Positions 1 to 59,658 of a stretch of 59,658 bases of DNA are shown here, in pieces. Source of the stretch: Paracoccaceae bacterium (GTDB lineage Bacteria; Pseudomonadota; Alphaproteobacteria; Rhodobacterales; Rhodobacteraceae); NCBI GenBank assembly GCA_003567315.1, contig PWZT01000056.1, positions 1 through 59,658 of the forward strand. Reading direction: 5' to 3'. The translations under genes and the position numbers were made by a program. Each line of letters starts with the position of its first letter. Positions within the stretch are counted from its first letter, which is position 1. The notes under the pieces are model-generated. The model was not told the DNA's origin and made no database searches. It saw nothing but the letters and a program-made list of their open reading frames with translations.

Positions 1-2
1 AT

Positions 3-86
3 CACATGAGCAACCGTCTCGACGAGCTGCTGCCGTGGAACTGGACGCCCAAGTCGAAGATCATGCCCGAAAACGCCGCCGCCTGA
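3..86 (+). CDS. IS66-family transposase, C-terminal tail (5' end outside the window)
   Basis: Reading from base 3 gives HMSNRLDELLPWNWTPKSKI followed by seven more residues and a stop at 84-86. The block NRLDELLPWNW is the typical end of IS66-family transposases (IS66_C element), where similar tails such as NRIDELLPWH precede the stop. Only about 27 codons lie in the window, so integrity of the transposase cannot be judged. It marks the right side of an insertion sequence whose bulk lies to the left. It could instead be a remnant left after deletion. Confidence 0.7.
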   Translation, partial: HMSNRLDELLPWNWTPKSKIMPENAAA

Positions 87-102
87 TTTTGCAAGGCGGC
101 CA

Positions 103-117
103 GAACCGGGCGGTTAC
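103..117. repeat. Possible right terminal inverted repeat of the IS66 element
   Basis: Seventeen bases after the transposase stop the sequence gaaccgggcggttac reads, on the other strand, GTAACCGCCCGGTTC. IS66-family ends usually begin GTAA and are GC-rich, so this is a plausible right end. The left end and the 8-bp target duplication cannot be seen here, so the boundary is inferred. Confidence 0.4.
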
Positions 118-260
118 TGCTTATCAGCTTGCCACCCAATCCATTCCATCCTAGTCGCATTGTTTCTGGTATTCGCCTGCGGGTTCAGTGGCGGGGCCAA
201 TGCGGTAGTGAACCACCTAGTCATGAAGCGAGTATCGCGCGGAATCAAGGCGCGCTTGCG

Positions 261-403
261 CGCCGCCGCGCAGCGCCCGACCGCCCCCCGGGCGGGCGCT
301 TTTCACCGTCGCGCGTCTGAGAGTTGTTGGAATAGACCGCAGCATAAACTGCCAAGCAAAACCGGAGTGAGCGCCCCCCGCGGTCGGGCGCTGCGCGGCG
401 GCG
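261..403. repeat. 24-bp perfect inverted repeat (arms 261-284 and 380-403)
   Basis: The 24 bases at 261-284 are the exact reverse complement of 380-403, with 95 bp between. The right arm is the GC block of the first tandem unit (gcggtcgggcgctgcgcggc and on). The array is therefore preceded by a partial unit in opposite orientation, able to form a large cruciform or, if transcribed, a long hairpin. The right arm is repeated exactly at 553-576 in the second unit and in a diverged form at about 726-749. Confidence 0.85.
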
Positions 404-770
404 CTTCCCGGCGTGGGGTTGTCTTGCCGGATTGCGTGCCGAAGGCGGCGGGGACGCGCCCTGGGTGGGCGCTTTTCACCGTCGCGCGTCCGAGAACCGC
501 CGGACCAGACCGCAGCATAAACTGCCAAGCCAATCCGGAGTGAGCGCCCCCCGCGGTCGGGCGCTGCGCGGCGGCGCTTCCCGCATCGGGTTGTCTTGCC
601 GGATTGCGCGCCAAAGGCGGCGGGGACGCGCCCTTGGTGGGCGCTTTTCACCGTCGCGCGTCCGAGATCTGTTGGAATGGGCCGCAGCATAAACTGCCAA
701 GCAAAACCGGAGCGAGCGCCCCCCCGCGGTCGGGCGCGGCGCGGTGGCGCTTTCCGCGGTGGGGTCGCAA
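294..770. repeat. Tandem repeat array, about 2.75 copies of a 172-173 bp unit
   Basis: Units start at 294, 467 and 639, each with gggcgcttttcaccgtcgcg. A second conserved core, ccgcagcataaactgccaag, lies at 337, 510 and 682. Between them sits a roughly 15-base block that differs in each copy. The last copy stops near 770, just before the aconitase terminator. Because 172 and 173 are not multiples of three, a repeated protein is unlikely. I see no gene between the transposase tail and aconitase (87-832). What it does is unknown. Confidence 0.9.
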
Positions 771-780
771 CGCGCATAAG

Positions 781-804
781 AAAAACCCCGGCGCGGGGCC
801 GGGA
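781..804 (-). terminator. Rho-independent terminator of acnA
   Basis: On the minus strand CCCGGC, a five-base loop and GCCGGG (stem arms 798-803 and 787-792) are followed by GTTTTT. It lies 29 bases past the aconitase stop codon and is the only terminator-like structure there. Confidence 0.8.
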
Positions 805-832
805 TCTTGTGGTCAATCCGAGTGTTGGCGTG

Positions 833-3616
<2,784 letters not shown>

Positions 3617-3707
3617 GAGGGTCTCGCCTCCCTTGAGGTTGCAGGGGTCTTCGCTGTTCTTGCCTTAGCCGCTTCGGGCAAGGCCGATCAAGTAAATTCG
3701 CGCGATT

Positions 3708-3734
3708 TGTATACCATTGTGCACAATATTTCAA
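3708..3734 (-). promoter_or_regulatory. Candidate acnA promoter containing palindrome ATTGTGCACAAT
   Basis: On the minus strand TTGAAA (3734-3729) and TATACA (3713-3708) are separated by 15 bp, giving a leader of about 85 nt before acnA. The spacer holds a perfect 12-bp palindrome, ATTGTGCACAAT, at 3716-3727, the kind of site used by dimeric repressors. The spacer is shorter than the optimal 17 bp. No regulator is encoded next door, so its binding protein is unknown. Confidence 0.45.
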
Positions 3735-3858
3735 TCCCGCGGGCGCGTGGCCCGGCTGTGTGGCGTTCTTGTCGCGTTACAGTGTTCTCGCAAAACCTTG
3801 ATTGGCTCGCCCTGACAAGCGTGGTTAGATCGGCGCTACGTTTTGAAGCAGGTGGAAT

Positions 3859-4575
3859 ATGCGGCTGGTCTTTCGATTGCGAGTCTTGCTCTGTGCGATT
3901 CTCGGTCTGGCGACACCTGCCGCAGCCCAGCATTCCCCGGTGCTTGTGGAACTCTATACCTCGCAAGGCTGCGCTGCCTGTCCCCCGGCGGACAAGCTGA
4001 TGGAGAGCCTTGCCGACCGCGATGACGTGGTCGCGCTGGCGCTGCATGTCGATTACTGGGATTATATCGGCTGGACCGACAGTTTCGGCCAGACCCCCTT
4101 CAGCGAGCGCCAGAAACGCTATGCGCAGCTGAAAGGGCGCGCCTCGGTCTATACGCCGCAGATGATCATCGGGGGCATCGATGAGGTCAAGGGCTCGTCA
4201 CGCGCGCAGGTCATGGGCACGATCGCCACGCATCTGGGCATGATCGTGTCGGAGAATGCTGTGCGGCTGATGCTGTCCTACGATGACGGGGCGGCTCTGG
4301 AGATCGAGGCATTTGCCGATGACGGGCTCGCTTATGCGGCGGACATCAAGCTGGTGCGCTACAAGGACGCCGAGAAGGTGGATATTTACGCGGGCGAGAA
4401 TTCGGGCCGTTCTGTGACCTATCGCAATATCGTCACCTCTTGGGAACGGCTGGACAGTTGGGACGGACAACAGCCCTTCCGCCAGAGCGTACGGATCGAA
4501 GGCGATGAGGCTGTGGTCGTGATCGTGCAGGAGCAGGGGCAGGGGCCGGTACTGGCTGTCGCGCGCAGGCGGTAG
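3859..4575 (+). CDS. DUF1223 family exported thioredoxin-like protein
   Basis: A 238-residue protein with a signal peptide ([20 protein letters not shown], cleavage after about AAAQ). The mature start [20 protein letters not shown] is the hallmark of DUF1223, which has a thioredoxin-like fold with a Cys-X-X-Cys-like site. A GGTGG ribosome site precedes the ATG. The function of the family is not established; a periplasmic redox role is likely from the fold. It is divergent from acnA and is followed after 86 bp by the molybdenum hydroxylase operon, with no obvious functional link. Confidence 0.85.
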
Positions 4576-4661
4576 GGTGCGCATTTGCGCGGCGCGGCTG
4601 GATTTTTCGCGCAGCGCCCCCACATCTCGTGAAAACGAACCGACCAGCGAGGATGCGCGCC

Positions 4662-5132
4662 ATGGCGATTGCGATCACTGTCAACGGAGAGCGGTATGAG
4701 ACCGATGCCCCGCCCGAAACCCCGCTTCTGTGGGTCTTGCGCGACGAATTCGGCCTGACCGGCACGAAATTCGGCTGCGGGGTTGCGGCCTGCGGGGCCT
4801 GTACGGTTCATCTCGACGGTCAGGCTGTGCGGTCCTGTCAACTGCCGCTGGGCGAGGTCGATGGCGATGTCACCACCATCGAAGGGCTGGCCGAGACCCG
4901 CTATCGCGCGTTGCAGGAGGCCTGGACGCGCCATCAGGTGGCGCAATGCGGGTATTGCCAGTCGGGCCAGATCATGCAGGCGGCGGATTTGCTTGCCGAG
5001 ACGCCCGAGCCCAGCGACGAGGATATCGACGCGGTGATGGGCGGCAATCTGTGCCGCTGCGGCACCTATACGGGCATCCGCGCGGCGATCCATGACGCGG
5101 CGCGCGCGCTCAATGGTGGAGGTGCAGGATGA
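4662..5132 (+). CDS. iorA: [2Fe-2S] small subunit of a molybdenum hydroxylase (IorA type)
   Basis: Carries the two [2Fe-2S] clusters that pass electrons from the molybdenum cofactor of the partner encoded by the next gene. The N-terminal plant-type ferredoxin domain has Cys39, Cys44, Cys47 and Cys59 ([12 protein letters not shown]); the second domain has Cys96, Cys99, Cys131 and Cys133 ([16 protein letters not shown]). At 156 residues from the ATG at 4662 it matches isoquinoline 1-oxidoreductase alpha subunits; a GTG at 4629 is possible, but GAGGA sits correctly for 4662. The stop overlaps the start of the large subunit (ATGA). The true substrate is unknown. Confidence 0.88.
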
Positions 5133-7357
5133 GTCGGCTTGGCAAGATCACGCGGCGCACGCTGCTGGTGGGCGCGGTTGCTGTAGCCGGGGGCGCGGCC
5201 TTCGGTGTCTATCAGATCCGCCGACCCGTGGAAAACCCGCTGCGCCCGGAAGAGGGCGCGACGCTCAACCCCTATGTCATCATCGATCAGAGCGGGATCA
5301 GCATCATCGCGCCGCGCGCCGAGATGGGGCAGGGGGTGCATACCACGCTGGCCGCGCTTGTGGCCGAGGAGCTCGATGCCGATTGGGAGGCTGTGCGCGT
5401 GCTGCACGGCCCGCCCTCTGCGGCCTATTTCAACGGGGCGCTCGCGCATGGGGCGCTGCCTGTGGCCGATTATGCGATGCGCGACTGGCAGCGCCGGGTG
5501 ACCGACGGGCTCGGGGCGGCGTCGAAGCTGCTGGGGTTGCAGGTCACGGGGGGCTCGACCTCGACTGTCGATGCGTTCGAGCGGATGCGGCTGGCAGGCG
5601 CAGGCGCGCGCGAGGCGTTGAAGGCGGTCGCGGCCGAGCGGCTGGGGGTTGCCGTGGCGGAGTTGCGCACGCAGAAGGGGCGCGTGATCGCGCCCGATGG
5701 CAGCGAGATCGACTATCGCGATCTCGCGGAAGAGGCTGCGGGTCGCGATGTGCCGCGTGTTGGTCTGCGCCCGCAATCGGAGTGGAAGCTTCTGGGCCGA
5801 TCGCTTCCGCGCAGTGACATGCAGGCCAAGGTGAGCGGGGCGGCGCAGTTTTCGACCGATATCGTGCTGCCGGGGATGAAATGCGCGAGCGTGCGGATCT
5901 GCCCCTATCTGGGCGGCGGCATGGAGCGCTTCGATCCGGCCCCCGCGCTGGAAGTGCCGGGCGTTGAGCATGTGCTTGATCTCGGCAATGGCGTGGTAGT
6001 GGTGGCGCGCAACACCTGGGCGGCGATGCAAGGCGCCGAGGCGGTCGAGATCGACTGGACGCCCTCGCCGCTGCCCGCGAGCACCGAGGCGATGTATGAC
6101 CAGATCGCGACCGCGTTCGAGGCGCGCGCCAATTCGACCATGCGCGACGATGGCAGCCCCGATGATGTGGAGGCCGCGCTCGAGGTCGAATACCGCGTGC
6201 CGTTTCTGGCGCATTCCACGATGGAGCCGATGGGTGCGACCGCGTGGTTGCAGGACGGGCATCTGACGCTCTGGGTGGGCAACCAGGCACCGCGCGAGCA
6301 TTTGCGCGTGGCGGCCGAGGCGGCGGGGGTCGCGGAGGAGGATGTCACGCTGCACACCGTGTTTCTCGGCGGTGGTTTCGGGCGCCGGGTCGAGACCGAC
6401 ATCACCCGGCAGGCGGCGATGATCGCGGCGAAGCTGGAGGGCACGCCGATCCGGCTGACATGGTCGCGCGAGGAAGACATGCGCCATGATTTCTACCGCC
6501 CCGCCGCGATTGCGCGGATGCGTGGGGCAGTGGCCGAGGGGCGCGCGACGCTGTTTGACGCGAAAATCGCCGCGCCATCGGTCACGCGGCAGGCCATCGG
6601 GCGGCTTGCGGGGCGCGAGATGGGCGGGCCGGACAAGGGCCATGTCGAAGGCGCATTCGATCAGCCCTATGCGATCCCGCATTACCGCGTGGCGGGGCAT
6701 CTGGCCGAGCTGGATGTGCCCATCGGCTTCTGGCGCGCGGTCGGCAGCAGCTTCAACGGCTTTTTCCACGAGAGTTTCATCGATGAGCTGGCCCATGCCG
6801 CCGGGCGCGATCCGCTGCATTTCCGGCTCGATCATGTCGCGCCCGAAAGCGCGGTTGCGGCGGGGGTGCTGGAGGCCGTGCGCGATCTCTCGGACTGGGA
6901 CAGCCCCTTGCCCGAAGACCGCGCGCGCGGGGTGGCGATGACATGGTCCTTCGGCACGCCCACCGCCGTGGTGCTGGAATTGGACAAGACCGACGGCCCG
7001 ATCCGCATCGCGCGCGCCTTCATGGCCTGCGATCCGGGGCTGGTGCTCGATCCGGGCATTGTGCGCGCGCAGATGGAATCGGGGCTGATCTACGGGCTGT
7101 CGGCGGCGCTGATGGGGGAGATCACCTTCACCGATGGCCGCGCCGATCAGGGCAATTTCCCCGAGTATGACGGGCTGCGCATCTTCAACACGCCAAGCAT
7201 CGAGGTGGCGATATTGCAGGACAATCCGCATATGGGCGGTGTGGGCGAGCCGGGCACCCCGCCTGCCATGCCCGCGCTTGCCAATGCGCTTCATGCGCTG
7301 ACAGGCCAGCGCGTGCGCAGCCTGCCGCTGATCCATGCGGCGGATTTCCTGATCTGA
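5129..7357 (+). CDS. iorB: Molybdopterin-binding aldehyde/purine-type oxidase large subunit (IorB type)
   Basis: The 742-residue catalytic subunit of a xanthine dehydrogenase-family hydroxylase. The N-terminus [20 protein letters not shown] resembles a twin-arginine signal, so the folded complex probably acts in the periplasm, as in IorB proteins. Family blocks include [24 protein letters not shown] and, near the end, [15 protein letters not shown] with the catalytic Glu. No cytochrome c subunit and no XdhC-type maturation gene follow, so the electron acceptor and assembly factor must lie elsewhere. Substrates of this family range from N-heterocycles to aldehydes and cannot be assigned here. 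Confidence 0.9.
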
Positions 7358-7387
7358 TACAGAATCGGTGGCGCGGTATGGGGGACG

Positions 7388-7475
7388 AAAAAGCGCCCTC
7401 GGGCCGTGCCCACCCACCCGCCCCTGCACGCCCCGAGGGCGCTGCCCATGCCTGCGGCATGGGCGGGTGATTTTT
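7388..7475. terminator. Bidirectional terminator; copy 1 of a hairpin/G-quadruplex element
   Basis: Stem 1 pairs 7393-7403 (gcgccctcggg) with 7432-7442. Its loop holds, on the minus strand, GGGG-C-GGG-T-GGG-T-GGG (7424-7409), a textbook G-quadruplex motif. Stem 2 pairs gcccatgcc and ggcatgggc (7444-7464). Read plus, TTTTT follows stem 2 (7471-7475); read minus, TTTTT follows stem 1 (7392-7388). It lies between the convergent iorB and P450 genes and can end both. A second copy is at 28157-28227. Confidence 0.75.
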
Positions 7476-7518
7476 CGGGGTTGCGCGTCGTCTCGAGGAT
7501 TTCCGATCCAGCCGCGCG

Positions 7519-8730
7519 TCACAGCACGGCCGGCAGCGCCGCATAGCCGCGAAAGCGGATGCGCCCGCCCGGCTTGCGGCCCTTGCGCAGCTTATACCCG
7601 GGGAAGCGGGCGAGCAGGCGGCTGACGGCGATGCGCCCTTCGAGCCGGGCAAGCGTCAGCCCGACACAGACATGCGGGCCGCCCGCAAAGGCCAGATGGC
7701 GGTTCGGGTGGCGGCGGATGTCGAAACGGTCAGGCTCTGCAAACACCTCCGGGTCGCGATTGGCGGCACCGATGCACAGATGCAGGTTGGTGCCCGGCGC
7801 GATCTCATGCCCGCCGATCTCGACCGTCTCGCGGGTTTCGCGATTGCCGAACTGGTTGGGCGAGAGGAAGCGCAGGCTTTCCTCGATCGCGGGCACGATC
7901 AGATCGGGCTCGGCCAGCAGAACGGCGCGCGCCTGCGGGTGGTCCTCCAGCAGCGCCAAAGTGTTGCCGATCAGATTGGTCGTGGTCTCATGTCCGGCAT
8001 TGAGGATGAAGATGCAGTTCTGCAACAGCTCGCGCTCGGAGAGTTGCGCGCCCCCCGCACTGCCCGTGATCAGCCGCGTGAGCACATCGGTTTCGGGGTC
8101 ACCCGGCGCAGCGCGGCGCCGTGCCACCAGATCGCGCAGATAGGCCGTGAACTCCGCGACCGCGCTGTTGCCGCGCGCAAGCTCGTCCTCGCTCAGCGCA
8201 GGTTCCAGCGCGCCGAGGATCGCAAGCGACCAGTCGCGCAGGGGGCCGCGTTCGTCATGCGGTACATCGAGCAGATTGCCGATGATCTCGATGGGGATGG
8301 CGGCGGCGAAATCCTCGATCAGATCGACGTTTTCGCGTCCCTCCATCGCATCGAGCAGGCTGTCCACGGCAGCGATCAGCCCCGGCTCCATCCGCGCGAT
8401 GGCGCGCGGGGTCAGCGCGGCGGTCATGATCTTGCGCACGCGGGTATGCAGCGGCGGGTCGTTGAACACGAGCGAGGTGGTGTGATGCTCGTAAAGCGGC
8501 GCATCGCGGCCGAATTTCGGGGCGAAGACTTCGGTCTTGTCCGAGGAAAAGCGTTTGGTGTCGCGGTAGATGCGGTCGAGATCGGCATGGCGCGAGATCA
8601 GCACCGAGCCATCGGGCTGGGGCAGCACGGGCGCATGGGCGAGCAGCGCCGCGTAGAAGGGGAACGGATCGTCGCGGAACCCCTCGGGCGGGGTGGCCAG
8701 ATCGAACGCGCGGATGTCTTCTGCCTGCAT
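7519..8730 (-). CDS. Cytochrome P450
   Basis: A soluble bacterial heme-thiolate monooxygenase of 403 residues. The heme-binding loop FAGGPHVCVG places the axial ligand at Cys355. The oxygen-activating I-helix reads LNAGHETTTN and the ExxR pair is in ESLRFL. A GGAGGGAGGA ribosome site precedes the ATG. No ferredoxin or reductase gene lies beside it, so redox partners are elsewhere. It converges on the molybdenum hydroxylase operon; both are oxidative enzymes, but a shared pathway is only a guess. The substrate cannot be told from sequence. Confidence 0.95.
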   Translation of the reverse strand: MQAEDIRAFDLATPPEGFRDDPFPFYAALLAHAPVLPQPDGSVLISRHADLDRIYRDTKRFSSDKTEVFAPKFGRDAPLYEHHTTSLVFNDPPLHTRVRKIMTAALTPRAIARMEPGLIAAVDSLLDAMEGRENVDLIEDFAAAIPIEIIGNLLDVPHDERGPLRDWSLAILGALEPALSEDELARGNSAVAEFTAYLRDLVARRRAAPGDPETDVLTRLITGSAGGAQLSERELLQNCIFILNAGHETTTNLIGNTLALLEDHPQARAVLLAEPDLIVPAIEESLRFLSPNQFGNRETRETVEIGGHEIAPGTNLHLCIGAANRDPEVFAEPDRFDIRRHPNRHLAFAGGPHVCVGLTLARLEGRIAVSRLLARFPGYKLRKGRKPGGRIRFRGYAALPAVL

Positions 8731-8864
8731 GGTGTCCTCCCTCCACTCCCTGCGCGGCGAAACTGCGCTTGTTGGTGGCGCAGCGCAAGGGTTTGCGAGG
8801 TGCTTTTCTTCGCGCGCGGGGGGGGCTAGTGTCGGGGCGGGGCACAGGATGGGGTGGCGCGCGC

Positions 8865-9974
8865 GTGAGTCGCATCGACAGATATCTGCTGGCGCAGCTT
8901 CTCAGCGTTTTCGCCTTTTTCACCCTGGTGCTGGTTTCGGTCTATTGGGTCAACCGCGCAGCACGGCTCTTTGATGCGCTGATCGGGGACGGGCAGAGTT
9001 TCTGGGTGTTTCTGGAGCTTTCCGTGCTCACCCTGCCCAATGTGATCCGCGTGGTGCTGCCGCTATCGGCCTTTGCCGCGGCGGTCTATGTCGCGATCCG
9101 GCTGACGCGTGACAATGAGATGGTGGTGTTGCAGGGCACGGGGTTGTCCTATGCGCGGATGCTGCGCCCCGTGGCGCTGTTCGGCGTGATCGTGGCGCTG
9201 ATGCTGGCCGCGCTCATGCATGTGCTGATGCCGCTCTCGCGCGCGCAACTGGCCGAGCGACAGGTGCAGATCGCGGAGAATATCACCGCGCGGCTCTTGC
9301 GGGCGGGCGAGTTTCTGGAGCCTGCCGACGGGGTCGTGGTGTTTCTGCGCGAGGTCACGCCGGAGGGCGAGTTGCTCGATCTCTTTCTGGCCGATTCGCG
9401 CACGCCGGGGACGCGGGTGGAGTATAACGCGGCCTCGGCGCTGTTGGTGCCCGGCGCGCAGGGCCCGGTGCTGGTGATGTTCGACGGGGTGGCGCTGGTC
9501 CATCAGACAGCGACCAACCGGCTGACCACCATCGCCTTCGATGATCTGAGCTATGATGTGGGCGGGCTGATCGGCCCGGCGGGGCGCGGGGCGGATGTGC
9601 GCGAATTCCCGACCGCGTTTCTGCGCGATGCCGGGGAGCCGGAGTTGCTCGAGATGGATCTGACGCTGGCCGAGGCGCGGTTCGAACTGGCCTCGCGCAA
9701 TGCGCAGCCGCTTTTGTCGGTCATCACCTCGCTGATCGGCTTCGCAGCGTTGTTTCTGGGCCAGTTCAGCCGCCTTGGGGCGTGGCGGCAGGTGCTGGGC
9801 GCGATCGTGGCGCTGGTGCTGATCCAGCTTGTTGGCAACGCCGCCGCCGGCATGGCCTTGCGCGATGCAGCGCGCGCGGGGCTTGCGTTTCTGCCCGTGG
9901 GGATGGGGGTGCTGGTCGTGGCGGCGATGCTCGCCTGGGCGAGCTGGCCGCGCAGCCGGAGGCAGGCCGCATGA
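8865..9974 (+). CDS. lptF: LPS export ABC transporter permease LptF
   Basis: Inner-membrane half-permease of the LptB2FG extractor, which drives lipopolysaccharide onto the periplasmic bridge. The start is placed at GTG 8865 (MSRIDRYLLAQLL), since residues upstream look like non-coding translation. The 369 residues show the family layout: two N-terminal helices, helices three and four near residues 45-120, a periplasmic jellyroll domain, and two C-terminal helices (about 280-365). The stop overlaps the lptG start as ATGA, so the two half-permeases are co-translated. Confidence 0.93.
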   Translation: MSRIDRYLLAQLLSVFAFFTLVLVSVYWVNRAARLFDALIGDGQSFWVFLELSVLTLPNVIRVVLPLSAFAAAVYVAIRLTRDNEMVVLQGTGLSYARMLRPVALFGVIVALMLAALMHVLMPLSRAQLAERQVQIAENITARLLRAGEFLEPADGVVVFLREVTPEGELLDLFLADSRTPGTRVEYNAASALLVPGAQGPVLVMFDGVALVHQTATNRLTTIAFDDLSYDVGGLIGPAGRGADVREFPTAFLRDAGEPELLEMDLTLAEARFELASRNAQPLLSVITSLIGFAALFLGQFSRLGAWRQVLGAIVALVLIQLVGNAAAGMALRDAARAGLAFLPVGMGVLVVAAMLAWASWPRSRRQAA

Positions 9975-11065
9975 CGCTGGAGCGCTATCTTCTGCGCCGT
10001 TTGGGCGGCAGTTTCCTGATGGTCTCGGGCGTGTTCCTGGGCATGCTGCTGCTTCTGGACATGGTCGAGCAGATGCGCCGTCTGGCCGGGCAGGAGGTGG
10101 CGTTTGCGCAGATCTTCCGGCTTGCGGCGCTGAACCTGCCCGAGGGGTTTTACGAGATCGCGCCGCTCGTGCTGATGCTGGCGGCAATGTGGGTGGGGCT
10201 GGGCTGGTCGCGGTCCTCTGAATTCGTGGTGATCCGCGCCACGGGGCGGTCAGTCCCACGATTGATGCTGGTGCCAGCGCTGGTGGTGCTGGTGGTGAGC
10301 ACGGGTTTTGTCGCCGTGATGAACCCGCTGGTGGCAAGCTCGGCGCGCGAATCGAACCGGGTGATGGCGCAGATCCGGGACCGGCCCGCAAGCGCTGTGG
10401 CGCTGATCGAGGAGGGGTTGTGGCTGCGCCAGGCGGATGCGCTGGGCCAGACGGTGATCTATGCCGCAAGCGCCGAAGACACCGGGACGCTGCTGCGCGA
10501 CGCGACCTTTCTGGTGTTTCACGAAACCGAGGGCGTGTCGCTGCGCCTGCAGGCGCGCGAGGCCGCGCTGCGCCCGGGTGGTTGGCAACTGACGGATGTG
10601 AAACGCTGGGATTTCTCCGAGATAAACCCCGAGCAATCATCCGAGTTCCTGCCCTTTCTGGCGCTTGGCACTGATCTGACGCCCGAGCAGATACGCGACA
10701 GTTTCGCGCAGGTGCGCGCGATCCCGCTGTCGCAATTGCCCGGCTTCATCGCTGCGCTGGAGCGGGCGGGGTTTGCCGCACTCGAGCACCGGATGCGGCT
10801 GAACATGGAGCTTGCGCTGCCGCTGATGCTGTGCGGCATGCTGATGCTGGCTTTCGCGCTGAGCATTCACCATATGCGCGCCGGTGTGGCCGGTCAGCGC
10901 GCGCTGATCACGATTCTGGCTGGATTCACGCTCTTCTTTCTGCGTAACTTTGCCCAGATCCTTGGGGAAAGCGGGCAGATCCCGGTGCTTCTGGCAGCCT
11001 GGGGCTTGCCGGTCGCGACAGTGCTGCTGGCTGTCGGCGTGATGTTGAATCTGGAGGAGGGGTGA
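9971..11065 (+). CDS. lptG: LPS export ABC transporter permease LptG
   Basis: Partner of LptF, 364 residues, beginning MTLERYLLRRLGGSFLMVSG. It has the same architecture: N-terminal helices with the conserved LLLLDMVEQMRRL stretch, a central periplasmic beta domain and C-terminal helices ending GLPVATVLLAVGVMLNLEEG. The ATG at 9971 overlaps the lptF stop. The stop (11063-11065) overlaps the lptD start, and GGAGGAGG lies within its last codons as the ribosome site for lptD. Confidence 0.93.
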   Translation: MTLERYLLRRLGGSFLMVSGVFLGMLLLLDMVEQMRRLAGQEVAFAQIFRLAALNLPEGFYEIAPLVLMLAAMWVGLGWSRSSEFVVIRATGRSVPRLMLVPALVVLVVSTGFVAVMNPLVASSARESNRVMAQIRDRPASAVALIEEGLWLRQADALGQTVIYAASAEDTGTLLRDATFLVFHETEGVSLRLQAREAALRPGGWQLTDVKRWDFSEINPEQSSEFLPFLALGTDLTPEQIRDSFAQVRAIPLSQLPGFIAALERAGFAALEHRMRLNMELALPLMLCGMLMLAFALSIHHMRAGVAGQRALITILAGFTLFFLRNFAQILGESGQIPVLLAAWGLPVATVLLAVGVMLNLEEG

Positions 11066-13278
11066 TGCCCCGACCGCATCGGCATACCCTGCGCAGGCGC
11101 GGCCTTGGCCCGCTCGGCCTTGTGGTGCTGATGTTGTGCTGCGCTGTGGGCGCGCTGGTCCCGGGCAGGCTCGCCGCGCAAGGCGCTGATTTCGCGACGC
11201 TTGTGGCCGACCGGCTGTTTCTCGACGGGCCGGAGCGGCTGATCGCCGAGGGCAATGTCGAGGCGCTGTTCGGCACGACGCGGTTGCAGGCGCGGCGCGT
11301 GGTTTATGATCGCGGCACGGATGCGCTGCGCATCGAGGGGCCGATCGTGCTCAATGAGGGCGAGGAGATCGTCATTCTGGCGGAAGCGGCGGAGATGTCG
11401 GCCTCGCTGCGCCGGGGCCTGATCCGCTCTGCGCAGGTGGTGATCGACCAGCAATTGCAGATCGCGGCGCATTCGGTCGAGCGCCGGGACGAGCGCTTCA
11501 CCGAGATGAATGCGGTCGTGGCCTCATCCTGCGAGATCTGCGCCAATAGCCCGACGCCGCTGTGGGAGATTCGCGCGCGCCGCGTGGTGCATGACGAGGC
11601 GGAGCAGCAGGTCTATTTCGATAATGCGCAGTTTCGCCTCTTTGGCCTGCCCGTGGCCTATGTGCCGCGCCTGCGTGTGCCCGATCCGCGTCTGGAGCGT
11701 GCGACAGGCTGGCTCGCCCCGCGCCTGAGCTTTGACACGGGCCACGGGGTCGGGTTGCGAGCGCCCTATTTCATCGTGCTCGGCCCGGACCGCGATCTGA
11801 CGCTGACGCCATACCTTGCAAGCAAGGGCACGCGCGCGCTCGATCTGCGCTACCGGCAGGCATTCGCGTCGGGGATGCTGGAATTCGGCGGGCTGATCGC
11901 ACGCGACCAGATCCGGCCGGGCCGCACGCGCGGGGTGGCCTATCTTGAGGGCGATTTCGCGCTGGGGCGCGGCTACCGGCTGAGCTTCAACCTGATCCAG
12001 CCATCGGATCGCGAAGTGCTGGAGGATTACAATCGCGGTGTCTCGCGGCTGACCAGCGACATCACGCTCGAGCGGATCCAGCGCGACACGCGCGCACGGG
12101 TGCAGTTGCTGCAATTCCGCTCGCTGCGGCTCGATGATGACAACCGCATCCTGCCCAACCGCGTGGGGCAGGCCGTGTTCGAGCGGCGCATGGATGTGCC
12201 GGGGATCGGCGGGGTCGCCGCGTTCCGGCTGGAGGCGCATCTGCATCAGCGCCGCCGCGCCATGGGGGCGATGGGCCTGCCTGCGCCGACGCCGGATCGC
12301 GCGGACGGGCCGCGCCCGCGCGAGATGTCGCGGCTGAGCCTCGACCTCGGCTGGCGGCGCGATGCCGTGCTGCCGATGGGCGTGCTGGGGGCTGTGGGGC
12401 TCGATCTGGGGGTGGATCATTTCCGCCTGTCCGACACGGGCGGTGTTTTCCCGCGCTCGGCCACGCGGGTCTCACCGCAGATGATGGCAGAGTTACGCTG
12501 GCCGCTGGTGCGCAACACCGGCAATGGCGTGTCGCATGTGATCGAGCCTGTGGCGCAGGTGGTCTGGGGGCGCAACCGGCTGCTGGATCTGCCGCATGAG
12601 GAAAGCCGCATGCCCGAGTTGGATGGCGGCAATCTGTTTGCGACCAACCGCTTCGCAAGCCGCGAGATGCGCGAGGGCGGTTTGCGCGCCAATCTGGGCG
12701 TAAGCTGGACGCGGCATGCGCCCGAGGGCTGGTCGAGCACGCTGACGCTGGGGCGGGTCTGGCGCGAGCGCGATCTGGAACAGTTTTCGGACGCCACACC
12801 GCTGTCGGGCGGGCAGTCGGACTGGCTGGTGGGGGTGAGCCTTGGCACGGAAGACGGGTTGCTTCTGAGCAACCGCATGCTGATCACATCGGATCTGCGC
12901 GTGCAGCGCACGGCGCTGGAGCTCGACTGGGTGGCGGAGGATTACACCATCTCGACAAGTTACATGCGCATCATCGGCAACCCGTTCGAGGCGCGCGCGC
13001 GCACGGCTTCGGAATGGAGTTTCGAGGGCACGCGCGACATTGACGAGTTCTGGACCGCGCGGGTGGGCTGGCGCTATGACATCGCCCAGCGGCGTGCGGC
13101 GCGGGCGATGGTGGGGCTGGAATACGAGAATGAATGTCTGCGCATGGCGATGGGGGTCGAGCGGCGCTTCGCCTCGATCTCCTCGCCGCGCGCGCAGACC
13201 TCGCTGGGGCTGAATATCGACATTCTGGGCATCGGCGGCAACCCGTCGCGCAACCGGCGGGCCTGCAGCGAGATGTGA
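11065..13278 (+). CDS. lptD: LPS assembly outer-membrane protein LptD
   Basis: Outer-membrane beta-barrel that inserts lipopolysaccharide into the outer leaflet. The 737-residue protein has a signal sequence (about 1-35), an OstA/LptA-like N-terminal domain (AEGNVEALFGTTRLQARRVV) and a long barrel domain with alternating aromatic strands. Cysteines in SSCEICANS and in the C-terminal NRRACSEM fit the disulfides that lock LptD. ATG 11065 is chosen; a GTG at 11062 is also possible. It is co-translated with lptG, which keeps bridge ends in register. Confidence 0.93.
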   Translation: MPRPHRHTLRRRGLGPLGLVVLMLCCAVGALVPGRLAAQGADFATLVADRLFLDGPERLIAEGNVEALFGTTRLQARRVVYDRGTDALRIEGPIVLNEGEEIVILAEAAEMSASLRRGLIRSAQVVIDQQLQIAAHSVERRDERFTEMNAVVASSCEICANSPTPLWEIRARRVVHDEAEQQVYFDNAQFRLFGLPVAYVPRLRVPDPRLERATGWLAPRLSFDTGHGVGLRAPYFIVLGPDRDLTLTPYLASKGTRALDLRYRQAFASGMLEFGGLIARDQIRPGRTRGVAYLEGDFALGRGYRLSFNLIQPSDREVLEDYNRGVSRLTSDITLERIQRDTRARVQLLQFRSLRLDDDNRILPNRVGQAVFERRMDVPGIGGVAAFRLEAHLHQRRRAMGAMGLPAPTPDRADGPRPREMSRLSLDLGWRRDAVLPMGVLGAVGLDLGVDHFRLSDTGGVFPRSATRVSPQMMAELRWPLVRNTGNGVSHVIEPVAQVVWGRNRLLDLPHEESRMPELDGGNLFATNRFASREMREGGLRANLGVSWTRHAPEGWSSTLTLGRVWRERDLEQFSDATPLSGGQSDWLVGVSLGTEDGLLLSNRMLITSDLRVQRTALELDWVAEDYTISTSYMRIIGNPFEARARTASEWSFEGTRDIDEFWTARVGWRYDIAQRRAARAMVGLEYENECLRMAMGVERRFASISSPRAQTSLGLNIDILGIGGNPSRNRRACSEM

Positions 13279-13373
13279 GCGCGCGTGGGCGTGATACGCA
13301 AGTGGGATGACATCGCAATGCAAAGCGTGTAATCCCGGATCAAGCCCGCCAGGGCGGGCAGGCAAAGAGGCGG

Positions 13374-14618
13374 ATGAGAGCTATGCGATCAGGATTTCGG
13401 TCATTGCGGGTGCGGATTGGCATGGGGCTTGCGGCGATCATGCTCTTGGTGAGCGCGCCCATTGCCGAGGCGCAGGGGCTGTTCTCGCCCGCCCGCAAGG
13501 TCAATGACCGGGTGATCACCAATTTCGATGTCGAGCAGCGCATCGCCTTCATGGAGGCGCTCAATGTCGGCGCGGCCGATATGCGCGAAGAGGCGATCAC
13601 GCGGCTGACCGAGGAAGCCGTGCAGCGCGATTATGCGCGGCGCCACAATATCCGCATCGATATGGACGAACTGGCCGATGGCATGTCGGAATTCGCCGCG
13701 CGCGCGGAGATGTCGAGCGATGAATTCATCTCCGCCTTGCGCGAGGTCGGCGTGGATCGCGAGACGTTCGAGGGCTTTGTCGAGGCGGGCCTGATGTGGC
13801 GTCAGGCCGTGCGTCGGACCTTGCCGCCGCTGGTGCCGGTCACGGATTCCGATGTCGATCGCGCGCGCGATGTGGCGGCGATTCTGGGCACGCAGCGGGT
13901 GCTGATTTCCGAGATCTTCCTGCCCACCGATCCCGAATTCGCCGATCCCGTCGCGCAGATCATGGAGATGATCGAGAGCGCGCGCAGCATCGAGGAATTC
14001 TCGGAGATCGCGCGCGAGTTCTCGCTGGCCGGCACGCGCGATCAGGGCGGGCGCCTGCCGGACTGGGTGCCGGTCGAGAACCTGCCGGGCCAGATTGCGG
14101 AGCCCATCTCCGAGGCGCGTCCGGGCCAGATCATCGGCCCGATCGATCTGGGCGAGGCGATCGCCTATTTCCAGCTTCGCGCCAGCGACAGCAGCCGCGA
14201 CATCCCGCCCGATCAGGTCTTCGTCACCTATAAGCGGCTCGCCTTGCCCGGTGGCGAGAGCGCCGAGAACCTTGCCCGGGTCGAGCGGATCAAGACCGAG
14301 ACGCGCCATTGCGAAGGGCTCGGACGCTTCGCGCAAGGGCTGCCCGAAGAGGCGCTGGAAGAGCGCGAGGCCTTCGTCAACGAGATGTCCGGCGCTGACG
14401 CTGTGGCGCTTGCGCGGCTCGATCGCAACGAGATCACCACCATGTCCACCGAGGCCGGTCAGCTTGTGGTGCTCATGCTGTGTTCGCGCGAATTGCAGTT
14501 CGAGGACCGGCCAGGCGACGGGCAGATGGAGGAAATGGTCTTTGACCGCCGCATCGGCGCGATGGCCGATCTGAAACTGCAGGAACTGATCGCGGATGCC
14601 GATATCCGCGATTACTGA
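13374..14618 (+). CDS. surA: SurA-like periplasmic peptidyl-prolyl isomerase/chaperone
   Basis: A 414-residue exported protein. The signal peptide ends around APIAEAQG (residue 34). The SurA N-terminal helical domain follows (about 40-150, starting KVNDRVITNFDVEQRIAFME), then one recognisable parvulin domain (about 170-270, with GGRLPDWVPVENLPGQIAEP) and a C-terminal helix region. SurA escorts outer-membrane proteins, including LptD, encoded just upstream, to the BAM complex. A second ATG at 13383 could be the start. In many relatives pdxA and rsmA follow surA; here the next gene is on the other strand. Confidence 0.88.
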   Translation: MRAMRSGFRSLRVRIGMGLAAIMLLVSAPIAEAQGLFSPARKVNDRVITNFDVEQRIAFMEALNVGAADMREEAITRLTEEAVQRDYARRHNIRIDMDELADGMSEFAARAEMSSDEFISALREVGVDRETFEGFVEAGLMWRQAVRRTLPPLVPVTDSDVDRARDVAAILGTQRVLISEIFLPTDPEFADPVAQIMEMIESARSIEEFSEIAREFSLAGTRDQGGRLPDWVPVENLPGQIAEPISEARPGQIIGPIDLGEAIAYFQLRASDSSRDIPPDQVFVTYKRLALPGGESAENLARVERIKTETRHCEGLGRFAQGLPEEALEEREAFVNEMSGADAVALARLDRNEITTMSTEAGQLVVLMLCSRELQFEDRPGDGQMEEMVFDRRIGAMADLKLQELIADADIRDY

Positions 14619-14624
14619 GCGCGC

Positions 14625-15623
14625 TCAGGCGGTCTCGTCTTCCTCGCGCCCATGCGCGCCACGCTCGCGGTAAGGTGTGGTGCTGTAGTGCGCCCGGTAG
14701 CATTTCGAGAAATGCGAGGGCGAGGTGAAGCCGGTGGCCAGCGCCACCGAGATCACGCTCATATCCGTCTGCATGAGCAGCGCGCGCGCGCGTTCGAGCC
14801 GTAGCTCCATATAGTAGCGTTTCGGGCTGCGGTTGAGATAGCGCCGGAACAGCCGCTCGAGCTGGCGGGTGGACATGTTCACTTCATTGGCCAGATCCGC
14901 AGGCGAGATCGGATCCTCGATATGGCTTTCCATGAATTCGATGACCCGCGCGAGCTTGGGATGGCGCACGCCGATGCGCGCGGGGATCGAGAGGCGTTGC
15001 GTGTCGCGATTGGTGCGAATGGCGGAATAGACCATCTGATCGGCCACGGCATGCGCGAGATCGGGCCCTTCCGCCGAGGTGATCAGCGCGAGCATCATGT
15101 CGAGCGGTGCAGTCCCGCCCGCTGCCGTCATCCGGTTGCGATCGATCACGAACACCGATTTGGTCAGATCTATCTCGGGGAACTCCTCGATCAGCGCCTC
15201 GTGGTTTTCCCAATGCACGGTCGCGCGATGCCCGTCGAGCAGCCCGGCCTTGGCCAGCGTCCAGGCGCCAGTGCAGATGCCGCCGATCATGGTGCCGTAT
15301 CGCGCGCGTTTGCGCAGCCAGGACAGGATCGCGGGCGTGGTCGCGCGCTGGGCATCGACCCCGCCGCACACAAGGATCAGCGCGTCCTTGGCGACATCGT
15401 CGAGCGTGCCCGAGACCGCAACCTCGGTGCCGTTGGAGCAGCGCACGGGCGTGCCCTTCTCGCTCACCACGCTCCAGGAATAGAGCCGTTTCCCGGCCGC
15501 GCGATTGGCCAGCCGCAAGGGCTCTATCGCGGCCGCGAAGGCCATCAGCGTGAAGCGGTCCAGCAGCAGAAAGACAATGTGATGCGGGCTGTTGGCGTTG
15601 CTGGACGTCGAGGGCGTGCTCAT
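14625..15623 (-). CDS. GlxA-family AraC-type transcriptional regulator (GbdR-like)
   Basis: A 332-residue regulator with an N-terminal DJ-1/PfpI-like sensing domain (about 15-190, with [18 protein letters not shown] and [13 protein letters not shown]) and a C-terminal AraC DNA-binding domain with two helix-turn-helices ([19 protein letters not shown] and [20 protein letters not shown]). The closest described group is GbdR/CdhR, which controls choline, glycine betaine or carnitine breakdown. None of those catabolic genes are nearby, so the ligand is open. It is divergent from the DAHP synthase gene with 159 bp between. Confidence 0.9.
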
Positions 15624-15698
15624 GGCGTGTGTCTGGGGCTGGCGATTGTTGCGCGTGACACAATCAAGTTTCCTGCGCGCGCGCAAGCGCAATCGTAT

Positions 15699-15727
15699 TT
15701 GCAAGCGGGGGTCGGCTTTTGTATAGA
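15699..15727 (+). promoter_or_regulatory. Sigma-70 type promoter of the DAHP synthase gene
   Basis: TTGCAA at 15699-15704 and TATAGA at 15722-15727 are separated by exactly 17 bp. Transcription would start near 15734, about 50 nt before the ATG. The short arms cggctt and aagccg (around 15713 and 15727) flank the -10 element and could affect opening or early transcript folding. Confidence 0.6.
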
Positions 15728-15782
15728 AGCCGCGACTGATGCGCACGAGCACGCCGCATCCGCAGAATTCCGGGAGGCAAGC

Positions 15783-17150
15783 ATGACCCAAGGCTGGACA
15801 AGATCGACATGGCGCGAGCGCCCGAGGATCCAGATGCCCGACTATCCGGATCCGGCCGCGCTGCAGGCAGTCGAGGCGCAGCTTGGCAAATACCCGCCGC
15901 TGGTCTTTGCCGGCGAGGTGCGCGCGCTCAAGCGCAAACTCGGCGCTGCGGCGCGGGGCGAGGCGTTTTTGCTGCAGGGCGGTGATTGCGCCGAGAGCTT
16001 TGCGGAATTCACTGCCGACAGCATCCGCGACACGTTCAAGGTGCTGTTGCAGATGGCCATCGTGCTGACCTATGGCGCGAAAGTGCCGGTGGTGAAGGTG
16101 GGCCGCATGGCAGGGCAATTCGCCAAACCGCGCTCGGCCCCGACCGAAACGGTGGGCGGTCAGGAATTGCCGAGCTACCGCGGCGACATCATCAACGGGT
16201 TCGATTTCACGCCCGAAGCGCGCATGCCCGACCCGGCGCGGATGTTGCAGGCCTATACGCAGGCGGCGGCGAGCCTCAACCTGCTGCGCGCCTTCTCCAA
16301 GGGCGGCTATGCCGATATGCACCGCGTGCACGCCTGGACGCTGGGCTTTGCCGAGGGCGAGAAGGCCGAGCGCTACCGCCAGATGACCGACCGCATCACC
16401 GACACGCTCGATTTCCTGACGGCTGCGGGCATCACTTCGGAGACCAGCCATGATCTGGCCTCGGTCGATTTCTACACCAGCCACGAGGCGTTGTTGCTGG
16501 AGTATGAAGAGGCGCTCGCACGGGTCGATTCGACCTCCGGGCTGCCGGTCGCGGGCTCGGGGCATTTCATCTGGATCGGGGATCGCACCCGCCAGCCCGA
16601 TGGCGCGCATGTGGAATTCTGCCGTGGTGTGCAGAACCCCATCGGGCTGAAATGCGGCCCCTCGATCAGCGCCGATGACCTCAAGCGTCTGATCGCGACG
16701 CTCAATCCCGAGAACGAGCCCGGGCGGCTGACGTTGATCGCGCGCTTCGGGGCAGGGCAAGTGGGCGATCACCTGCCGCGCCTGATCCGGGCGGTGCGCG
16801 AGGAAGGCGCCAATGTGCTGTGGACCTGCGATCCGATGCATGGCAACACGATCAAGTCTTCGTCGGGCTACAAGACGCGCCCCTTCGACTCGGTGCTGCG
16901 CGAAGTGCGCGAATTCTTCGCCATCCACAATGCCGAAGGCACCATCCCGGGCGGGGTGCATTTCGAGATGACCGGCAAGGATGTGACCGAATGCACTGGC
17001 GGGCTGCGCGCGATCACCGATGAGGATCTGTCCGATCGCTACCACACCGCCTGCGACCCGCGCCTGAATGCCAGCCAGTCGCTGGAGCTTGCCTTCCTCG
17101 TCGCCGAAGAGCTGGTCGGCCGCCGCGAAAAGCTCGCAACTGCGATCTGA
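15783..17150 (+). CDS. aroF: 3-deoxy-7-phosphoheptulonate synthase, class II
   Basis: First enzyme of the shikimate pathway, condensing phosphoenolpyruvate and erythrose 4-phosphate in the cytoplasm. The 455 residues match class II (plant/Mycobacterium type) enzymes: [14 protein letters not shown] start, [65 protein letters not shown] and [24 protein letters not shown] lies before the ATG at 15783. Class II enzymes are not homologous in sequence to the AroFGH isoforms of E. coli, so the gene symbol only marks the reaction. It has its own promoter. Confidence 0.96.
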
Positions 17151-17154
17151 CCCT

Positions 17155-17182
17155 TTCATCTTGCCCCGAAATACTCACGGGG
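17155..17182 (+). repeat. Dispersed intergenic motif, copy A
   Basis: The string TTCATCTTGCCCCGAAATAC and eight more bases begins five bases after the DAHP synthase stop codon. The reverse complement of 23471-23502 starts TTCATCTTGCCCAAAATACT, matching 18 of 20 bases. Both copies lie in gaps downstream of genes. Confidence 0.6.
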
Positions 17183-17183
17183 T
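17164..17183 (+). terminator. Stem-loop after the DAHP synthase gene
   Basis: Stem ccccg/cgggg with a nine-base loop is followed by TTT. Two further GC hairpins follow (the ctcaagggg/ccccttgag type around 17187-17213 and the ttgaggga/tccctcaa type around 17222-17243). The run of three stems fills the 118-bp gap before the GNAT gene and should stop or slow transcription. The first stem overlaps the dispersed motif at 17155. Confidence 0.5.
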
Positions 17184-17268
17184 TTCTCAAGGGGGGCGTG
17201 CCCCCCCTTGAGGCAGGGAGCTTGAGGGACGGCAGTCCCTCAATCCCCCCCCACCCCGGAGCGCCCTG

Positions 17269-17765
17269 ATGCATATCCGCGATGCCCGCCCCTCCGACGC
17301 CCCGGCCATCGCCGCGATCTGGAATGCGATCATCCGCGACACGGTCATCACCTTCAACCCGGTCGAACGCAGCGTCGCGGAAATCGCCGACATGATCGCG
17401 GCCCGCCAGGCGGCAGGACATGCGGTCATGGCTGCAGAGGCTGATGGGGCGGTGCTGGGCTTTGGCACATATGCGCCGTTCCGCACGGGCCAGGGCTATG
17501 CGCGCACGATGGAGCATACGCTCTATCTCGCCCCGGCGGCGCAGCGGCGCGGGGCCGGGCGCACGCTGCTGCAGGCGCTCGAAGCGCATGCGCGCAGGCC
17601 GGCCATCATGTGATGGTGGCCGCGATATCGCAGGAAAATGCGGGCGGCATCGCGTTTCATGCCGCGATGGGCTATCGCGAGACCGGACGGATGCGGCAGG
17701 TGGGCTGGAAGTTCGGGCGCTACCACGATCTTGTCTTGATGCAGAAAATCCTCTGTGCGAAGTGA
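17269..17765 (+). pseudogene. GNAT N-acetyltransferase (phosphinothricin acetyltransferase-like), frameshifted
   Basis: The first frame (17269-17613) encodes 114 residues of a Pat/Bar-like acetyltransferase: MHIRDARPSDAPAIAAIWNA, then the acetyl-CoA loop APAAQRRGAGRTLL. It ends in a premature stop after HARRPAIM. The rest of the domain continues in the -1 frame as GHHVMVAAISQENAGGIAFH through GYRETGRMRQVGWKFGRYHD to a stop at 17763-17765. Loss of one base near 17597-17602 (cagg-ccgg) explains it. It is either a recent pseudogene or a sequencing error; both halves keep good family residues, which favours a very recent event or an error. Confidence 0.85.
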
Positions 17766-17810
17766 TGTGCCCTGCTGCATTCCGCCCCACAGCCTGCTAG
17801 GTTTGAACCC

Positions 17811-18494
17811 ATGTCGATCTGGACCCGCATAAATGATGCGCTGCGCGCGCTGCGCAAGGGCGAGCCCCTGAGCCAGGTGTTCGAGCGGCTGCGCACGCCC
17901 CCCGAGCGCACGGTCGCCTTCACCATCGCCGTGATCGCGCTTGGCGCGAAGCTTGCCAAATCCGACGGGCAGGTCACGCGCAATGAGGTCGCGACCTTCC
18001 GGCGCATCTTCACGATCCAGCCCGAGGATGAGCCTGCGGCGGCGCGGGTGTTCAATCTGGCGCGGCAGGATGTGGCGGGGTTCGAGCTTTACGCGCGCAA
18101 GATCGCGGCGATGTTCCCGCCGCGTGATCCGGTGCTGGTCGATCTGATGGAGGGGTTGTTCGAGGTCGCAATGGCCAATGGCGATTTCCACCCCGAAAAG
18201 GAAGCCTTCCTGCGCGAACTGGCCGAGATTTTCGGGCTGACCGAGCGGTGTTTCCGCTGTCTGCGCGCACGCTTCGTGGGCGATGTCGCGCCGGATCCGT
18301 ATGATGTGCTCGAAGTCAGCCCCGACGCCTCGATGGCGGAGATCCAGCGCGCTTACCGGCAGGCGGTGCGCGACACCCATCCGGACCGGCTGGTGGCGCG
18401 CGGGGTGCCCGAAGAGGCGATCAAGCTCGCCGAACACCGGCTGCGCGATGTCAATCGCGCCTGGGAGGACATCCAGCAAAACCACGCCGCCTGA
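17811..18494 (+). CDS. DjlA-like TerB/J-domain protein
   Basis: A 227-residue protein with an N-terminal TerB-like helical domain (about 30-150, LAKSDGQVTRNEVATFRRIF and ANGDFHPEKEAFLRELAEIF, each an acidic metal-binding-like loop) and a C-terminal J domain (about 162-225, DPYDVLEVSPDASMAEIQRA with the HPD motif in DTHPDR). It should stimulate DnaK ATPase on particular clients. Unlike E. coli DjlA it has no clear N-terminal membrane helix, so it is probably cytoplasmic. Confidence 0.85.
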   Translation: MSIWTRINDALRALRKGEPLSQVFERLRTPPERTVAFTIAVIALGAKLAKSDGQVTRNEVATFRRIFTIQPEDEPAAARVFNLARQDVAGFELYARKIAAMFPPRDPVLVDLMEGLFEVAMANGDFHPEKEAFLRELAEIFGLTERCFRCLRARFVGDVAPDPYDVLEVSPDASMAEIQRAYRQAVRDTHPDRLVARGVPEEAIKLAEHRLRDVNRAWEDIQQNHAA

Positions 18495-18559
18495 CACGAT
18501 TTTGCGAGGCCGCAGCACGCGACTGGCGCCAAAGCAGGGGAGCGGCTATCCTCGGGCGC

Positions 18560-18934
18560 ATGATGCGTAATCTGCTCCTTGTCTCCTTGTTGCACATGGC
18601 GTTGCTGGCCCCGGTCGCGGCGCAGGCCGATGCGCCGGAAAATGACGCCGAGAGCGCGCCGCTGATGGATCTCTTCGACCGCTTCATGCGCGGGTTCATG
18701 GAGGATATCGAGCCGCAGCTCCGTGAGCTGGAGCGCGGCTTTTCGGCGCTCGAGCCGGAGATGGAGCGCTTGCTCGATCAGATGCGCGACATGACGCAGT
18801 ACCACCCGCCCGAGGTTCTGCCCAATGGCGATATCCTCATCCGCAGGCGCACGGAGAAGGCCGCGCCGGATGACGCGCCCGAGCCTCAGGACGAGGACGA
18901 CGCCGAAGTCGCAGAAGATCCGTTCGAGCTTTGA
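18560..18934 (+). CDS. Small exported protein of unknown function
   Basis: A 124-residue protein with a signal peptide (MMRNLLLVSLLHMALLAPVA, cleaved near AAQA). The mature part is a helical, acidic segment (LMDLFDRFMRGFMEDIEPQL, then RELERGFSALEPEMERLLDQ) and ends in a highly acidic tail. Similar proteins occur in Rhodobacteraceae without known function. The last 49 bp overlap the 3' end of the convergent ppx gene. A periplasmic location is inferred from the signal peptide only. Confidence 0.75.
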   Translation: MMRNLLLVSLLHMALLAPVAAQADAPENDAESAPLMDLFDRFMRGFMEDIEPQLRELERGFSALEPEMERLLDQMRDMTQYHPPEVLPNGDILIRRRTEKAAPDDAPEPQDEDDAEVAEDPFEL

Positions 18935-20496
18935 GCGCGCCTGACCCGGACCTTCGCGTCCACCCCCAACTGGTTCGCAAGTGACTGGAAACGCTGCTCG
19001 GCGACTTCGGTGAACAGATCCTGCGTGGCGCGTTCGAGGATCAACTCGAGGATCTGCTTTTTCGGGAAGAAGCGCAACTCGCCCGCGTTTTCCGGCCCGT
19101 CCATCGAGAACATCGCGCCGAAGCGCAGCGCGCGCCCGAGCATCTTGGCCTCGGCAAAATCCTTTTCGGGGAGCAGCCCCGCGATTTCCTTGATGCGCGG
19201 GCGCATGCCGTTGGTCTTGTAGCGATACATCAGCGCGATACCCAGATAGACCCGGCCGGGATGATCGAGCCCGCCGAGATTGGCGCGGGTGGTGGTGTCG
19301 AAACAGGCATCTGCGCGGTAATCGGGATGCGCGCGCCAGTTCACGTCATGCAGCAGACAGGCCGCGCGAATCAGGCGCAGCCGCTCGGGCGGGCGGGTGC
19401 GGTAGAGCGGCAGCAGAAACTCAAACAGCTTGCGCCCGAAACCCGGCAGGCGGGCGCTGCTATGCTCCATGAAATGACACGCCTCGATCAGCGGGTCGCG
19501 CATGCGCAGCGCATCGGGCATCTGCTCGTAGAGGATGCCCTCGCGAATGCCATAGCTCGAGACATAGACGCGCTTGGGGCTGAATGTGTGCACAAGCTGG
19601 CGTAGCACCTGCGCAGCGAGCGGCACAAGGCTCATGCGTTCGGCTGATACGCCGGTAAGGCTGCGCAGCTCCGCCGGGTCCTGATCCGCGATCCAGTCGA
19701 TGGTCTTGCGGATGGTCTTGGGCGTCATCGCATATTCATGCAGCACCTTGAGCGGGTAGCCCCGCCGCTCCATGTCGAGCCGCGCAATCGCGCGCCATGA
19801 GCCGCCGACCAGATAGAGCGCGTCGTGGTGATCGCCGACCTGCTCACGCAGGCCCTTGAGCGTGTCGCCGATATGCTGGCGCAGCTTCTTCTTGCCGCCG
19901 CCCACCTGTTGCAGCCGGAACGGGCCAAGGCCAGAGCTGACATTGCAATGCACCCGGCCCTCGCCGATGACCGCCAACTCCATGCTGTTGCCGCCGATAT
20001 CGCAGACCAGCCCCTGCGCTTCGGGCCAGCCTGTCAGCACGCCCTGGGCCGAGAGGCGGGCTTCCTCCGGCCCGTCGATCACGGTCATGCGCAACCCGGT
20101 CTCGGCCTCGACCAGCGCCTTGAACTCGGGGCCGTCCTCGGCCTCGCGGATGGCGGCAGTGGCGACCATGGTCAGGTTGCTCAGCGACATGCCCTTGGCC
20201 AGCAGCGCAAAGCGTTTGAGCGTGGCAAGCGCGCGCGTGCGACCCTCGGGGTTCAGCCGGTTGGTTTCCGCAAGCCCCCGGCCCAGCCCGCAAAGCACCT
20301 TTTCGTTGAAGAAATAGGCCGGGCTGCGCGCGGCGCCGTCAAAGACGACCAGCCGCACCGAGTTCGACCCGACATCGATCACACCGACATGGGTGAGCGC
20401 GCGGGCCTGGGCATCAGTGAAGACGGGTTTCGCAAACAGGCCCGCAGGTGAGGCGGGCGCGGGGTCCGCATCGGGCGCGGACGCATTGCCATCCAT
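18886..20496 (-). CDS. ppx: Exopolyphosphatase / pppGpp phosphohydrolase family (Ppx/GppA)
   Basis: Actin-fold phosphatase that releases phosphate from polyphosphate ends or converts pppGpp to ppGpp. The 536 residues begin with a low-complexity leader, then the ATP-binding-like VGVIDVGSNSVRLVVFDG (near residue 40) and DIGGNSMELAVIGEG. A C-terminal HD-like helical domain covers about 330-510. AGGAG sits eight bases before the ATG at 20496. Sequence alone does not separate the two activities. The 3' end overlaps the convergent small exported-protein gene. Confidence 0.9.
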   Translation of the reverse strand: MDGNASAPDADPAPASPAGLFAKPVFTDAQARALTHVGVIDVGSNSVRLVVFDGAARSPAYFFNEKVLCGLGRGLAETNRLNPEGRTRALATLKRFALLAKGMSLSNLTMVATAAIREAEDGPEFKALVEAETGLRMTVIDGPEEARLSAQGVLTGWPEAQGLVCDIGGNSMELAVIGEGRVHCNVSSGLGPFRLQQVGGGKKKLRQHIGDTLKGLREQVGDHHDALYLVGGSWRAIARLDMERRGYPLKVLHEYAMTPKTIRKTIDWIADQDPAELRSLTGVSAERMSLVPLAAQVLRQLVHTFSPKRVYVSSYGIREGILYEQMPDALRMRDPLIEACHFMEHSSARLPGFGRKLFEFLLPLYRTRPPERLRLIRAACLLHDVNWRAHPDYRADACFDTTTRANLGGLDHPGRVYLGIALMYRYKTNGMRPRIKEIAGLLPEKDFAEAKMLGRALRFGAMFSMDGPENAGELRFFPKKQILELILERATQDLFTEVAEQRFQSLANQLGVDAKVRVRRAQSSNGSSATSASSSS

Positions 20497-20683
20497 AGGG
20501 CAGCTCCTGTCTGGCATCTGGTGCTCGCAAGTTAGCCCCAGAGCCGTGCGCAGGTCAATCGTTCCTGTGCGCAGATGTTGCGCGTCGGTGTCGCAGCCGC
20601 TTTGGCGGGCTTGTGGCTCTTCCGCCTGCGACAGGGATGCGCCATAAGGGGCGGGCCTGACGGTGAGAGAGATGAGAGGCCCC

Positions 20684-21976
20684 ATGCACGATATCCGCGC
20701 GATCCGCGAGAACCCTGCCGCTTTCGATGCCGCGCTTGCCCGGCGTGGGCTTGCGCCGCAATCCGAGGCAATACTGGCGGTCGATCAGGCGCGGCGCGCG
20801 GCGATTTCGCAAGTGGAGAGCGCGAAGGCTGCGCAGAACGCGGCCTCGAAAGAGGTTGGCGCTGCGAAAGCGCGCGGGGATGAGGCCGAATTCGCCCGGC
20901 TGCGCGCGCTGGTGGCCGAGAAAAAGGCCGAGATCGCGCGGCTGGAAGAGGAGGCGCGGGGGGGCGATGCGCAGCTCACCGGCCTGCTCGAAGAGTTGCC
21001 CAACACCCCGCTTGCAGAGGTGCCGGAGGGCGCTGATGAAAGCGACAATGTCGAGATCAAGCGCTGGGGCGAGCCGCGCGCGTTTGATTTCACACCGCGC
21101 GAGCATTACGCGATCGAGGGCGTGGCGCCGGGCATGGATTTCGAACTTGCCGCGAAGCTCGCAGGGTCGCGCTTTGTCGTGCTGCGTGGCGCTATTGCGC
21201 GGCTGCATCGGGCGCTGGCGCAATTCATGACCGATCTGCATGTCGAGGAACACGGGCTGACCGAGGTCAACAGCCCGGTGCTGGTGCGCGATGCAGCGAT
21301 GTATGGCACGGGTCAGTTGCCGAAATTCGCCGAGGACAGCTATCAGACCACGAATGGCTGGTGGCTGATCCCGACCTCGGAAGTGACGCTGACCAATTTC
21401 GCGGCGGGCGAGATACTGGAGGGCGCGCGCCTGCCGCTGCGGTTTTGTGCGCATACGCTGTGCTTCCGCTCCGAGGCGGGCAGTGCGGGCAAGGACACGA
21501 CCGGCATGCTGCGCCAGCACCAGTTCGAGAAGGTCGAGATGGTCTCGATCACGCGGCCCGAGGACAGCCTCGCCGAACACGCGCGCATGACGCGCTGCGC
21601 CGAGACTGTGCTGGAGCGGCTGGGGCTGCCCTACCGGACCATCGTGCTGTGCACGGGCGATATGGGCTTCGGCGCGCAGAAGACGCATGACATCGAGGTC
21701 TGGCTGCCGGGGCAGGGGGCGTATCGCGAGATCTCGTCGGTTTCGACCTGCGGCGATTTTCAGGCGCGGCGGATGAATGCGCGGTACCGGGCCGAGGCGG
21801 GGGGCAAGCCCGCATTCCTGCACACGCTGAATGGCTCGGGCGTGGCTGTCGGGCGGTGCCTGATCGCGGTGCTGGAGAACGGCCAGCGCGCCGATGGCGG
21901 GGTCGATCTGCCCGAGGCGCTGCACCCTTACCTGCGCGGGCGCAGCCAGATCACGCCGGAGGGGGCGCTCGCGTAA
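20684..21976 (+). CDS. serS: Seryl-tRNA synthetase
   Basis: Charges tRNA-Ser. The 430 residues from [20 protein letters not shown] equal the E. coli length. The N-terminal coiled-coil arm (about 27-100) reaches the tRNA long variable arm. Class II motif 2 is seen in [20 protein letters not shown] with HQFEKVEMV, and motif 3 in [17 protein letters not shown]. Translation upstream of 20684 is not family-like, so the inner ATG is used. The gene stands alone, divergent from ppx. Confidence 0.97.
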
Positions 21977-22205
21977 GCGCGCGGCATCGCGGTGCTTGAC
22001 GGCTGACATCGGGGAGCACGGCTCTGGCGCGCGCCGCGATCGAGCGCGGGTATGCCCGCGGAAAACTGCGACCTGCAATGCGGAGCGGGGGCTTTCTGTG
22101 GCATGCAGGACACTATACGACGCGTTTGCCAAACAATGCTGCGTCTGTGCCCGATTGTTGCCTTTTTTCCCTGTTCTGATGGGGCATTGAAAAAAGGAGG
22201 CGAGC

Positions 22206-22361
22206 ATGCGTCCGATTCCAAAAGACGGGACAGACCTGAGATATCTTCATCACCGCCCCGGCGTTGTCCGGCTTGCGAAGCTGATCGCGGGTCCAGCCGG
22301 GGCACGCAAGCTGCGACACCGGGCACTGCCGATACGGTTTCACGACTGGGCCTTGCTCTGA
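22206..22361 (+). CDS. Possible small basic protein of 51 residues
   Basis: An ORF with one of the strongest ribosome sites in the window: AAAAAGGAGG ends five bases before its ATG. It reads MRPIPKDGTDLRYLHHRPGV, then basic sequence ending FHDWALL, net charge clearly positive, no signal peptide and no membrane helix. It sits alone in the 530-bp gap between serS and the TfoX-C gene. I recognise no family. The Shine-Dalgarno is the main support; the remainder of this gap (21977-22190 and 22362-22500) shows no other gene. Confidence 0.5.
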   Translation: MRPIPKDGTDLRYLHHRPGVVRLAKLIAGPAGARKLRHRALPIRFHDWALL

Positions 22362-22506
22362 GCCGGGCAGGCCGCCGTGATGAGCCGTTTCTTGCCGATC
22401 CGGGCGCAGCGGCGCTGAGCCCGCGATAAAACGGCTAGGCTTGCGCGCGCGCAGTCAGTAGCACTGAAGGGCCTGACCGGATCAGGCGGTCCAAACCGTG
22501 CCGCGC

Positions 22507-22851
22507 ATGTCCAGCCCGATCTCGAGCATTCGCAATCTTGGCCCCGCCATGGAAGCCGCCTGCGCCGACGCGGGCATCACCAGCGCCGAGGAGCTGCGCG
22601 CGCTCGGGACCGATGCGGCTTATGCGCGGCTGCTGCGCGCGGGGCACAAGCCGCATTTCATCGGCTATTATGTGCTCGAGATGGGGCTGCAGGGGCGGCC
22701 CTGGAATGATTGCAAGGGCGCCGAAAAAGCCCGGCTGCGCGCGCGCTTCGACCGGCTGAAGGCCGAGAACATCCCTCAAACCAATGCACTGGACGCCGCG
22801 CTCGATGAAATCGGCGTGGTGCCTGTCGATCGAAAGGTCTCTACCCGATGA
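22507..22851 (+). CDS. TfoX/Sxy C-terminal domain protein
   Basis: A 114-residue protein almost wholly made of the TfoX C-terminal helix-hairpin-helix-like domain: ISSIRNLGPAMEAACADAGI, ELRALGTDAAYARLLRAGHK and later FIGYYVLEMGLQGRPWND. In gammaproteobacteria TfoX/Sxy activates competence genes; stand-alone C-terminal versions in alphaproteobacteria have no proven role. ATG 22507 is preferred over GTG 22498. Its stop overlaps the start of the transglycosylase (ATGA), so the two are co-translated. Confidence 0.85.
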   Translation: MSSPISSIRNLGPAMEAACADAGITSAEELRALGTDAAYARLLRAGHKPHFIGYYVLEMGLQGRPWNDCKGAEKARLRARFDRLKAENIPQTNALDAALDEIGVVPVDRKVSTR

Positions 22852-23363
22852 TTCGCTCAATCCTGCTGTGCTGCGCTGCCCTCCTGCTTTTTGCCTGCGG
22901 CAGGGCGGAGCCTGATGCGACGCGCGCCGCTCCGGTGCCGTCCGCGCTCTACCCTGGTGAAACGCCGCAGATGCGCAGGCTGGTGCAGCGATATGCAGAC
23001 AAGCATGGCCTGCCCGAGAAGCTCCTGCACCGCGTGATCCAGCGTGAGAGCGATTACCGGCCACATGCGCGCAACGGGCCCTATTGGGGGCTGATGCAGA
23101 TCCTGCCGCAGACCGCGCGGCAGATGGGGTTTCGCGGTAGCCCGGAAGACCTGCTCGACGCGGAAACCAACCTGACCTATGCCGGGCGCTATCTGCGCGG
23201 GGCATGGCTGGTCGCGGATGGCGATATCGACCGCGCCGTGATGTGGTATGCGCGCGGTTATTACTATGAGGCGCGCGACCGCTGCATGCTGGTGAAAACC
23301 GGCCTGCGGCAGCGTGAGGTGCGCCGCGATTGCCCGCAGCGGCAGCAGGAGAGCGCGAGCTAG
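22848..23363 (+). CDS. Lytic transglycosylase (SLT domain) lipoprotein
   Basis: A 171-residue envelope enzyme that cleaves peptidoglycan glycan strands. The N-terminus MIRSILLCCAALLLFACGRA has a lipobox (LFAC) with lipidation at Cys17. The SLT domain follows: catalytic Glu in RVIQRESDYRPHA, then NGPYWGLMQILPQTARQMGF and NLTYAGRYLRGAW. It is short for the family and carries little beyond the catalytic core. Translation is coupled to the TfoX-C gene. Confidence 0.92.
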   Translation: MIRSILLCCAALLLFACGRAEPDATRAAPVPSALYPGETPQMRRLVQRYADKHGLPEKLLHRVIQRESDYRPHARNGPYWGLMQILPQTARQMGFRGSPEDLLDAETNLTYAGRYLRGAWLVADGDIDRAVMWYARGYYYEARDRCMLVKTGLRQREVRRDCPQRQQESAS

Positions 23364-23453
23364 AGCGCTTTTCGATCAAGTTGACGCGTTTGCGCATAAA
23401 GGGTGGGGCCGCGCGTCGTCTGGAGTGCGTGTGCCCGTTGTTTTCAGAGAAGC

Positions 23454-23502
23454 GCGCCTGACGGCGCGCTGCCTTCGGCGAGAGTATTTTGGGCAAGATG
23501 AA
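23454..23502. repeat. GC hairpin plus dispersed motif, copy B (minus)
   Basis: The arms gcgcgcc/ggcgcgc at 23454-23471 form a hairpin with a four-base loop. Next to it, 23471-23502 read on the minus strand begins TTCATCTTGCCCAAAATACT, the dispersed motif of 17155-17182. The gap 23364-23788 holds nothing else I can support; the ORFs across it have no family features. Confidence 0.55.
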
Positions 23503-23788
23503 TGCAGAGCGCGCAGACGGGTATCGGGTGACGCAGGCTGATAGGGAACGGGTGCGGAAATCCAAAGCCGACCAACGGTTCGGAAAGGCGAAAATGTGGT
23601 CAGGCGGCCGTTTGGTTGGCGGCGGGACCTGCGCGGCAAGCGTGATGTCGCAACGGATTCAAATGAGCGTGGTTTCCCGTGACTGCTGGAGAGGGCGAGA
23701 TCGAATGCGGCACAACTGCCTGGGGCAAATCTTGCCGCGCGTGCGCATCTGCCTCGCAACGCGGGCGCGGCTCTGCTAGCACAGGCGC

Positions 23789-24682
23789 ATGTCGATCCTA
23801 CCCGGTGCCCGAATTGCCCTCAATGCGCGCGAAACGCCGCTTGCCATCGCCACGATCTGTGCGGGCGTGGCCTTTCTGGTGACCAATGACGCGATCGCCA
23901 AGCTGTTGACCGATCGCTACACCCCTATCCAGATCGTGTTTCTGCGCAATCTGATCGCTGTGCCGATCATCGCTGCGGTGATTCTGGCGGTCTTCGGCAC
24001 TGCTGATCTGCGCACGCGCCATCTGTCGCTGCATGCGATGCGCGGCGCGCTTATGACGGTGGGGGCCTGGTGCTACTTCACGGCGCTGATCTACCTGCCA
24101 CTGGCGGAGGCGACCGCGCTGGTGTTTTCGGCGCCGATCTTCATCACGGCGCTTTCGGTGCCGCTCCTGGGTGAGCATGTCGGCTGGCGGCGGTGGGGGG
24201 CTGTGCTGCTCGGCTTCATCGGTGTGCTTGTGATCGTGCGCCCCGGCAGTGCCGCGTTTCAACTCGCAGCACTTCTGCCGGTGGGGACGGCGCTGTGCTA
24301 TGCGCTGTTCATGATCAGCGCGCGCTGGATCAATCGCGCCGAGCGACTCTGGACCATGATGCTTTTCGCGATGCTGTTCCCGATGATCTATGCCGCCCCT
24401 GTTGCGCTTGCGAATTGGGTGCCAGTGCAGGGGAGTGACCTGCTGCTGTTTGTCGGGCTTGCCATTTGCGGCAGTCTCGGGCTTGCGCTGATCGGGCAGG
24501 CCTTTCGCATGGCCCCGGCGGCCATCGTGGCCCCGTTCGATTACACCGCGCTGATCTGGGCCACGGGGCTTGGCTGGCTGATCTGGGGGGATGTGCCGAT
24601 GCTCTGGACGATTCTGGGTGCGGCGATCATCGTGGCGAGTGGGATCATCATCATCCTGCGCGAGGCCGGGCATACAAGGTGA
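23789..24682 (+). CDS. EamA/DMT-family transporter
   Basis: A 297-residue inner-membrane protein of the drug/metabolite transporter superfamily, with two EamA repeats and about ten helices (for example TICAGVAFLVTNDAIAKLL, FTALIYLPLAEATALVFSAP and WATGLGWLIWGDVPMLWTIL). Members export metabolites such as amino acids or nucleosides, or import S-adenosylmethionine; the substrate is not predictable here. It is isolated from its neighbours. Confidence 0.9.
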   Translation: MSILPGARIALNARETPLAIATICAGVAFLVTNDAIAKLLTDRYTPIQIVFLRNLIAVPIIAAVILAVFGTADLRTRHLSLHAMRGALMTVGAWCYFTALIYLPLAEATALVFSAPIFITALSVPLLGEHVGWRRWGAVLLGFIGVLVIVRPGSAAFQLAALLPVGTALCYALFMISARWINRAERLWTMMLFAMLFPMIYAAPVALANWVPVQGSDLLLFVGLAICGSLGLALIGQAFRMAPAAIVAPFDYTALIWATGLGWLIWGDVPMLWTILGAAIIVASGIIIILREAGHTR

Positions 24683-24758
24683 GTGCGGCCGCGTCCGATC
24701 TGCTGCAGGGATCAGATTGCGGATGTGGGTGGGCGCGCGATCTGCTACAGCGTGCGCC

Positions 24759-25139
24759 ATGTTGCGTCTTTTCGACTTTCTGGGCCGGTCCACGGCCATA
24801 AGGGCGCTTGATGATGCGCTCAGGGCAGCGGGATTGCATCCGCTGCTTGTGCCCGAGCCCGTCAAGCTGACCGTGATCCAGCTTGCCAGGAAACATGCCG
24901 CAGCAGGCGCGCAGGCGGCGGCTTTCGCGGATGCAGCGCACCTTCTGGCCTATTGCATTTTCGGGCATGAACAATTCGCCGAGAGTCATGGTGCTCTGGC
25001 CGCGGATCATGCGGAGCATCGTCTGGAAGCCGCGCTCGAGGATGGCGACACTCTCGATGCGAAGCTGATCCTGCTGGCCTTCCATGCCGAATTGCTCTCC
25101 CCCGAGATCGCGGACCGAATCGAGCTCGACGAATCCTGA
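24759..25139 (+). CDS. Conserved-looking protein of unknown function, 126 residues
   Basis: Starts at the ATG in cgccATGttgcgt (MLRLFDFLGRSTAIRALDDA); the in-frame codons upstream are shadow of the transporter gene end. The protein is helical, soluble, and rich in Ala, Leu and His, with no motif I recognise. It has no signal peptide. It begins 77 bp after the EamA gene and may be transcribed with it. Codon use matches neighbours, supporting a real gene. Confidence 0.65.
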   Translation: MLRLFDFLGRSTAIRALDDALRAAGLHPLLVPEPVKLTVIQLARKHAAAGAQAAAFADAAHLLAYCIFGHEQFAESHGALAADHAEHRLEAALEDGDTLDAKLILLAFHAELLSPEIADRIELDES

Positions 25140-25272
25140 GCTTGCAAGCGGGTTGGCGCGCAGGATCATGGGCATGTTGCGGTGATGCGCGGATCGGGGA
25201 ATACATTGCGATGCGCGACGTGGCCCCCGCTGCGCAGCGCTTGTGGCGGGCGACGATTTCGCTGGAGATGTC

Positions 25273-25348
25273 TGGTGGGCCGGGAGGGACTCGAACCCCC
25301 GACATTTCCGGTGTAAACGGAATGCTCTACCAACTGAGCTACCGGCCC
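25273..25348 (-). tRNA. tRNA-Val (anticodon UAC)
   Basis: On the minus strand the 76-nt gene begins GGGCCGGTAGCTCAGTTGGT, has anticodon loop TTTACAC (TAC, reads GUA/GUG), the T-loop block GGTTCGAGTCC, and an encoded CCA at its 3' end. All four arms pair normally. Confidence 0.97.
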
Positions 25349-25658
25349 TGTCATCTCCGCGGCTGCATAAGCCCCGTGACGCGATGCTTCGACCCTTGCC
25401 AAGAGCGCCACATGCGCGATGCGCGGCCTTGAGGATGAGTCGTCTCGCCTCCGCTTGACGCGTTACCCAGTTTTGCCGGGCAGTTCAACACTGGAAGTGA
25501 CCGCACCGAGGGTCGGCGCGCCACCACCCGCCTACGCAGCCAGGCCCGCATATCGCGCGATATGCCATTGGCCGAGCGGGAAAAGGCGCGAAATCCGCGA
25601 CTGGGCGCGCAACATTGCAACAGTTTGCCTATGAAAGCCCATTTACCGAGGTTCTGGC

Positions 25659-25687
25659 TTGCAAATCGCGCCGTTCGTGATCTATGA
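25659..25687 (+). promoter_or_regulatory. Candidate promoter of the small exported protein gene
   Basis: TTGCAA (25659-25664) and CTATGA (25682-25687) are 17 bp apart, giving a leader of about 62 nt to ATG 25757. The gap from the tRNA to here (25349-25658) has no gene that I can support. Confidence 0.4.
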
Positions 25688-25756
25688 AGGCGGGGAGCTA
25701 AGGAGTGGCAGTCATTGCGCAGTCCGCTCAAAGGCAGGAACAGAAAGGAAATGTCT

Positions 25757-25993
25757 ATGAAAAAGATTGCTATGGTAACGGCGCTCTGCTTCGCAGGGAC
25801 CTCCGCATTCGCTGGTGCAATGGGCGGCAAGATGGCTGACCCCGTTGTGGAAGAGCCGGTAATGGTGCCCGAAGCGCCGGTCGCAGGCAAGTTTGACGGT
25901 GGTGCCGGGCTGGTCGTGGGCGGTCTTGCCCTGGCTGCTCTGGCAGTGGCAGTGGCAAGCGGGTCGTCCTCGACCGCGACGACCACCGAATGA
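25757..25993 (+). CDS. Small exported protein, Gly/Ala/Ser-rich, unknown function
   Basis: A 78-residue protein starting MKKIAMVTALCFAGTSAFAG, a clean signal peptide cleaved after AFA. The mature part has a short Pro/Val/Glu segment (DPVVEEPVMVPEAPVAG), then a hydrophobic stretch (GAGLVVGGLALAALAVAVAS) and a Ser/Thr tail. AAGGA is placed for ATG 25757 rather than the ATG six bases earlier. It has its own promoter candidate and a very strong terminator, which suggests high expression as a single gene. Similar small proteins are common in Rhodobacteraceae; their role is unknown. Confidence 0.78.
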   Translation: MKKIAMVTALCFAGTSAFAGAMGGKMADPVVEEPVMVPEAPVAGKFDGGAGLVVGGLALAALAVAVASGSSSTATTTE

Positions 25994-26034
25994 TACCGGT
26001 CTCGGTTGGTTGATTCCAACCTTGCCCAGAGAAT

Positions 26035-26072
26035 AAAACCACCCGTATCCGGGTGGTTTTTTCTTTTTCTGC
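26035..26072 (+). terminator. Strong Rho-independent terminator
   Basis: An 11-bp perfect stem (aaaaccacccg and cgggtggtttt, loop tatc) is followed by TTTTTTCTTTTTCT counting from the stem end. The A-run on the left makes it able to end lldD transcription from the other side as well. Confidence 0.93.
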
Positions 26073-26136
26073 AAGAAATTGAGGGACGAGGTGACGTGCC
26101 GTGTTCCGGCTTGGTCCCGCGTTACGCGCCAAACGC

Positions 26137-27306
26137 TCAGAGCAGCACGGTCGGATCGCCAAAGCCCTGCGGGACATAGAGGTTATGCGGCCCGAGATCA
26201 GCGACATCCGTCTCGCCACAGAGCGCCATGGTCACATCCAGTTCCTTGTGGATGATCTCCAGCGCCTTGGTGACGCCCGCCTCGCCCATCGCGCCCAGCC
26301 CATAGGTGAAAGCACGCCCGATATAGACGCCCTTGGCCCCCAGCGCGAGCGCCTTGAGGACGTCCTGTCCTGACCGGATGCCGCTGTCGAGATGGATTTC
26401 GACGCGGTCGCCCACGGCCTCGACAATCGAGGGCAGCATGCGGATGGAGCTGACAGCGCCGTCAAGCTGGCGCCCGCCGTGATTCGACACCACGATGGCG
26501 TCGGCGCCGATATCGGCGGCGCGGCGCGCATCTTCGGGCTCCATGATGCCCTTGACGATCATCTTGCCGCCCCACCACTCCTTGAACTGCGCGATGCGGT
26601 TCCAGTCCAGCGCGGGGTCGAAGGCCTCGGCCGTCCAGGCCGAGAGCGAGCCGGGATCGGTCACGCCCTTGGCATGGCCTACCACATTGCGGAAAGTGCG
26701 CCGATGCGTGCCCATCATCTCCAGCCCCCAGGGCACCTTGGTCATCAGGTTGAGAATGGATTTCAGCGTCAGCTTGGGCGGTGCCGACAGCCCGTTCTTG
26801 AGGTCCTTGTGCCGCTGGCCCAGCACTTGCAAATCGACCGTGACCACGATGGCCGAGCATCCTGCCTCCTTGGCGCGCTCGAACAGGCGGCGCATGAAAT
26901 CATCGTCTTTCAGCGTGTAGACCTGAAACCAGAAAGGTTTTTTCGTATGCTTCGCGACATCCTCGATCGAGCAGATCGAGAGGGTGGAGAGGCAGAAGGG
27001 CACGCCGAATTTCTCGGCGGCGCGGGCTGCCTTGATCTCGCCATCGGCCGATTGCATGCCTGTGAGCCCGACCGGGGCGAGCCCGACCGGCATGGTCACA
27101 TCCTCGCCGATCATCTTCGCACGGGTGCTGCGCCCGGTCATATCAACGGCAACCCGTTGCTTGAGACGGATATGGGAAAAATCGGAGGTGTTCTCGCGGA
27201 AGGTCTGCTCGGTCCAGCTCCCCGATTCGGCATAGTCATAAAACATGCGCGGCGTGCGCCGCTCGTAGATACGGCGCAGATCTTCGATATTCGTGATCAC
27301 CGGCAT
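26137..27306 (-). CDS. lldD: FMN-dependent L-lactate dehydrogenase / alpha-hydroxy-acid oxidase
   Basis: Oxidises L-lactate (or a related 2-hydroxy acid) to the keto acid and passes electrons to the respiratory chain at the inner membrane. The 389 residues from MPVITNIEDLRRIYERRTPR show the TIM-barrel FMN family. The active-site block IVVSNHGGRQLDGAVS has the catalytic His, and GVYIGRAFTYGLGAMGEAGV binds FMN phosphate. GGGGGAGA precedes the ATG at 27306. A divergent GntR/FCD regulator and an operator-like repeat upstream point to lactate control of expression. Confidence 0.92.
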   Translation of the reverse strand: MPVITNIEDLRRIYERRTPRMFYDYAESGSWTEQTFRENTSDFSHIRLKQRVAVDMTGRSTRAKMIGEDVTMPVGLAPVGLTGMQSADGEIKAARAAEKFGVPFCLSTLSICSIEDVAKHTKKPFWFQVYTLKDDDFMRRLFERAKEAGCSAIVVTVDLQVLGQRHKDLKNGLSAPPKLTLKSILNLMTKVPWGLEMMGTHRRTFRNVVGHAKGVTDPGSLSAWTAEAFDPALDWNRIAQFKEWWGGKMIVKGIMEPEDARRAADIGADAIVVSNHGGRQLDGAVSSIRMLPSIVEAVGDRVEIHLDSGIRSGQDVLKALALGAKGVYIGRAFTYGLGAMGEAGVTKALEIIHKELDVTMALCGETDVADLGPHNLYVPQGFGDPTVLL

Positions 27307-27325
27307 GGAATGTCTCCCCCTTGAA

Positions 27326-27346
27326 TTGGTCAAAATTGTTTACCAA
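27326..27346. promoter_or_regulatory. Operator-like inverted repeat upstream of lldD
   Basis: Arms TTGGT (27326-27330) and ACCAA (27342-27346) flank an AT-rich centre caaaattgttt, forming a 21-bp imperfect palindrome 19 bp upstream of the lldD start. FadR-subfamily GntR proteins bind sites of this kind (TNGTNNNACNA core), so the divergent regulator is the likely ligand. Confidence 0.45.
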
Positions 27347-27409
27347 GCGCGCAGGCATCGCGCAAGCGTCAGCCCGCGTTCTCGCGCGTCGGTGCGGATG
27401 TCAGGGCGA

Positions 27410-27438
27410 TTGACGGCTCTGTGGATTTGTGATCACAT
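27410..27438 (+). promoter_or_regulatory. Candidate promoter and operator of the GntR gene (possibly leaderless)
   Basis: TTGACG (27410-27415) is followed after 17 bp by TCACAT (27433-27438), which would place the transcript start at the A of ATG 27445. The 10-bp palindrome TGTGATCACA (27428-27437) overlaps the -10 region and could be an autoregulatory site. The -10 match is poor, so this is tentative. Confidence 0.35.
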
Positions 27439-27444
27439 TTGTCC

Positions 27445-28101
27445 ATGAACGAAGCGCAGACACGCCAGGCCACGCTTGCCAATCCGCCCGCGCATGACCG
27501 TGTGTATCGCGGCATGCGGCTCCAGATCATGCATGGCGAGTTGCTGCCCGGTCAGGCGCTGACGCTGCGCGGGATCGGCAAGCAATTCGGTGTGTCGATG
27601 ACCCCGGCGCGCGAGGCGCTGCGCCGCCTCACGGCCGAGGGGGCGCTGACCTTGTCGGCCTCGGGGCGCGTGGCGACGCCTGAATTGAGCAATGACCGCA
27701 TCGAGGAGTTGGCGCAGATCCGCGCGCTGCTCGAACCCGAACTGGCCAGCCGGGCGTTGCGGCGCGCCCATCTCGCGCTGATCGACCGGATGGAGAGCAT
27801 CAACGAGGCCAATGCCCGCGCGATCCGCTTGCAGAACCCGGTGGAATATATCCGCACCAATCTGGAGTTCCATCGCACGCTCTATCTGCGCGCGCAGAGC
27901 CCGGCGATATTGGGGTTGCTGGAAACTGTCTGGCTGCAACTCGGCCCGACCATGCGCGCGCTCTACACACGCCTGCGCCGGACCACGGCACCGCCGCATC
28001 ACCGGCTCATTCTCGAAGCGCTGCGCGCGGGCGATGACGCCGCGCTGCGGCTTGCTTTGCGCACGGATGTGACGCAGGGCTTGCGGCATTTGCAGGGGTG
28101 A
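27445..28101 (+). CDS. GntR-family regulator with FCD domain (FadR/LldR type)
   Basis: A 218-residue DNA-binding protein: winged helix at about 20-85 (LTLRGIGKQFGVSMTPAREA, LRRLTAEGALTLSASGRV) and an all-helical FCD ligand domain (about 95-215, with the metal-binding-type residues in TNLEFHRTLYLRA and PPHHRLILEAL). FCD regulators sense small carboxylates and many repress lactate genes. Being divergent from lldD with a palindrome between, it most likely controls lldD. No Shine-Dalgarno precedes the ATG. Confidence 0.88.
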   Translation: MNEAQTRQATLANPPAHDRVYRGMRLQIMHGELLPGQALTLRGIGKQFGVSMTPAREALRRLTAEGALTLSASGRVATPELSNDRIEELAQIRALLEPELASRALRRAHLALIDRMESINEANARAIRLQNPVEYIRTNLEFHRTLYLRAQSPAILGLLETVWLQLGPTMRALYTRLRRTTAPPHHRLILEALRAGDDAALRLALRTDVTQGLRHLQG

Positions 28102-28156
28102 TAGATGCGCGGGCGCTCGGCGCGACTTTTCAGGGCTATGGACCTTGCCGGAAATT

Positions 28157-28227
28157 GCGCCCTCGGGCCGCACCCTCCCACCCGGCCCTGTACGCCCCGA
28201 GGGCGCAGCCCGCGCTGGTGCGCGGGC
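28157..28227. repeat. Copy 2 of the hairpin/G-quadruplex element
   Basis: Stem 1 pairs 28157-28167 (gcgccctcggg) with 28196-28206, identical to the copy at 7393. Its loop reads GGG-CC-GGG-T-GGG-A-GGG on the minus strand (28188-28173). Stem 2 pairs gcccgcgc with gcgcgggc (28208-28227). It lies between the convergent GntR and lolD genes, the same context as copy 1. A run of T is absent here. Confidence 0.75.
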
Positions 28228-28312
28228 GGGCGACACCGGATCGGGGCTCAAGATGATCGCGCGAATGCTGCGTGGGGCCCACGGGTGACGGGACCCAACT
28301 TGCCCCACAGCG

Positions 28313-28996
28313 TCAGGCGGCGCGGATTTCGCCATCCTGCAGATGCACGATCCGGTCCATGCGGCGCGCGAGCGCCAGATTATGCGTCGCGATCAGCGCC
28401 GAGAGCCCGGTTTCGCGCACCAGCGTCATGAGCGCGGCAAAGACCTGATCCGAGGTCGCGGGGTCCAGATTGCCGGTCGGTTCATCCGCCAGCAGCAGCG
28501 AGGGCGCATTGGCGAGCGCGCGGCAGAAGGCCACGCGCTGCTGCTCGCCACCCGAAAGCGCGGCAGGCCGGTGATCGGCACGCGGGGCAACGCCCACGCG
28601 CTCTAGCAGATCGCGCGCCCGCTCTTCGGCCATGCGGGGCGCCACGGCATTGGCGAGTTGCGGCAGCACCACATTCTCGAGCGCGCTGAACTCGGGCAGC
28701 AGATGGTGGAACTGATAGACAAAGCCGATCTGCCCGCGCCGCGCCGCTGTCCGGGTGCGGTCGCCCAGACGGGTCATGTCGGCATCATCGATCATCACTG
28801 AGCCCGTGTCGGGGGTGTCGAGCAGGCCCGCGATATGCAGGAGCGTCGATTTGCCTGCGCCGGAAGGGGCGACCAGAGCGACGACTTCGCCGCGCGCGAC
28901 CTGGAGCGAGGCGTCGCGCAGCACCTGCACCTCATTGCGCTTGCCCGCATTGTAGGTCTTGCAGATATCCGTGAGCACGAGGGCGGTGTCATTCAT
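28313..28996 (-). CDS. lolD: Lipoprotein-releasing ABC transporter ATPase LolD
   Basis: ATPase that powers release of outer-membrane lipoproteins from the inner membrane to LolA. The 227 residues include Walker [12 protein letters not shown], the signature [20 protein letters not shown], Walker [13 protein letters not shown] and the switch His in ATHNLALA, with the LolD-typical stretch [13 protein letters not shown]. Its start overlaps the end of the permease gene by eight bases, so they are one operon transcribed on the minus strand. Confidence 0.94.
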
Positions 28997-30275
28997 AGCG
29001 CAGCGCCTCGACAGGGTTCATGCGGGCCGCGCGGCGGGCGGGAAAGATCGTCACGATGAAGGACAGGGTGAGCGAGAGACCCACTGCGCGCAGCACATCG
29101 GCCAGACGCAATTCGGCGGGCAGATTGTAGATGCCGCGGATCGACGGGTCCCAGACCCCGCCGCCCGCGACGTAATTCACGAAGCTGAAGATCGGGTCGA
29201 TATAGATCGCAAACAGGCATCCGAGGATGACGCCTGCAATCGTGCCCAGCACCCCGACACTGGCCCCGCAGATGAAGAACACGCGCAGCACCGAGCCCTC
29301 GGTCAGCCCCATGGTGCGCAGGATGCCGATGTCGCGGCCCTTGTTCTTGACCAGCATGATCAGCCCCGAGATGATATTCATGGCCGCGATCAGCACGAGG
29401 ATCGAGAGGATCACGAACATCACGTTATCCTCGACATCGAGCGCGCGCAGGAAGCTGCCTGCACTGTCGCGCCATGTCCAGAGCATCGCGCGCTCGCCGC
29501 CTGCGCGCAACAGATCGGCGCGCATGGCGTCGATCTGGTCGGGATTGGCGACCATGACCTCCATTTCATCGGCGACCCCGTCGCGGTTGAAATAGCTCTG
29601 CGCCTCGGCAAACGGCATATAGAGGCGCGTTCGGTCGATATCGTAGCGCCCGGCGGTGAAGATATAGACCACCTCATAGGCCGATATCCGGGGGCTGGTG
29701 CCGAAGGCGGTGCGCACCCCGTCGGGCGAGATGACACGGATCGAGTCGCCGATACCCACCCCCAGCTCGCGCGCGACCCCCGAGCCGATGGCCACACCCT
29801 CCTCGAAGCGCTCGATATCGCCAAGCGCCTGTTCGGGCTCGGCAATGCGCGGGATGGTGCGCAGATTGTCATGGCTGATGCCGAAGACCTCCACCCCGGT
29901 ATTGCTGCCATGCGCCGAGGCCATGACCTGACCCTTGATCAGAGGCGCAACCCGAGTGACCCCACGCACGGCGGCAAGGCGCTCGGCCATCTCCTCATAA
30001 TCTTCGATCACGCGGCTGGTGCGGCCGGAATCGTCCACATGCACTGCAGAATAGACAGTGACATGCGCATTGGCCCCGAGGATGGTGTCCACGAACTCCG
30101 CGCGAAAGCCCGAGCGCACCGAGAGCGTGGCGATGAGGGCAAAGACCGCGAGCATGATCCCCAAAAACGAGATCACGGTCATCGCGCTGACCCCGCCCTC
30201 GGCCCGCCTTGCGCGCAGGTAACGCCAGGCGATCATCCATTCATAGGGCGCGAAAGGGGCTGTGTGACCTGTCAT
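28989..30275 (-). CDS. lolC: Lipoprotein-releasing permease LolC/LolE type
   Basis: Inner-membrane partner of LolD, 428 residues from [20 protein letters not shown]. It has the MacB/LolE layout: one N-terminal helix (about 32-55, [20 protein letters not shown]), a large periplasmic domain, and three C-terminal helices (about 285-410, ending [20 protein letters not shown]). A single LolC/E gene next to lolD, as here, suggests a homodimeric LolF-like permease, as reported for several alphaproteobacteria. Codons upstream of 30275 are not family-like. Confidence 0.92.
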
Positions 30276-30407
30276 GTGCAAGCGGGTTCCGGTCAGGGTC
30301 TGGCGCAGGCTTGTCGAATCGCGCCGCGAGGTCAAGGTGAAAGCCGCGCGCGCCTTGGCGCGTGCGCAGGGCCGCTCGGATCAGGTGTGCAGGGCCGTGC
30401 GCGAGCG

Positions 30408-31262
30408 TCAGTTGCGCAGGCTCTCGGCGGTCTCGGCGAGCACATCGGCGCTGATGAAGCCGCGGATCATTTCGCTCTCCATCACGAATGTCGGCGTGCC
30501 GGTGATCTGCAACCGCTGCGCCAGGGCCCGGTTCTCGGCCAGAACCGAGGTCACGGCATCGCTCTCCATCTCGGCGCTGATCGCCTCGAAATCGAGATCC
30601 ACCATCGCGGCGACATCCTCGAGGAAATCGGTGGAGAACGCGCCTTCATGGCGCATCAGCATGTCCTGCACCTCGGCATAGACGTCATCCCCGCCGATAT
30701 TCAGCGTGGCGACCGCAAAGCGCGAGGCCAGCTCGGATTCAGGCCCGAGAATGGGAAATTCCTTCAGGATCAGGCGGATGCCGTCATCTTCTTCCAGCAG
30801 CGCCGCGACCTCGTCATGGGCGCGCTTGCAAAAGCCGCATTGGTAATCGATGAATTCGACCAGCCTGATATCGCCCTCCGGGTTGCCCCCGACCCAGGAA
30901 TGCCCGTCCTCAAACAGCGCCTCGGCATTGGCCTCGAGCACGGCGGCATCCATATCCGCCTGCGCCATCGCCTGACGCTCTTCATAGACGGCGACGGCCT
31001 CGAAGATCACTTCGGGATTTTCCAACAGATAGGCGCGCACCTGTTCGCCGAATTCGGCATCCACTTCCTGCGGCTCGGAGACAGCGGTCGCGCCGATCTG
31101 TTCGAGCGCGTCATTCGCCTCCGCAGCTTCGCTGACCTCGGTCTCGTCATTGGCCGGGGGCGTCGCGCCATTCCCGCCCGAAGAGGTCAGAACGATGATC
31201 CCGAGCGCGGAGGCTGCGAGGCAGGTTCCGATAAGGGCAGAGTCGGTCAGGGGAAGTGTCAT
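30408..31262 (-). CDS. DsbA-family thiol oxidoreductase (CGFC)
   Basis: A 284-residue envelope protein with an N-terminal hydrophobic anchor (LIGTCLAASALGIIVLTS). An acidic linker follows, and then a Com1-type helical segment (EFGEQVRAYLLENPEVIFEA). The thioredoxin-fold domain has the redox pair Cys142-Gly-Phe-Cys145 in YQCGFCKRAH and the cis-Pro loop TGTPTFVMESEMIRG. Such proteins oxidise or reshuffle disulfides in the periplasm; clients could include LptD or the exported proteins here. GAGGAC precedes the ATG at 31262. The N-terminal 74 codons upstream look non-coding. Confidence 0.88.
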   Translation of the reverse strand: MTLPLTDSALIGTCLAASALGIIVLTSSGGNGATPPANDETEVSEAAEANDALEQIGATAVSEPQEVDAEFGEQVRAYLLENPEVIFEAVAVYEERQAMAQADMDAAVLEANAEALFEDGHSWVGGNPEGDIRLVEFIDYQCGFCKRAHDEVAALLEEDDGIRLILKEFPILGPESELASRFAVATLNIGGDDVYAEVQDMLMRHEGAFSTDFLEDVAAMVDLDFEAISAEMESDAVTSVLAENRALAQRLQITGTPTFVMESEMIRGFISADVLAETAESLRN

Positions 31263-31508
31263 GCTGAAATGTCCTCGTGTATTTGGCACTGAACCGGCGG
31301 GCGCGACAGGTGCCGCGCAGGCCCATGTCTCTTGCGTGCCCGTTAAAGCCCTTAGCGCGGCTGGAATCAAGCCTTTCACACCCCTTGGGATGCAGCTTGC
31401 GGATTTGTGAGCGGGTTTGCCCCCTGCGTCGGGGAAGGCTGCGCTTTTCGGCCCGGTGCCGGGCGTGTATGGCTGGAGACGCAAGGACAGGACTGCGCGG
31501 AGGCAGGG

Positions 31509-32762
31509 GTGAGCAGATCGGGATATGTGATGGCCTTGTGCGTCCTGCTGGGCGCGGCACTGCTCGCCTTGGGGCCATCGGCGAGCGCGCAGGGATCAAT
31601 GAGCGCGCAGGCGCGGTTGCAGGCCGAGGGCACGGGCATATCGGCCCGCCGCGACGCTGTGTCGCTGGACCTCGCGCTGAGCCAGCCCGTGCCCTACCGC
31701 GTGCAGCTGCTGGCTGACCCGCCCCGGCTGGTTGTGGACCTCAACACGGTCGCTTGGGGTGCCGTGGATCTGGAGGAACTCGCCACCGCGCAGGGGCTCC
31801 GGGGGGTACGGCACGGGCATCTGCCCGATGGCTGGGCGCGGCTTGTGCTCGATCTGGGCGGACCCTTCGCGCTCGAAAGCTCGGAGCAGCGGATCAGCGC
31901 CGAGAGCGGGGCGGCGCAGATCGCGCTGCGCCTGCGCCGCGTCACGCTGGAGGAATTCGAGGCGAGTGCCGCAGATGAAGCGCGTCTGGTCGCGCAAAGC
32001 GCAGCGGCGCTCTTGCACCCGCAGGCGCCCGCCGTGCCTGTACCCGCGCCGGAGATCCGAAAGCCTCTCGTGATGCTCGATCCCGGGCATGGCGGCATTG
32101 ATCCGGGGGCCGAGGTGGAGGGTATCCGCGAGTCCGATCTGGTGCTCGCCTTCGCGCAAAAGCTGCGCGAGACGCTGTTGCGGCGCGGAGTGTTCGATGT
32201 GGCGATGACGCGCGAGGCGGATGTGTTCGTCTCGCTCGACGGGCGCATCCGGGCTGCCCGCGCGGCCGGGGCCGATCTGTTCGTGTCGATACATGCCGAT
32301 ACAGTGCCCGAGGGGCTGGCCAGCGGCGCTGTGATGTATCTGCTCGGCGACGAGGCCAGCGACGATTCCGCGGCCTATCTGGCCGAGCGCCATGACCGCG
32401 CCGATATGCTGGCGGGCGTCGATCTGCATGGCACTCCTGATGAGATTGCGCGCGTGCTGATGTCGGTTGCCTGGCAGGACACGAAACCGCGCTCGCGGGC
32501 GCTGGCGGAGGCGCTGGTCGAGGGGATTGAGACGGTCGGGCTGCGGCTGCACCGGCGTCCGATCCAGTCAGGGGCGTTCACGGTGCTGCGTGCCGTGGAC
32601 ATGCCCTCGGTCCTGGTCGAGCTCGGCTTCATGTCCAGCCCGCGCGATCTGGCCAATCTGCAGGATCCCGACTGGAACAGGCAGATGGTCGAGGCGCTGG
32701 CAGACGCTTTGGAGCAGTGGCAGCAAGACGACACGGCCCTGCAACGGCTGCGCCGTCGCTAA
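31509..32762 (+). CDS. amiC: N-acetylmuramoyl-L-alanine amidase (AmiC type)
   Basis: Cleaves peptide stems from murein during cell separation. From GTG 31509, which has GGAGG six bases upstream, 417 residues follow: signal peptide ending at ASAQG, an AMIN domain (about 35-150, DLALSQPVPYRVQLLADPPR with LVVDLNTVAWG), and a zinc amidase_3 domain (about 190-400). The zinc ligands are visible in VMLDPGHGGIDPGA, then FVSIHAD, and the catalytic Glu region is LVELGFMSSPRDL. It is followed by a lipoprotein and PBP1A, forming a cell-wall neighbourhood. Confidence 0.93.
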   Translation: MSRSGYVMALCVLLGAALLALGPSASAQGSMSAQARLQAEGTGISARRDAVSLDLALSQPVPYRVQLLADPPRLVVDLNTVAWGAVDLEELATAQGLRGVRHGHLPDGWARLVLDLGGPFALESSEQRISAESGAAQIALRLRRVTLEEFEASAADEARLVAQSAAALLHPQAPAVPVPAPEIRKPLVMLDPGHGGIDPGAEVEGIRESDLVLAFAQKLRETLLRRGVFDVAMTREADVFVSLDGRIRAARAAGADLFVSIHADTVPEGLASGAVMYLLGDEASDDSAAYLAERHDRADMLAGVDLHGTPDEIARVLMSVAWQDTKPRSRALAEALVEGIETVGLRLHRRPIQSGAFTVLRAVDMPSVLVELGFMSSPRDLANLQDPDWNRQMVEALADALEQWQQDDTALQRLRRR

Positions 32763-32839
32763 GCCGCGCGCAGCTGCTGGATATGGGCGCGTCGCGGACT
32801 AGGTCGTCGCGCACCGATCACGATGAAGGCAGTCCCTCC

Positions 32840-33385
32840 ATGCTCACACTCCCCCGCCGGTTGTTCCTTGTCGGACCTCTTGCGCTGGCGGCCTGCGCGC
32901 GCGTCCCGGCCTCGCCCGAGGGGCAACTGCGCCCGATCACGCTCGATGCGGCCTTTGCCGGGCGGTCCACGGGGCGCGGCGTGTTCCGTGTCAGTCTGAC
33001 GGGCAGCGAGCGGCGCTTTCGGGCCGAACTGGACGGGCGGCTGGAGGGTGACCGGCTGACAGTGGTCGAGGATTTCTTTTATGATGATGGCGAGGAAAAC
33101 CGCCTGACCTGGGTTTTCGACCGCGCAGGCCCGGGCCGCTGGACCGGGCGGCGCGATGACACTGTGGGCACTGCCGAAGTGGTCGAGACCGGCACCGAAG
33201 TGCGCCTGTCCTACACGGCGGATTTCGAGTCCGAAGGCGAGATCACGCGGCTCGGTTTCGAGGATGTGATCTATTACGGCCCGGATGGGACGATCATCAA
33301 TGACGCGGTGGTGTCGCGCTGGGGGCTGCCTGTGGGCACTGTGCGCTTCGAGATCACGCGATTGGCGCAGGACGCGTCCCGCTAG
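32840..33385 (+). CDS. DUF3833 family lipoprotein
   Basis: A 181-residue protein from MLTLPRRLFLVGPLALAACA; the lipobox LAAC gives Cys19 lipidation. The mature part matches DUF3833: GRGVFRVSLTGSERRFRAEL, VVEDFFYDDGEENRLTW, TGRRDDTVGTAEVV and a C-terminal GLPVGTVRFEITRL. The family has a lipocalin-like beta structure and no proven function. It lies between an amidase and PBP1A. Confidence 0.85.
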   Translation: MLTLPRRLFLVGPLALAACARVPASPEGQLRPITLDAAFAGRSTGRGVFRVSLTGSERRFRAELDGRLEGDRLTVVEDFFYDDGEENRLTWVFDRAGPGRWTGRRDDTVGTAEVVETGTEVRLSYTADFESEGEITRLGFEDVIYYGPDGTIINDAVVSRWGLPVGTVRFEITRLAQDASR

Positions 33386-33403
33386 GCGCGCCGCGTTTCC
33401 GTC

Positions 33404-33461
33404 GATCAACTGATTGTTGATCACCGGGCGTTTTGACGCGCGCGGAAACCCGGCGTATAAA
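33404..33461 (+). promoter_or_regulatory. PBP1A promoter with upstream inverted repeat
   Basis: TTGACG (33433-33438) and TATAAA (33456-33461) are 17 bp apart, the best sigma-70 match in the window; the leader would be about 21 nt. Eleven bases upstream of the -35, gatcaac (33404-33410) and gttgatc (33416-33422) form a perfect 7-bp inverted repeat with a five-base loop, a possible operator or the end of the upstream transcript. Confidence 0.75.
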
Positions 33462-33488
33462 GCAGCGTCGACACCTTGAGAGGTTCTG

Positions 33489-36017
33489 GTGCTACGCGCG
33501 ATTCTATCCTTCTTCGGCGGGCTGTTCAGCTTCGCCATCACTGCCGTGTCTTTCGCGGCAATCGCCCTTGGGGGCGTTTTCTGGTATTACAGCAATGATT
33601 TGCCCAGCCATGAACAGCTTGCCAATTACCAGCCGCCCACAATCAGCCGCATCTATTCGGGTGAAGGCCGCCTGATCGACGAATTCGCGCTGGAGCGGCG
33701 GCTTTTCACGCCGATTGATGACATCCCGGAGCGTGTGAAGGATGCCTTCATCGCGGCCGAGGATCGCAATTTCTATGTGCATACCGGCTTTGACGCGCGC
33801 GCCATCGCGGTCGCAGGCTATGAGGCAATCGCCTCGCGCGGTGAGACGATCCGGGGCGCCTCGACCATCACGCAGCAGGTGATGAAGAATTTCCTGCTCT
33901 CGGGTGACCGCACGGGCGAGCGCAAGATCAAGGAGCTGATCCTCGCCAGCCGCGTCGAGCAGACGCTGACCAAGGACCAGATCCTGGAGCTGTATCTCAA
34001 CGAGATTTTCCTGGGCCAGAACTCCTATGGCGTCACCGCCGCCGCGCAGACCTATTTCAACAAGACGCTCGATGAGTTGGATCTGCACGAAGCGGCCTTC
34101 CTCGCAGCCCTCCCGCAAGCGCCCTCGAATTACCACCCCGTGCGCAATCACGACCGGGTGGTTGCACGGCGCAATTACGTGCTGGGCGAGATGCTGCGCA
34201 ATGGCTTCATCACCCGCGCCGAGCATGACGCGGCGCGCGCGCAGCCCCTGCTGACCGTGCAGTCGGGCGATATCCCGAGCCCGCGCGCCAGTGTCCCGCC
34301 GCGCGATTACTTCACCGATGAGGTGCGCCGCCAGCTTTCGGGGACATTCGGCGAGGATGAGTTCTTCGCCGGGGGGCTGTCGATCCGCGCCACGATCGAC
34401 CCGGAAATGCAGGTCCATGCCGCCCATGCGCTGCAGCGCGCGCTCGAGCAGTATGATCGCGGTCGCGGGCGGTTGCGCACGACCGGCCAGACGATTGCGC
34501 CCGAATTGCTGGAGGATGAAGGTCTCTGGCGGGCAGCCCTCGGGGAGCTTGCGCTTGCGCGCGACATCACGCTGGGCAATCGCTGGTATCCGGCGGTGGT
34601 GCTCGAGGTCAGCCCCGATCAGGCGCGGCTGGGCATCGAGAGTGTCGATAACGACTATCACGCGCCCCATGTCGTGGACCGGCCCGACATCAACTGGGCG
34701 CGCGGCTCGCTATCGGACAATCTCGATGTGGGCGATGTGGTCTATGTGCGCCGCGTCACCTCCGACAGCGATGGCAGCCATGTCCGCTGGTCACTGCGGC
34801 AGGTGCCGGAAGTGCAGGGCGCGTTCATGGCGATGGATGTGAACACCGGGCGCGTGATCGCGATGCAGGGCGGGTTCTCCTACCAGCACTCGGTGTTCAA
34901 CCGCGCGACACAGGCGCAGCGTCAGCCTGGCTCGGCCTACAAGCCCTTCGTCTATGCAGCGGCGCTCGATTCGGGCTTCACCCCCGCCACGATCATTGTC
35001 GATGCGCCTATCGAGGTGAACACCCCGCAAGGGCTCTGGCGGCCCACCAATGCCTCGAACCGCTTCTACGGCCCGACGCCAGTGCGGCGCGGGATCGAGC
35101 TGTCGCGCAACCTGATGACCGTCCGTCTGGCGCAGGAAGTCGGGATGGATGTGATCGGCGGCTATGCCGAGCGGTTCGGTGTCTTCGATCGTGCGCAGCA
35201 GAACCTCGCCTCGGCGCTCGGCAGTCAGGAGACCACACTGTTTCGCATGGTCGCGGCCTATGCGATGTTCGCCAATGGCGGCGAGCGCGTGGAGCCCACG
35301 CTTGTGGACCGCGTGCAGGACCGCTGGGGCGAGACGATCTATCGCCACGACCAGCGCACCTGCGTCGATTGCGATGAGCGCGCATTGCCGCAGGGGCGCG
35401 AGCCATGGATCACGTCGCAGCGCACGCGCGTTATGGATGCCGTGACAGCCTATCAGCTCACCTCGATGATGCAGGGCGTGGTTGACCGTGGCACTGCCGC
35501 GCGCACCGTCAACCTGCCCGTGCCTGTCGCCGGCAAGACCGGCACCACCAATGAAGCGCGCGATGCGTGGTTTGTGGGCTACACATCCAATATCGTGGCG
35601 GGCTGCTATATAGGCGCTGATCAGCCGCGCCCGCTCGGGCGCGGGGCAGGCGGGGGCTCGATCTGTGGCCCTGTATTCAATGAGTTCATGCTCGAGGCCA
35701 TCGAAAAATACGGTGGCGGGCGCTTCCGTGTACCGGAGGGCGGCTATTTCATGAATATCGACCGCAATACCGGCGCGCGCCTGCCCGAATCCGCCTCCGG
35801 GTCGCATGTGCAGGCCGAGTTCTTCCGCGAGGGTGTGGAACCGATCTTCGGTCTTGCGGCGGTGATCGATGGCGGTTTCGCGCTGGGCGGCGATCTGCCA
35901 ATGTTCGCGCCCGGCGAAAGCTATGAGGCGCTCGAGCGCCAGGATCCGGGCCGTGGCAGCACCTCTTCGAGTGCGCCTGCCACGCTCGGGACGGTCTCGA
36001 CTGGCGGGCTTTACTGA
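33489..36017 (+). CDS. mrcA: Penicillin-binding protein 1A (bifunctional)
   Basis: Polymerises and cross-links peptidoglycan at the inner membrane. The 842 residues start at a GTG with GAGAGG upstream. An N-terminal membrane helix (about 10-36) is followed by the GT51 transglycosylase, with catalytic Glu91 in AAEDRNFYVHTG and GASTITQQVMKNFLL. The transpeptidase domain has nucleophile Ser482 in the SAYK tetrad and KTGTT at 683-687. An OB-like insert lies between, as is usual for PBP1A. It is the largest gene of the wall cluster. Confidence 0.96.
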   Translation: MLRAILSFFGGLFSFAITAVSFAAIALGGVFWYYSNDLPSHEQLANYQPPTISRIYSGEGRLIDEFALERRLFTPIDDIPERVKDAFIAAEDRNFYVHTGFDARAIAVAGYEAIASRGETIRGASTITQQVMKNFLLSGDRTGERKIKELILASRVEQTLTKDQILELYLNEIFLGQNSYGVTAAAQTYFNKTLDELDLHEAAFLAALPQAPSNYHPVRNHDRVVARRNYVLGEMLRNGFITRAEHDAARAQPLLTVQSGDIPSPRASVPPRDYFTDEVRRQLSGTFGEDEFFAGGLSIRATIDPEMQVHAAHALQRALEQYDRGRGRLRTTGQTIAPELLEDEGLWRAALGELALARDITLGNRWYPAVVLEVSPDQARLGIESVDNDYHAPHVVDRPDINWARGSLSDNLDVGDVVYVRRVTSDSDGSHVRWSLRQVPEVQGAFMAMDVNTGRVIAMQGGFSYQHSVFNRATQAQRQPGSAYKPFVYAAALDSGFTPATIIVDAPIEVNTPQGLWRPTNASNRFYGPTPVRRGIELSRNLMTVRLAQEVGMDVIGGYAERFGVFDRAQQNLASALGSQETTLFRMVAAYAMFANGGERVEPTLVDRVQDRWGETIYRHDQRTCVDCDERALPQGREPWITSQRTRVMDAVTAYQLTSMMQGVVDRGTAARTVNLPVPVAGKTGTTNEARDAWFVGYTSNIVAGCYIGADQPRPLGRGAGGGSICGPVFNEFMLEAIEKYGGGRFRVPEGGYFMNIDRNTGARLPESASGSHVQAEFFREGVEPIFGLAAVIDGGFALGGDLPMFAPGESYEALERQDPGRGSTSSSAPATLGTVSTGGLY

Positions 36018-36114
36018 GCCGCGCACCCGCAAAACTCTGGTCGTCCAGATGCTTGCCCCGCGTAAGGCGGCAGGGTAAGGACAGATGATCTGACCTGACA
36101 GGTGGTGACACAAT

Positions 36115-37242
<1,128 letters not shown>

Positions 37243-37315
37243 CCCGGCGCGGAGTTTGCGCTTGCGCGGCGGAATGCCGCGGGCCTATGGTCCGCCAAAG
37301 GGAAGGGAGCACGGC

Positions 37316-38098
37316 ATGTCCGACAAGTCATCCAACGCAGCGTATCCGCCGCCATCCGAAATACCGCAGCCCAATCCGGTAACGCTCGCCGATCTGCGCG
37401 CGGTTCTGAAAGCGGGCTTTCGTGATTTCCTGCGCGCGCCCGTGTTCGGGATCGCATTTTCGCTGGTCTATGTGCTGGGCGGGCTCATTCTCTATGCGAT
37501 CTTTCTGGCCTCGGGGCAAAGCTGGTGGTTCATCCCGGTCGCGGTGGGCTTTCCGCTGCTCGCGCCTTTCGCGGCGACCGGGCTCTATGAAGTCAGCCGC
37601 AGGCTGGAGCGCGGCGAGCCTCTGAACTGGGCCGGGGTCGCGGGCTGTGTGCTGGCGCAGAAGGATCGCCAGATCCCTTCGATGGCGATGGTCATCATGC
37701 TGGCCTTCATGTTCTGGGTGTTCGTGGCGCATACGATCTTCGCGCTGTTCTTCGGCCTCCAGCCCATCACCAGCTCGACCACGGATATGCTGCTCTCCGC
37801 GCCAGGGCTGATGATGCTGCTGGTCGGCGGCACGATCGGCGGCCTCATGGCGGCGGTGCTCTTTGCGCTGACAGTGATCTCGCTGCCGCTGCTTCTGGAT
37901 CGCGAGGTGGATTTCATCACCGCGATGATCACCTCCTTCGGGGTGGTGACGTCGAATCTGGTGCCGATGGCGGTCTGGGCCGCACTAATCGCAGGGCTCC
38001 TGTTTCTGGGCATGCTGCCGCTCTTTCTGGGTCTTTTCATCGTGCTGCCTGTGCTGGGCCATGCGACATGGCACCTCTATCGGCGCATTTTGCCTTGA
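37316..38098 (+). CDS. DUF2189 family integral membrane protein
   Basis: A 260-residue protein with about six helices (for example FGIAFSLVYVLGGLILYAIF, MAMVIMLAFMFWVFVAHTIF, VPMAVWAALIAGLLFLGMLP). The N-terminal segment ADLRAVLKAGFRDFLRAPVF and the LYEVSRRLERGEPLNW loop are typical of DUF2189. Its function is unknown. GGAAGGGAG precedes the ATG at 37316. In relatives it is often found near cytochrome oxidase or energy genes, which is not the case here. Confidence 0.85.
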   Translation: MSDKSSNAAYPPPSEIPQPNPVTLADLRAVLKAGFRDFLRAPVFGIAFSLVYVLGGLILYAIFLASGQSWWFIPVAVGFPLLAPFAATGLYEVSRRLERGEPLNWAGVAGCVLAQKDRQIPSMAMVIMLAFMFWVFVAHTIFALFFGLQPITSSTTDMLLSAPGLMMLLVGGTIGGLMAAVLFALTVISLPLLLDREVDFITAMITSFGVVTSNLVPMAVWAALIAGLLFLGMLPLFLGLFIVLPVLGHATWHLYRRILP

Positions 38099-38184
38099 GC
38101 GCGGCGCGCGGCGGGATTGTTGGCCTCGGGTCTGGACACTGCGCGCCGGGCAGGGCAATCTGCAACGCAAACAGGGAGTAGCTC

Positions 38185-38628
38185 ATGCCCGAAACAACAG
38201 CCCCTCGGAACTTTTTCATGACCGTTTTCGGGGTCGTCGGTTTTCTGTGGTTCGTCATCCATGCGGCGGAATACCTCTATGCGCGCTATGACGCGCTGCA
38301 CGCGATGTTTCCCCTGCCCGCACCGCTCGGGCTTGCGCCCTTGTTCGAGGTGCTGCCGCAATGGGCCGAAATCTCCCTGACCGCCGCGATCTGGCTGGGA
38401 CTTCTGGGCGCGTTCCTTCTCATCCTGCAGGACCGCGCGGCTGTGCTGGTCCTGTCGCTCACCTTTCTGGCCAGCCTCGCAGTGCTGGTCTGGGCCGGGA
38501 TGGCGTTCATGGAAGGCGTGGCAATCGTGGGCTCGCTGAACGTGGCGATGTTTGCGGGCGCGCAAGCGGCCATGGCGCTTGGGCTGTGGCTCTATGCGCG
38601 GACGGCAAAGCGCTACGGAGTATTCTGA
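38185..38628 (+). CDS. Small four-helix membrane protein, unknown function
   Basis: A 147-residue protein with four predicted helices: FFMTVFGVVGFLWFVIHAAE, WAEISLTAAIWLGLLGAFLL, AAVLVLSLTFLASLAVLVWA and LNVAMFAGAQAAMALGLWLY. The spacing resembles small DoxX-like or sugar-transporter-annotated proteins of alphaproteobacteria. No catalytic motif is visible. GGGAG lies before the ATG. It starts 86 bp after the DUF2189 gene and may be co-transcribed. Confidence 0.7.
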   Translation: MPETTAPRNFFMTVFGVVGFLWFVIHAAEYLYARYDALHAMFPLPAPLGLAPLFEVLPQWAEISLTAAIWLGLLGAFLLILQDRAAVLVLSLTFLASLAVLVWAGMAFMEGVAIVGSLNVAMFAGAQAAMALGLWLYARTAKRYGVF

Positions 38629-38722
38629 ATATCCGGGCGCAGGCCCGTCACAGTTGCGTGTAGGCAATTGCATTTCTCGACTGGCTGGGACAGCGTCTCG
38701 CCGGATAACGCCGGAGTATCTT

Positions 38723-39754
38723 ATGACAATCCACCTCGATCTTTCGCACGCGATTGGCAACACGCCGCTGATCCGGCTGAACAAGGCCAGCGAGGCCACG
38801 GGCTGCGAGATCCTCGGCAAGGCCGAATTCCTAAATCCCGGCCAGTCGGTGAAGGATCGCGCGGCGCTTTTCATCATCCGCGATGCTGTGGCGCGCGGGC
38901 TGCTGAGCCCCGGTGGCACGATCGTCGAGGGGACAGCGGGCAATACCGGGATCGGGCTTGCGCTGGTGGGGGCGTCGATGGGGTTTCGCACCGTGATCGT
39001 CATCCCCGAGACCCAGAGCACCGAGAAGAAGGACATGCTGCGGCTCGCGGGCGCGGAGCTGGTCGAGGTGCCGGCGGCGCCCTATCGCAACCCCAATAAC
39101 TATGTGCGCTATTCCGGTCGGCTGGCGGAAGAGTTGGCAAAGACGGAACCCAATGGCGCGATATGGGCCAATCAGTTCGACAATATTGCCAATCGACAGG
39201 CGCATATCGAGACCACGGCGCCCGAGATCTGGGCGCAGACCGAGGGCCGGGTGAACGGCTTCATCTGCGCCGTGGGCACGGGCGGGACACTGGCGGGTGT
39301 GGCGCAAGTCCTGCAACCCAAGGGCGTGAAGGTCGGGCTCGCCGACCCGATGGGCGCCGCGCTTTACAATTTCTACACTACCGGCGCGTTCAAATCGGAA
39401 GGCGATTCGATCACCGAGGGGATCGGGCAGGGGCGGATCACGGCGAATCTCGAAGGTTTCACGCCCGATTTCTGCGCCCAGATACCGGATGAGGAGGCAT
39501 TGCCGATCGTGTTTGACCTGTTGGCGGAAGAAGGGCTCTGCCTTGGCGGCTCGTCGGGCGTGAATGTTGCCGGTGCCATGCGCATGGCGCGCGAGATGGG
39601 GCCAGGCCATACCATCGTCACGATCCTGTGCGACTATGGCACGCGCTATCAATCCAAGCTCTACAACCCCGATTTCCTGCGCTCGAAGAACCTGCCGGTG
39701 CCGGGCTGGCTCGACGGAGCCTCCCGCAGCCTGCCGGTTGTGTTCGAAGACTGA
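38723..39754 (+). CDS. cysK: Cysteine synthase A (O-acetylserine sulfhydrylase type)
   Basis: PLP enzyme that forms L-cysteine from O-acetylserine and sulfide in the cytoplasm. The 343 residues start MTIHLDLSHAIGNTPLIRLN; the PLP lysine is in NPGQSVKDRAA, the substrate loop is EGTAGNTGIGLA, and the phosphate loop is VGTGGTLAG. It is slightly longer than E. coli CysK (323). In-frame codons upstream of 38723 are shadow. Only 12 bp separate it from the channel gene, so they are probably one transcript. Confidence 0.93.
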   Translation: MTIHLDLSHAIGNTPLIRLNKASEATGCEILGKAEFLNPGQSVKDRAALFIIRDAVARGLLSPGGTIVEGTAGNTGIGLALVGASMGFRTVIVIPETQSTEKKDMLRLAGAELVEVPAAPYRNPNNYVRYSGRLAEELAKTEPNGAIWANQFDNIANRQAHIETTAPEIWAQTEGRVNGFICAVGTGGTLAGVAQVLQPKGVKVGLADPMGAALYNFYTTGAFKSEGDSITEGIGQGRITANLEGFTPDFCAQIPDEEALPIVFDLLAEEGLCLGGSSGVNVAGAMRMAREMGPGHTIVTILCDYGTRYQSKLYNPDFLRSKNLPVPGWLDGASRSLPVVFED

Positions 39755-39766
39755 GTCGGCGGGCAG

Positions 39767-42223
39767 ATGACAGCACTCCGCGCAATCTTTCTGGCACTCT
39801 TATGCGTGCTGCTGCCTCTGGCAACGCCGGGCCATGCGCAGTCGAACTCGCAGCAGGGCAGCGAACAAAGCACCAGCGCTGCACCTGATTACGAGGAATG
39901 GCGTGGTTTCGCGCGACGCGTCGAGGCCCTGCTCGACCAGCCCAGCATCAGCAGCGAGGCGCTCAATCAGTTCCGCGGTGAGCTTGTCACCTATCGCTCG
40001 CGGTTTCTGACCGCGCAGGACGCCAATCAAAGCCGCATCGCCGCGACGCGCGAGCAGATCGAGGCGCTTGGCCCGCCGCCCGAGGAAGGCACGACCGAGG
40101 CCGAGGAGATCGCCGAGCGTCGGGCCGAACTGCAGGAACAGCTCAGCGAGCTTCAGGCACCCGGCATCGCCGCGCAGGAGGCGTTTCGGCGCGCAGACGG
40201 GCTCATCCGGCGTATTGACACCACCTTGCGCGAACGCGATGCCGAAGCCCTGCTCACGCTCTGGCCCTCGCCTGTGAACCCGGTCAACTGGGTGCCTGCG
40301 GTCGATGCGGTCTGGGGCACGACCTTTACATTCGTGACGCAAGTGATTGGCGCGACTGAAGACCCCGCAAGGATGCGCGAGTTCCGCTCCAACCTGCCGG
40401 TCTCGGTCTTCCTGCTGATCTTTTCTGGCCTCGTGCTCTGGCGCGGGCGGGCGGGGGTCGAAGGCGCGGTCTCGCGCCTGCTGGATGACAGTGGCTCACG
40501 CCGCAGCCGCCGCGTGCTCGCGCGGCTGATGTCGCTTGCGCAGATCATCGTTCCCGTGACCGCCCTGATTGCGCTGACCTTCGCGCTGCGGCTAACCTCG
40601 CTGTTCGGTGATATCGGCAGCGAACTGGCCCCCGGGATCGTGTCCGCCGGGATTGCGTATTTCGCCGCCCGCTGGGCCGGGCGCCAGATTTTCCCGATCG
40701 CCGAGTCGCGCACTGCCCCCTTGCGCTTGCCGCCTGCGCGCCGCCGCGAGGGGCGTTTCTGGTCGAACATGATCGGGGCCGCGCTGGCGATCTATGCGAT
40801 GCTGATGGCCTTCCTGCCGCCCGAGAACCAGACCGAGGCCGCCAATGCGGTCATCGCCTTTCCGGTGCTGGCGTTCAGCGGTCTTATTCTGTTCCGCATC
40901 GGCATGATCCTGAACCTGCACAATCAGGACGAGTCGGTCGCGCATGAGCCGCGCTTCTTCGATCGGATCGTGACCGTGCTCTCCAAGCTGGTGATGGTGA
41001 TCGGCATCGGCGCCCCGATCTTTGCGGCCATCGGCTATGTGCAGGCCGCGCAGGCGCTGCTGTTCCCGACCATCATCTCGCTGGGGCTGATCGTCGTTCT
41101 GCTGTTCCTGATGCAACTTGATGACGATATCTATTGCATCGTGACCCGCAACGAGGATGAGGATGCCGAGACCGGGCTGATCCCCTCGCTGATCAATTTC
41201 GCGCTGGTTCTGGCGTCGTTGCCGGTCTTCGCATTGATCTGGGGCGTGCGCCCGACCGAACTGCTGGAATTCTGGCAGATGCTGCGCGAAGGGTTCCGCA
41301 TCGGCGACACGCGGATCTCGCCGACCAATATCCTGACCTTCGTGATCGTCTTTTCGATAGGTTATATTATAACGCGGGCGCTGCAAAGCGCGCTCGGAAG
41401 CTCGGTCCTGCCCAAGACCAAGATCGACAAGGGCGGCCAGAAGGCGATGATCTCGGGGGTGGGCTATGTCGGTATCTTCGCCGCGGCGCTCATCGCGATC
41501 TCAACGGCCGGGATCGACCTGTCGGGCCTTGCCATTGTCGCCGGGGCCTTGTCGGTGGGCATCGGCTTTGGCCTGCAGAATATCGTATCGAATTTCATCT
41601 CGGGTGTGATCCTGCTGATCGAGCGCCCGGTAGCCGAAGGCGACTGGATCGAGGTGGGCGATACGATGGGAACCGTGCGCTCGATTTCCGTGCGCTCGAC
41701 CGTGATCGAGACATTCGACCGGACCGATGTGGTGGTGCCGAATGCGGATCTGATCTCGGGCACAGTGACCAACTGGACACGCTATAATTCGCTCGGGCGG
41801 ATCATCATCCCGGTGGGCGTGGCCTATGGCACCGACACCCGCAAGGTCACGCGTATCCTGCAAGAGATCGGCGACAATGAGCCGCTCGCGCTGCTCGATC
41901 CCGCGCCGCAGGTACTTTTCATGGATTTTGGCGCCGATGCGCTGGAATTCGAGTTGCGGCTTGTTCTCAGCGATGTCGGCTTCGGCATGGCCGTGCGGAG
42001 TGAATTGCGCCATCAGATTGCGGAACGTTTCAAGCAGGAGGGGATCGAGATACCGTTCGCGCAGCGTGACGTCTGGTTGCGCAACCCCGAAGTCTTGCGC
42101 GGTGACGCGGCGCCCGAGCCGGAAGAAGCGCCACGTGATCCGCGGGATGAAAATGCCCGCACCGAGATGCGCCGCGGCGAGATCATGAGCGATGCCGACC
42201 CCGAGCCGGATGGCGGCAGGTAA
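39767..42223 (+). CDS. Mechanosensitive channel, MscS superfamily with DUF3772
   Basis: An 818-residue MscK-like protein. Signal peptide (1-24, ending GHAQ), a periplasmic coiled region of DUF3772 type (about 40-165, EGTTEAEEIAERRAELQEQL), about ten helices (about 200-600), and the MscS core with the pore helix ALSVGIGFGLQNIVSNFISG and the beta domain RPVAEGDWIEVGDTMGTV. It releases solutes at hypo-osmotic shock. The C-terminal tail is charged and probably cytoplasmic. Confidence 0.9.
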   Translation: MTALRAIFLALLCVLLPLATPGHAQSNSQQGSEQSTSAAPDYEEWRGFARRVEALLDQPSISSEALNQFRGELVTYRSRFLTAQDANQSRIAATREQIEALGPPPEEGTTEAEEIAERRAELQEQLSELQAPGIAAQEAFRRADGLIRRIDTTLRERDAEALLTLWPSPVNPVNWVPAVDAVWGTTFTFVTQVIGATEDPARMREFRSNLPVSVFLLIFSGLVLWRGRAGVEGAVSRLLDDSGSRRSRRVLARLMSLAQIIVPVTALIALTFALRLTSLFGDIGSELAPGIVSAGIAYFAARWAGRQIFPIAESRTAPLRLPPARRREGRFWSNMIGAALAIYAMLMAFLPPENQTEAANAVIAFPVLAFSGLILFRIGMILNLHNQDESVAHEPRFFDRIVTVLSKLVMVIGIGAPIFAAIGYVQAAQALLFPTIISLGLIVVLLFLMQLDDDIYCIVTRNEDEDAETGLIPSLINFALVLASLPVFALIWGVRPTELLEFWQMLREGFRIGDTRISPTNILTFVIVFSIGYIITRALQSALGSSVLPKTKIDKGGQKAMISGVGYVGIFAAALIAISTAGIDLSGLAIVAGALSVGIGFGLQNIVSNFISGVILLIERPVAEGDWIEVGDTMGTVRSISVRSTVIETFDRTDVVVPNADLISGTVTNWTRYNSLGRIIIPVGVAYGTDTRKVTRILQEIGDNEPLALLDPAPQVLFMDFGADALEFELRLVLSDVGFGMAVRSELRHQIAERFKQEGIEIPFAQRDVWLRNPEVLRGDAAPEPEEAPRDPRDENARTEMRRGEIMSDADPEPDGGR

Positions 42224-42304
42224 ACCTGCGCGGTTTGTGCCAGATCAAGGTTTGGGGCCGGCGAGATGATAGTCTGGGCCGGACAAAGAGCAGAGGAGTC
42301 CCCC

Positions 42305-42547
42305 ATGTCGCACACCCCGCATGAGCTGGCCGAAGAATTTCCCGAGGCTGCGGAACTGATCCACAAGCTGAAAGTGGAAGATGCGCATTTTGCCCGGTTG
42401 ATGGACGAATACCACGAGGTCAACCGCGCCATTCACCGTGCCGAAACGCTGGTCGAGCCGGTCTCGGAGCAACATGAGGCAGAGATGCGCCGCACGCGTA
42501 TGACGCTCAAGGACGAGATCGCGCGTATCCTGAAAGCGGCTGCGTGA
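42305..42547 (+). CDS. DUF465 (YdcH) family protein
   Basis: An 80-residue helical protein: MSHTPHELAEEFPEAAELIH, KLKVEDAHFARLMDEYHEVN and AIHRAETLVEPVSEQHEAEM. This matches the short two-helix DUF465 family, common in alphaproteobacteria and without assigned function. Translation from the upstream in-frame codons is not needed; ATG 42305 follows GAGGAG closely. Confidence 0.9.
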   Translation: MSHTPHELAEEFPEAAELIHKLKVEDAHFARLMDEYHEVNRAIHRAETLVEPVSEQHEAEMRRTRMTLKDEIARILKAAA

Positions 42548-42556
42548 TCTGTGGGA

Positions 42557-42577
42557 GGCCGGGCGTCGCGCCCGGCC
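42557..42577. terminator. Perfect 9-bp hairpin between convergent genes
   Basis: ggccgggcg, loop tcg, cgcccggcc. It lies 10 bp after the DUF465 stop and 10 bp before the FAH-family stop, so it can serve both. A short TTTT follows at 42585 on the plus strand. Confidence 0.6.
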
Positions 42578-42586
42578 AACTCGCTT

Positions 42587-43432
42587 TTACTCTGCTGCCG
42601 TGACAGGGCTTTCCTGCACGCCGAGCCCTTCCACCTCCAGCCGCACCGTATCGCCCGGCTGCAGGAATTGAGGCGGCGAGAGCCCGGCGCCCACGCCTGA
42701 CGGGGTGCCGGTCGCGATGATATCGCCAGGCAGAAGCTCGAAGAAATCCGACATGTAGGAGATGATCTTCCCCACGGGGAAGATCATGTCGCCCGTGGTC
42801 GAGTCCTGGCGCAAGGTGCCATTGACCCAGAGACGCAGGGCCAGCGCCTGCGGGTCCGCGATCTCGTCGCGCGTGACCAGCCACGGCCCGATCTTGCCGA
42901 AACCAGGTGCGGATTTGCCCTTGATCCATTGCCCGCCGCGATGCTTCTGGAAATCACGCTCCGACACATCGTTGATTGCACAATAGCCTGCCACATGCGC
43001 CAGCGCGTCGCTCTCGGCCACATGATGCGCGTGTGCGCCGATGACGATGCCGAGCTCGACTTCCCAATCGGTCTTTTGCGACCCGCGCGGGATGCGGATG
43101 GGGTCTTGCGGCCCGGCGAGCGAAGAGCTGGCCTTGGAGAAAACGAGCGGCTCGGTCGGGATTTCTGCTTTGGTCTCAGCGGCATGGAGCGCGTAGTTCA
43201 ACCCGATGCAATAGAAATTCGGCACCCGCGCCATTGGCGGACCAAGGCGCGGCGCCCCCTCCACAACTGGCGCGGCCTCGAGATCGGCGGCGCGCAGCCG
43301 GTCCAGCGCAACGCAGGAGACTGTGTCCCCGGCCAAATCCTGCGTCAGCGCGCTCAGGTCGCGGATGCGCCCCTGCGCGTCGAGGTATCCGGGTTTTTCC
43401 TGCCCTGCCGGGCCAAAGAGCACAAGCTTCAT
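42587..43432 (-). CDS. Fumarylacetoacetate hydrolase (FAH) family protein
   Basis: A 281-residue metal-dependent hydrolase or isomerase with the FAH C-terminal fold. It reads NFYCIGLNYALHAAETKAEI, then VFSKASSSLAGPQDPIRIPR, WEVELGIVIG (metal-binding Glu residues) and GYCAINDVSERDFQ. Members act as ureidoglycolate lyase, oxaloacetate decarboxylase, acylpyruvase or in aromatic ring cleavage; the reaction here cannot be fixed. It is next to a universal stress gene on the same strand (67 bp apart), possibly one transcript. Confidence 0.88.
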   Translation of the reverse strand: MKLVLFGPAGQEKPGYLDAQGRIRDLSALTQDLAGDTVSCVALDRLRAADLEAAPVVEGAPRLGPPMARVPNFYCIGLNYALHAAETKAEIPTEPLVFSKASSSLAGPQDPIRIPRGSQKTDWEVELGIVIGAHAHHVAESDALAHVAGYCAINDVSERDFQKHRGGQWIKGKSAPGFGKIGPWLVTRDEIADPQALALRLWVNGTLRQDSTTGDMIFPVGKIISYMSDFFELLPGDIIATGTPSGVGAGLSPPQFLQPGDTVRLEVEGLGVQESPVTAAE

Positions 43433-43499
43433 GATGGGGCCTTTCTGTTGCTGCGCGCGCGATAGCCCATGCGCCGCGCGGCCTCAAGCCTTGGGCGCG

Positions 43500-43961
43500 T
43501 CAGCCCTTGGAGACCGCTTCCAGCCGGTCGCGCGACAATTCGCCGGGGACGATGGTGATGGGGATGGGCAGGCTGCCGGAATTGCGCGACATCTGCGTGA
43601 CCAGCGGCCCGGGTGAATTGCCGTCGGTGCCCGCGCCCAGCACGAGGATGCCGATATCGGCATCCTCCTCGATCTGGGCCAGGATTTCATCGACCTGTTC
43701 GCCCTCGCGGATCACCAGTTCCGGGTTGATCCCCTGCCGGTCGCGCATCCATTTCGCAAAGACCTCGAAATGCGCCTCGATCCGTTCGCGCGCCTCCTCG
43801 CGCATGATGTCTGCGACCCCGATCCAGCCCTGAAACTCCTCGGGTGTGATGATCGACAGGATCTGCACCTCGGCGCCGGTCTGCGCCGCGCGCAGCGCCG
43901 CAAAACGCATCGCGTTGACGCATTCACGGCTGTCATCGAGGATGACCAGAAATTTACGCAT
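43500..43961 (-). CDS. Universal stress protein (UspA family)
   Basis: A 153-residue Usp-fold protein beginning MRKFLVILDDSRECVNAMRF. The ATP-binding-type motif is partly visible as LVLGAGTDGNSPGPLVTQMS, which resembles GxxGxxxxxxGS with changes, so nucleotide binding is uncertain. The role is general stress tolerance. It stands upstream of the FAH gene and downstream of the response regulator on the same strand. Confidence 0.88.
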   Translation of the reverse strand: MRKFLVILDDSRECVNAMRFAALRAAQTGAEVQILSIITPEEFQGWIGVADIMREEARERIEAHFEVFAKWMRDRQGINPELVIREGEQVDEILAQIEEDADIGILVLGAGTDGNSPGPLVTQMSRNSGSLPIPITIVPGELSRDRLEAVSKG

Positions 43962-44037
43962 CCTGCCTCCGCTGTCTGATGCAACTTTGCCATTCTGTCC
44001 AAAACCGCGAAGCCTGTAAACAAGAAGCGCGTCGCCC

Positions 44038-44742
44038 TTATCCCCAGGTCACATCGCCCAGAAAGATATAGCCTGCGCCATAGATGGTCTTGATCAGTCT
44101 TGGATTGCGCGGGTCTTCGTTGAGCTTGGTGCGCAGCCGGGAGATGCGCACATCCATCGCGCGATCAAAGCTTTCTCCCGCCGCACCGCCAAGGGCGTCA
44201 AGCATCTGGGTGCGCGAGATCAACCGCTTGGGACTGTCGAGAAAGAGCCGCAGGACTTCGCCTTCGGCATGGCTGAAAGGTATTTCTCGGCCCTCCGCGT
44301 CGATCAGCAGGTAGCGGTCGAATTCGGCGGTCCAGCCATTGAAGCGCGCGCGGCTGGCGCGGGCTTCGGGCTGGCCAGTGGGTTTGCGCAGCCGCGCGCG
44401 GATTCGCGCCACGACTTCGGCGGGGTCGAACGGCTTGATGATGTAGTCATCCGCGCCCAGCTCGAGCCCGGTCACGCGGTCCTGCACCTGCGCGCGCCCC
44501 GAAATGATGATGATCGTCGCCCCCGATTCCAGCGCCAGCCGGTGCACCAGTGCCAGCCCGTCGCGATCGGGCAGGCCCAGATCGACAAGGCAGACATCGG
44601 GCGTGATGCGTTTGAGCGCGGCCTCGAATTCGGTGGCGCGGGCGTAGCTGGTGGTCTCGAACCCGGCCTCGCGCAGCGCCGATGACAGCACTTGCCGGAT
44701 TTCGGGCTCGTCATCGAGAATGGCGATATGGGGCGTGCTCAT
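44038..44742 (-). CDS. OmpR-family response regulator
   Basis: A 234-residue regulator with a receiver domain (about 5-120: acidic pair in ILDDEPEIRQVL, phospho-acceptor Asp in CLVDLGLPDRDG, Thr/Ser site IIISGRA, Lys in YIIKPFDP) and a winged-helix domain (about 135-230: LLIDAEGREIPFSHAEGEVL, RAMDVRISRLRTKL and IKTIYGAGYIFLG). Its start overlaps the kinase stop (ATGA), so kinase and regulator are co-translated. Likely targets are the divergent ligase-transporter operon, but this is inference. Confidence 0.93.
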   Translation of the reverse strand: MSTPHIAILDDEPEIRQVLSSALREAGFETTSYARATEFEAALKRITPDVCLVDLGLPDRDGLALVHRLALESGATIIIISGRAQVQDRVTGLELGADDYIIKPFDPAEVVARIRARLRKPTGQPEARASRARFNGWTAEFDRYLLIDAEGREIPFSHAEGEVLRLFLDSPKRLISRTQMLDALGGAAGESFDRAMDVRISRLRTKLNEDPRNPRLIKTIYGAGYIFLGDVTWG

Positions 44743-46667
44743 GCCCCAGCCTCCAGCGCCGCGCGCAGATCGGGGAGGGTGAAGGGTTTGGCGAGTACCG
44801 GGAATTCCGCCGCGGCCTCCTGGTGGAGCGCGTCGGAGGCCGGCAGGGCGGTCATCAGGTGTAGCTGTGACAGCCCGCGCGCGCGGCATTTGCGCAAGAG
44901 GTCGAGCCCCGATTGGCCGCCTTCGAGATTGATATCCGACAGCACCATCCCCAGCCCGGGCAACTCGGTCAGCCCCAGCGCTTCATCATGGCTGGCGGCT
45001 TCGATCACGCTATGGCCCAGATCGCGCAGCATCTCACGCACCGATTCGCGGATCGTGTCGGTATCCTCGACCAGGAGCACCAGTTCGGGCCCTTGCGGGG
45101 TGTGGGTGAGCTCTGCCAGTTTAAGCGGCAGGCGCAGAGTGACGCGCGCGCCGCCTTGCGGGCGGTTGGCGAGCCGGACCGTGCCGCCAGAAAGCGTGAT
45201 CTGGTCATATACCATGGCGAGGCCCAGCCCTGTGCCTTCGCTGCCCTTGGTGCTGAAGAAGGGATCGAGCCCCTTTTCGAGCGCGCTCTCGGTGAAGCCG
45301 CAGCCCGTGTCGCTGACGCTCAACTCCAGCCAGGTATCGCTGACACGCCGCGCCGAAAGCGAGATCCGGCCCTCGGCCCCGCCAAGCGCATCGCGGGCAT
45401 TGAGGATCAGGTTCAGCAGCGAATCCTGCACTGCGCCCTGGTCGAGCATCAGCGGGGGCAGGTCATCCACGAGAATCACTTCCAGGGCGACGCCTTCGGG
45501 CAGGGCGGGCCGCGCCATGAGATGCAGATCATCGAGCAGCGCCTTGAGATCGGTCGGTTGCGGGCGCAATTCGCGCTGGCCCGAGATCGTGGCGATGCGC
45601 TCGAGCAGGACACCGCCGCGCCGCGCGGCCGCGATGGTCGATTGCACGGCCTGCATGACATCAGCGGGCAGACCCTCTTTGCGCGCAAGCTGGCCCTGCA
45701 GCCCGAGGATGATGGTCAGCAGATTGCCGAAATCATGCGCAAGGCCCGAGGAAAGCTGTGCGGCCAGTTCGCGTTTGCGCGTCTGGGCGAGGGCAGCGCG
45801 GGCCTGCGCCTCTTCGGTCACATCCATCGACATCACATAGATGCCGTTCATCGGCCCGTCGCCAAGCTGATCGGGCGTCAGCGAGAGCCGGATGCGCCGC
45901 CCGCTGGCGTCATGCGTGAACTCATGGACCAGATTTTCCCCCTCGAGTGCGCGGGCCAGAAGCGGGGCGATCTTCTCATAGACATCGCCCAGGGCTTCGC
46001 GCGCGGGCAGGCCGACGATGTTCTGCGGCAAGCCGGGAAAGACCGCCGAGAGCCTGCGATTGGAAAAGGTGTAATGCAGATCGCGGTCGAGATGGGCGAT
46101 ATGGGCGGGCATCATCTCGGTGGTCAGGCGGGTGCGGGCCTCCATCTCGGTCAATTCGCGCTTGGCTTCCTCTAGGCTCGCATTCGACGCTGCCAGCGCG
46201 CGGTTGGTCTGCGCGAGGCGCTTGGCATGCGCGAGAAGCTCGTCGGAGAGTTCTTCCGAATGCGCCTGCAAGAGCTTTTCCTGCAGCTTGACCTCGGTGA
46301 TATCGGTATAGACGGTCACCCAGCCGCCCTGTGGCAGCGGCGCCCCCTCGACGCTGATCCAGCGGCCATTGGCGCGCTCGCGTTCCATGTAATGCGGGAC
46401 AAAGGCGCGCGCGGCATCGACGCGCATGCGCACGGCCTCTTCCGTATCCGCGACGGGGCCATATTCGCCGCGCGTCACCAGAAAGCGGATCGTTTCCTCG
46501 AACTCCGCACCGGGCTGGACCAGCCAGTCGGGCAGCTCGAACATTTCCTGATAGCGGTGGTTGCTCACGCAAAGGCGCAGATCGCTGTCGAAGATCGACA
46601 GCGCCTGCTGGATCATGTTCAGCCCGGCAGACATCAGTTTGATATGGGTCTCTTCCGCAAGCGCCAT
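44739..46667 (-). CDS. PAS-domain hybrid sensor histidine kinase
   Basis: A 642-residue protein from MALAEETHIKLMSAGLNMIQ with GGGAGA upstream. There are two PAS domains (about 10-130 of PAS-7 type, and 190-290), a coiled-coil between them (ELSDELLAHAKRLAQTNRAL), the H box SSGLAHDFGNLLTIILG, ATPase boxes (LLNLILNARDAL, SVSDTGCGF, GTGLGLAMVYD) and a C-terminal receiver (about 525-640, phospho-Asp in MVLSDINLEGG). No membrane helix is seen, so it senses a cytoplasmic cue. PAS-7 kinases next to CoA-ligase genes are a recurring arrangement in proteobacteria. Confidence 0.92.
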   Translation of the reverse strand: MALAEETHIKLMSAGLNMIQQALSIFDSDLRLCVSNHRYQEMFELPDWLVQPGAEFEETIRFLVTRGEYGPVADTEEAVRMRVDAARAFVPHYMERERANGRWISVEGAPLPQGGWVTVYTDITEVKLQEKLLQAHSEELSDELLAHAKRLAQTNRALAASNASLEEAKRELTEMEARTRLTTEMMPAHIAHLDRDLHYTFSNRRLSAVFPGLPQNIVGLPAREALGDVYEKIAPLLARALEGENLVHEFTHDASGRRIRLSLTPDQLGDGPMNGIYVMSMDVTEEAQARAALAQTRKRELAAQLSSGLAHDFGNLLTIILGLQGQLARKEGLPADVMQAVQSTIAAARRGGVLLERIATISGQRELRPQPTDLKALLDDLHLMARPALPEGVALEVILVDDLPPLMLDQGAVQDSLLNLILNARDALGGAEGRISLSARRVSDTWLELSVSDTGCGFTESALEKGLDPFFSTKGSEGTGLGLAMVYDQITLSGGTVRLANRPQGGARVTLRLPLKLAELTHTPQGPELVLLVEDTDTIRESVREMLRDLGHSVIEAASHDEALGLTELPGLGMVLSDINLEGGQSGLDLLRKCRARGLSQLHLMTALPASDALHQEAAAEFPVLAKPFTLPDLRAALEAGA

Positions 46668-46859
46668 GCGCGTGTCTCCCTCTCCCGGCAACTACGTTAG
46701 CCCCGCGCCGCACAGCCGAAAAGCCCTGATCCGGGCCTGTTACAATTCGTAAGGATTGCGCAAAACTGGGGCAAGAATCACACCGCCACATGGCATGCAG
46801 GGAGATGGCAGGCGCGTCTGGAGCGGCCTGCAGCACATATGCCGAGAGGAGGAGGCCCC

Positions 46860-48842
46860 GTGACCACCACGGCCGAGACCAGCCCCAAGCTGGATGATCT
46901 TTGTTCGATTCCCGCCCTTCTTGCGCGCAATGCCAAGCGCTACGGCATGCAGACCGCCTATCGCGAAAAGGAATTCGGCATCTGGCAATCCTGGACCTGG
47001 ACCGAGACAGAGGCCGAGGTGCGGGCGATGGCGCTGGGGTTTCTGGCGCTGGGTATGGCGCGCGGCGATTATGTCGCCATCATCGGGCGCAATCGGCCCG
47101 CGCTTTACTGGGCGATGGTCGCGGCGCAGTCGGTGGGCGCGATCCCGGTGCCGCTCTATCAGGACGCGGTGGCCGAAGAGATGGCCTATGTGCTCGACCA
47201 TTGCGGCGCGCGCTTCGTGATCTGCGGTGATCAGGAGCAGGTGGACAAGGTCATCGAGGTTCAGGAAACGGTCAAATGCATCGAGCAGATCGCCTATCTC
47301 GACAAGCGCGGGATGCGCAAATACGACCACAGCAAGATGAACTGGCTCGAGGATATAATGCGCGAGGGCCGGGCGGCGGAAACCCGGCTGGGCGCTGAGC
47401 TTGACAAGCGCAAGGCGGAGCTGACGCTCGATCATACTTGTGTCATGCTCTACACCTCGGGCACGACCGGCAAGCCCAAGGGCGTGGTGCTGAGCAATCG
47501 CAACATCATTGTCACCTCCAAAAATTCCTCCGAATTCGACCATCTGAAACCGGGCGACGAGATCCTCGCCTATCTGCCGATGGCCTGGGTGGGCGATTTC
47601 ATCTTCGCCATCGGTCAGGCGTATTGGACCGGTTTCTGCGTGAATTGCCCGGAATCGGCGCAGACCATGCTCACCGATCTGCGCGAGATCGGCCCGACCT
47701 ATTACTTCGCGCCCCCGCGCATCTTCGAGAACATGCTGACCACAGTGATGATCCGCATGGAGGACGCCTCGCCGCTCAAGCGCCGGATTTTCCATCATTC
47801 CATGGAACACGCGCGCGGGGTCGGCCCGAAGCTGCTGGATGGCAAGCCCGTCAGTGTCGGCGCGAAGCTGAAATACGCGCTCGGCAATCTGTTGGTCTAT
47901 GGCCCGCTGAAAGACACGCTCGGGCTGCGCCGCATTCGTGTGGCCTATACGGCGGGCGAGGCGATCGGGCCGGAGATTTTCGAATTCTACCGCTCGCTCG
48001 GTATCAATCTCAAACAGCTTTACGGGCAGACCGAGGCCTCGGTCTTCATCACCCAGCAGCCTGATGGCGAGGTGCGCAACGATACTGTGGGCGTGCCCAG
48101 CCCCGGCGTGGAGGTGAAGATCGGTGAGAATGGCGAGGTCTTCTACCGCTCGCCCGGCACTTTCGAGAGCTATTACAAGAACCCTGAAAGCACTGCCTCG
48201 ACCAAGGATCCCGAAGGCTGGGTCGCCACGGGTGATGCCGGGTTTTTCGAGGAAAGCGGGCATCTGCGCATCATCGACCGGGCCAAGGATGTGGGCAAGA
48301 TGGCCGATGGCAGCATGTTCGCGCCGAAATATGTGGAAAACAAGCTCAAGTTCTTCCCCAACATCCTGGAATCGGTGGTGTTCGGCAACGGGCGCGACCG
48401 CTGCGTGGCCTTCATCAATATCGATCTTGGTGCGGTGGGGTCCTGGGCCGAGCGCAACAACATCGCCTATTCCAGCTATCAGGAGCTTGCGGGGCTGAAG
48501 CGCGTGCTCGACACGATTCAGGAGCATGTCGAGCAGGTCAATGAAAGCGTGGCCGAGGATGAGATGCTCTCGAACTGTCAGATCCATCGCTTCCTTGTGT
48601 TGCACAAGGAGCTTGACGCGGATGACGGCGAGATGACGCGCACGCGCAAGGTTCGCCGCCGGATCGTGGAGGAGAAATACGCCGATCTGATCGACGCGCT
48701 CTATGGCGACAAGGACGAAATCTACACCGAGACGGAAGTCACCTATGAGGATGGGCGCAAGGGCAAGCTGAAGGCGACGCTGGAGATCCGCGACGCCAAG
48801 GTGTTCGGGCGGGCGGCTGGGCAGAAGGTCGCGGCAGAATGA
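46860..48842 (+). CDS. AMP-dependent acyl-CoA synthetase (long-chain type)
   Basis: Activates a carboxylic acid to its CoA thioester through an acyl-adenylate. The 660 residues start at GTG 46860, set by AGGAGGAGG just upstream; an ATG at 46839 is the alternative. The adenylation loop is CVMLYTSGTTGKPKGVVLSN, followed by LPMAWVGDF and GQTEASVFITQQ, and the hinge TGDAGFFEESGHLRIIDRAK. The insertion ENKLKFFPNILESVVFGNGR is typical of FadD15-like enzymes. It opens the operon with a Liv-type importer. Confidence 0.94.
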   Translation: MTTTAETSPKLDDLCSIPALLARNAKRYGMQTAYREKEFGIWQSWTWTETEAEVRAMALGFLALGMARGDYVAIIGRNRPALYWAMVAAQSVGAIPVPLYQDAVAEEMAYVLDHCGARFVICGDQEQVDKVIEVQETVKCIEQIAYLDKRGMRKYDHSKMNWLEDIMREGRAAETRLGAELDKRKAELTLDHTCVMLYTSGTTGKPKGVVLSNRNIIVTSKNSSEFDHLKPGDEILAYLPMAWVGDFIFAIGQAYWTGFCVNCPESAQTMLTDLREIGPTYYFAPPRIFENMLTTVMIRMEDASPLKRRIFHHSMEHARGVGPKLLDGKPVSVGAKLKYALGNLLVYGPLKDTLGLRRIRVAYTAGEAIGPEIFEFYRSLGINLKQLYGQTEASVFITQQPDGEVRNDTVGVPSPGVEVKIGENGEVFYRSPGTFESYYKNPESTASTKDPEGWVATGDAGFFEESGHLRIIDRAKDVGKMADGSMFAPKYVENKLKFFPNILESVVFGNGRDRCVAFINIDLGAVGSWAERNNIAYSSYQELAGLKRVLDTIQEHVEQVNESVAEDEMLSNCQIHRFLVLHKELDADDGEMTRTRKVRRRIVEEKYADLIDALYGDKDEIYTETEVTYEDGRKGKLKATLEIRDAKVFGRAAGQKVAAE

Positions 48843-49078
48843 GCGGGTCGGTCTGGGGCATCCTCGTCGCGCTGGCAGGGCTGGCCTTGGCAGCCGTCGT
48901 CGGGCGGACCCAGCGCCGCAAGTGGCGGCCCTGGTTTCTCGGCGGGATCATCGGCTTTTTCGGAGTGAGCGCGCTGCAGCTTGCTGGCACGACCGAGCTC
49001 ACTCTGGGCGTATCCGCAGTCGCGCTGATCATCTATGGCGGGCTGGTCGGCGCGGTCGCAGAGGCGGCATCAGCATGA
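48839..49078 (+). CDS. Small membrane protein co-translated between ligase and importer
   Basis: A 79-residue protein overlapping the ligase stop by four bases and the ATPase start by four bases. It reads MSGSVWGILVALAGLALAAV, then a basic loop (GRTQRRKWRPWF), then two further hydrophobic stretches (LGGIIGFFGVSALQLAGTTE and LTLGVSAVALIIYGGLVGAV). No catalytic motif is present. Tight double overlap implies stoichiometric expression with the transporter. I do not recognise a family. Confidence 0.8.
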   Translation: MSGSVWGILVALAGLALAAVVGRTQRRKWRPWFLGGIIGFFGVSALQLAGTTELTLGVSAVALIIYGGLVGAVAEAASA

Positions 49079-49920
49079 ACGAGCAGGGGGAAGCGATGCG
49101 CGATACGGACGCGAATGAGGGGTATGTCACGGCCGATGGTCGCAAGATCGGTGGCGTGGCGATGGAGATGAAGAACATCACGCTGCGCTTCGGCGGCGTG
49201 GTGGCGATCAAGGATATCTCGTTTGACATCCGTTGGGGCGAGGTGCGCGCGATCATCGGGCCGAACGGGGCGGGCAAATCCTCGATGCTCAATGTGATCT
49301 CGGGTTTCTACAATCCACAGGAGGGCGAGATCATCTACAAGGGGTATCGCCGCCCGCGGATGCGCCCCTATCAGGTGGCGCGCACCGGGATCGCGCGGAC
49401 GTTCCAGAACATCGCGCTGTTTGAGGGCATGTCGGTGCTCGACAACATCATGACAGGCCGGTTGCACCATATGAAGGCCAACATGTTCCAGCAGGCGATC
49501 TGGTGGGGCAAGGCCAGCCGCGAGGAGCAGGAAAACCGCGAGGCGGTCGAGAAGATCATCGATTTTCTGGAGATCCAGCATATCCGCAAGACGCCGGTGG
49601 CGCGGCTGCCTTACGGGCTCAAGAAGCGGGTGGAACTGGCGCGGGCGCTTGCGGCCGAGCCGTCGATCCTGCTGCTCGATGAGCCCATGGCGGGCATGAA
49701 TGTCGAGGAGAAGGAGGATATGTGCCGCTTCATCCTCGATGTGAATGACGAATTCAACACCACCACGGTGCTGATCGAGCACGATATGGGCGTGGTGATG
49801 GATCTGTCCGACCGTGTGGTGGTCATGGATTACGGCAAGAAGATCGGTGACGGCACGCCAGATGAGGTGCGCAACAATGAAGAGGTCATCAAGGCTTATT
49901 TGGGGGTGGCGCATGACTGA
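49075..49920 (+). CDS. livG: Branched-chain amino-acid-type ABC transporter ATPase (LivG-like)
   Basis: First of two ATPases for a HAAT-type importer, 281 residues. Walker A is GPNGAGKSSMLNVISGFYN, the signature is PYGLKKRVELARALAAEP (the usual SxG is replaced by PYGL), Walker B is SILLLDEPMAGMN and the switch His is IEHDMGVVMD. The N-terminus has an extra 28 residues or so before the ATPase fold (MNEQGEAMRDTDANEGYVTA), longer than E. coli LivG. The start overlaps the 79-residue membrane gene. Confidence 0.93.
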   Translation: MNEQGEAMRDTDANEGYVTADGRKIGGVAMEMKNITLRFGGVVAIKDISFDIRWGEVRAIIGPNGAGKSSMLNVISGFYNPQEGEIIYKGYRRPRMRPYQVARTGIARTFQNIALFEGMSVLDNIMTGRLHHMKANMFQQAIWWGKASREEQENREAVEKIIDFLEIQHIRKTPVARLPYGLKKRVELARALAAEPSILLLDEPMAGMNVEEKEDMCRFILDVNDEFNTTTVLIEHDMGVVMDLSDRVVVMDYGKKIGDGTPDEVRNNEEVIKAYLGVAHD

Positions 49921-49958
49921 ACAGGTGAGAGGGAACCCGATGACAGGAGTGCGGCACC

Positions 49959-50945
49959 ATGCCTGACACGCTACTTTTCGCGATGGAGGCCACGCTCAAC
50001 GGCCTCACCGCCGGGGTCATGTATGCGCTGGTCGCACTTGGCTTCGTGCTGATCTTCAAGGCCAGCGGCATCTTCAACTTCGCCCAGGGCGTGATGGCGC
50101 TTTTTGCCGCGCTGACGCTGGTGGGCTTTCAATCCGGTCAGATCCCGTTTTCGCATCTGATCAACGCCATGTTCGGCACGCGTCTGCATCATTTCGGCTG
50201 GAACATGCCCACGCTGCTCGCGATCCCGGCAACGGTCGCAGTGATGATCCTGCTCGCCATTCTTGTCGAGCGTTTCATCCTGAAGCATCTGATCAATCAG
50301 GAGCCGATCATCCTGTTCATGGCGACGATCGGGCTTGCCTATTTCCTCGAGGGTGTGGGCGACATCATGTGGGGTGCCGAGGTCAAGGCGCTCGATGTCG
50401 GCCTGCCCAAGGGCATGTCCGATACTGTGGATGAATTGACCTTCAACTGGTTCGGCTATGGCTTCTTCATCGACCGGCTGGAGCTCTGGGCGGCAGGAAT
50501 CGCCGCGATTCTCGTGGCTTCGCTGACGATCTTCTCGCAATACACGAAGCAGGGTCGCGCGTTGCGGGCGGTGGCCGATGACCACCAGGCGGCGCTCTCG
50601 GTCGGCATTTCGCTGCGCTTCATCTGGGTTCTGACCTGGTCGATCGCGGGCATCGTGGCACTGGTCGCGGGCATCATGTGGGGCTCCAAATCGGGCGTGC
50701 AGTTCTCGCTCTCGCTGATCGCGCTCAAGGCGCTTCCCGTGCTGATCCTCGGCGGCTTCACCTCGATCCCGGGCGCGATTGTCGGCGGGCTGATCATCGG
50801 GGTGGGCGAGAAGCTCTTCGACTTCTTCATGCAGCCCATCGTCGGCGGCGCGACCGAAAACTGGTTCGCCTACATGCTCGCGCTCGTCTTCCTGCTGTTC
50901 CGACCGCAAGGGTTGTTCGGCGAAAAGATCATCGAGAGGGTGTAA
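49959..50945 (+). CDS. livH: Branched-chain amino-acid-type ABC permease (LivH-like)
   Basis: Inner-membrane subunit of 328 residues with about eight helices. The family N-terminus is TLNGLTAGVMYALVALGFVL and FKASGIFNFAQGVMALFAAL. The ATPase-coupling loop is in GRALRAVADDHQAALSVGIS. It starts 39 bp after the livG-like stop. Together with the LivM-like subunit it forms the translocation path. Confidence 0.93.
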   Translation: MPDTLLFAMEATLNGLTAGVMYALVALGFVLIFKASGIFNFAQGVMALFAALTLVGFQSGQIPFSHLINAMFGTRLHHFGWNMPTLLAIPATVAVMILLAILVERFILKHLINQEPIILFMATIGLAYFLEGVGDIMWGAEVKALDVGLPKGMSDTVDELTFNWFGYGFFIDRLELWAAGIAAILVASLTIFSQYTKQGRALRAVADDHQAALSVGISLRFIWVLTWSIAGIVALVAGIMWGSKSGVQFSLSLIALKALPVLILGGFTSIPGAIVGGLIIGVGEKLFDFFMQPIVGGATENWFAYMLALVFLLFRPQGLFGEKIIERV

Positions 50946-50950
50946 AGCAG

Positions 50951-52027
50951 ATGCTGTATCGTGAAGCAGGCGATTACAAGACAAGCTATGTCGCCGACAG
51001 CCAGACCTTTCCGATCAAGTTCGACCGGTATGGCTATTATTTCATCCTCGGGTTCGCCTTTCTGGTGATGCCGCTGATCATCAATGACTACTGGGCCAAC
51101 GCGATTGTCGTGCCCTTCCTGATCTACACGATCGCGGCGCTGGGGCTGAATATCCTGATCGGCTATTGTGGCCAGTTGTCGCTGGGGACCGGCGGGTTCA
51201 TGGCGGTGGGCGCCTATGCCAGCTACAAGCTGATGACCGGCTTTCCCGATTTCAACATCATCTTCGTCATCATCACGGCGGGGCTGATCACGGCGGCTGT
51301 GGGCGTGCTCTTCGGCCTGCCTTCGCTCAGGATCAAGGGCTTCTATCTGGCGGTGGCGACGCTGGCAGCGCAGTTCTTCCTGATCTGGCTCTTCACGCGG
51401 ACGGGGTGGTTCTACAACTACTCGCCCACCGGCATGATCTCGGCGCCCACGCGCACGGTGCTCGGCTATCCGGTCACAGGGCCGCGGGCATCGGCAGTGT
51501 CGATGTATCTGATCTGTCTGTGTTTCCTGGTCGCCTGCGCCTGGCTTGCGCGCAACCTGACGCGCGGCACGATGGGTCGGCAATGGATGGCCATTCGCGA
51601 CATGGACATCGCCGCCGAGATCATCGGGGTGAACCCGCTGATGGCCAAGCTGAGCGCCTTCGCTGTCTCGTCGTTCTTCGTGGGCATCGCCGGGGCGCTT
51701 CTGTTCACGGTCTATCTGGGCGCGGCCGAGGCGGGCGAGGCCTTCGGGATCGACAAATCCTTCCTCGTGCTCTTCATGGTGATAATCGGGGGGCTGGGGT
51801 CGATCTTCGGCGCCTTCGCCGGGGCGTTCTTCCTGATCGTCGGGCCGGTGCTGTTGAAACTTCTGCTGGTGGACAGCCTCGGCTGGCCCACCGATCTGGC
51901 CGCGCATCTGGAGATCATGATCGTCGGTGCGCTCATCCTCGTCTTCCTGATCCTCGAGCCGCATGGCATCGCGGCGCTCTGGCGGACGATCAAACAGAAA
52001 CTGCGCTTGTGGCCCTTCCCCTATTGA
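50951..52027 (+). CDS. livM: Branched-chain amino-acid-type ABC permease (LivM-like)
   Basis: A 358-residue inner-membrane partner of the LivH-like protein, beginning MLYREAGDYKTSYVADSQTF. Family blocks include LGLNILIGYCGQLSLGTGGF, the coupling loop GRQWMAIRDMDIAAEIIGVN and GGLGSIFGAFAGAFFLIVGP. The ATG lies five bases after the livH-like stop. Codons upstream of 50951 in this frame are shadow of livH. Confidence 0.93.
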   Translation: MLYREAGDYKTSYVADSQTFPIKFDRYGYYFILGFAFLVMPLIINDYWANAIVVPFLIYTIAALGLNILIGYCGQLSLGTGGFMAVGAYASYKLMTGFPDFNIIFVIITAGLITAAVGVLFGLPSLRIKGFYLAVATLAAQFFLIWLFTRTGWFYNYSPTGMISAPTRTVLGYPVTGPRASAVSMYLICLCFLVACAWLARNLTRGTMGRQWMAIRDMDIAAEIIGVNPLMAKLSAFAVSSFFVGIAGALLFTVYLGAAEAGEAFGIDKSFLVLFMVIIGGLGSIFGAFAGAFFLIVGPVLLKLLLVDSLGWPTDLAAHLEIMIVGALILVFLILEPHGIAALWRTIKQKLRLWPFPY

Positions 52028-52068
52028 GGGGCCGCATCTCGAAACTGTCATCACCGGGAGGAGAACCA

Positions 52069-53361
52069 ATGAAGATGACCAAACTCGCTGCAACTGTCGC
52101 AGCAACCATGATGGTGAGTGCGCCGGTCCTGGCCGACACGCTGCACTTTCCCAATCTGAGCTATCGCACCGGGCCTTTCGCCGCAGGCGGCATTCCCTTT
52201 GCCGATGGCTATGCCGATTACTTAACGCTGATCAACGAGCGTGACGGTGGTATCGGGGGCGTCCCGATCCGCTATACCGAATGCGAGACCGCCTATAACA
52301 CCGAGCGCGGGGTGGAATGCTACCAGTCGATCCGTGGCGACAGCCCGCTGGTGATCCAGCCGCTCTCGACCGGCATCACCTACCAGCTCATCCCGCGCAC
52401 GATGGAAGATGGCATTCCCATGCACACCATGGGGTATGGGCGCACCTCGGCGGTGAATGGCGAGGTGTTCAACTGGACCTTCAACTACCCGGCCAATTAC
52501 TGGGACGGGGCGAGCGTGATCATCAACTACCTGCTCGAGGAAAATGAAGGGTCGCTCGAAGGCAAGAAAATCGCGCTTCTCTACCATAACTCCGCCTATG
52601 GGCGCGAGCCGATCCCGACGCTGACACGGCTTTCCGAACGCCATGGATATGAGCTTCTGACCATCGGCGTTGACAGCCCAGGGCAGGAGCAGGGCAGCCA
52701 GTGGCTCCAGATCCGGCGCGAGCGACCGGATTATGTCGTGATGTGGGGGTGGGGCGTGATGAACCCGACCGCCATTCAGGAAGCCGCGAATATTCGCTTC
52801 CCGATGGAGAATTTCATCGGCGTGTGGTGGTCGGGCTCGCAGCAGGATGTGCTGCCCGTGGGCGCGGGCGCGCATGGCTACAAGGCGCTTGCGATGCACG
52901 GCACGGGCATGGACTACCCCATCTATGACGACCTGCAAAAGTATGTCATCGAGCCGGGCCTCTATGCCGGCACGGGCGACGAGGTCGGCACAGTGCTTTA
53001 CTCGCGCGGGATGTATGCGGCCATGCTCGCGGTCGAAGCTGCCAAGGTTGCGCAGGACATTCATGGTGTGGCCAATATCACGCCTGCGATGATGCGCGAC
53101 GGGATGGCCAATCTCGTGATCACCGAAGAGCTGATGGCGGAGCTTGGCCTGCCCAATTTCGGCCCGGCTTTCTCGGTTGCCTGCGATAACCACGGCGGGT
53201 CCGGTGAGGCTATGATCCAGCAATGGGACGCCAATGCGCAGGAGTGGAACCTCATCACCGACTGGATCGCTCCGGATCGCGAGATGATCATGGAGATGGT
53301 CATGGACGACAGCCTCGCTTTCGCGGCTGAAAACGACATGACCCCTGCCTGCCTGAACTGA
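52069..53361 (+). CDS. Periplasmic substrate-binding protein of the Liv-type importer
   Basis: A 430-residue type I periplasmic binding protein. The signal peptide is MKMTKLAATVAATMMVSAPV, cleaved after VLAD. The fold is recognisable by NLSYRTGPFAAGGIPFADGY, INERDGGIGGVPIRYTECET and VVMWGWGVMNPTAIQEAANI. It is longer than the leucine-binding protein of E. coli (about 370), with acidic and aromatic additions. GGGAGGAG is an ideal ribosome site. The ligand is not clear; the flanking CoA ligases suggest a carboxylic acid rather than only branched amino acids. Confidence 0.9.
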   Translation: MKMTKLAATVAATMMVSAPVLADTLHFPNLSYRTGPFAAGGIPFADGYADYLTLINERDGGIGGVPIRYTECETAYNTERGVECYQSIRGDSPLVIQPLSTGITYQLIPRTMEDGIPMHTMGYGRTSAVNGEVFNWTFNYPANYWDGASVIINYLLEENEGSLEGKKIALLYHNSAYGREPIPTLTRLSERHGYELLTIGVDSPGQEQGSQWLQIRRERPDYVVMWGWGVMNPTAIQEAANIRFPMENFIGVWWSGSQQDVLPVGAGAHGYKALAMHGTGMDYPIYDDLQKYVIEPGLYAGTGDEVGTVLYSRGMYAAMLAVEAAKVAQDIHGVANITPAMMRDGMANLVITEELMAELGLPNFGPAFSVACDNHGGSGEAMIQQWDANAQEWNLITDWIAPDREMIMEMVMDDSLAFAAENDMTPACLN

Positions 53362-53367
53362 GATCGC

Positions 53368-53394
53368 GAGGGGCGCGCGCTGCGCGTGCGCCTC
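53368..53394 (+). terminator. Stem-loop between the binding-protein gene and the second ATPase gene
   Basis: Twelve-base arms (53368-53379 and 53383-53394) pair at 11 of 12 positions across a three-base loop (ctg). No T-run follows. Such a hairpin between a binding-protein gene and the next transporter gene usually protects the upstream mRNA from exonucleases and lowers expression downstream. Confidence 0.55.
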
Positions 53395-53427
53395 TTCATC
53401 CGCCACGATAGCAAGAGGCATTGACCG

Positions 53428-54252
53428 ATGCTCGACGCCAGCCCGACCAAGACCGCGCTTCTCGAGGTCAACAATATCGAAGTGCTCTATAACCACGTCA
53501 TTCTTGCGCTCAAGGGCGTGAGCCTCGATGTGCCCAAGGGCGGCATCACGGCCCTGCTGGGCGGCAATGGTGCAGGCAAATCGACCACGCTCAAGGCGAT
53601 TTCAAACCTGATCCATTCCGAGCGCGGGGAGGTCACCAAGGGCTCGATCATCTATGACGGACAGAATGTCGTGGGGCTCGACCCGGCTGATCTGGTAAAA
53701 AATGGTGTGGTTCAGGTCATGGAAGGACGGCACTGTTTCGAGCACCTGACGGTTGAGGAAAACCTGCTGACAGGTGCCTACACACGCCGCGACGGGCGCG
53801 CCGCCATCGCCGAGGAGCTTGACCTCGTCTATCAGTATTTCCCGCGGCTGAAAGAGCGCCGCAAGAGCCAGGCCGGCTACACCTCCGGCGGTGAGCAACA
53901 GATGACGGCGATCGGGCGCGCGCTGATGTCGCGGCCCAAGATGATCCTGCTGGATGAGCCCTCGATGGGGCTTGCCCCGCAGCTTGTCGAACAGATTTTC
54001 GAGATTGTTTCGCGGCTCAATTCCGAGCAGGGGGTGACCTTCCTGTTGGCCGAACAGAACACCAATGTCGCGCTGCGCTACGCCCATACCGGTTTCATCA
54101 TGGAAAACGGGCGCATCGTGATGGAGGGGAACGCGAATGATCTGCGCGAGAATCCCGATGTGAAGGAATTCTACCTCGGCATGTCCGACAAGGGCCGCAA
54201 GAGCTTCCGCGAGGTGCGCTCCTACCGCCGCCGCAAGCGTTGGCTGGCCTGA
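53428..54252 (+). CDS. livF: Branched-chain amino-acid-type ABC transporter ATPase (LivF-like)
   Basis: Second ATPase of the importer, 274 residues. Walker A is LLGGNGAGKSTTLKAISNLI, the signature is TSGGEQQMTAIGRALMSRPK, Walker B is MILLDEPSMGLAP and the switch is LLAEQNTNVALRYA. At the C-terminus it has an extra stretch beyond LivF (GMSDKGRKSFREVRSYRRRK) rich in basic residues. It follows the binding-protein gene after a stem-loop. Confidence 0.93.
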   Translation: MLDASPTKTALLEVNNIEVLYNHVILALKGVSLDVPKGGITALLGGNGAGKSTTLKAISNLIHSERGEVTKGSIIYDGQNVVGLDPADLVKNGVVQVMEGRHCFEHLTVEENLLTGAYTRRDGRAAIAEELDLVYQYFPRLKERRKSQAGYTSGGEQQMTAIGRALMSRPKMILLDEPSMGLAPQLVEQIFEIVSRLNSEQGVTFLLAEQNTNVALRYAHTGFIMENGRIVMEGNANDLRENPDVKEFYLGMSDKGRKSFREVRSYRRRKRWLA

Positions 54253-54253
54253 G

Positions 54254-55519
54254 ATGATGGATGGCCCCGCACAGGAAGAAACGCCGCGAAAGAGCTTTGC
54301 GATGACCCCCTTTGACGCTCTGGAAACCCGCTCTGCCGAGGCCCGCGACGCCGCAATTGCCGAGGCCCTGCCCGCCGCGATTGCCCGCGCCATGACCGCG
54401 CCCGCCATGGCGGCGCATCTCGACGGCGTTGCGCCAGAGGCAGTCACCGACCGCGCGGCGCTCGCGCGCCTGCCAGTGCTGCGCAAGTCCGCGCTGGTCG
54501 AAGCACAAGCCGCGCAGCCACCTTTCGGCGGGCTCACCGCGACCCCGCTGACCGAATTCGAGCATGTCTTTCAGTCGCCCGGCCCGATCTATGAGCCCGG
54601 CCGCGTGGGACATGACTGGTGGCGGTTGGGGCGGTTCCTGCATGCCTCGGGCGTGGGGCAGGGCGATGTCGTGCAGAACTGCTTTTCCTATCACCTCGTA
54701 CCTGCGGGCATGATGTTCGAAAATGCCGCGCGGGCCGTGGGGGCTACGGTCCTGCCTGCGGGCACGGGCCAGACCGAGTTGCAGGTCATCGCCGCGCGCG
54801 ATGTGGGCGCGACGGCCTATGCCGGAACGCCGGATTTTCTCAAGGTGATCCTCGAGAAAGCCGACGAGATGGGCGTGCGCCTTGGCATCACCAGGGCCGT
54901 GGTCGGTGGCGGCGCGCTCTTCCCGAGCCTGCGCGCATTCTATGAGGAGCGCGGCATCACGTGCCGTCAGTGCTACGCGACCGCGGATCTGGGCAATATC
55001 GCCTATGAAAGCGACGCGCTGGAGGGCATGATCGTGGATGAAGGCGTGATCGTCGAGATCGTGCGCCCCGGCACAGGCGATCCAGTGCCCGAGGGTGAGG
55101 TCGGCGAGGTCGTCGTCACATCGCTGAACCCGGATTATCCGCTGATCCGTTTCGCGACGGGCGACATGAGTGCGGTTCTGCCGGGTGAGAGCCCCTGTGG
55201 ACGCACGAATATGCGTATCAAGGGCTGGATGGGCCGCGCTGATCAGACCACCAAGATCAAGGGCATGTTCGTGCGCCCCGAACAGGTCGCGGCGCTGGTC
55301 GCGCATCATGACGAGGTGCATCGCGCGCGGGTCATCGCCACTAGAAGCGGTGAAAAGGACGTGATGACCGTTCGGATCGAGACGCGCGCTGTCAATCCGG
55401 CATTGTATGAACAGACGGTCCTGTCTACTCTGAAGCTCAAGGGGCAGGTCGAGCTTGTGCCGCCGGGATCCCTGCCCAATGACGGGTTGGTGATCGAGGA
55501 TTTGCGCCGCTACGACTGA
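54254..55519 (+). CDS. Phenylacetate-CoA ligase-like AMP-binding protein
   Basis: A 421-residue adenylate-forming enzyme of the PaaK-like group. An inner ATG at 54302 (MTPFDALETRSAEARDAAIA) aligns with the usual family start and may be the true one. Further blocks are SYHLVPAGMMFENAARAVGA, TAYAGTPDFLKVILEKADEM, CRQCYATADLGNIAYES and IKGWMGRADQTTKIKGMFVR. The PaaK-type C-terminal domain is present (FVRPEQVAALVAHHDEVHRA). It begins just after the LivF-like stop, ending the operon with a second CoA ligase. Confidence 0.88.
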   Translation: MMDGPAQEETPRKSFAMTPFDALETRSAEARDAAIAEALPAAIARAMTAPAMAAHLDGVAPEAVTDRAALARLPVLRKSALVEAQAAQPPFGGLTATPLTEFEHVFQSPGPIYEPGRVGHDWWRLGRFLHASGVGQGDVVQNCFSYHLVPAGMMFENAARAVGATVLPAGTGQTELQVIAARDVGATAYAGTPDFLKVILEKADEMGVRLGITRAVVGGGALFPSLRAFYEERGITCRQCYATADLGNIAYESDALEGMIVDEGVIVEIVRPGTGDPVPEGEVGEVVVTSLNPDYPLIRFATGDMSAVLPGESPCGRTNMRIKGWMGRADQTTKIKGMFVRPEQVAALVAHHDEVHRARVIATRSGEKDVMTVRIETRAVNPALYEQTVLSTLKLKGQVELVPPGSLPNDGLVIEDLRRYD

Positions 55520-55552
55520 GCCCGACTGCATCATGGCAGGGGAGGGGCTGGT

Positions 55553-57196
55553 TTGCGCAAGATAATGGCACTCGTGGTCGCATTGGGGATAGCTGGACCC
55601 GTGCAGGCCGAAAACCTCGCACTCGTGATCGTCAATCAGGAGTATCAGTCGCTCGCGGATGCGCGCGATGCCAGTGTCGCTTTCGATGCTGTGGGGGCGC
55701 TCGACACGATGGGCTTCGATGTCCTGAGTGGTGAAGGCGTCAACGCGGAGGAGATGCGCGCGCAGCTTGCGGGGCTGCATGAGCGCCTCGCGCGCGATGG
55801 TGCGGAGCGGGTGGTGGTCGTGCTCGCAGGCCATTTTGCCCAGTCGCGCAGCGGGGCATGGCTCATGGGCATCGAGAGTTCCGATGCCGGGCTGGCCATG
55901 GCCGATGGGCAGGGGCTGCGGCTTGATGTGGTGATGGAAATCGCCGCAATGGCCGGAGAGGCGGCTGTGGTCTGGCTCGCAGAGAGCCCCAACACCCCTG
56001 ATACCGGCATCGGGCTGGAGCCCGGTCTGCCCACGCGTCTGATGGTGCCGCAGGGCGTGGGCGTGGTGCGCGGTCGCGCCGATCAGGTGCTGTCGGGGCT
56101 GAGTGGCACGCTGCGCCCGGGCACGGCGTTGGCCTCGGTGGTTGACCGCAACCGCAATCTGACGGGGCAGGGGTCGATCCCGGCGCTCGTGCCGTTCCTG
56201 CCCGAAGGCTACGCGCCCGGCGCGCGCGCGGATCTGCGCGCCTTCGAGGCGGCCCGTGAGGCCGATACCGAAGAAGCCTATCGCGCCTATCTCGACGCCT
56301 TTCCCAATGGTCAGAACGCGCAGGCCGCGCGGGCCGCGATCGAGCGTCTGCGCAACGCGCCCGAGCGCGTCGAGGAGCGCCTCATGCTGACCCGCGACGA
56401 GCGCCGCGCGATCCAGCGGGATCTGACTGTGCTGGGCTTTGATACGCGCGGGATCGACGGGATTTTCGGCCCCGGCACGCGGGGCTCCATCGGATTGTGG
56501 CAGGCGCAGAACGAGCTTGCCGAGACCGGCTATCTGACGCGGGACCAGATTTTCCGTCTGGCGCGGCAGGCCGCGGATCGCGCAGCCGAAATCGAGGCCG
56601 AGGAACGCGCACAGCGCGCGGCTGCCGAGCGTGAAGATCGCGAATTCTGGGCCGCCACGGGTGCGGCCGGAGATGAGCCGGGCTTGCGGACTTATCTCGA
56701 GCGCTACCCGGAGGGCATTTTCGCCGCGCTTGCGCGCGAGCGTCTGGAGGCGATTGCCGAAGCCTCCCGCGAGGCGGACCGTGCGCGTGATCTCGCGGCA
56801 TGGCGGCAGGCGCGGGAGGCTGACACGCTGCAACGCTACCGGGCCTATCTGCGGGACTGGCCCGAGGGGGAATTCGCTTCGCATGCGCGCGCACGGATTG
56901 CCGATCTGCGACCTGAGCCCCCGCAACCGCCCGAGCCCCCCGCCGTGCCCGAGGACGCGCAGGCCCGCGCGCAAGAGCAGGCCCTGCGACTGACGCAACC
57001 TACGCGGCTGCTCATCGAGCAGCGCCTGTCGCGTCTTGGTCTGGACCCCGGCCCGATCGATGGCGTGTTCGATGACCAGACGCGCATCGCGATCCGTCAG
57101 GCGCAGGAGCGCTTCGATCTGCGCCAGACAGGCTATGTCAATCAGGATTTGCTGACGATGCTGGTCAGTGATCTGTTTCGCGAGGTCTTCCGATAG
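55553..57196 (+). CDS. Caspase-fold protein with two peptidoglycan-binding-like domains
   Basis: A 547-residue exported protein. The start is TTG 55553, placed by GGGGAGGGG upstream; ATG 55565 is the alternative. After a signal peptide (to VQAEN) comes a caspase-like domain (about 20-210): LALVIVNQEYQSLADARDAS and VVVLAGHFAQSRSGAW with His94. The usual Cys region (DACR-like) reads VVWLAESPNT, so no catalytic Cys is seen. Two peptidoglycan-binding domains follow (about 280-335, RRAIQRDLTVLGFDTRGIDG, and 485-545), with SPOR/helical repeats between (YRAYLDAFPNGQNAQAARAA, LRTYLERYPEGIFAALARER). Probably a non-enzymatic scaffold. Confidence 0.83.
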   Translation: MRKIMALVVALGIAGPVQAENLALVIVNQEYQSLADARDASVAFDAVGALDTMGFDVLSGEGVNAEEMRAQLAGLHERLARDGAERVVVVLAGHFAQSRSGAWLMGIESSDAGLAMADGQGLRLDVVMEIAAMAGEAAVVWLAESPNTPDTGIGLEPGLPTRLMVPQGVGVVRGRADQVLSGLSGTLRPGTALASVVDRNRNLTGQGSIPALVPFLPEGYAPGARADLRAFEAAREADTEEAYRAYLDAFPNGQNAQAARAAIERLRNAPERVEERLMLTRDERRAIQRDLTVLGFDTRGIDGIFGPGTRGSIGLWQAQNELAETGYLTRDQIFRLARQAADRAAEIEAEERAQRAAAEREDREFWAATGAAGDEPGLRTYLERYPEGIFAALARERLEAIAEASREADRARDLAAWRQAREADTLQRYRAYLRDWPEGEFASHARARIADLRPEPPQPPEPPAVPEDAQARAQEQALRLTQPTRLLIEQRLSRLGLDPGPIDGVFDDQTRIAIRQAQERFDLRQTGYVNQDLLTMLVSDLFREVFR

Positions 57197-57262
57197 AGCC
57201 GTTGCGCATCCAGCGCGGCTGGCCTATGCGGGGCCTGCCCTGTCACTCTGGAGTGTGCGCCC

Positions 57263-57964
57263 ATGCCGACCGCCGATGACCGCCTGATCGTTGCGCTCGA
57301 TGTCCCCAACGCGCTGGCGGGGCTGGAGCTTGCCCGATCGCTTGGCGATTCCGTGTCGTTCTACAAGATCGGGCTTGGCATGCTGACCGGCGGCGGGCTG
57401 GCGCTGGCCAATGAGCTCAAGCAGGAGCATGGCAAGCGCATCTTTCTGGACATGAAATTCTTCGATATCGGCGCGACTGTTGCCGCAGCCGTGCGCGGCA
57501 TCGCGCAGTATGATCTGGATTTTCTGACTGTCCACGGCGATCCGCATGTGGTGCGCGCCGCGCGCGATGGTGCGGGCGGTTCGGGGCTGAAAATTCTTGC
57601 GGTCACGGTGCTGACCTCGCTTGACCGGGCCGATCTGGATGCCGGGCTGATGCGCGCGGGCGATGTGCAGGAGATCACGCTCGAACGCGCGGCGCGGGCG
57701 TTTGCGGCAGGGGCCGATGGGGTGATCGCGAGCCCGCAGGAAGCGGCCAGTATCCGCGCGCTGCCCGAGGCGGCGGCGAAGCTGATCGTCACACCGGGGG
57801 TGCGCCCGCAAGGCAGTGATATGGGCGACCAGAAGCGTGTGGCGACCCCACGCATGGCACTGGAGGCAGGGGCGGATCATATCGTGGTCGGGCGCCCGGT
57901 CTGGCAGGCGGCGGACCCGCGCGCGGCGGTACGCGATATCCTGCGCTCTCTGGAAGCGGCCTGA
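57263..57964 (+). CDS. pyrF: Orotidine 5'-phosphate decarboxylase
   Basis: Last step of UMP synthesis. The 233 residues begin MPTADDRLIVALDVPNALAG. The catalytic Asp-Lys-Asp array is in FLDMKFFDIGATVAAAV, and the phosphate loop is VTPGVRPQGSDMGDQKRVAT with DHIVVGRPVWQAADPRAAVR. The length is usual for bacterial PyrF group I. It stands alone with 66 bp to the upstream gene and converges on the exporter permease. Confidence 0.96.
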   Translation: MPTADDRLIVALDVPNALAGLELARSLGDSVSFYKIGLGMLTGGGLALANELKQEHGKRIFLDMKFFDIGATVAAAVRGIAQYDLDFLTVHGDPHVVRAARDGAGGSGLKILAVTVLTSLDRADLDAGLMRAGDVQEITLERAARAFAAGADGVIASPQEAASIRALPEAAAKLIVTPGVRPQGSDMGDQKRVATPRMALEAGADHIVVGRPVWQAADPRAAVRDILRSLEAA

Positions 57965-57973
57965 GACGATCCG

Positions 57974-58792
57974 TCAGGTCTTGGCGCTCCAGCTCAGCGA
58001 GGCGCGCTGGCGCGTGTAGAACTCGCCCAGCATGCCCACCACCAAGGCGACCAGCCCGAACAGGACCGGGTAGAGCGCGGAGGTATACATCGGATTGTAG
58101 TTGATGAAGGCATATCCCCGCGCCTGATCGATGGCATGAAACAGCGGGTTCCAGAGGAAATACTGCACATACGCCTCGGGCAGAGCATTCGCGAGAAAGA
58201 ACTTGCCGGACGCAACCATATTGATGCGCTGTATCAATTGGGTGATCAGCTTGCTCAGGGCCGGTATCCAGGGCTTGAGCGCATAGAGCACAACCCCGAT
58301 TGCCGTTCCCGCGAACCAGACGGCCAGCAGCATGCCCAATGCGGCCATGGGTTTGTGGATCTCCACCGGCGTCCAGATCACATGATACAGGAACAGGATG
58401 ACGAAGACTGTCAGGATCTGAATATACAGCTCGGCCAGCGCCGCCCCGCTGATGGCGATGATGGTGTTCATGGGGCGGTGTTTCATCATCGACGAGGTCG
58501 GGCCGTCGGCGCCAGCGACCGCCCCGATGACCTTGATATGCGCCATGAACAGGAAGACGCCGCTCATCAGATAGATCAGGACATCGCCCCGGATCGCTGC
58601 GGCCCGCATGCCCATGAAAACGAAAATCAACAGGAACACAGCGACCAGCATCATGGTCTGCACGATGTTGATGACCAGACCGATGATCGCATTGCCATGC
58701 GTCTTGCGGACATTGCGCACGGCCTGATTGAAGATCAGCTCCAGGGTCGTGAATGCCAGTACCAGAAAGGAAGTCGTGTGCAGACGTTGCAT
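57974..58792 (-). CDS. Capsule/polysaccharide export ABC permease (KpsM/ABC-2 type)
   Basis: A 272-residue inner-membrane protein of the ABC-2 polysaccharide exporter family, with about six helices (AIIGLVINIVQTMMLVAVFL, LIYLMSGVFLFMAHIKVIGA, LYIQILTVFVILFLYHVIWT). Its C-terminal part FLWNPLFHAIDQARGYAFIN is typical of KpsM-type permeases. The stop is 10 bp from the pyrF stop. Its ATPase partner is not in the window, so the rest of the export locus must lie elsewhere, unusual for this family. Confidence 0.85.
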   Translation of the reverse strand: MQRLHTTSFLVLAFTTLELIFNQAVRNVRKTHGNAIIGLVINIVQTMMLVAVFLLIFVFMGMRAAAIRGDVLIYLMSGVFLFMAHIKVIGAVAGADGPTSSMMKHRPMNTIIAISGAALAELYIQILTVFVILFLYHVIWTPVEIHKPMAALGMLLAVWFAGTAIGVVLYALKPWIPALSKLITQLIQRINMVASGKFFLANALPEAYVQYFLWNPLFHAIDQARGYAFINYNPMYTSALYPVLFGLVALVVGMLGEFYTRQRASLSWSAKT

Positions 58793-58929
58793 TCAGTGCG
58801 TTTCCACTTGTCCTGCGATGGGTTCTGCCATAGCCATCCCCCGCAACAAACTATCGCGAAGCTGGCGTATTTGCAATTCGCGTATCAGCGAGACAGACTA
58901 GCGCACTCGGGTTAACAAAAGGATTTTTC

Positions 58930-59658
58930 ATGCCAGATCTGGATTTTGAGGCAATCGAGCACAGCTTGCGCAAGCTTGCGCTGGCCGCCGGTGACAAGAT
59001 CATGGAGATTTATGAGCGCCCCGATTTCGAGGTCCGCGTGAAAGATGACACGAGCCCTCTGACCGAGGCTGATGAGGCCGCCGACGCGATCATCTGCGCA
59101 GGTCTGCGCGCGGCCTTCCCCGATATCGCGATCGTGACCGAGGAGCAGTCCGAAAGCCACGATCTGAATGCTAAGCGGTTTTTCATCGTCGACCCGCTCG
59201 ATGGCACCAAGGAATTCATCAAGCGGCGCGGCGATTTTACAGTTAACATCGCGTTGGTGGATGACGGTCAGCCCATCCGAGGGGTGGTCTATGCACCTGC
59301 CAAACACAGGATGTTCTACACGACCGCCGACGGGCGCGCTGTCGAGGAGGAAGGGCCGTTCGACCCAGAGAACCCCGGTCGCTGCGAGGAGTTGCAACTG
59401 CGCGCGCCCGATCTTCAGGCGCTGGTGGTCGTGGCGTCCAAATCGCATCGCGATCAGGCGACAGATGACTATATCGCGCAATATCCCGTGGCCGATATGC
59501 GCTCTGCCGGATCGTCGCTCAAATTCTGCCTGCTGGCTGCGGGGGAGGCGGATTTCTATCCGCGCCTCGGGCGCACGATGGAATGGGACACGGCGGCGGG
59601 GCATGCGGTGTTGCAGGCGGCCGGGGGCGAGGTGCTGGATTTCGACACCCATGCGCCG
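58930..59658 (+). CDS. cysQ: 3'(2'),5'-bisphosphate nucleotidase CysQ (3' end outside the window)
   Basis: Hydrolyses adenosine 3',5'-bisphosphate, a by-product of sulfate assimilation, and so protects sulfur metabolism. The 243 visible codons from MPDLDFEAIEHSLRKLALAA include the lithium-sensitive phosphatase motifs: metal site VTEEQSESH, DPLDGTKEFIKRRGDF and EWDTAAGHAVLQAAGG. Only the last few residues should be missing. It is divergent from the exporter permease across 137 bp. The neighbour suggests, but does not show, a link to sulfated polysaccharide. Confidence 0.93.
   Translation, partial: MPDLDFEAIEHSLRKLALAAGDKIMEIYERPDFEVRVKDDTSPLTEADEAADAIICAGLRAAFPDIAIVTEEQSESHDLNAKRFFIVDPLDGTKEFIKRRGDFTVNIALVDDGQPIRGVVYAPAKHRMFYTTADGRAVEEEGPFDPENPGRCEELQLRAPDLQALVVVASKSHRDQATDDYIAQYPVADMRSAGSSLKFCLLAAGEADFYPRLGRTMEWDTAAGHAVLQAAGGEVLDFDTHAP

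Follow-up and report, generated by a model that had tools for sequence, protein, structure and literature searches.

REP elements of the GTAG and CGTC super-families are described as dispersed palindromes, present many times per genome, which lie in convergent and unidirectional intergenic regions and near stop codons (PMC3733652). The element analyzed here, a hairpin with a quadruplex-capable loop, fits this description in being dispersed and multicopy and in its position at gene 3′ ends between convergent or co-directional genes. However, CGTC-type REPs are described with an 8–9 bp stem and a 4–5 nt loop (PMC3733652), in comparison with 12–17 bp and about 16 nt in our element, which also has no GTAG or CGTC tag and no RAYT-type match in its own genome, and keeps its loop better than its mid-stem. 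The CcsR or "cuckoo" RNAs of Rhodobacter and Rhizobiales, with CCUCCUCCC loops, likewise come from Alphaproteobacteria and are described as hairpins whose C-rich loop is conserved and whose stems vary (PMC3927594, PMC10253847). By contrast, the core loop of our element is CCCACCCACCCGCCC, without the anti-Shine-Dalgarno motif of those RNAs, and where the cuckoo is presented as a sRNA with tandem hairpins, our element occurs as single copies at many gene ends with its pairing signature on the opposite strand. The repeats with an intrastrand triplex in E. coli, 23 copies in MG1655, are also repeated, intergenic and G-rich with hairpin potential, but their G-rich part is reported to fold on its own hairpin as a triplex, with NMR arguing against a quadruplex (PMC4666352); in our element the G-runs lie apart from the stem, and the two structures could form together. 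A quadruplex-hairpin-duplex switch (Kaplan 2016, as cited in PMC8044849) is grouped here with these repeats. The GGGAATC repeats of Xanthomonas and Nostoc share quadruplex capacity and intergenic positions near gene ends, but are described as heptamers in tandem that have no hairpin stem and lie for the most part between co-directional genes (PMC4692102). The recurrent quadruplex motifs of Methanomicrobiaceae are interspersed, intergenic and G-rich with hairpin potential as well; they are archaeal, however, and their C-rich partner is reported to complement part of the G-runs themselves (PMC8044849). Finally, the quadruplex upstream of nasT belongs to a related bacterium, Paracoccus denitrificans, but is described as a single site upstream of one gene and not as a dispersed gene-end hairpin (PMC5424462). 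In the literature, judged mostly by titles and abstract openings, we found no description of the present element.

The window, i.e., the whole stretch of 59,658 nucleotides analyzed here, carries two copies of the element with the following features.

7388–7392, minus strand: A-tract, giving five U right after hairpin 1 on the minus strand; A7392 also pairs with T7443, and the tract is A-rich in most copies
7392–7443, minus strand: hairpin 1 of copy 1, a 12-bp stem, a C/C mismatch, a 5-bp inner helix and a 16-nt loop
7409–7424, minus strand: four G-runs of copy 1, GGGG-C-GGG-T-GGG-T-GGG, quadruplex-capable
7444–7464, unstranded: hairpin 2 of copy 1, a 9-bp stem GCCCATGCC/GGCATGGGC with a 3-nt loop, followed by T5 on the plus strand at 7471–7475
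28156–28207, minus strand: hairpin 1 of copy 2, with a closing pair T-A instead of A-T
28173–28188, minus strand: four G-runs of copy 2, GGG-CC-GGG-T-GGG-A-GGG
28208–28227, unstranded: hairpin 2 of copy 2, an 8-bp stem GCCCGCGC/GCGCGGGC
5129–7357, plus strand: MoCoBD-domain oxidoreductase gene, left of copy 1, named iorB in the sequence-only reading
7519–8730, minus strand: cytochrome P450 gene, right of copy 1
27439–28101, plus strand: GntR/FCD regulator gene, left of copy 2
28313–28996, minus strand: ABC transporter ATPase gene, right of copy 2, named lolD in the sequence-only reading

The whole elements span 7392–7464 and 28156–28227, and in copy 1 hairpin 2 directly abuts hairpin 1. A preceding sequence-only reading had proposed a terminator hairpin with a G-quadruplex in its loop and a covarying second stem, in two copies; both were found where it had placed them, and the two-arm stem pattern with any loop matched these two places in the window and no place in 100 dinucleotide shuffles. 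Its 11-bp stem proved to be a stem of 12 bp (A7392–T7443), extended beyond the C/C mismatch by the inner helix, and the identity of stem 1 in copy 2, taken as exact, holds except for the outer pair, where T28156–A28207 replaces A-T, itself a paired change. The four G-runs were as proposed; the hairpin loop proper is of 16 nt, and in copy 1 the outermost G of one run also serves to close the inner helix. As that reading had it, copy 2 keeps four runs with other spacers, stem 2 differs on both arms between the copies, and both copies lie between convergent genes; the gaps are 7358–7518 (MoCoBD/P450) and 28102–28312 (GntR/ABC ATPase). For copy 1, for which fold z-scores were computed, we obtained −4.5 on the plus and −4.6 on the minus strand, and 0 of 200 shuffles folded equally well. 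No Rfam family scored above its gathering threshold at either copy. Elsewhere in the window, RF02645 (Ruegeria cis2 sRNA) was matched at 58079–58231 on the plus strand with 50.4 bits, for a gathering score of 50.

The two copies are members of a dispersed family, so that the observation is larger than the two elements first noticed. In the genome that the window comes from, the stem pattern with any loop of 8–38 nt was found at 26 places (27 rows, as one place was matched twice, once per strand) and at none in the reversed control; at each place one strand has a C-run loop, in one case with a broken run. A relaxed stem pattern gave 33 places. A covariance model built from 29 copies gave 52 matches in the same genome, with at least one place counted on both strands, and it also matched 19 of 35 further genomes of the genus, so that the copies in relatives which the first reading called for do exist. 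The number per genome ranged from 0 to 70, the maximum being in G015. No match was obtained in 24 genomes from other families of the class, and in a family-wide sample, at a stricter setting with 14 candidates scored per genome, 3 of 293 genomes outside the genus had matches. The loop alone, with one mismatch allowed, was found in 19 of 37 genus genomes, with 1 match in the reversed control (G015). A loop scan of named genomes returned 28 stretches, every title being Rhodobacteraceae or Natronohydrobacter; some of these isolates come from soda-lake sediments. The copies examined below are the better-scoring matches (best 45 of 52 in the own genome, 41 of 70 in G015, 10 of 21 in G033 and 8 of 13 in G006, plus part of those from the remaining genomes). 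Two sets with 146 model matches were reduced to 140 copies after 4 duplicates and 2 antisense matches were dropped, and the stem arms could be parsed in 134 of them. The copies outside G015 include a few single-hairpin copies.

Among 134 classifiable copies, 85 lie between convergent, 45 between co-directional and 4 between divergent genes, in comparison with 6 convergent pairs among 49 gene pairs of the window, genes being called by a codon-usage script trained on the window. Two copies (L081 and L085) lie apparently within a called minus-strand reading frame. The family thus has the general traits of a REP, a multicopy extragenic palindrome at gene 3′ ends that is rare between divergent genes. 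The more specific tags are not there: when the ends of hairpin 1 were inspected, GTAG was found within 12 nt upstream of 1/134 copies and downstream of none, CTAC of 0 and 2, while CGTC was near 7 and 3 and GACG near 7 and 2 of the 134 copies, in a count that leaves out TGTC and CCTC. The context is REP-like, yet the features that define REPs fail. Outside G015 the element is also oriented with respect to the genes: the C-rich strand is co-directional with the left gene in 87/96 copies, the G-rich strand with the right gene in 69/95.

Four runs of three or more G, separated by spacers of 1–3 nt, were present on one strand in 131/140 copies, when 7.3 were expected after shuffling of the loop letters, and in no copy on the other strand; all spacers are of one base in 112 of the 140. 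The runs are thus kept beyond what a GC-rich genome gives by chance, with the reservation that the search model rewards a quadruplex-capable loop and that figures of loop conservation carry this bias. The concern that this conservation is an artefact of the model is lessened, without being removed for other species, because the any-loop stem pattern gave C-run loops at the 26 own-genome places and because, in a locus-based look, four runs were kept at one junction in 7 species. Among the 138 core-aligned copies, letters other than C on the plus strand filled 31 of 1656 run cells and off-consensus letters 69 of 414 spacer cells, i.e., departure from the consensus is about nine times rarer at run positions than at spacers. 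Of 17 copies whose fourth run has lost its first C, 15 have a C directly after the run, compared to 57 of 116 otherwise (P about 0.003, Fisher test, with 58 entered where the count gives 59 and the relatedness of the copies uncorrected). The best ViennaRNA fold included a predicted quadruplex in 137/140 copies; the quadruplex energies of this program were set aside, since a gain of about 30 kcal/mol is implausibly large. The claim of a quadruplex in the loop is upheld as to the capacity of the loop; conservation supports a kept fold of the G-rich strand, putatively as a quadruplex, whose formation we infer from sequence only.

The stems vary in a different way. In the alignment of 88 rows from the second set, which was fitted to the structure of the model and leans towards it, and which still includes one antisense match, standard pairs filled 94.0% of the pair cells compared to 77.3% after shuffling, and both sides had changed in 16 of 20 pairs, which 0 of 500 shuffles reached; the covariation score was 0.398, in comparison with at most 0.085 for slid structures. 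The compensatory change first read from two copies is supported by this alignment. Stem 2 was Watson-Crick in 821/835 cells (94 of the 99 copies outside G015 with a stem 2 passing the score threshold), a rate that is partly built in since these hairpins were chosen as best-pairing, and its sequences vary widely. Among hairpins found by the loop alone, several have unrelated stems, such as L290 (G010) with about 22 pairs. The copies of G015 are mostly single hairpins without stem 2, with AAA before and TTT after, and in some of them (e.g., L163, L154 and L144) the palindrome runs on into the flanking DNA. Overall, both stems vary by paired substitution while the loop stays, a pattern suggesting that the fold serves some purpose and is maintained for it.

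The mispaired positions indicate which strand may be under selection. In the two innermost variable pairs of the 94 parsed copies outside G015, 81 of 82 non-Watson-Crick cells are A.C on the plus strand, equivalent to G.U on the minus strand, with no G.T among the 82; in 21 copies a tandem T.C/C.T on the plus strand corresponds to a tandem G.A/A.G, a stable motif, on the minus strand. Because these inner departures are G.U on the G-rich strand, the fold of this strand is probably the selected one, and the tandem G.A/A.G points the same way. The wobble lies mostly in these two pairs, which many copies have inherited, and its changes are shared among related copies; mutational bias may account for part of the signature, and single-stranded DNA would leave the same signature as RNA. 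Over the whole set of 134 parsed copies, the pairs other than these two gave 19 A.C for 10 G.T. Outside G015, the C/C at pair 13 in 54/94 copies and the G/G at pair 14 in 4/94 suit neither strand, stem 2 had no strand bias (4 G.T and 3 A.C), and the G015 copies had neither the pairing asymmetry nor the orientation bias.

This signature bears on an alternative in which the C-rich plus strand is the working RNA, a 3′-UTR hairpin whose C-rich loop is bound by a protein or by pairing RNAs in the manner of CcsR/cuckoo. The co-direction of the left gene with the C-rich strand and of the right gene with the G-rich strand speaks for it, and a hairpin with a CTCCTCCC loop lies 3′ of the acyl-CoA dehydrogenase gene in G010, G012 and G020, where other species carry the quadruplex-loop hairpin; in G019 it is near that gene. 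However, the inner non-Watson-Crick pairs suit the G-rich strand, the loop is without an anti-Shine-Dalgarno motif, and the CTCCTCCC pattern, searched with one stem type, occurs once per genome in 4/37 genomes (L269–L272), not in the own genome, and once in the reversed control. We consider this alternative unlikely. Membership in the cuckoo/CcsR family itself was rejected: the core loop of the aligned copies differs from the CCUCCUCCC motif in tandem hairpins, and with the stem type searched the CTCCTCCC hairpin was confined to a single locus.

Some positions of the element are common to several species. At the junction of a photolyase-like gene and the acyl-CoA dehydrogenase gene, the element is present in 7 species with four runs kept and diverged stems. 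At a junction beside an alpha/beta-hydrolase gene, five species carry it with the loop kept and differing stems; Pfam gave the hydrolase for one neighbour and no match for the other, and we take the two genes to be bchO and crtC. The TCGGG stem type makes up 30 of the 45 own-genome copies examined, and at convergent junctions its copies lie at a median of 52.5 nt from the left stop codon, in comparison with 9 nt for other stem types. The copy-1 junction is without the element, with its flanking genes adjacent, in six relatives (G005, G006, G010, G016, G021 and G033) with gaps of 11 to 128 nt; the gap of G030, read in part, is 360 nt. These data fit a gene-end element of which a part may have spread recently.

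They also raise the alternative of a selfish, REP- or MITE-like miniature mobile element whose G-run loop serves its own mobilisation and not the host. The range of 0 to 70 matches per genome in one genus, the dominance of the TCGGG type and the empty copy-1 junction in the six relatives agree with such an element. Against it, at the copy-1 junction, where the intergenic DNA of the relatives was not alignable by eye, we could define neither a clean empty site nor a target duplication; several positions are common to species, one of them to 7, with diverged stems; and the orientation is biased relative to the genes. In addition, the Y1 transposase PF01797 (RAYT), for which we searched the own genome together with 21 of the 35 others from the genus, had no match in the own genome (G000) or in G015, the two richest, although it was strongly matched in G001, which has 14 element matches. 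A selfish origin of this kind appears improbable, and a RAYT-borne REP was rejected on the absence of PF01797 from the two richest genomes, even if the copy-bearing G001 has one.

A second dispersed repeat was observed alongside. TCTTGCCNNAAATACTC, at 23482–23498 of the window on the minus strand, occurs at 97 places of the own genome with at most one mismatch and at none in the reversed control. A relative of it lies in the iorB-like/P450 junction, that of copy 1, in G006, G016 and G033, and in the own genome it is within about 100 bases of two quadruplex-loop elements, on contigs C69 and C84. At 17151–17260 of the window, past a gene end, CTTGCCCCGAAATACTC, a longer-spacer variant, is followed by GGGGGGCGTGCCCCCCC, which is perhaps the same second repeat.

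The sequence-only reading had taken the hairpin for a terminator, and this part of it stands in part. The convergent gene ends, the short U-tract and the T-rich tail at copy 1 speak for it; the shortness of the U-tract and the orientation of the co-directional copies, mostly opposite to the one expected, speak against it. On the G-rich strand only about 3–4 U follow the hairpin, and the upstream A-tract has about three A per seven bases in ++ and +− contexts alike, being no stronger when a minus-strand gene is present. A terminator scanner found nothing on the minus strand at either copy, its loop limit of 8 nt excluding hairpin 1 by construction; on the plus strand it found stem 2 of copy 1 with its T-rich tail and nothing at the copy 2 element, and no T-tract follows stem 1 on this strand outside G015. 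Co-directional copies outside G015 number 25 in the ++ arrangement, with the C-rich strand as sense strand, and 7 in the −− arrangement (21 and 7 with orthologues collapsed by hand). This excess of ++ is the opposite of what a plain terminator in the RNA of the G-rich strand predicts. The element is thus one of gene ends, but what it mainly does is not just to end the transcripts of the minus-strand gene by intrinsic termination, and minus-strand termination as its only function is contradicted by the orientation. An ordinary bidirectional intrinsic terminator, its G/C-rich loop being incidental to a high genomic GC content or to recent copying, would suit the convergent junctions, the A-tract ahead of the hairpin, the AAA and TTT flanks of most G015 copies and the T-rich tail behind stem 2 of copy 1, but is quite improbable, given a loop that stays constant across species while stems diverge, even in loop-found hairpins with unrelated stems, four runs in far more copies than expected, and a stem 1 without a T-tract behind it outside G015.

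Taken together, we observed a multicopy family at gene ends with stems of paired change, a loop of four G-runs and a strand-specific pairing signature. We tentatively favour, at somewhat below an even chance, a dispersed REP-like element that would mark and insulate gene 3′ ends as a transcription boundary, and whose G-rich strand would form a quadruplex-capped hairpin. This strand would fold into a hairpin of 12–17 bp capped by a three-tetrad G-quadruplex, and the capped hairpin may act as a barrier to transcription. At a convergent junction, the capped hairpin and a short U-tract would be part of the right-hand gene's RNA, and the left-hand mRNA would end with two stable hairpins and a C-rich loop. 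Where the left gene alone faces the element, the capped hairpin would lie in its template strand and could slow RNA polymerase. A more specific proposal, possible but doubtful, is that of a natural family of quadruplex-capped hairpins selected on the folded G-rich strand as a strand-specific barrier, which would act in RNA as a capped terminator for the gene on one side and in the template strand as a roadblock for the gene on the other.

If this more specific proposal is true, the family would offer a bacterial quadruplex with comparative support of its own, in which runs are kept, spacers are free and the fourth run is restored by a shift. To our knowledge, evidence for selected, and not merely possible, bacterial quadruplexes is scarce. 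The 140 copies, whose stems change while their G-runs are fixed, may serve as a natural experiment on quadruplex selection, and a genus whose genomes have between 0 and 70 matches each would allow a direct test of the effect of the element on transcript ends and of its mode of spread.
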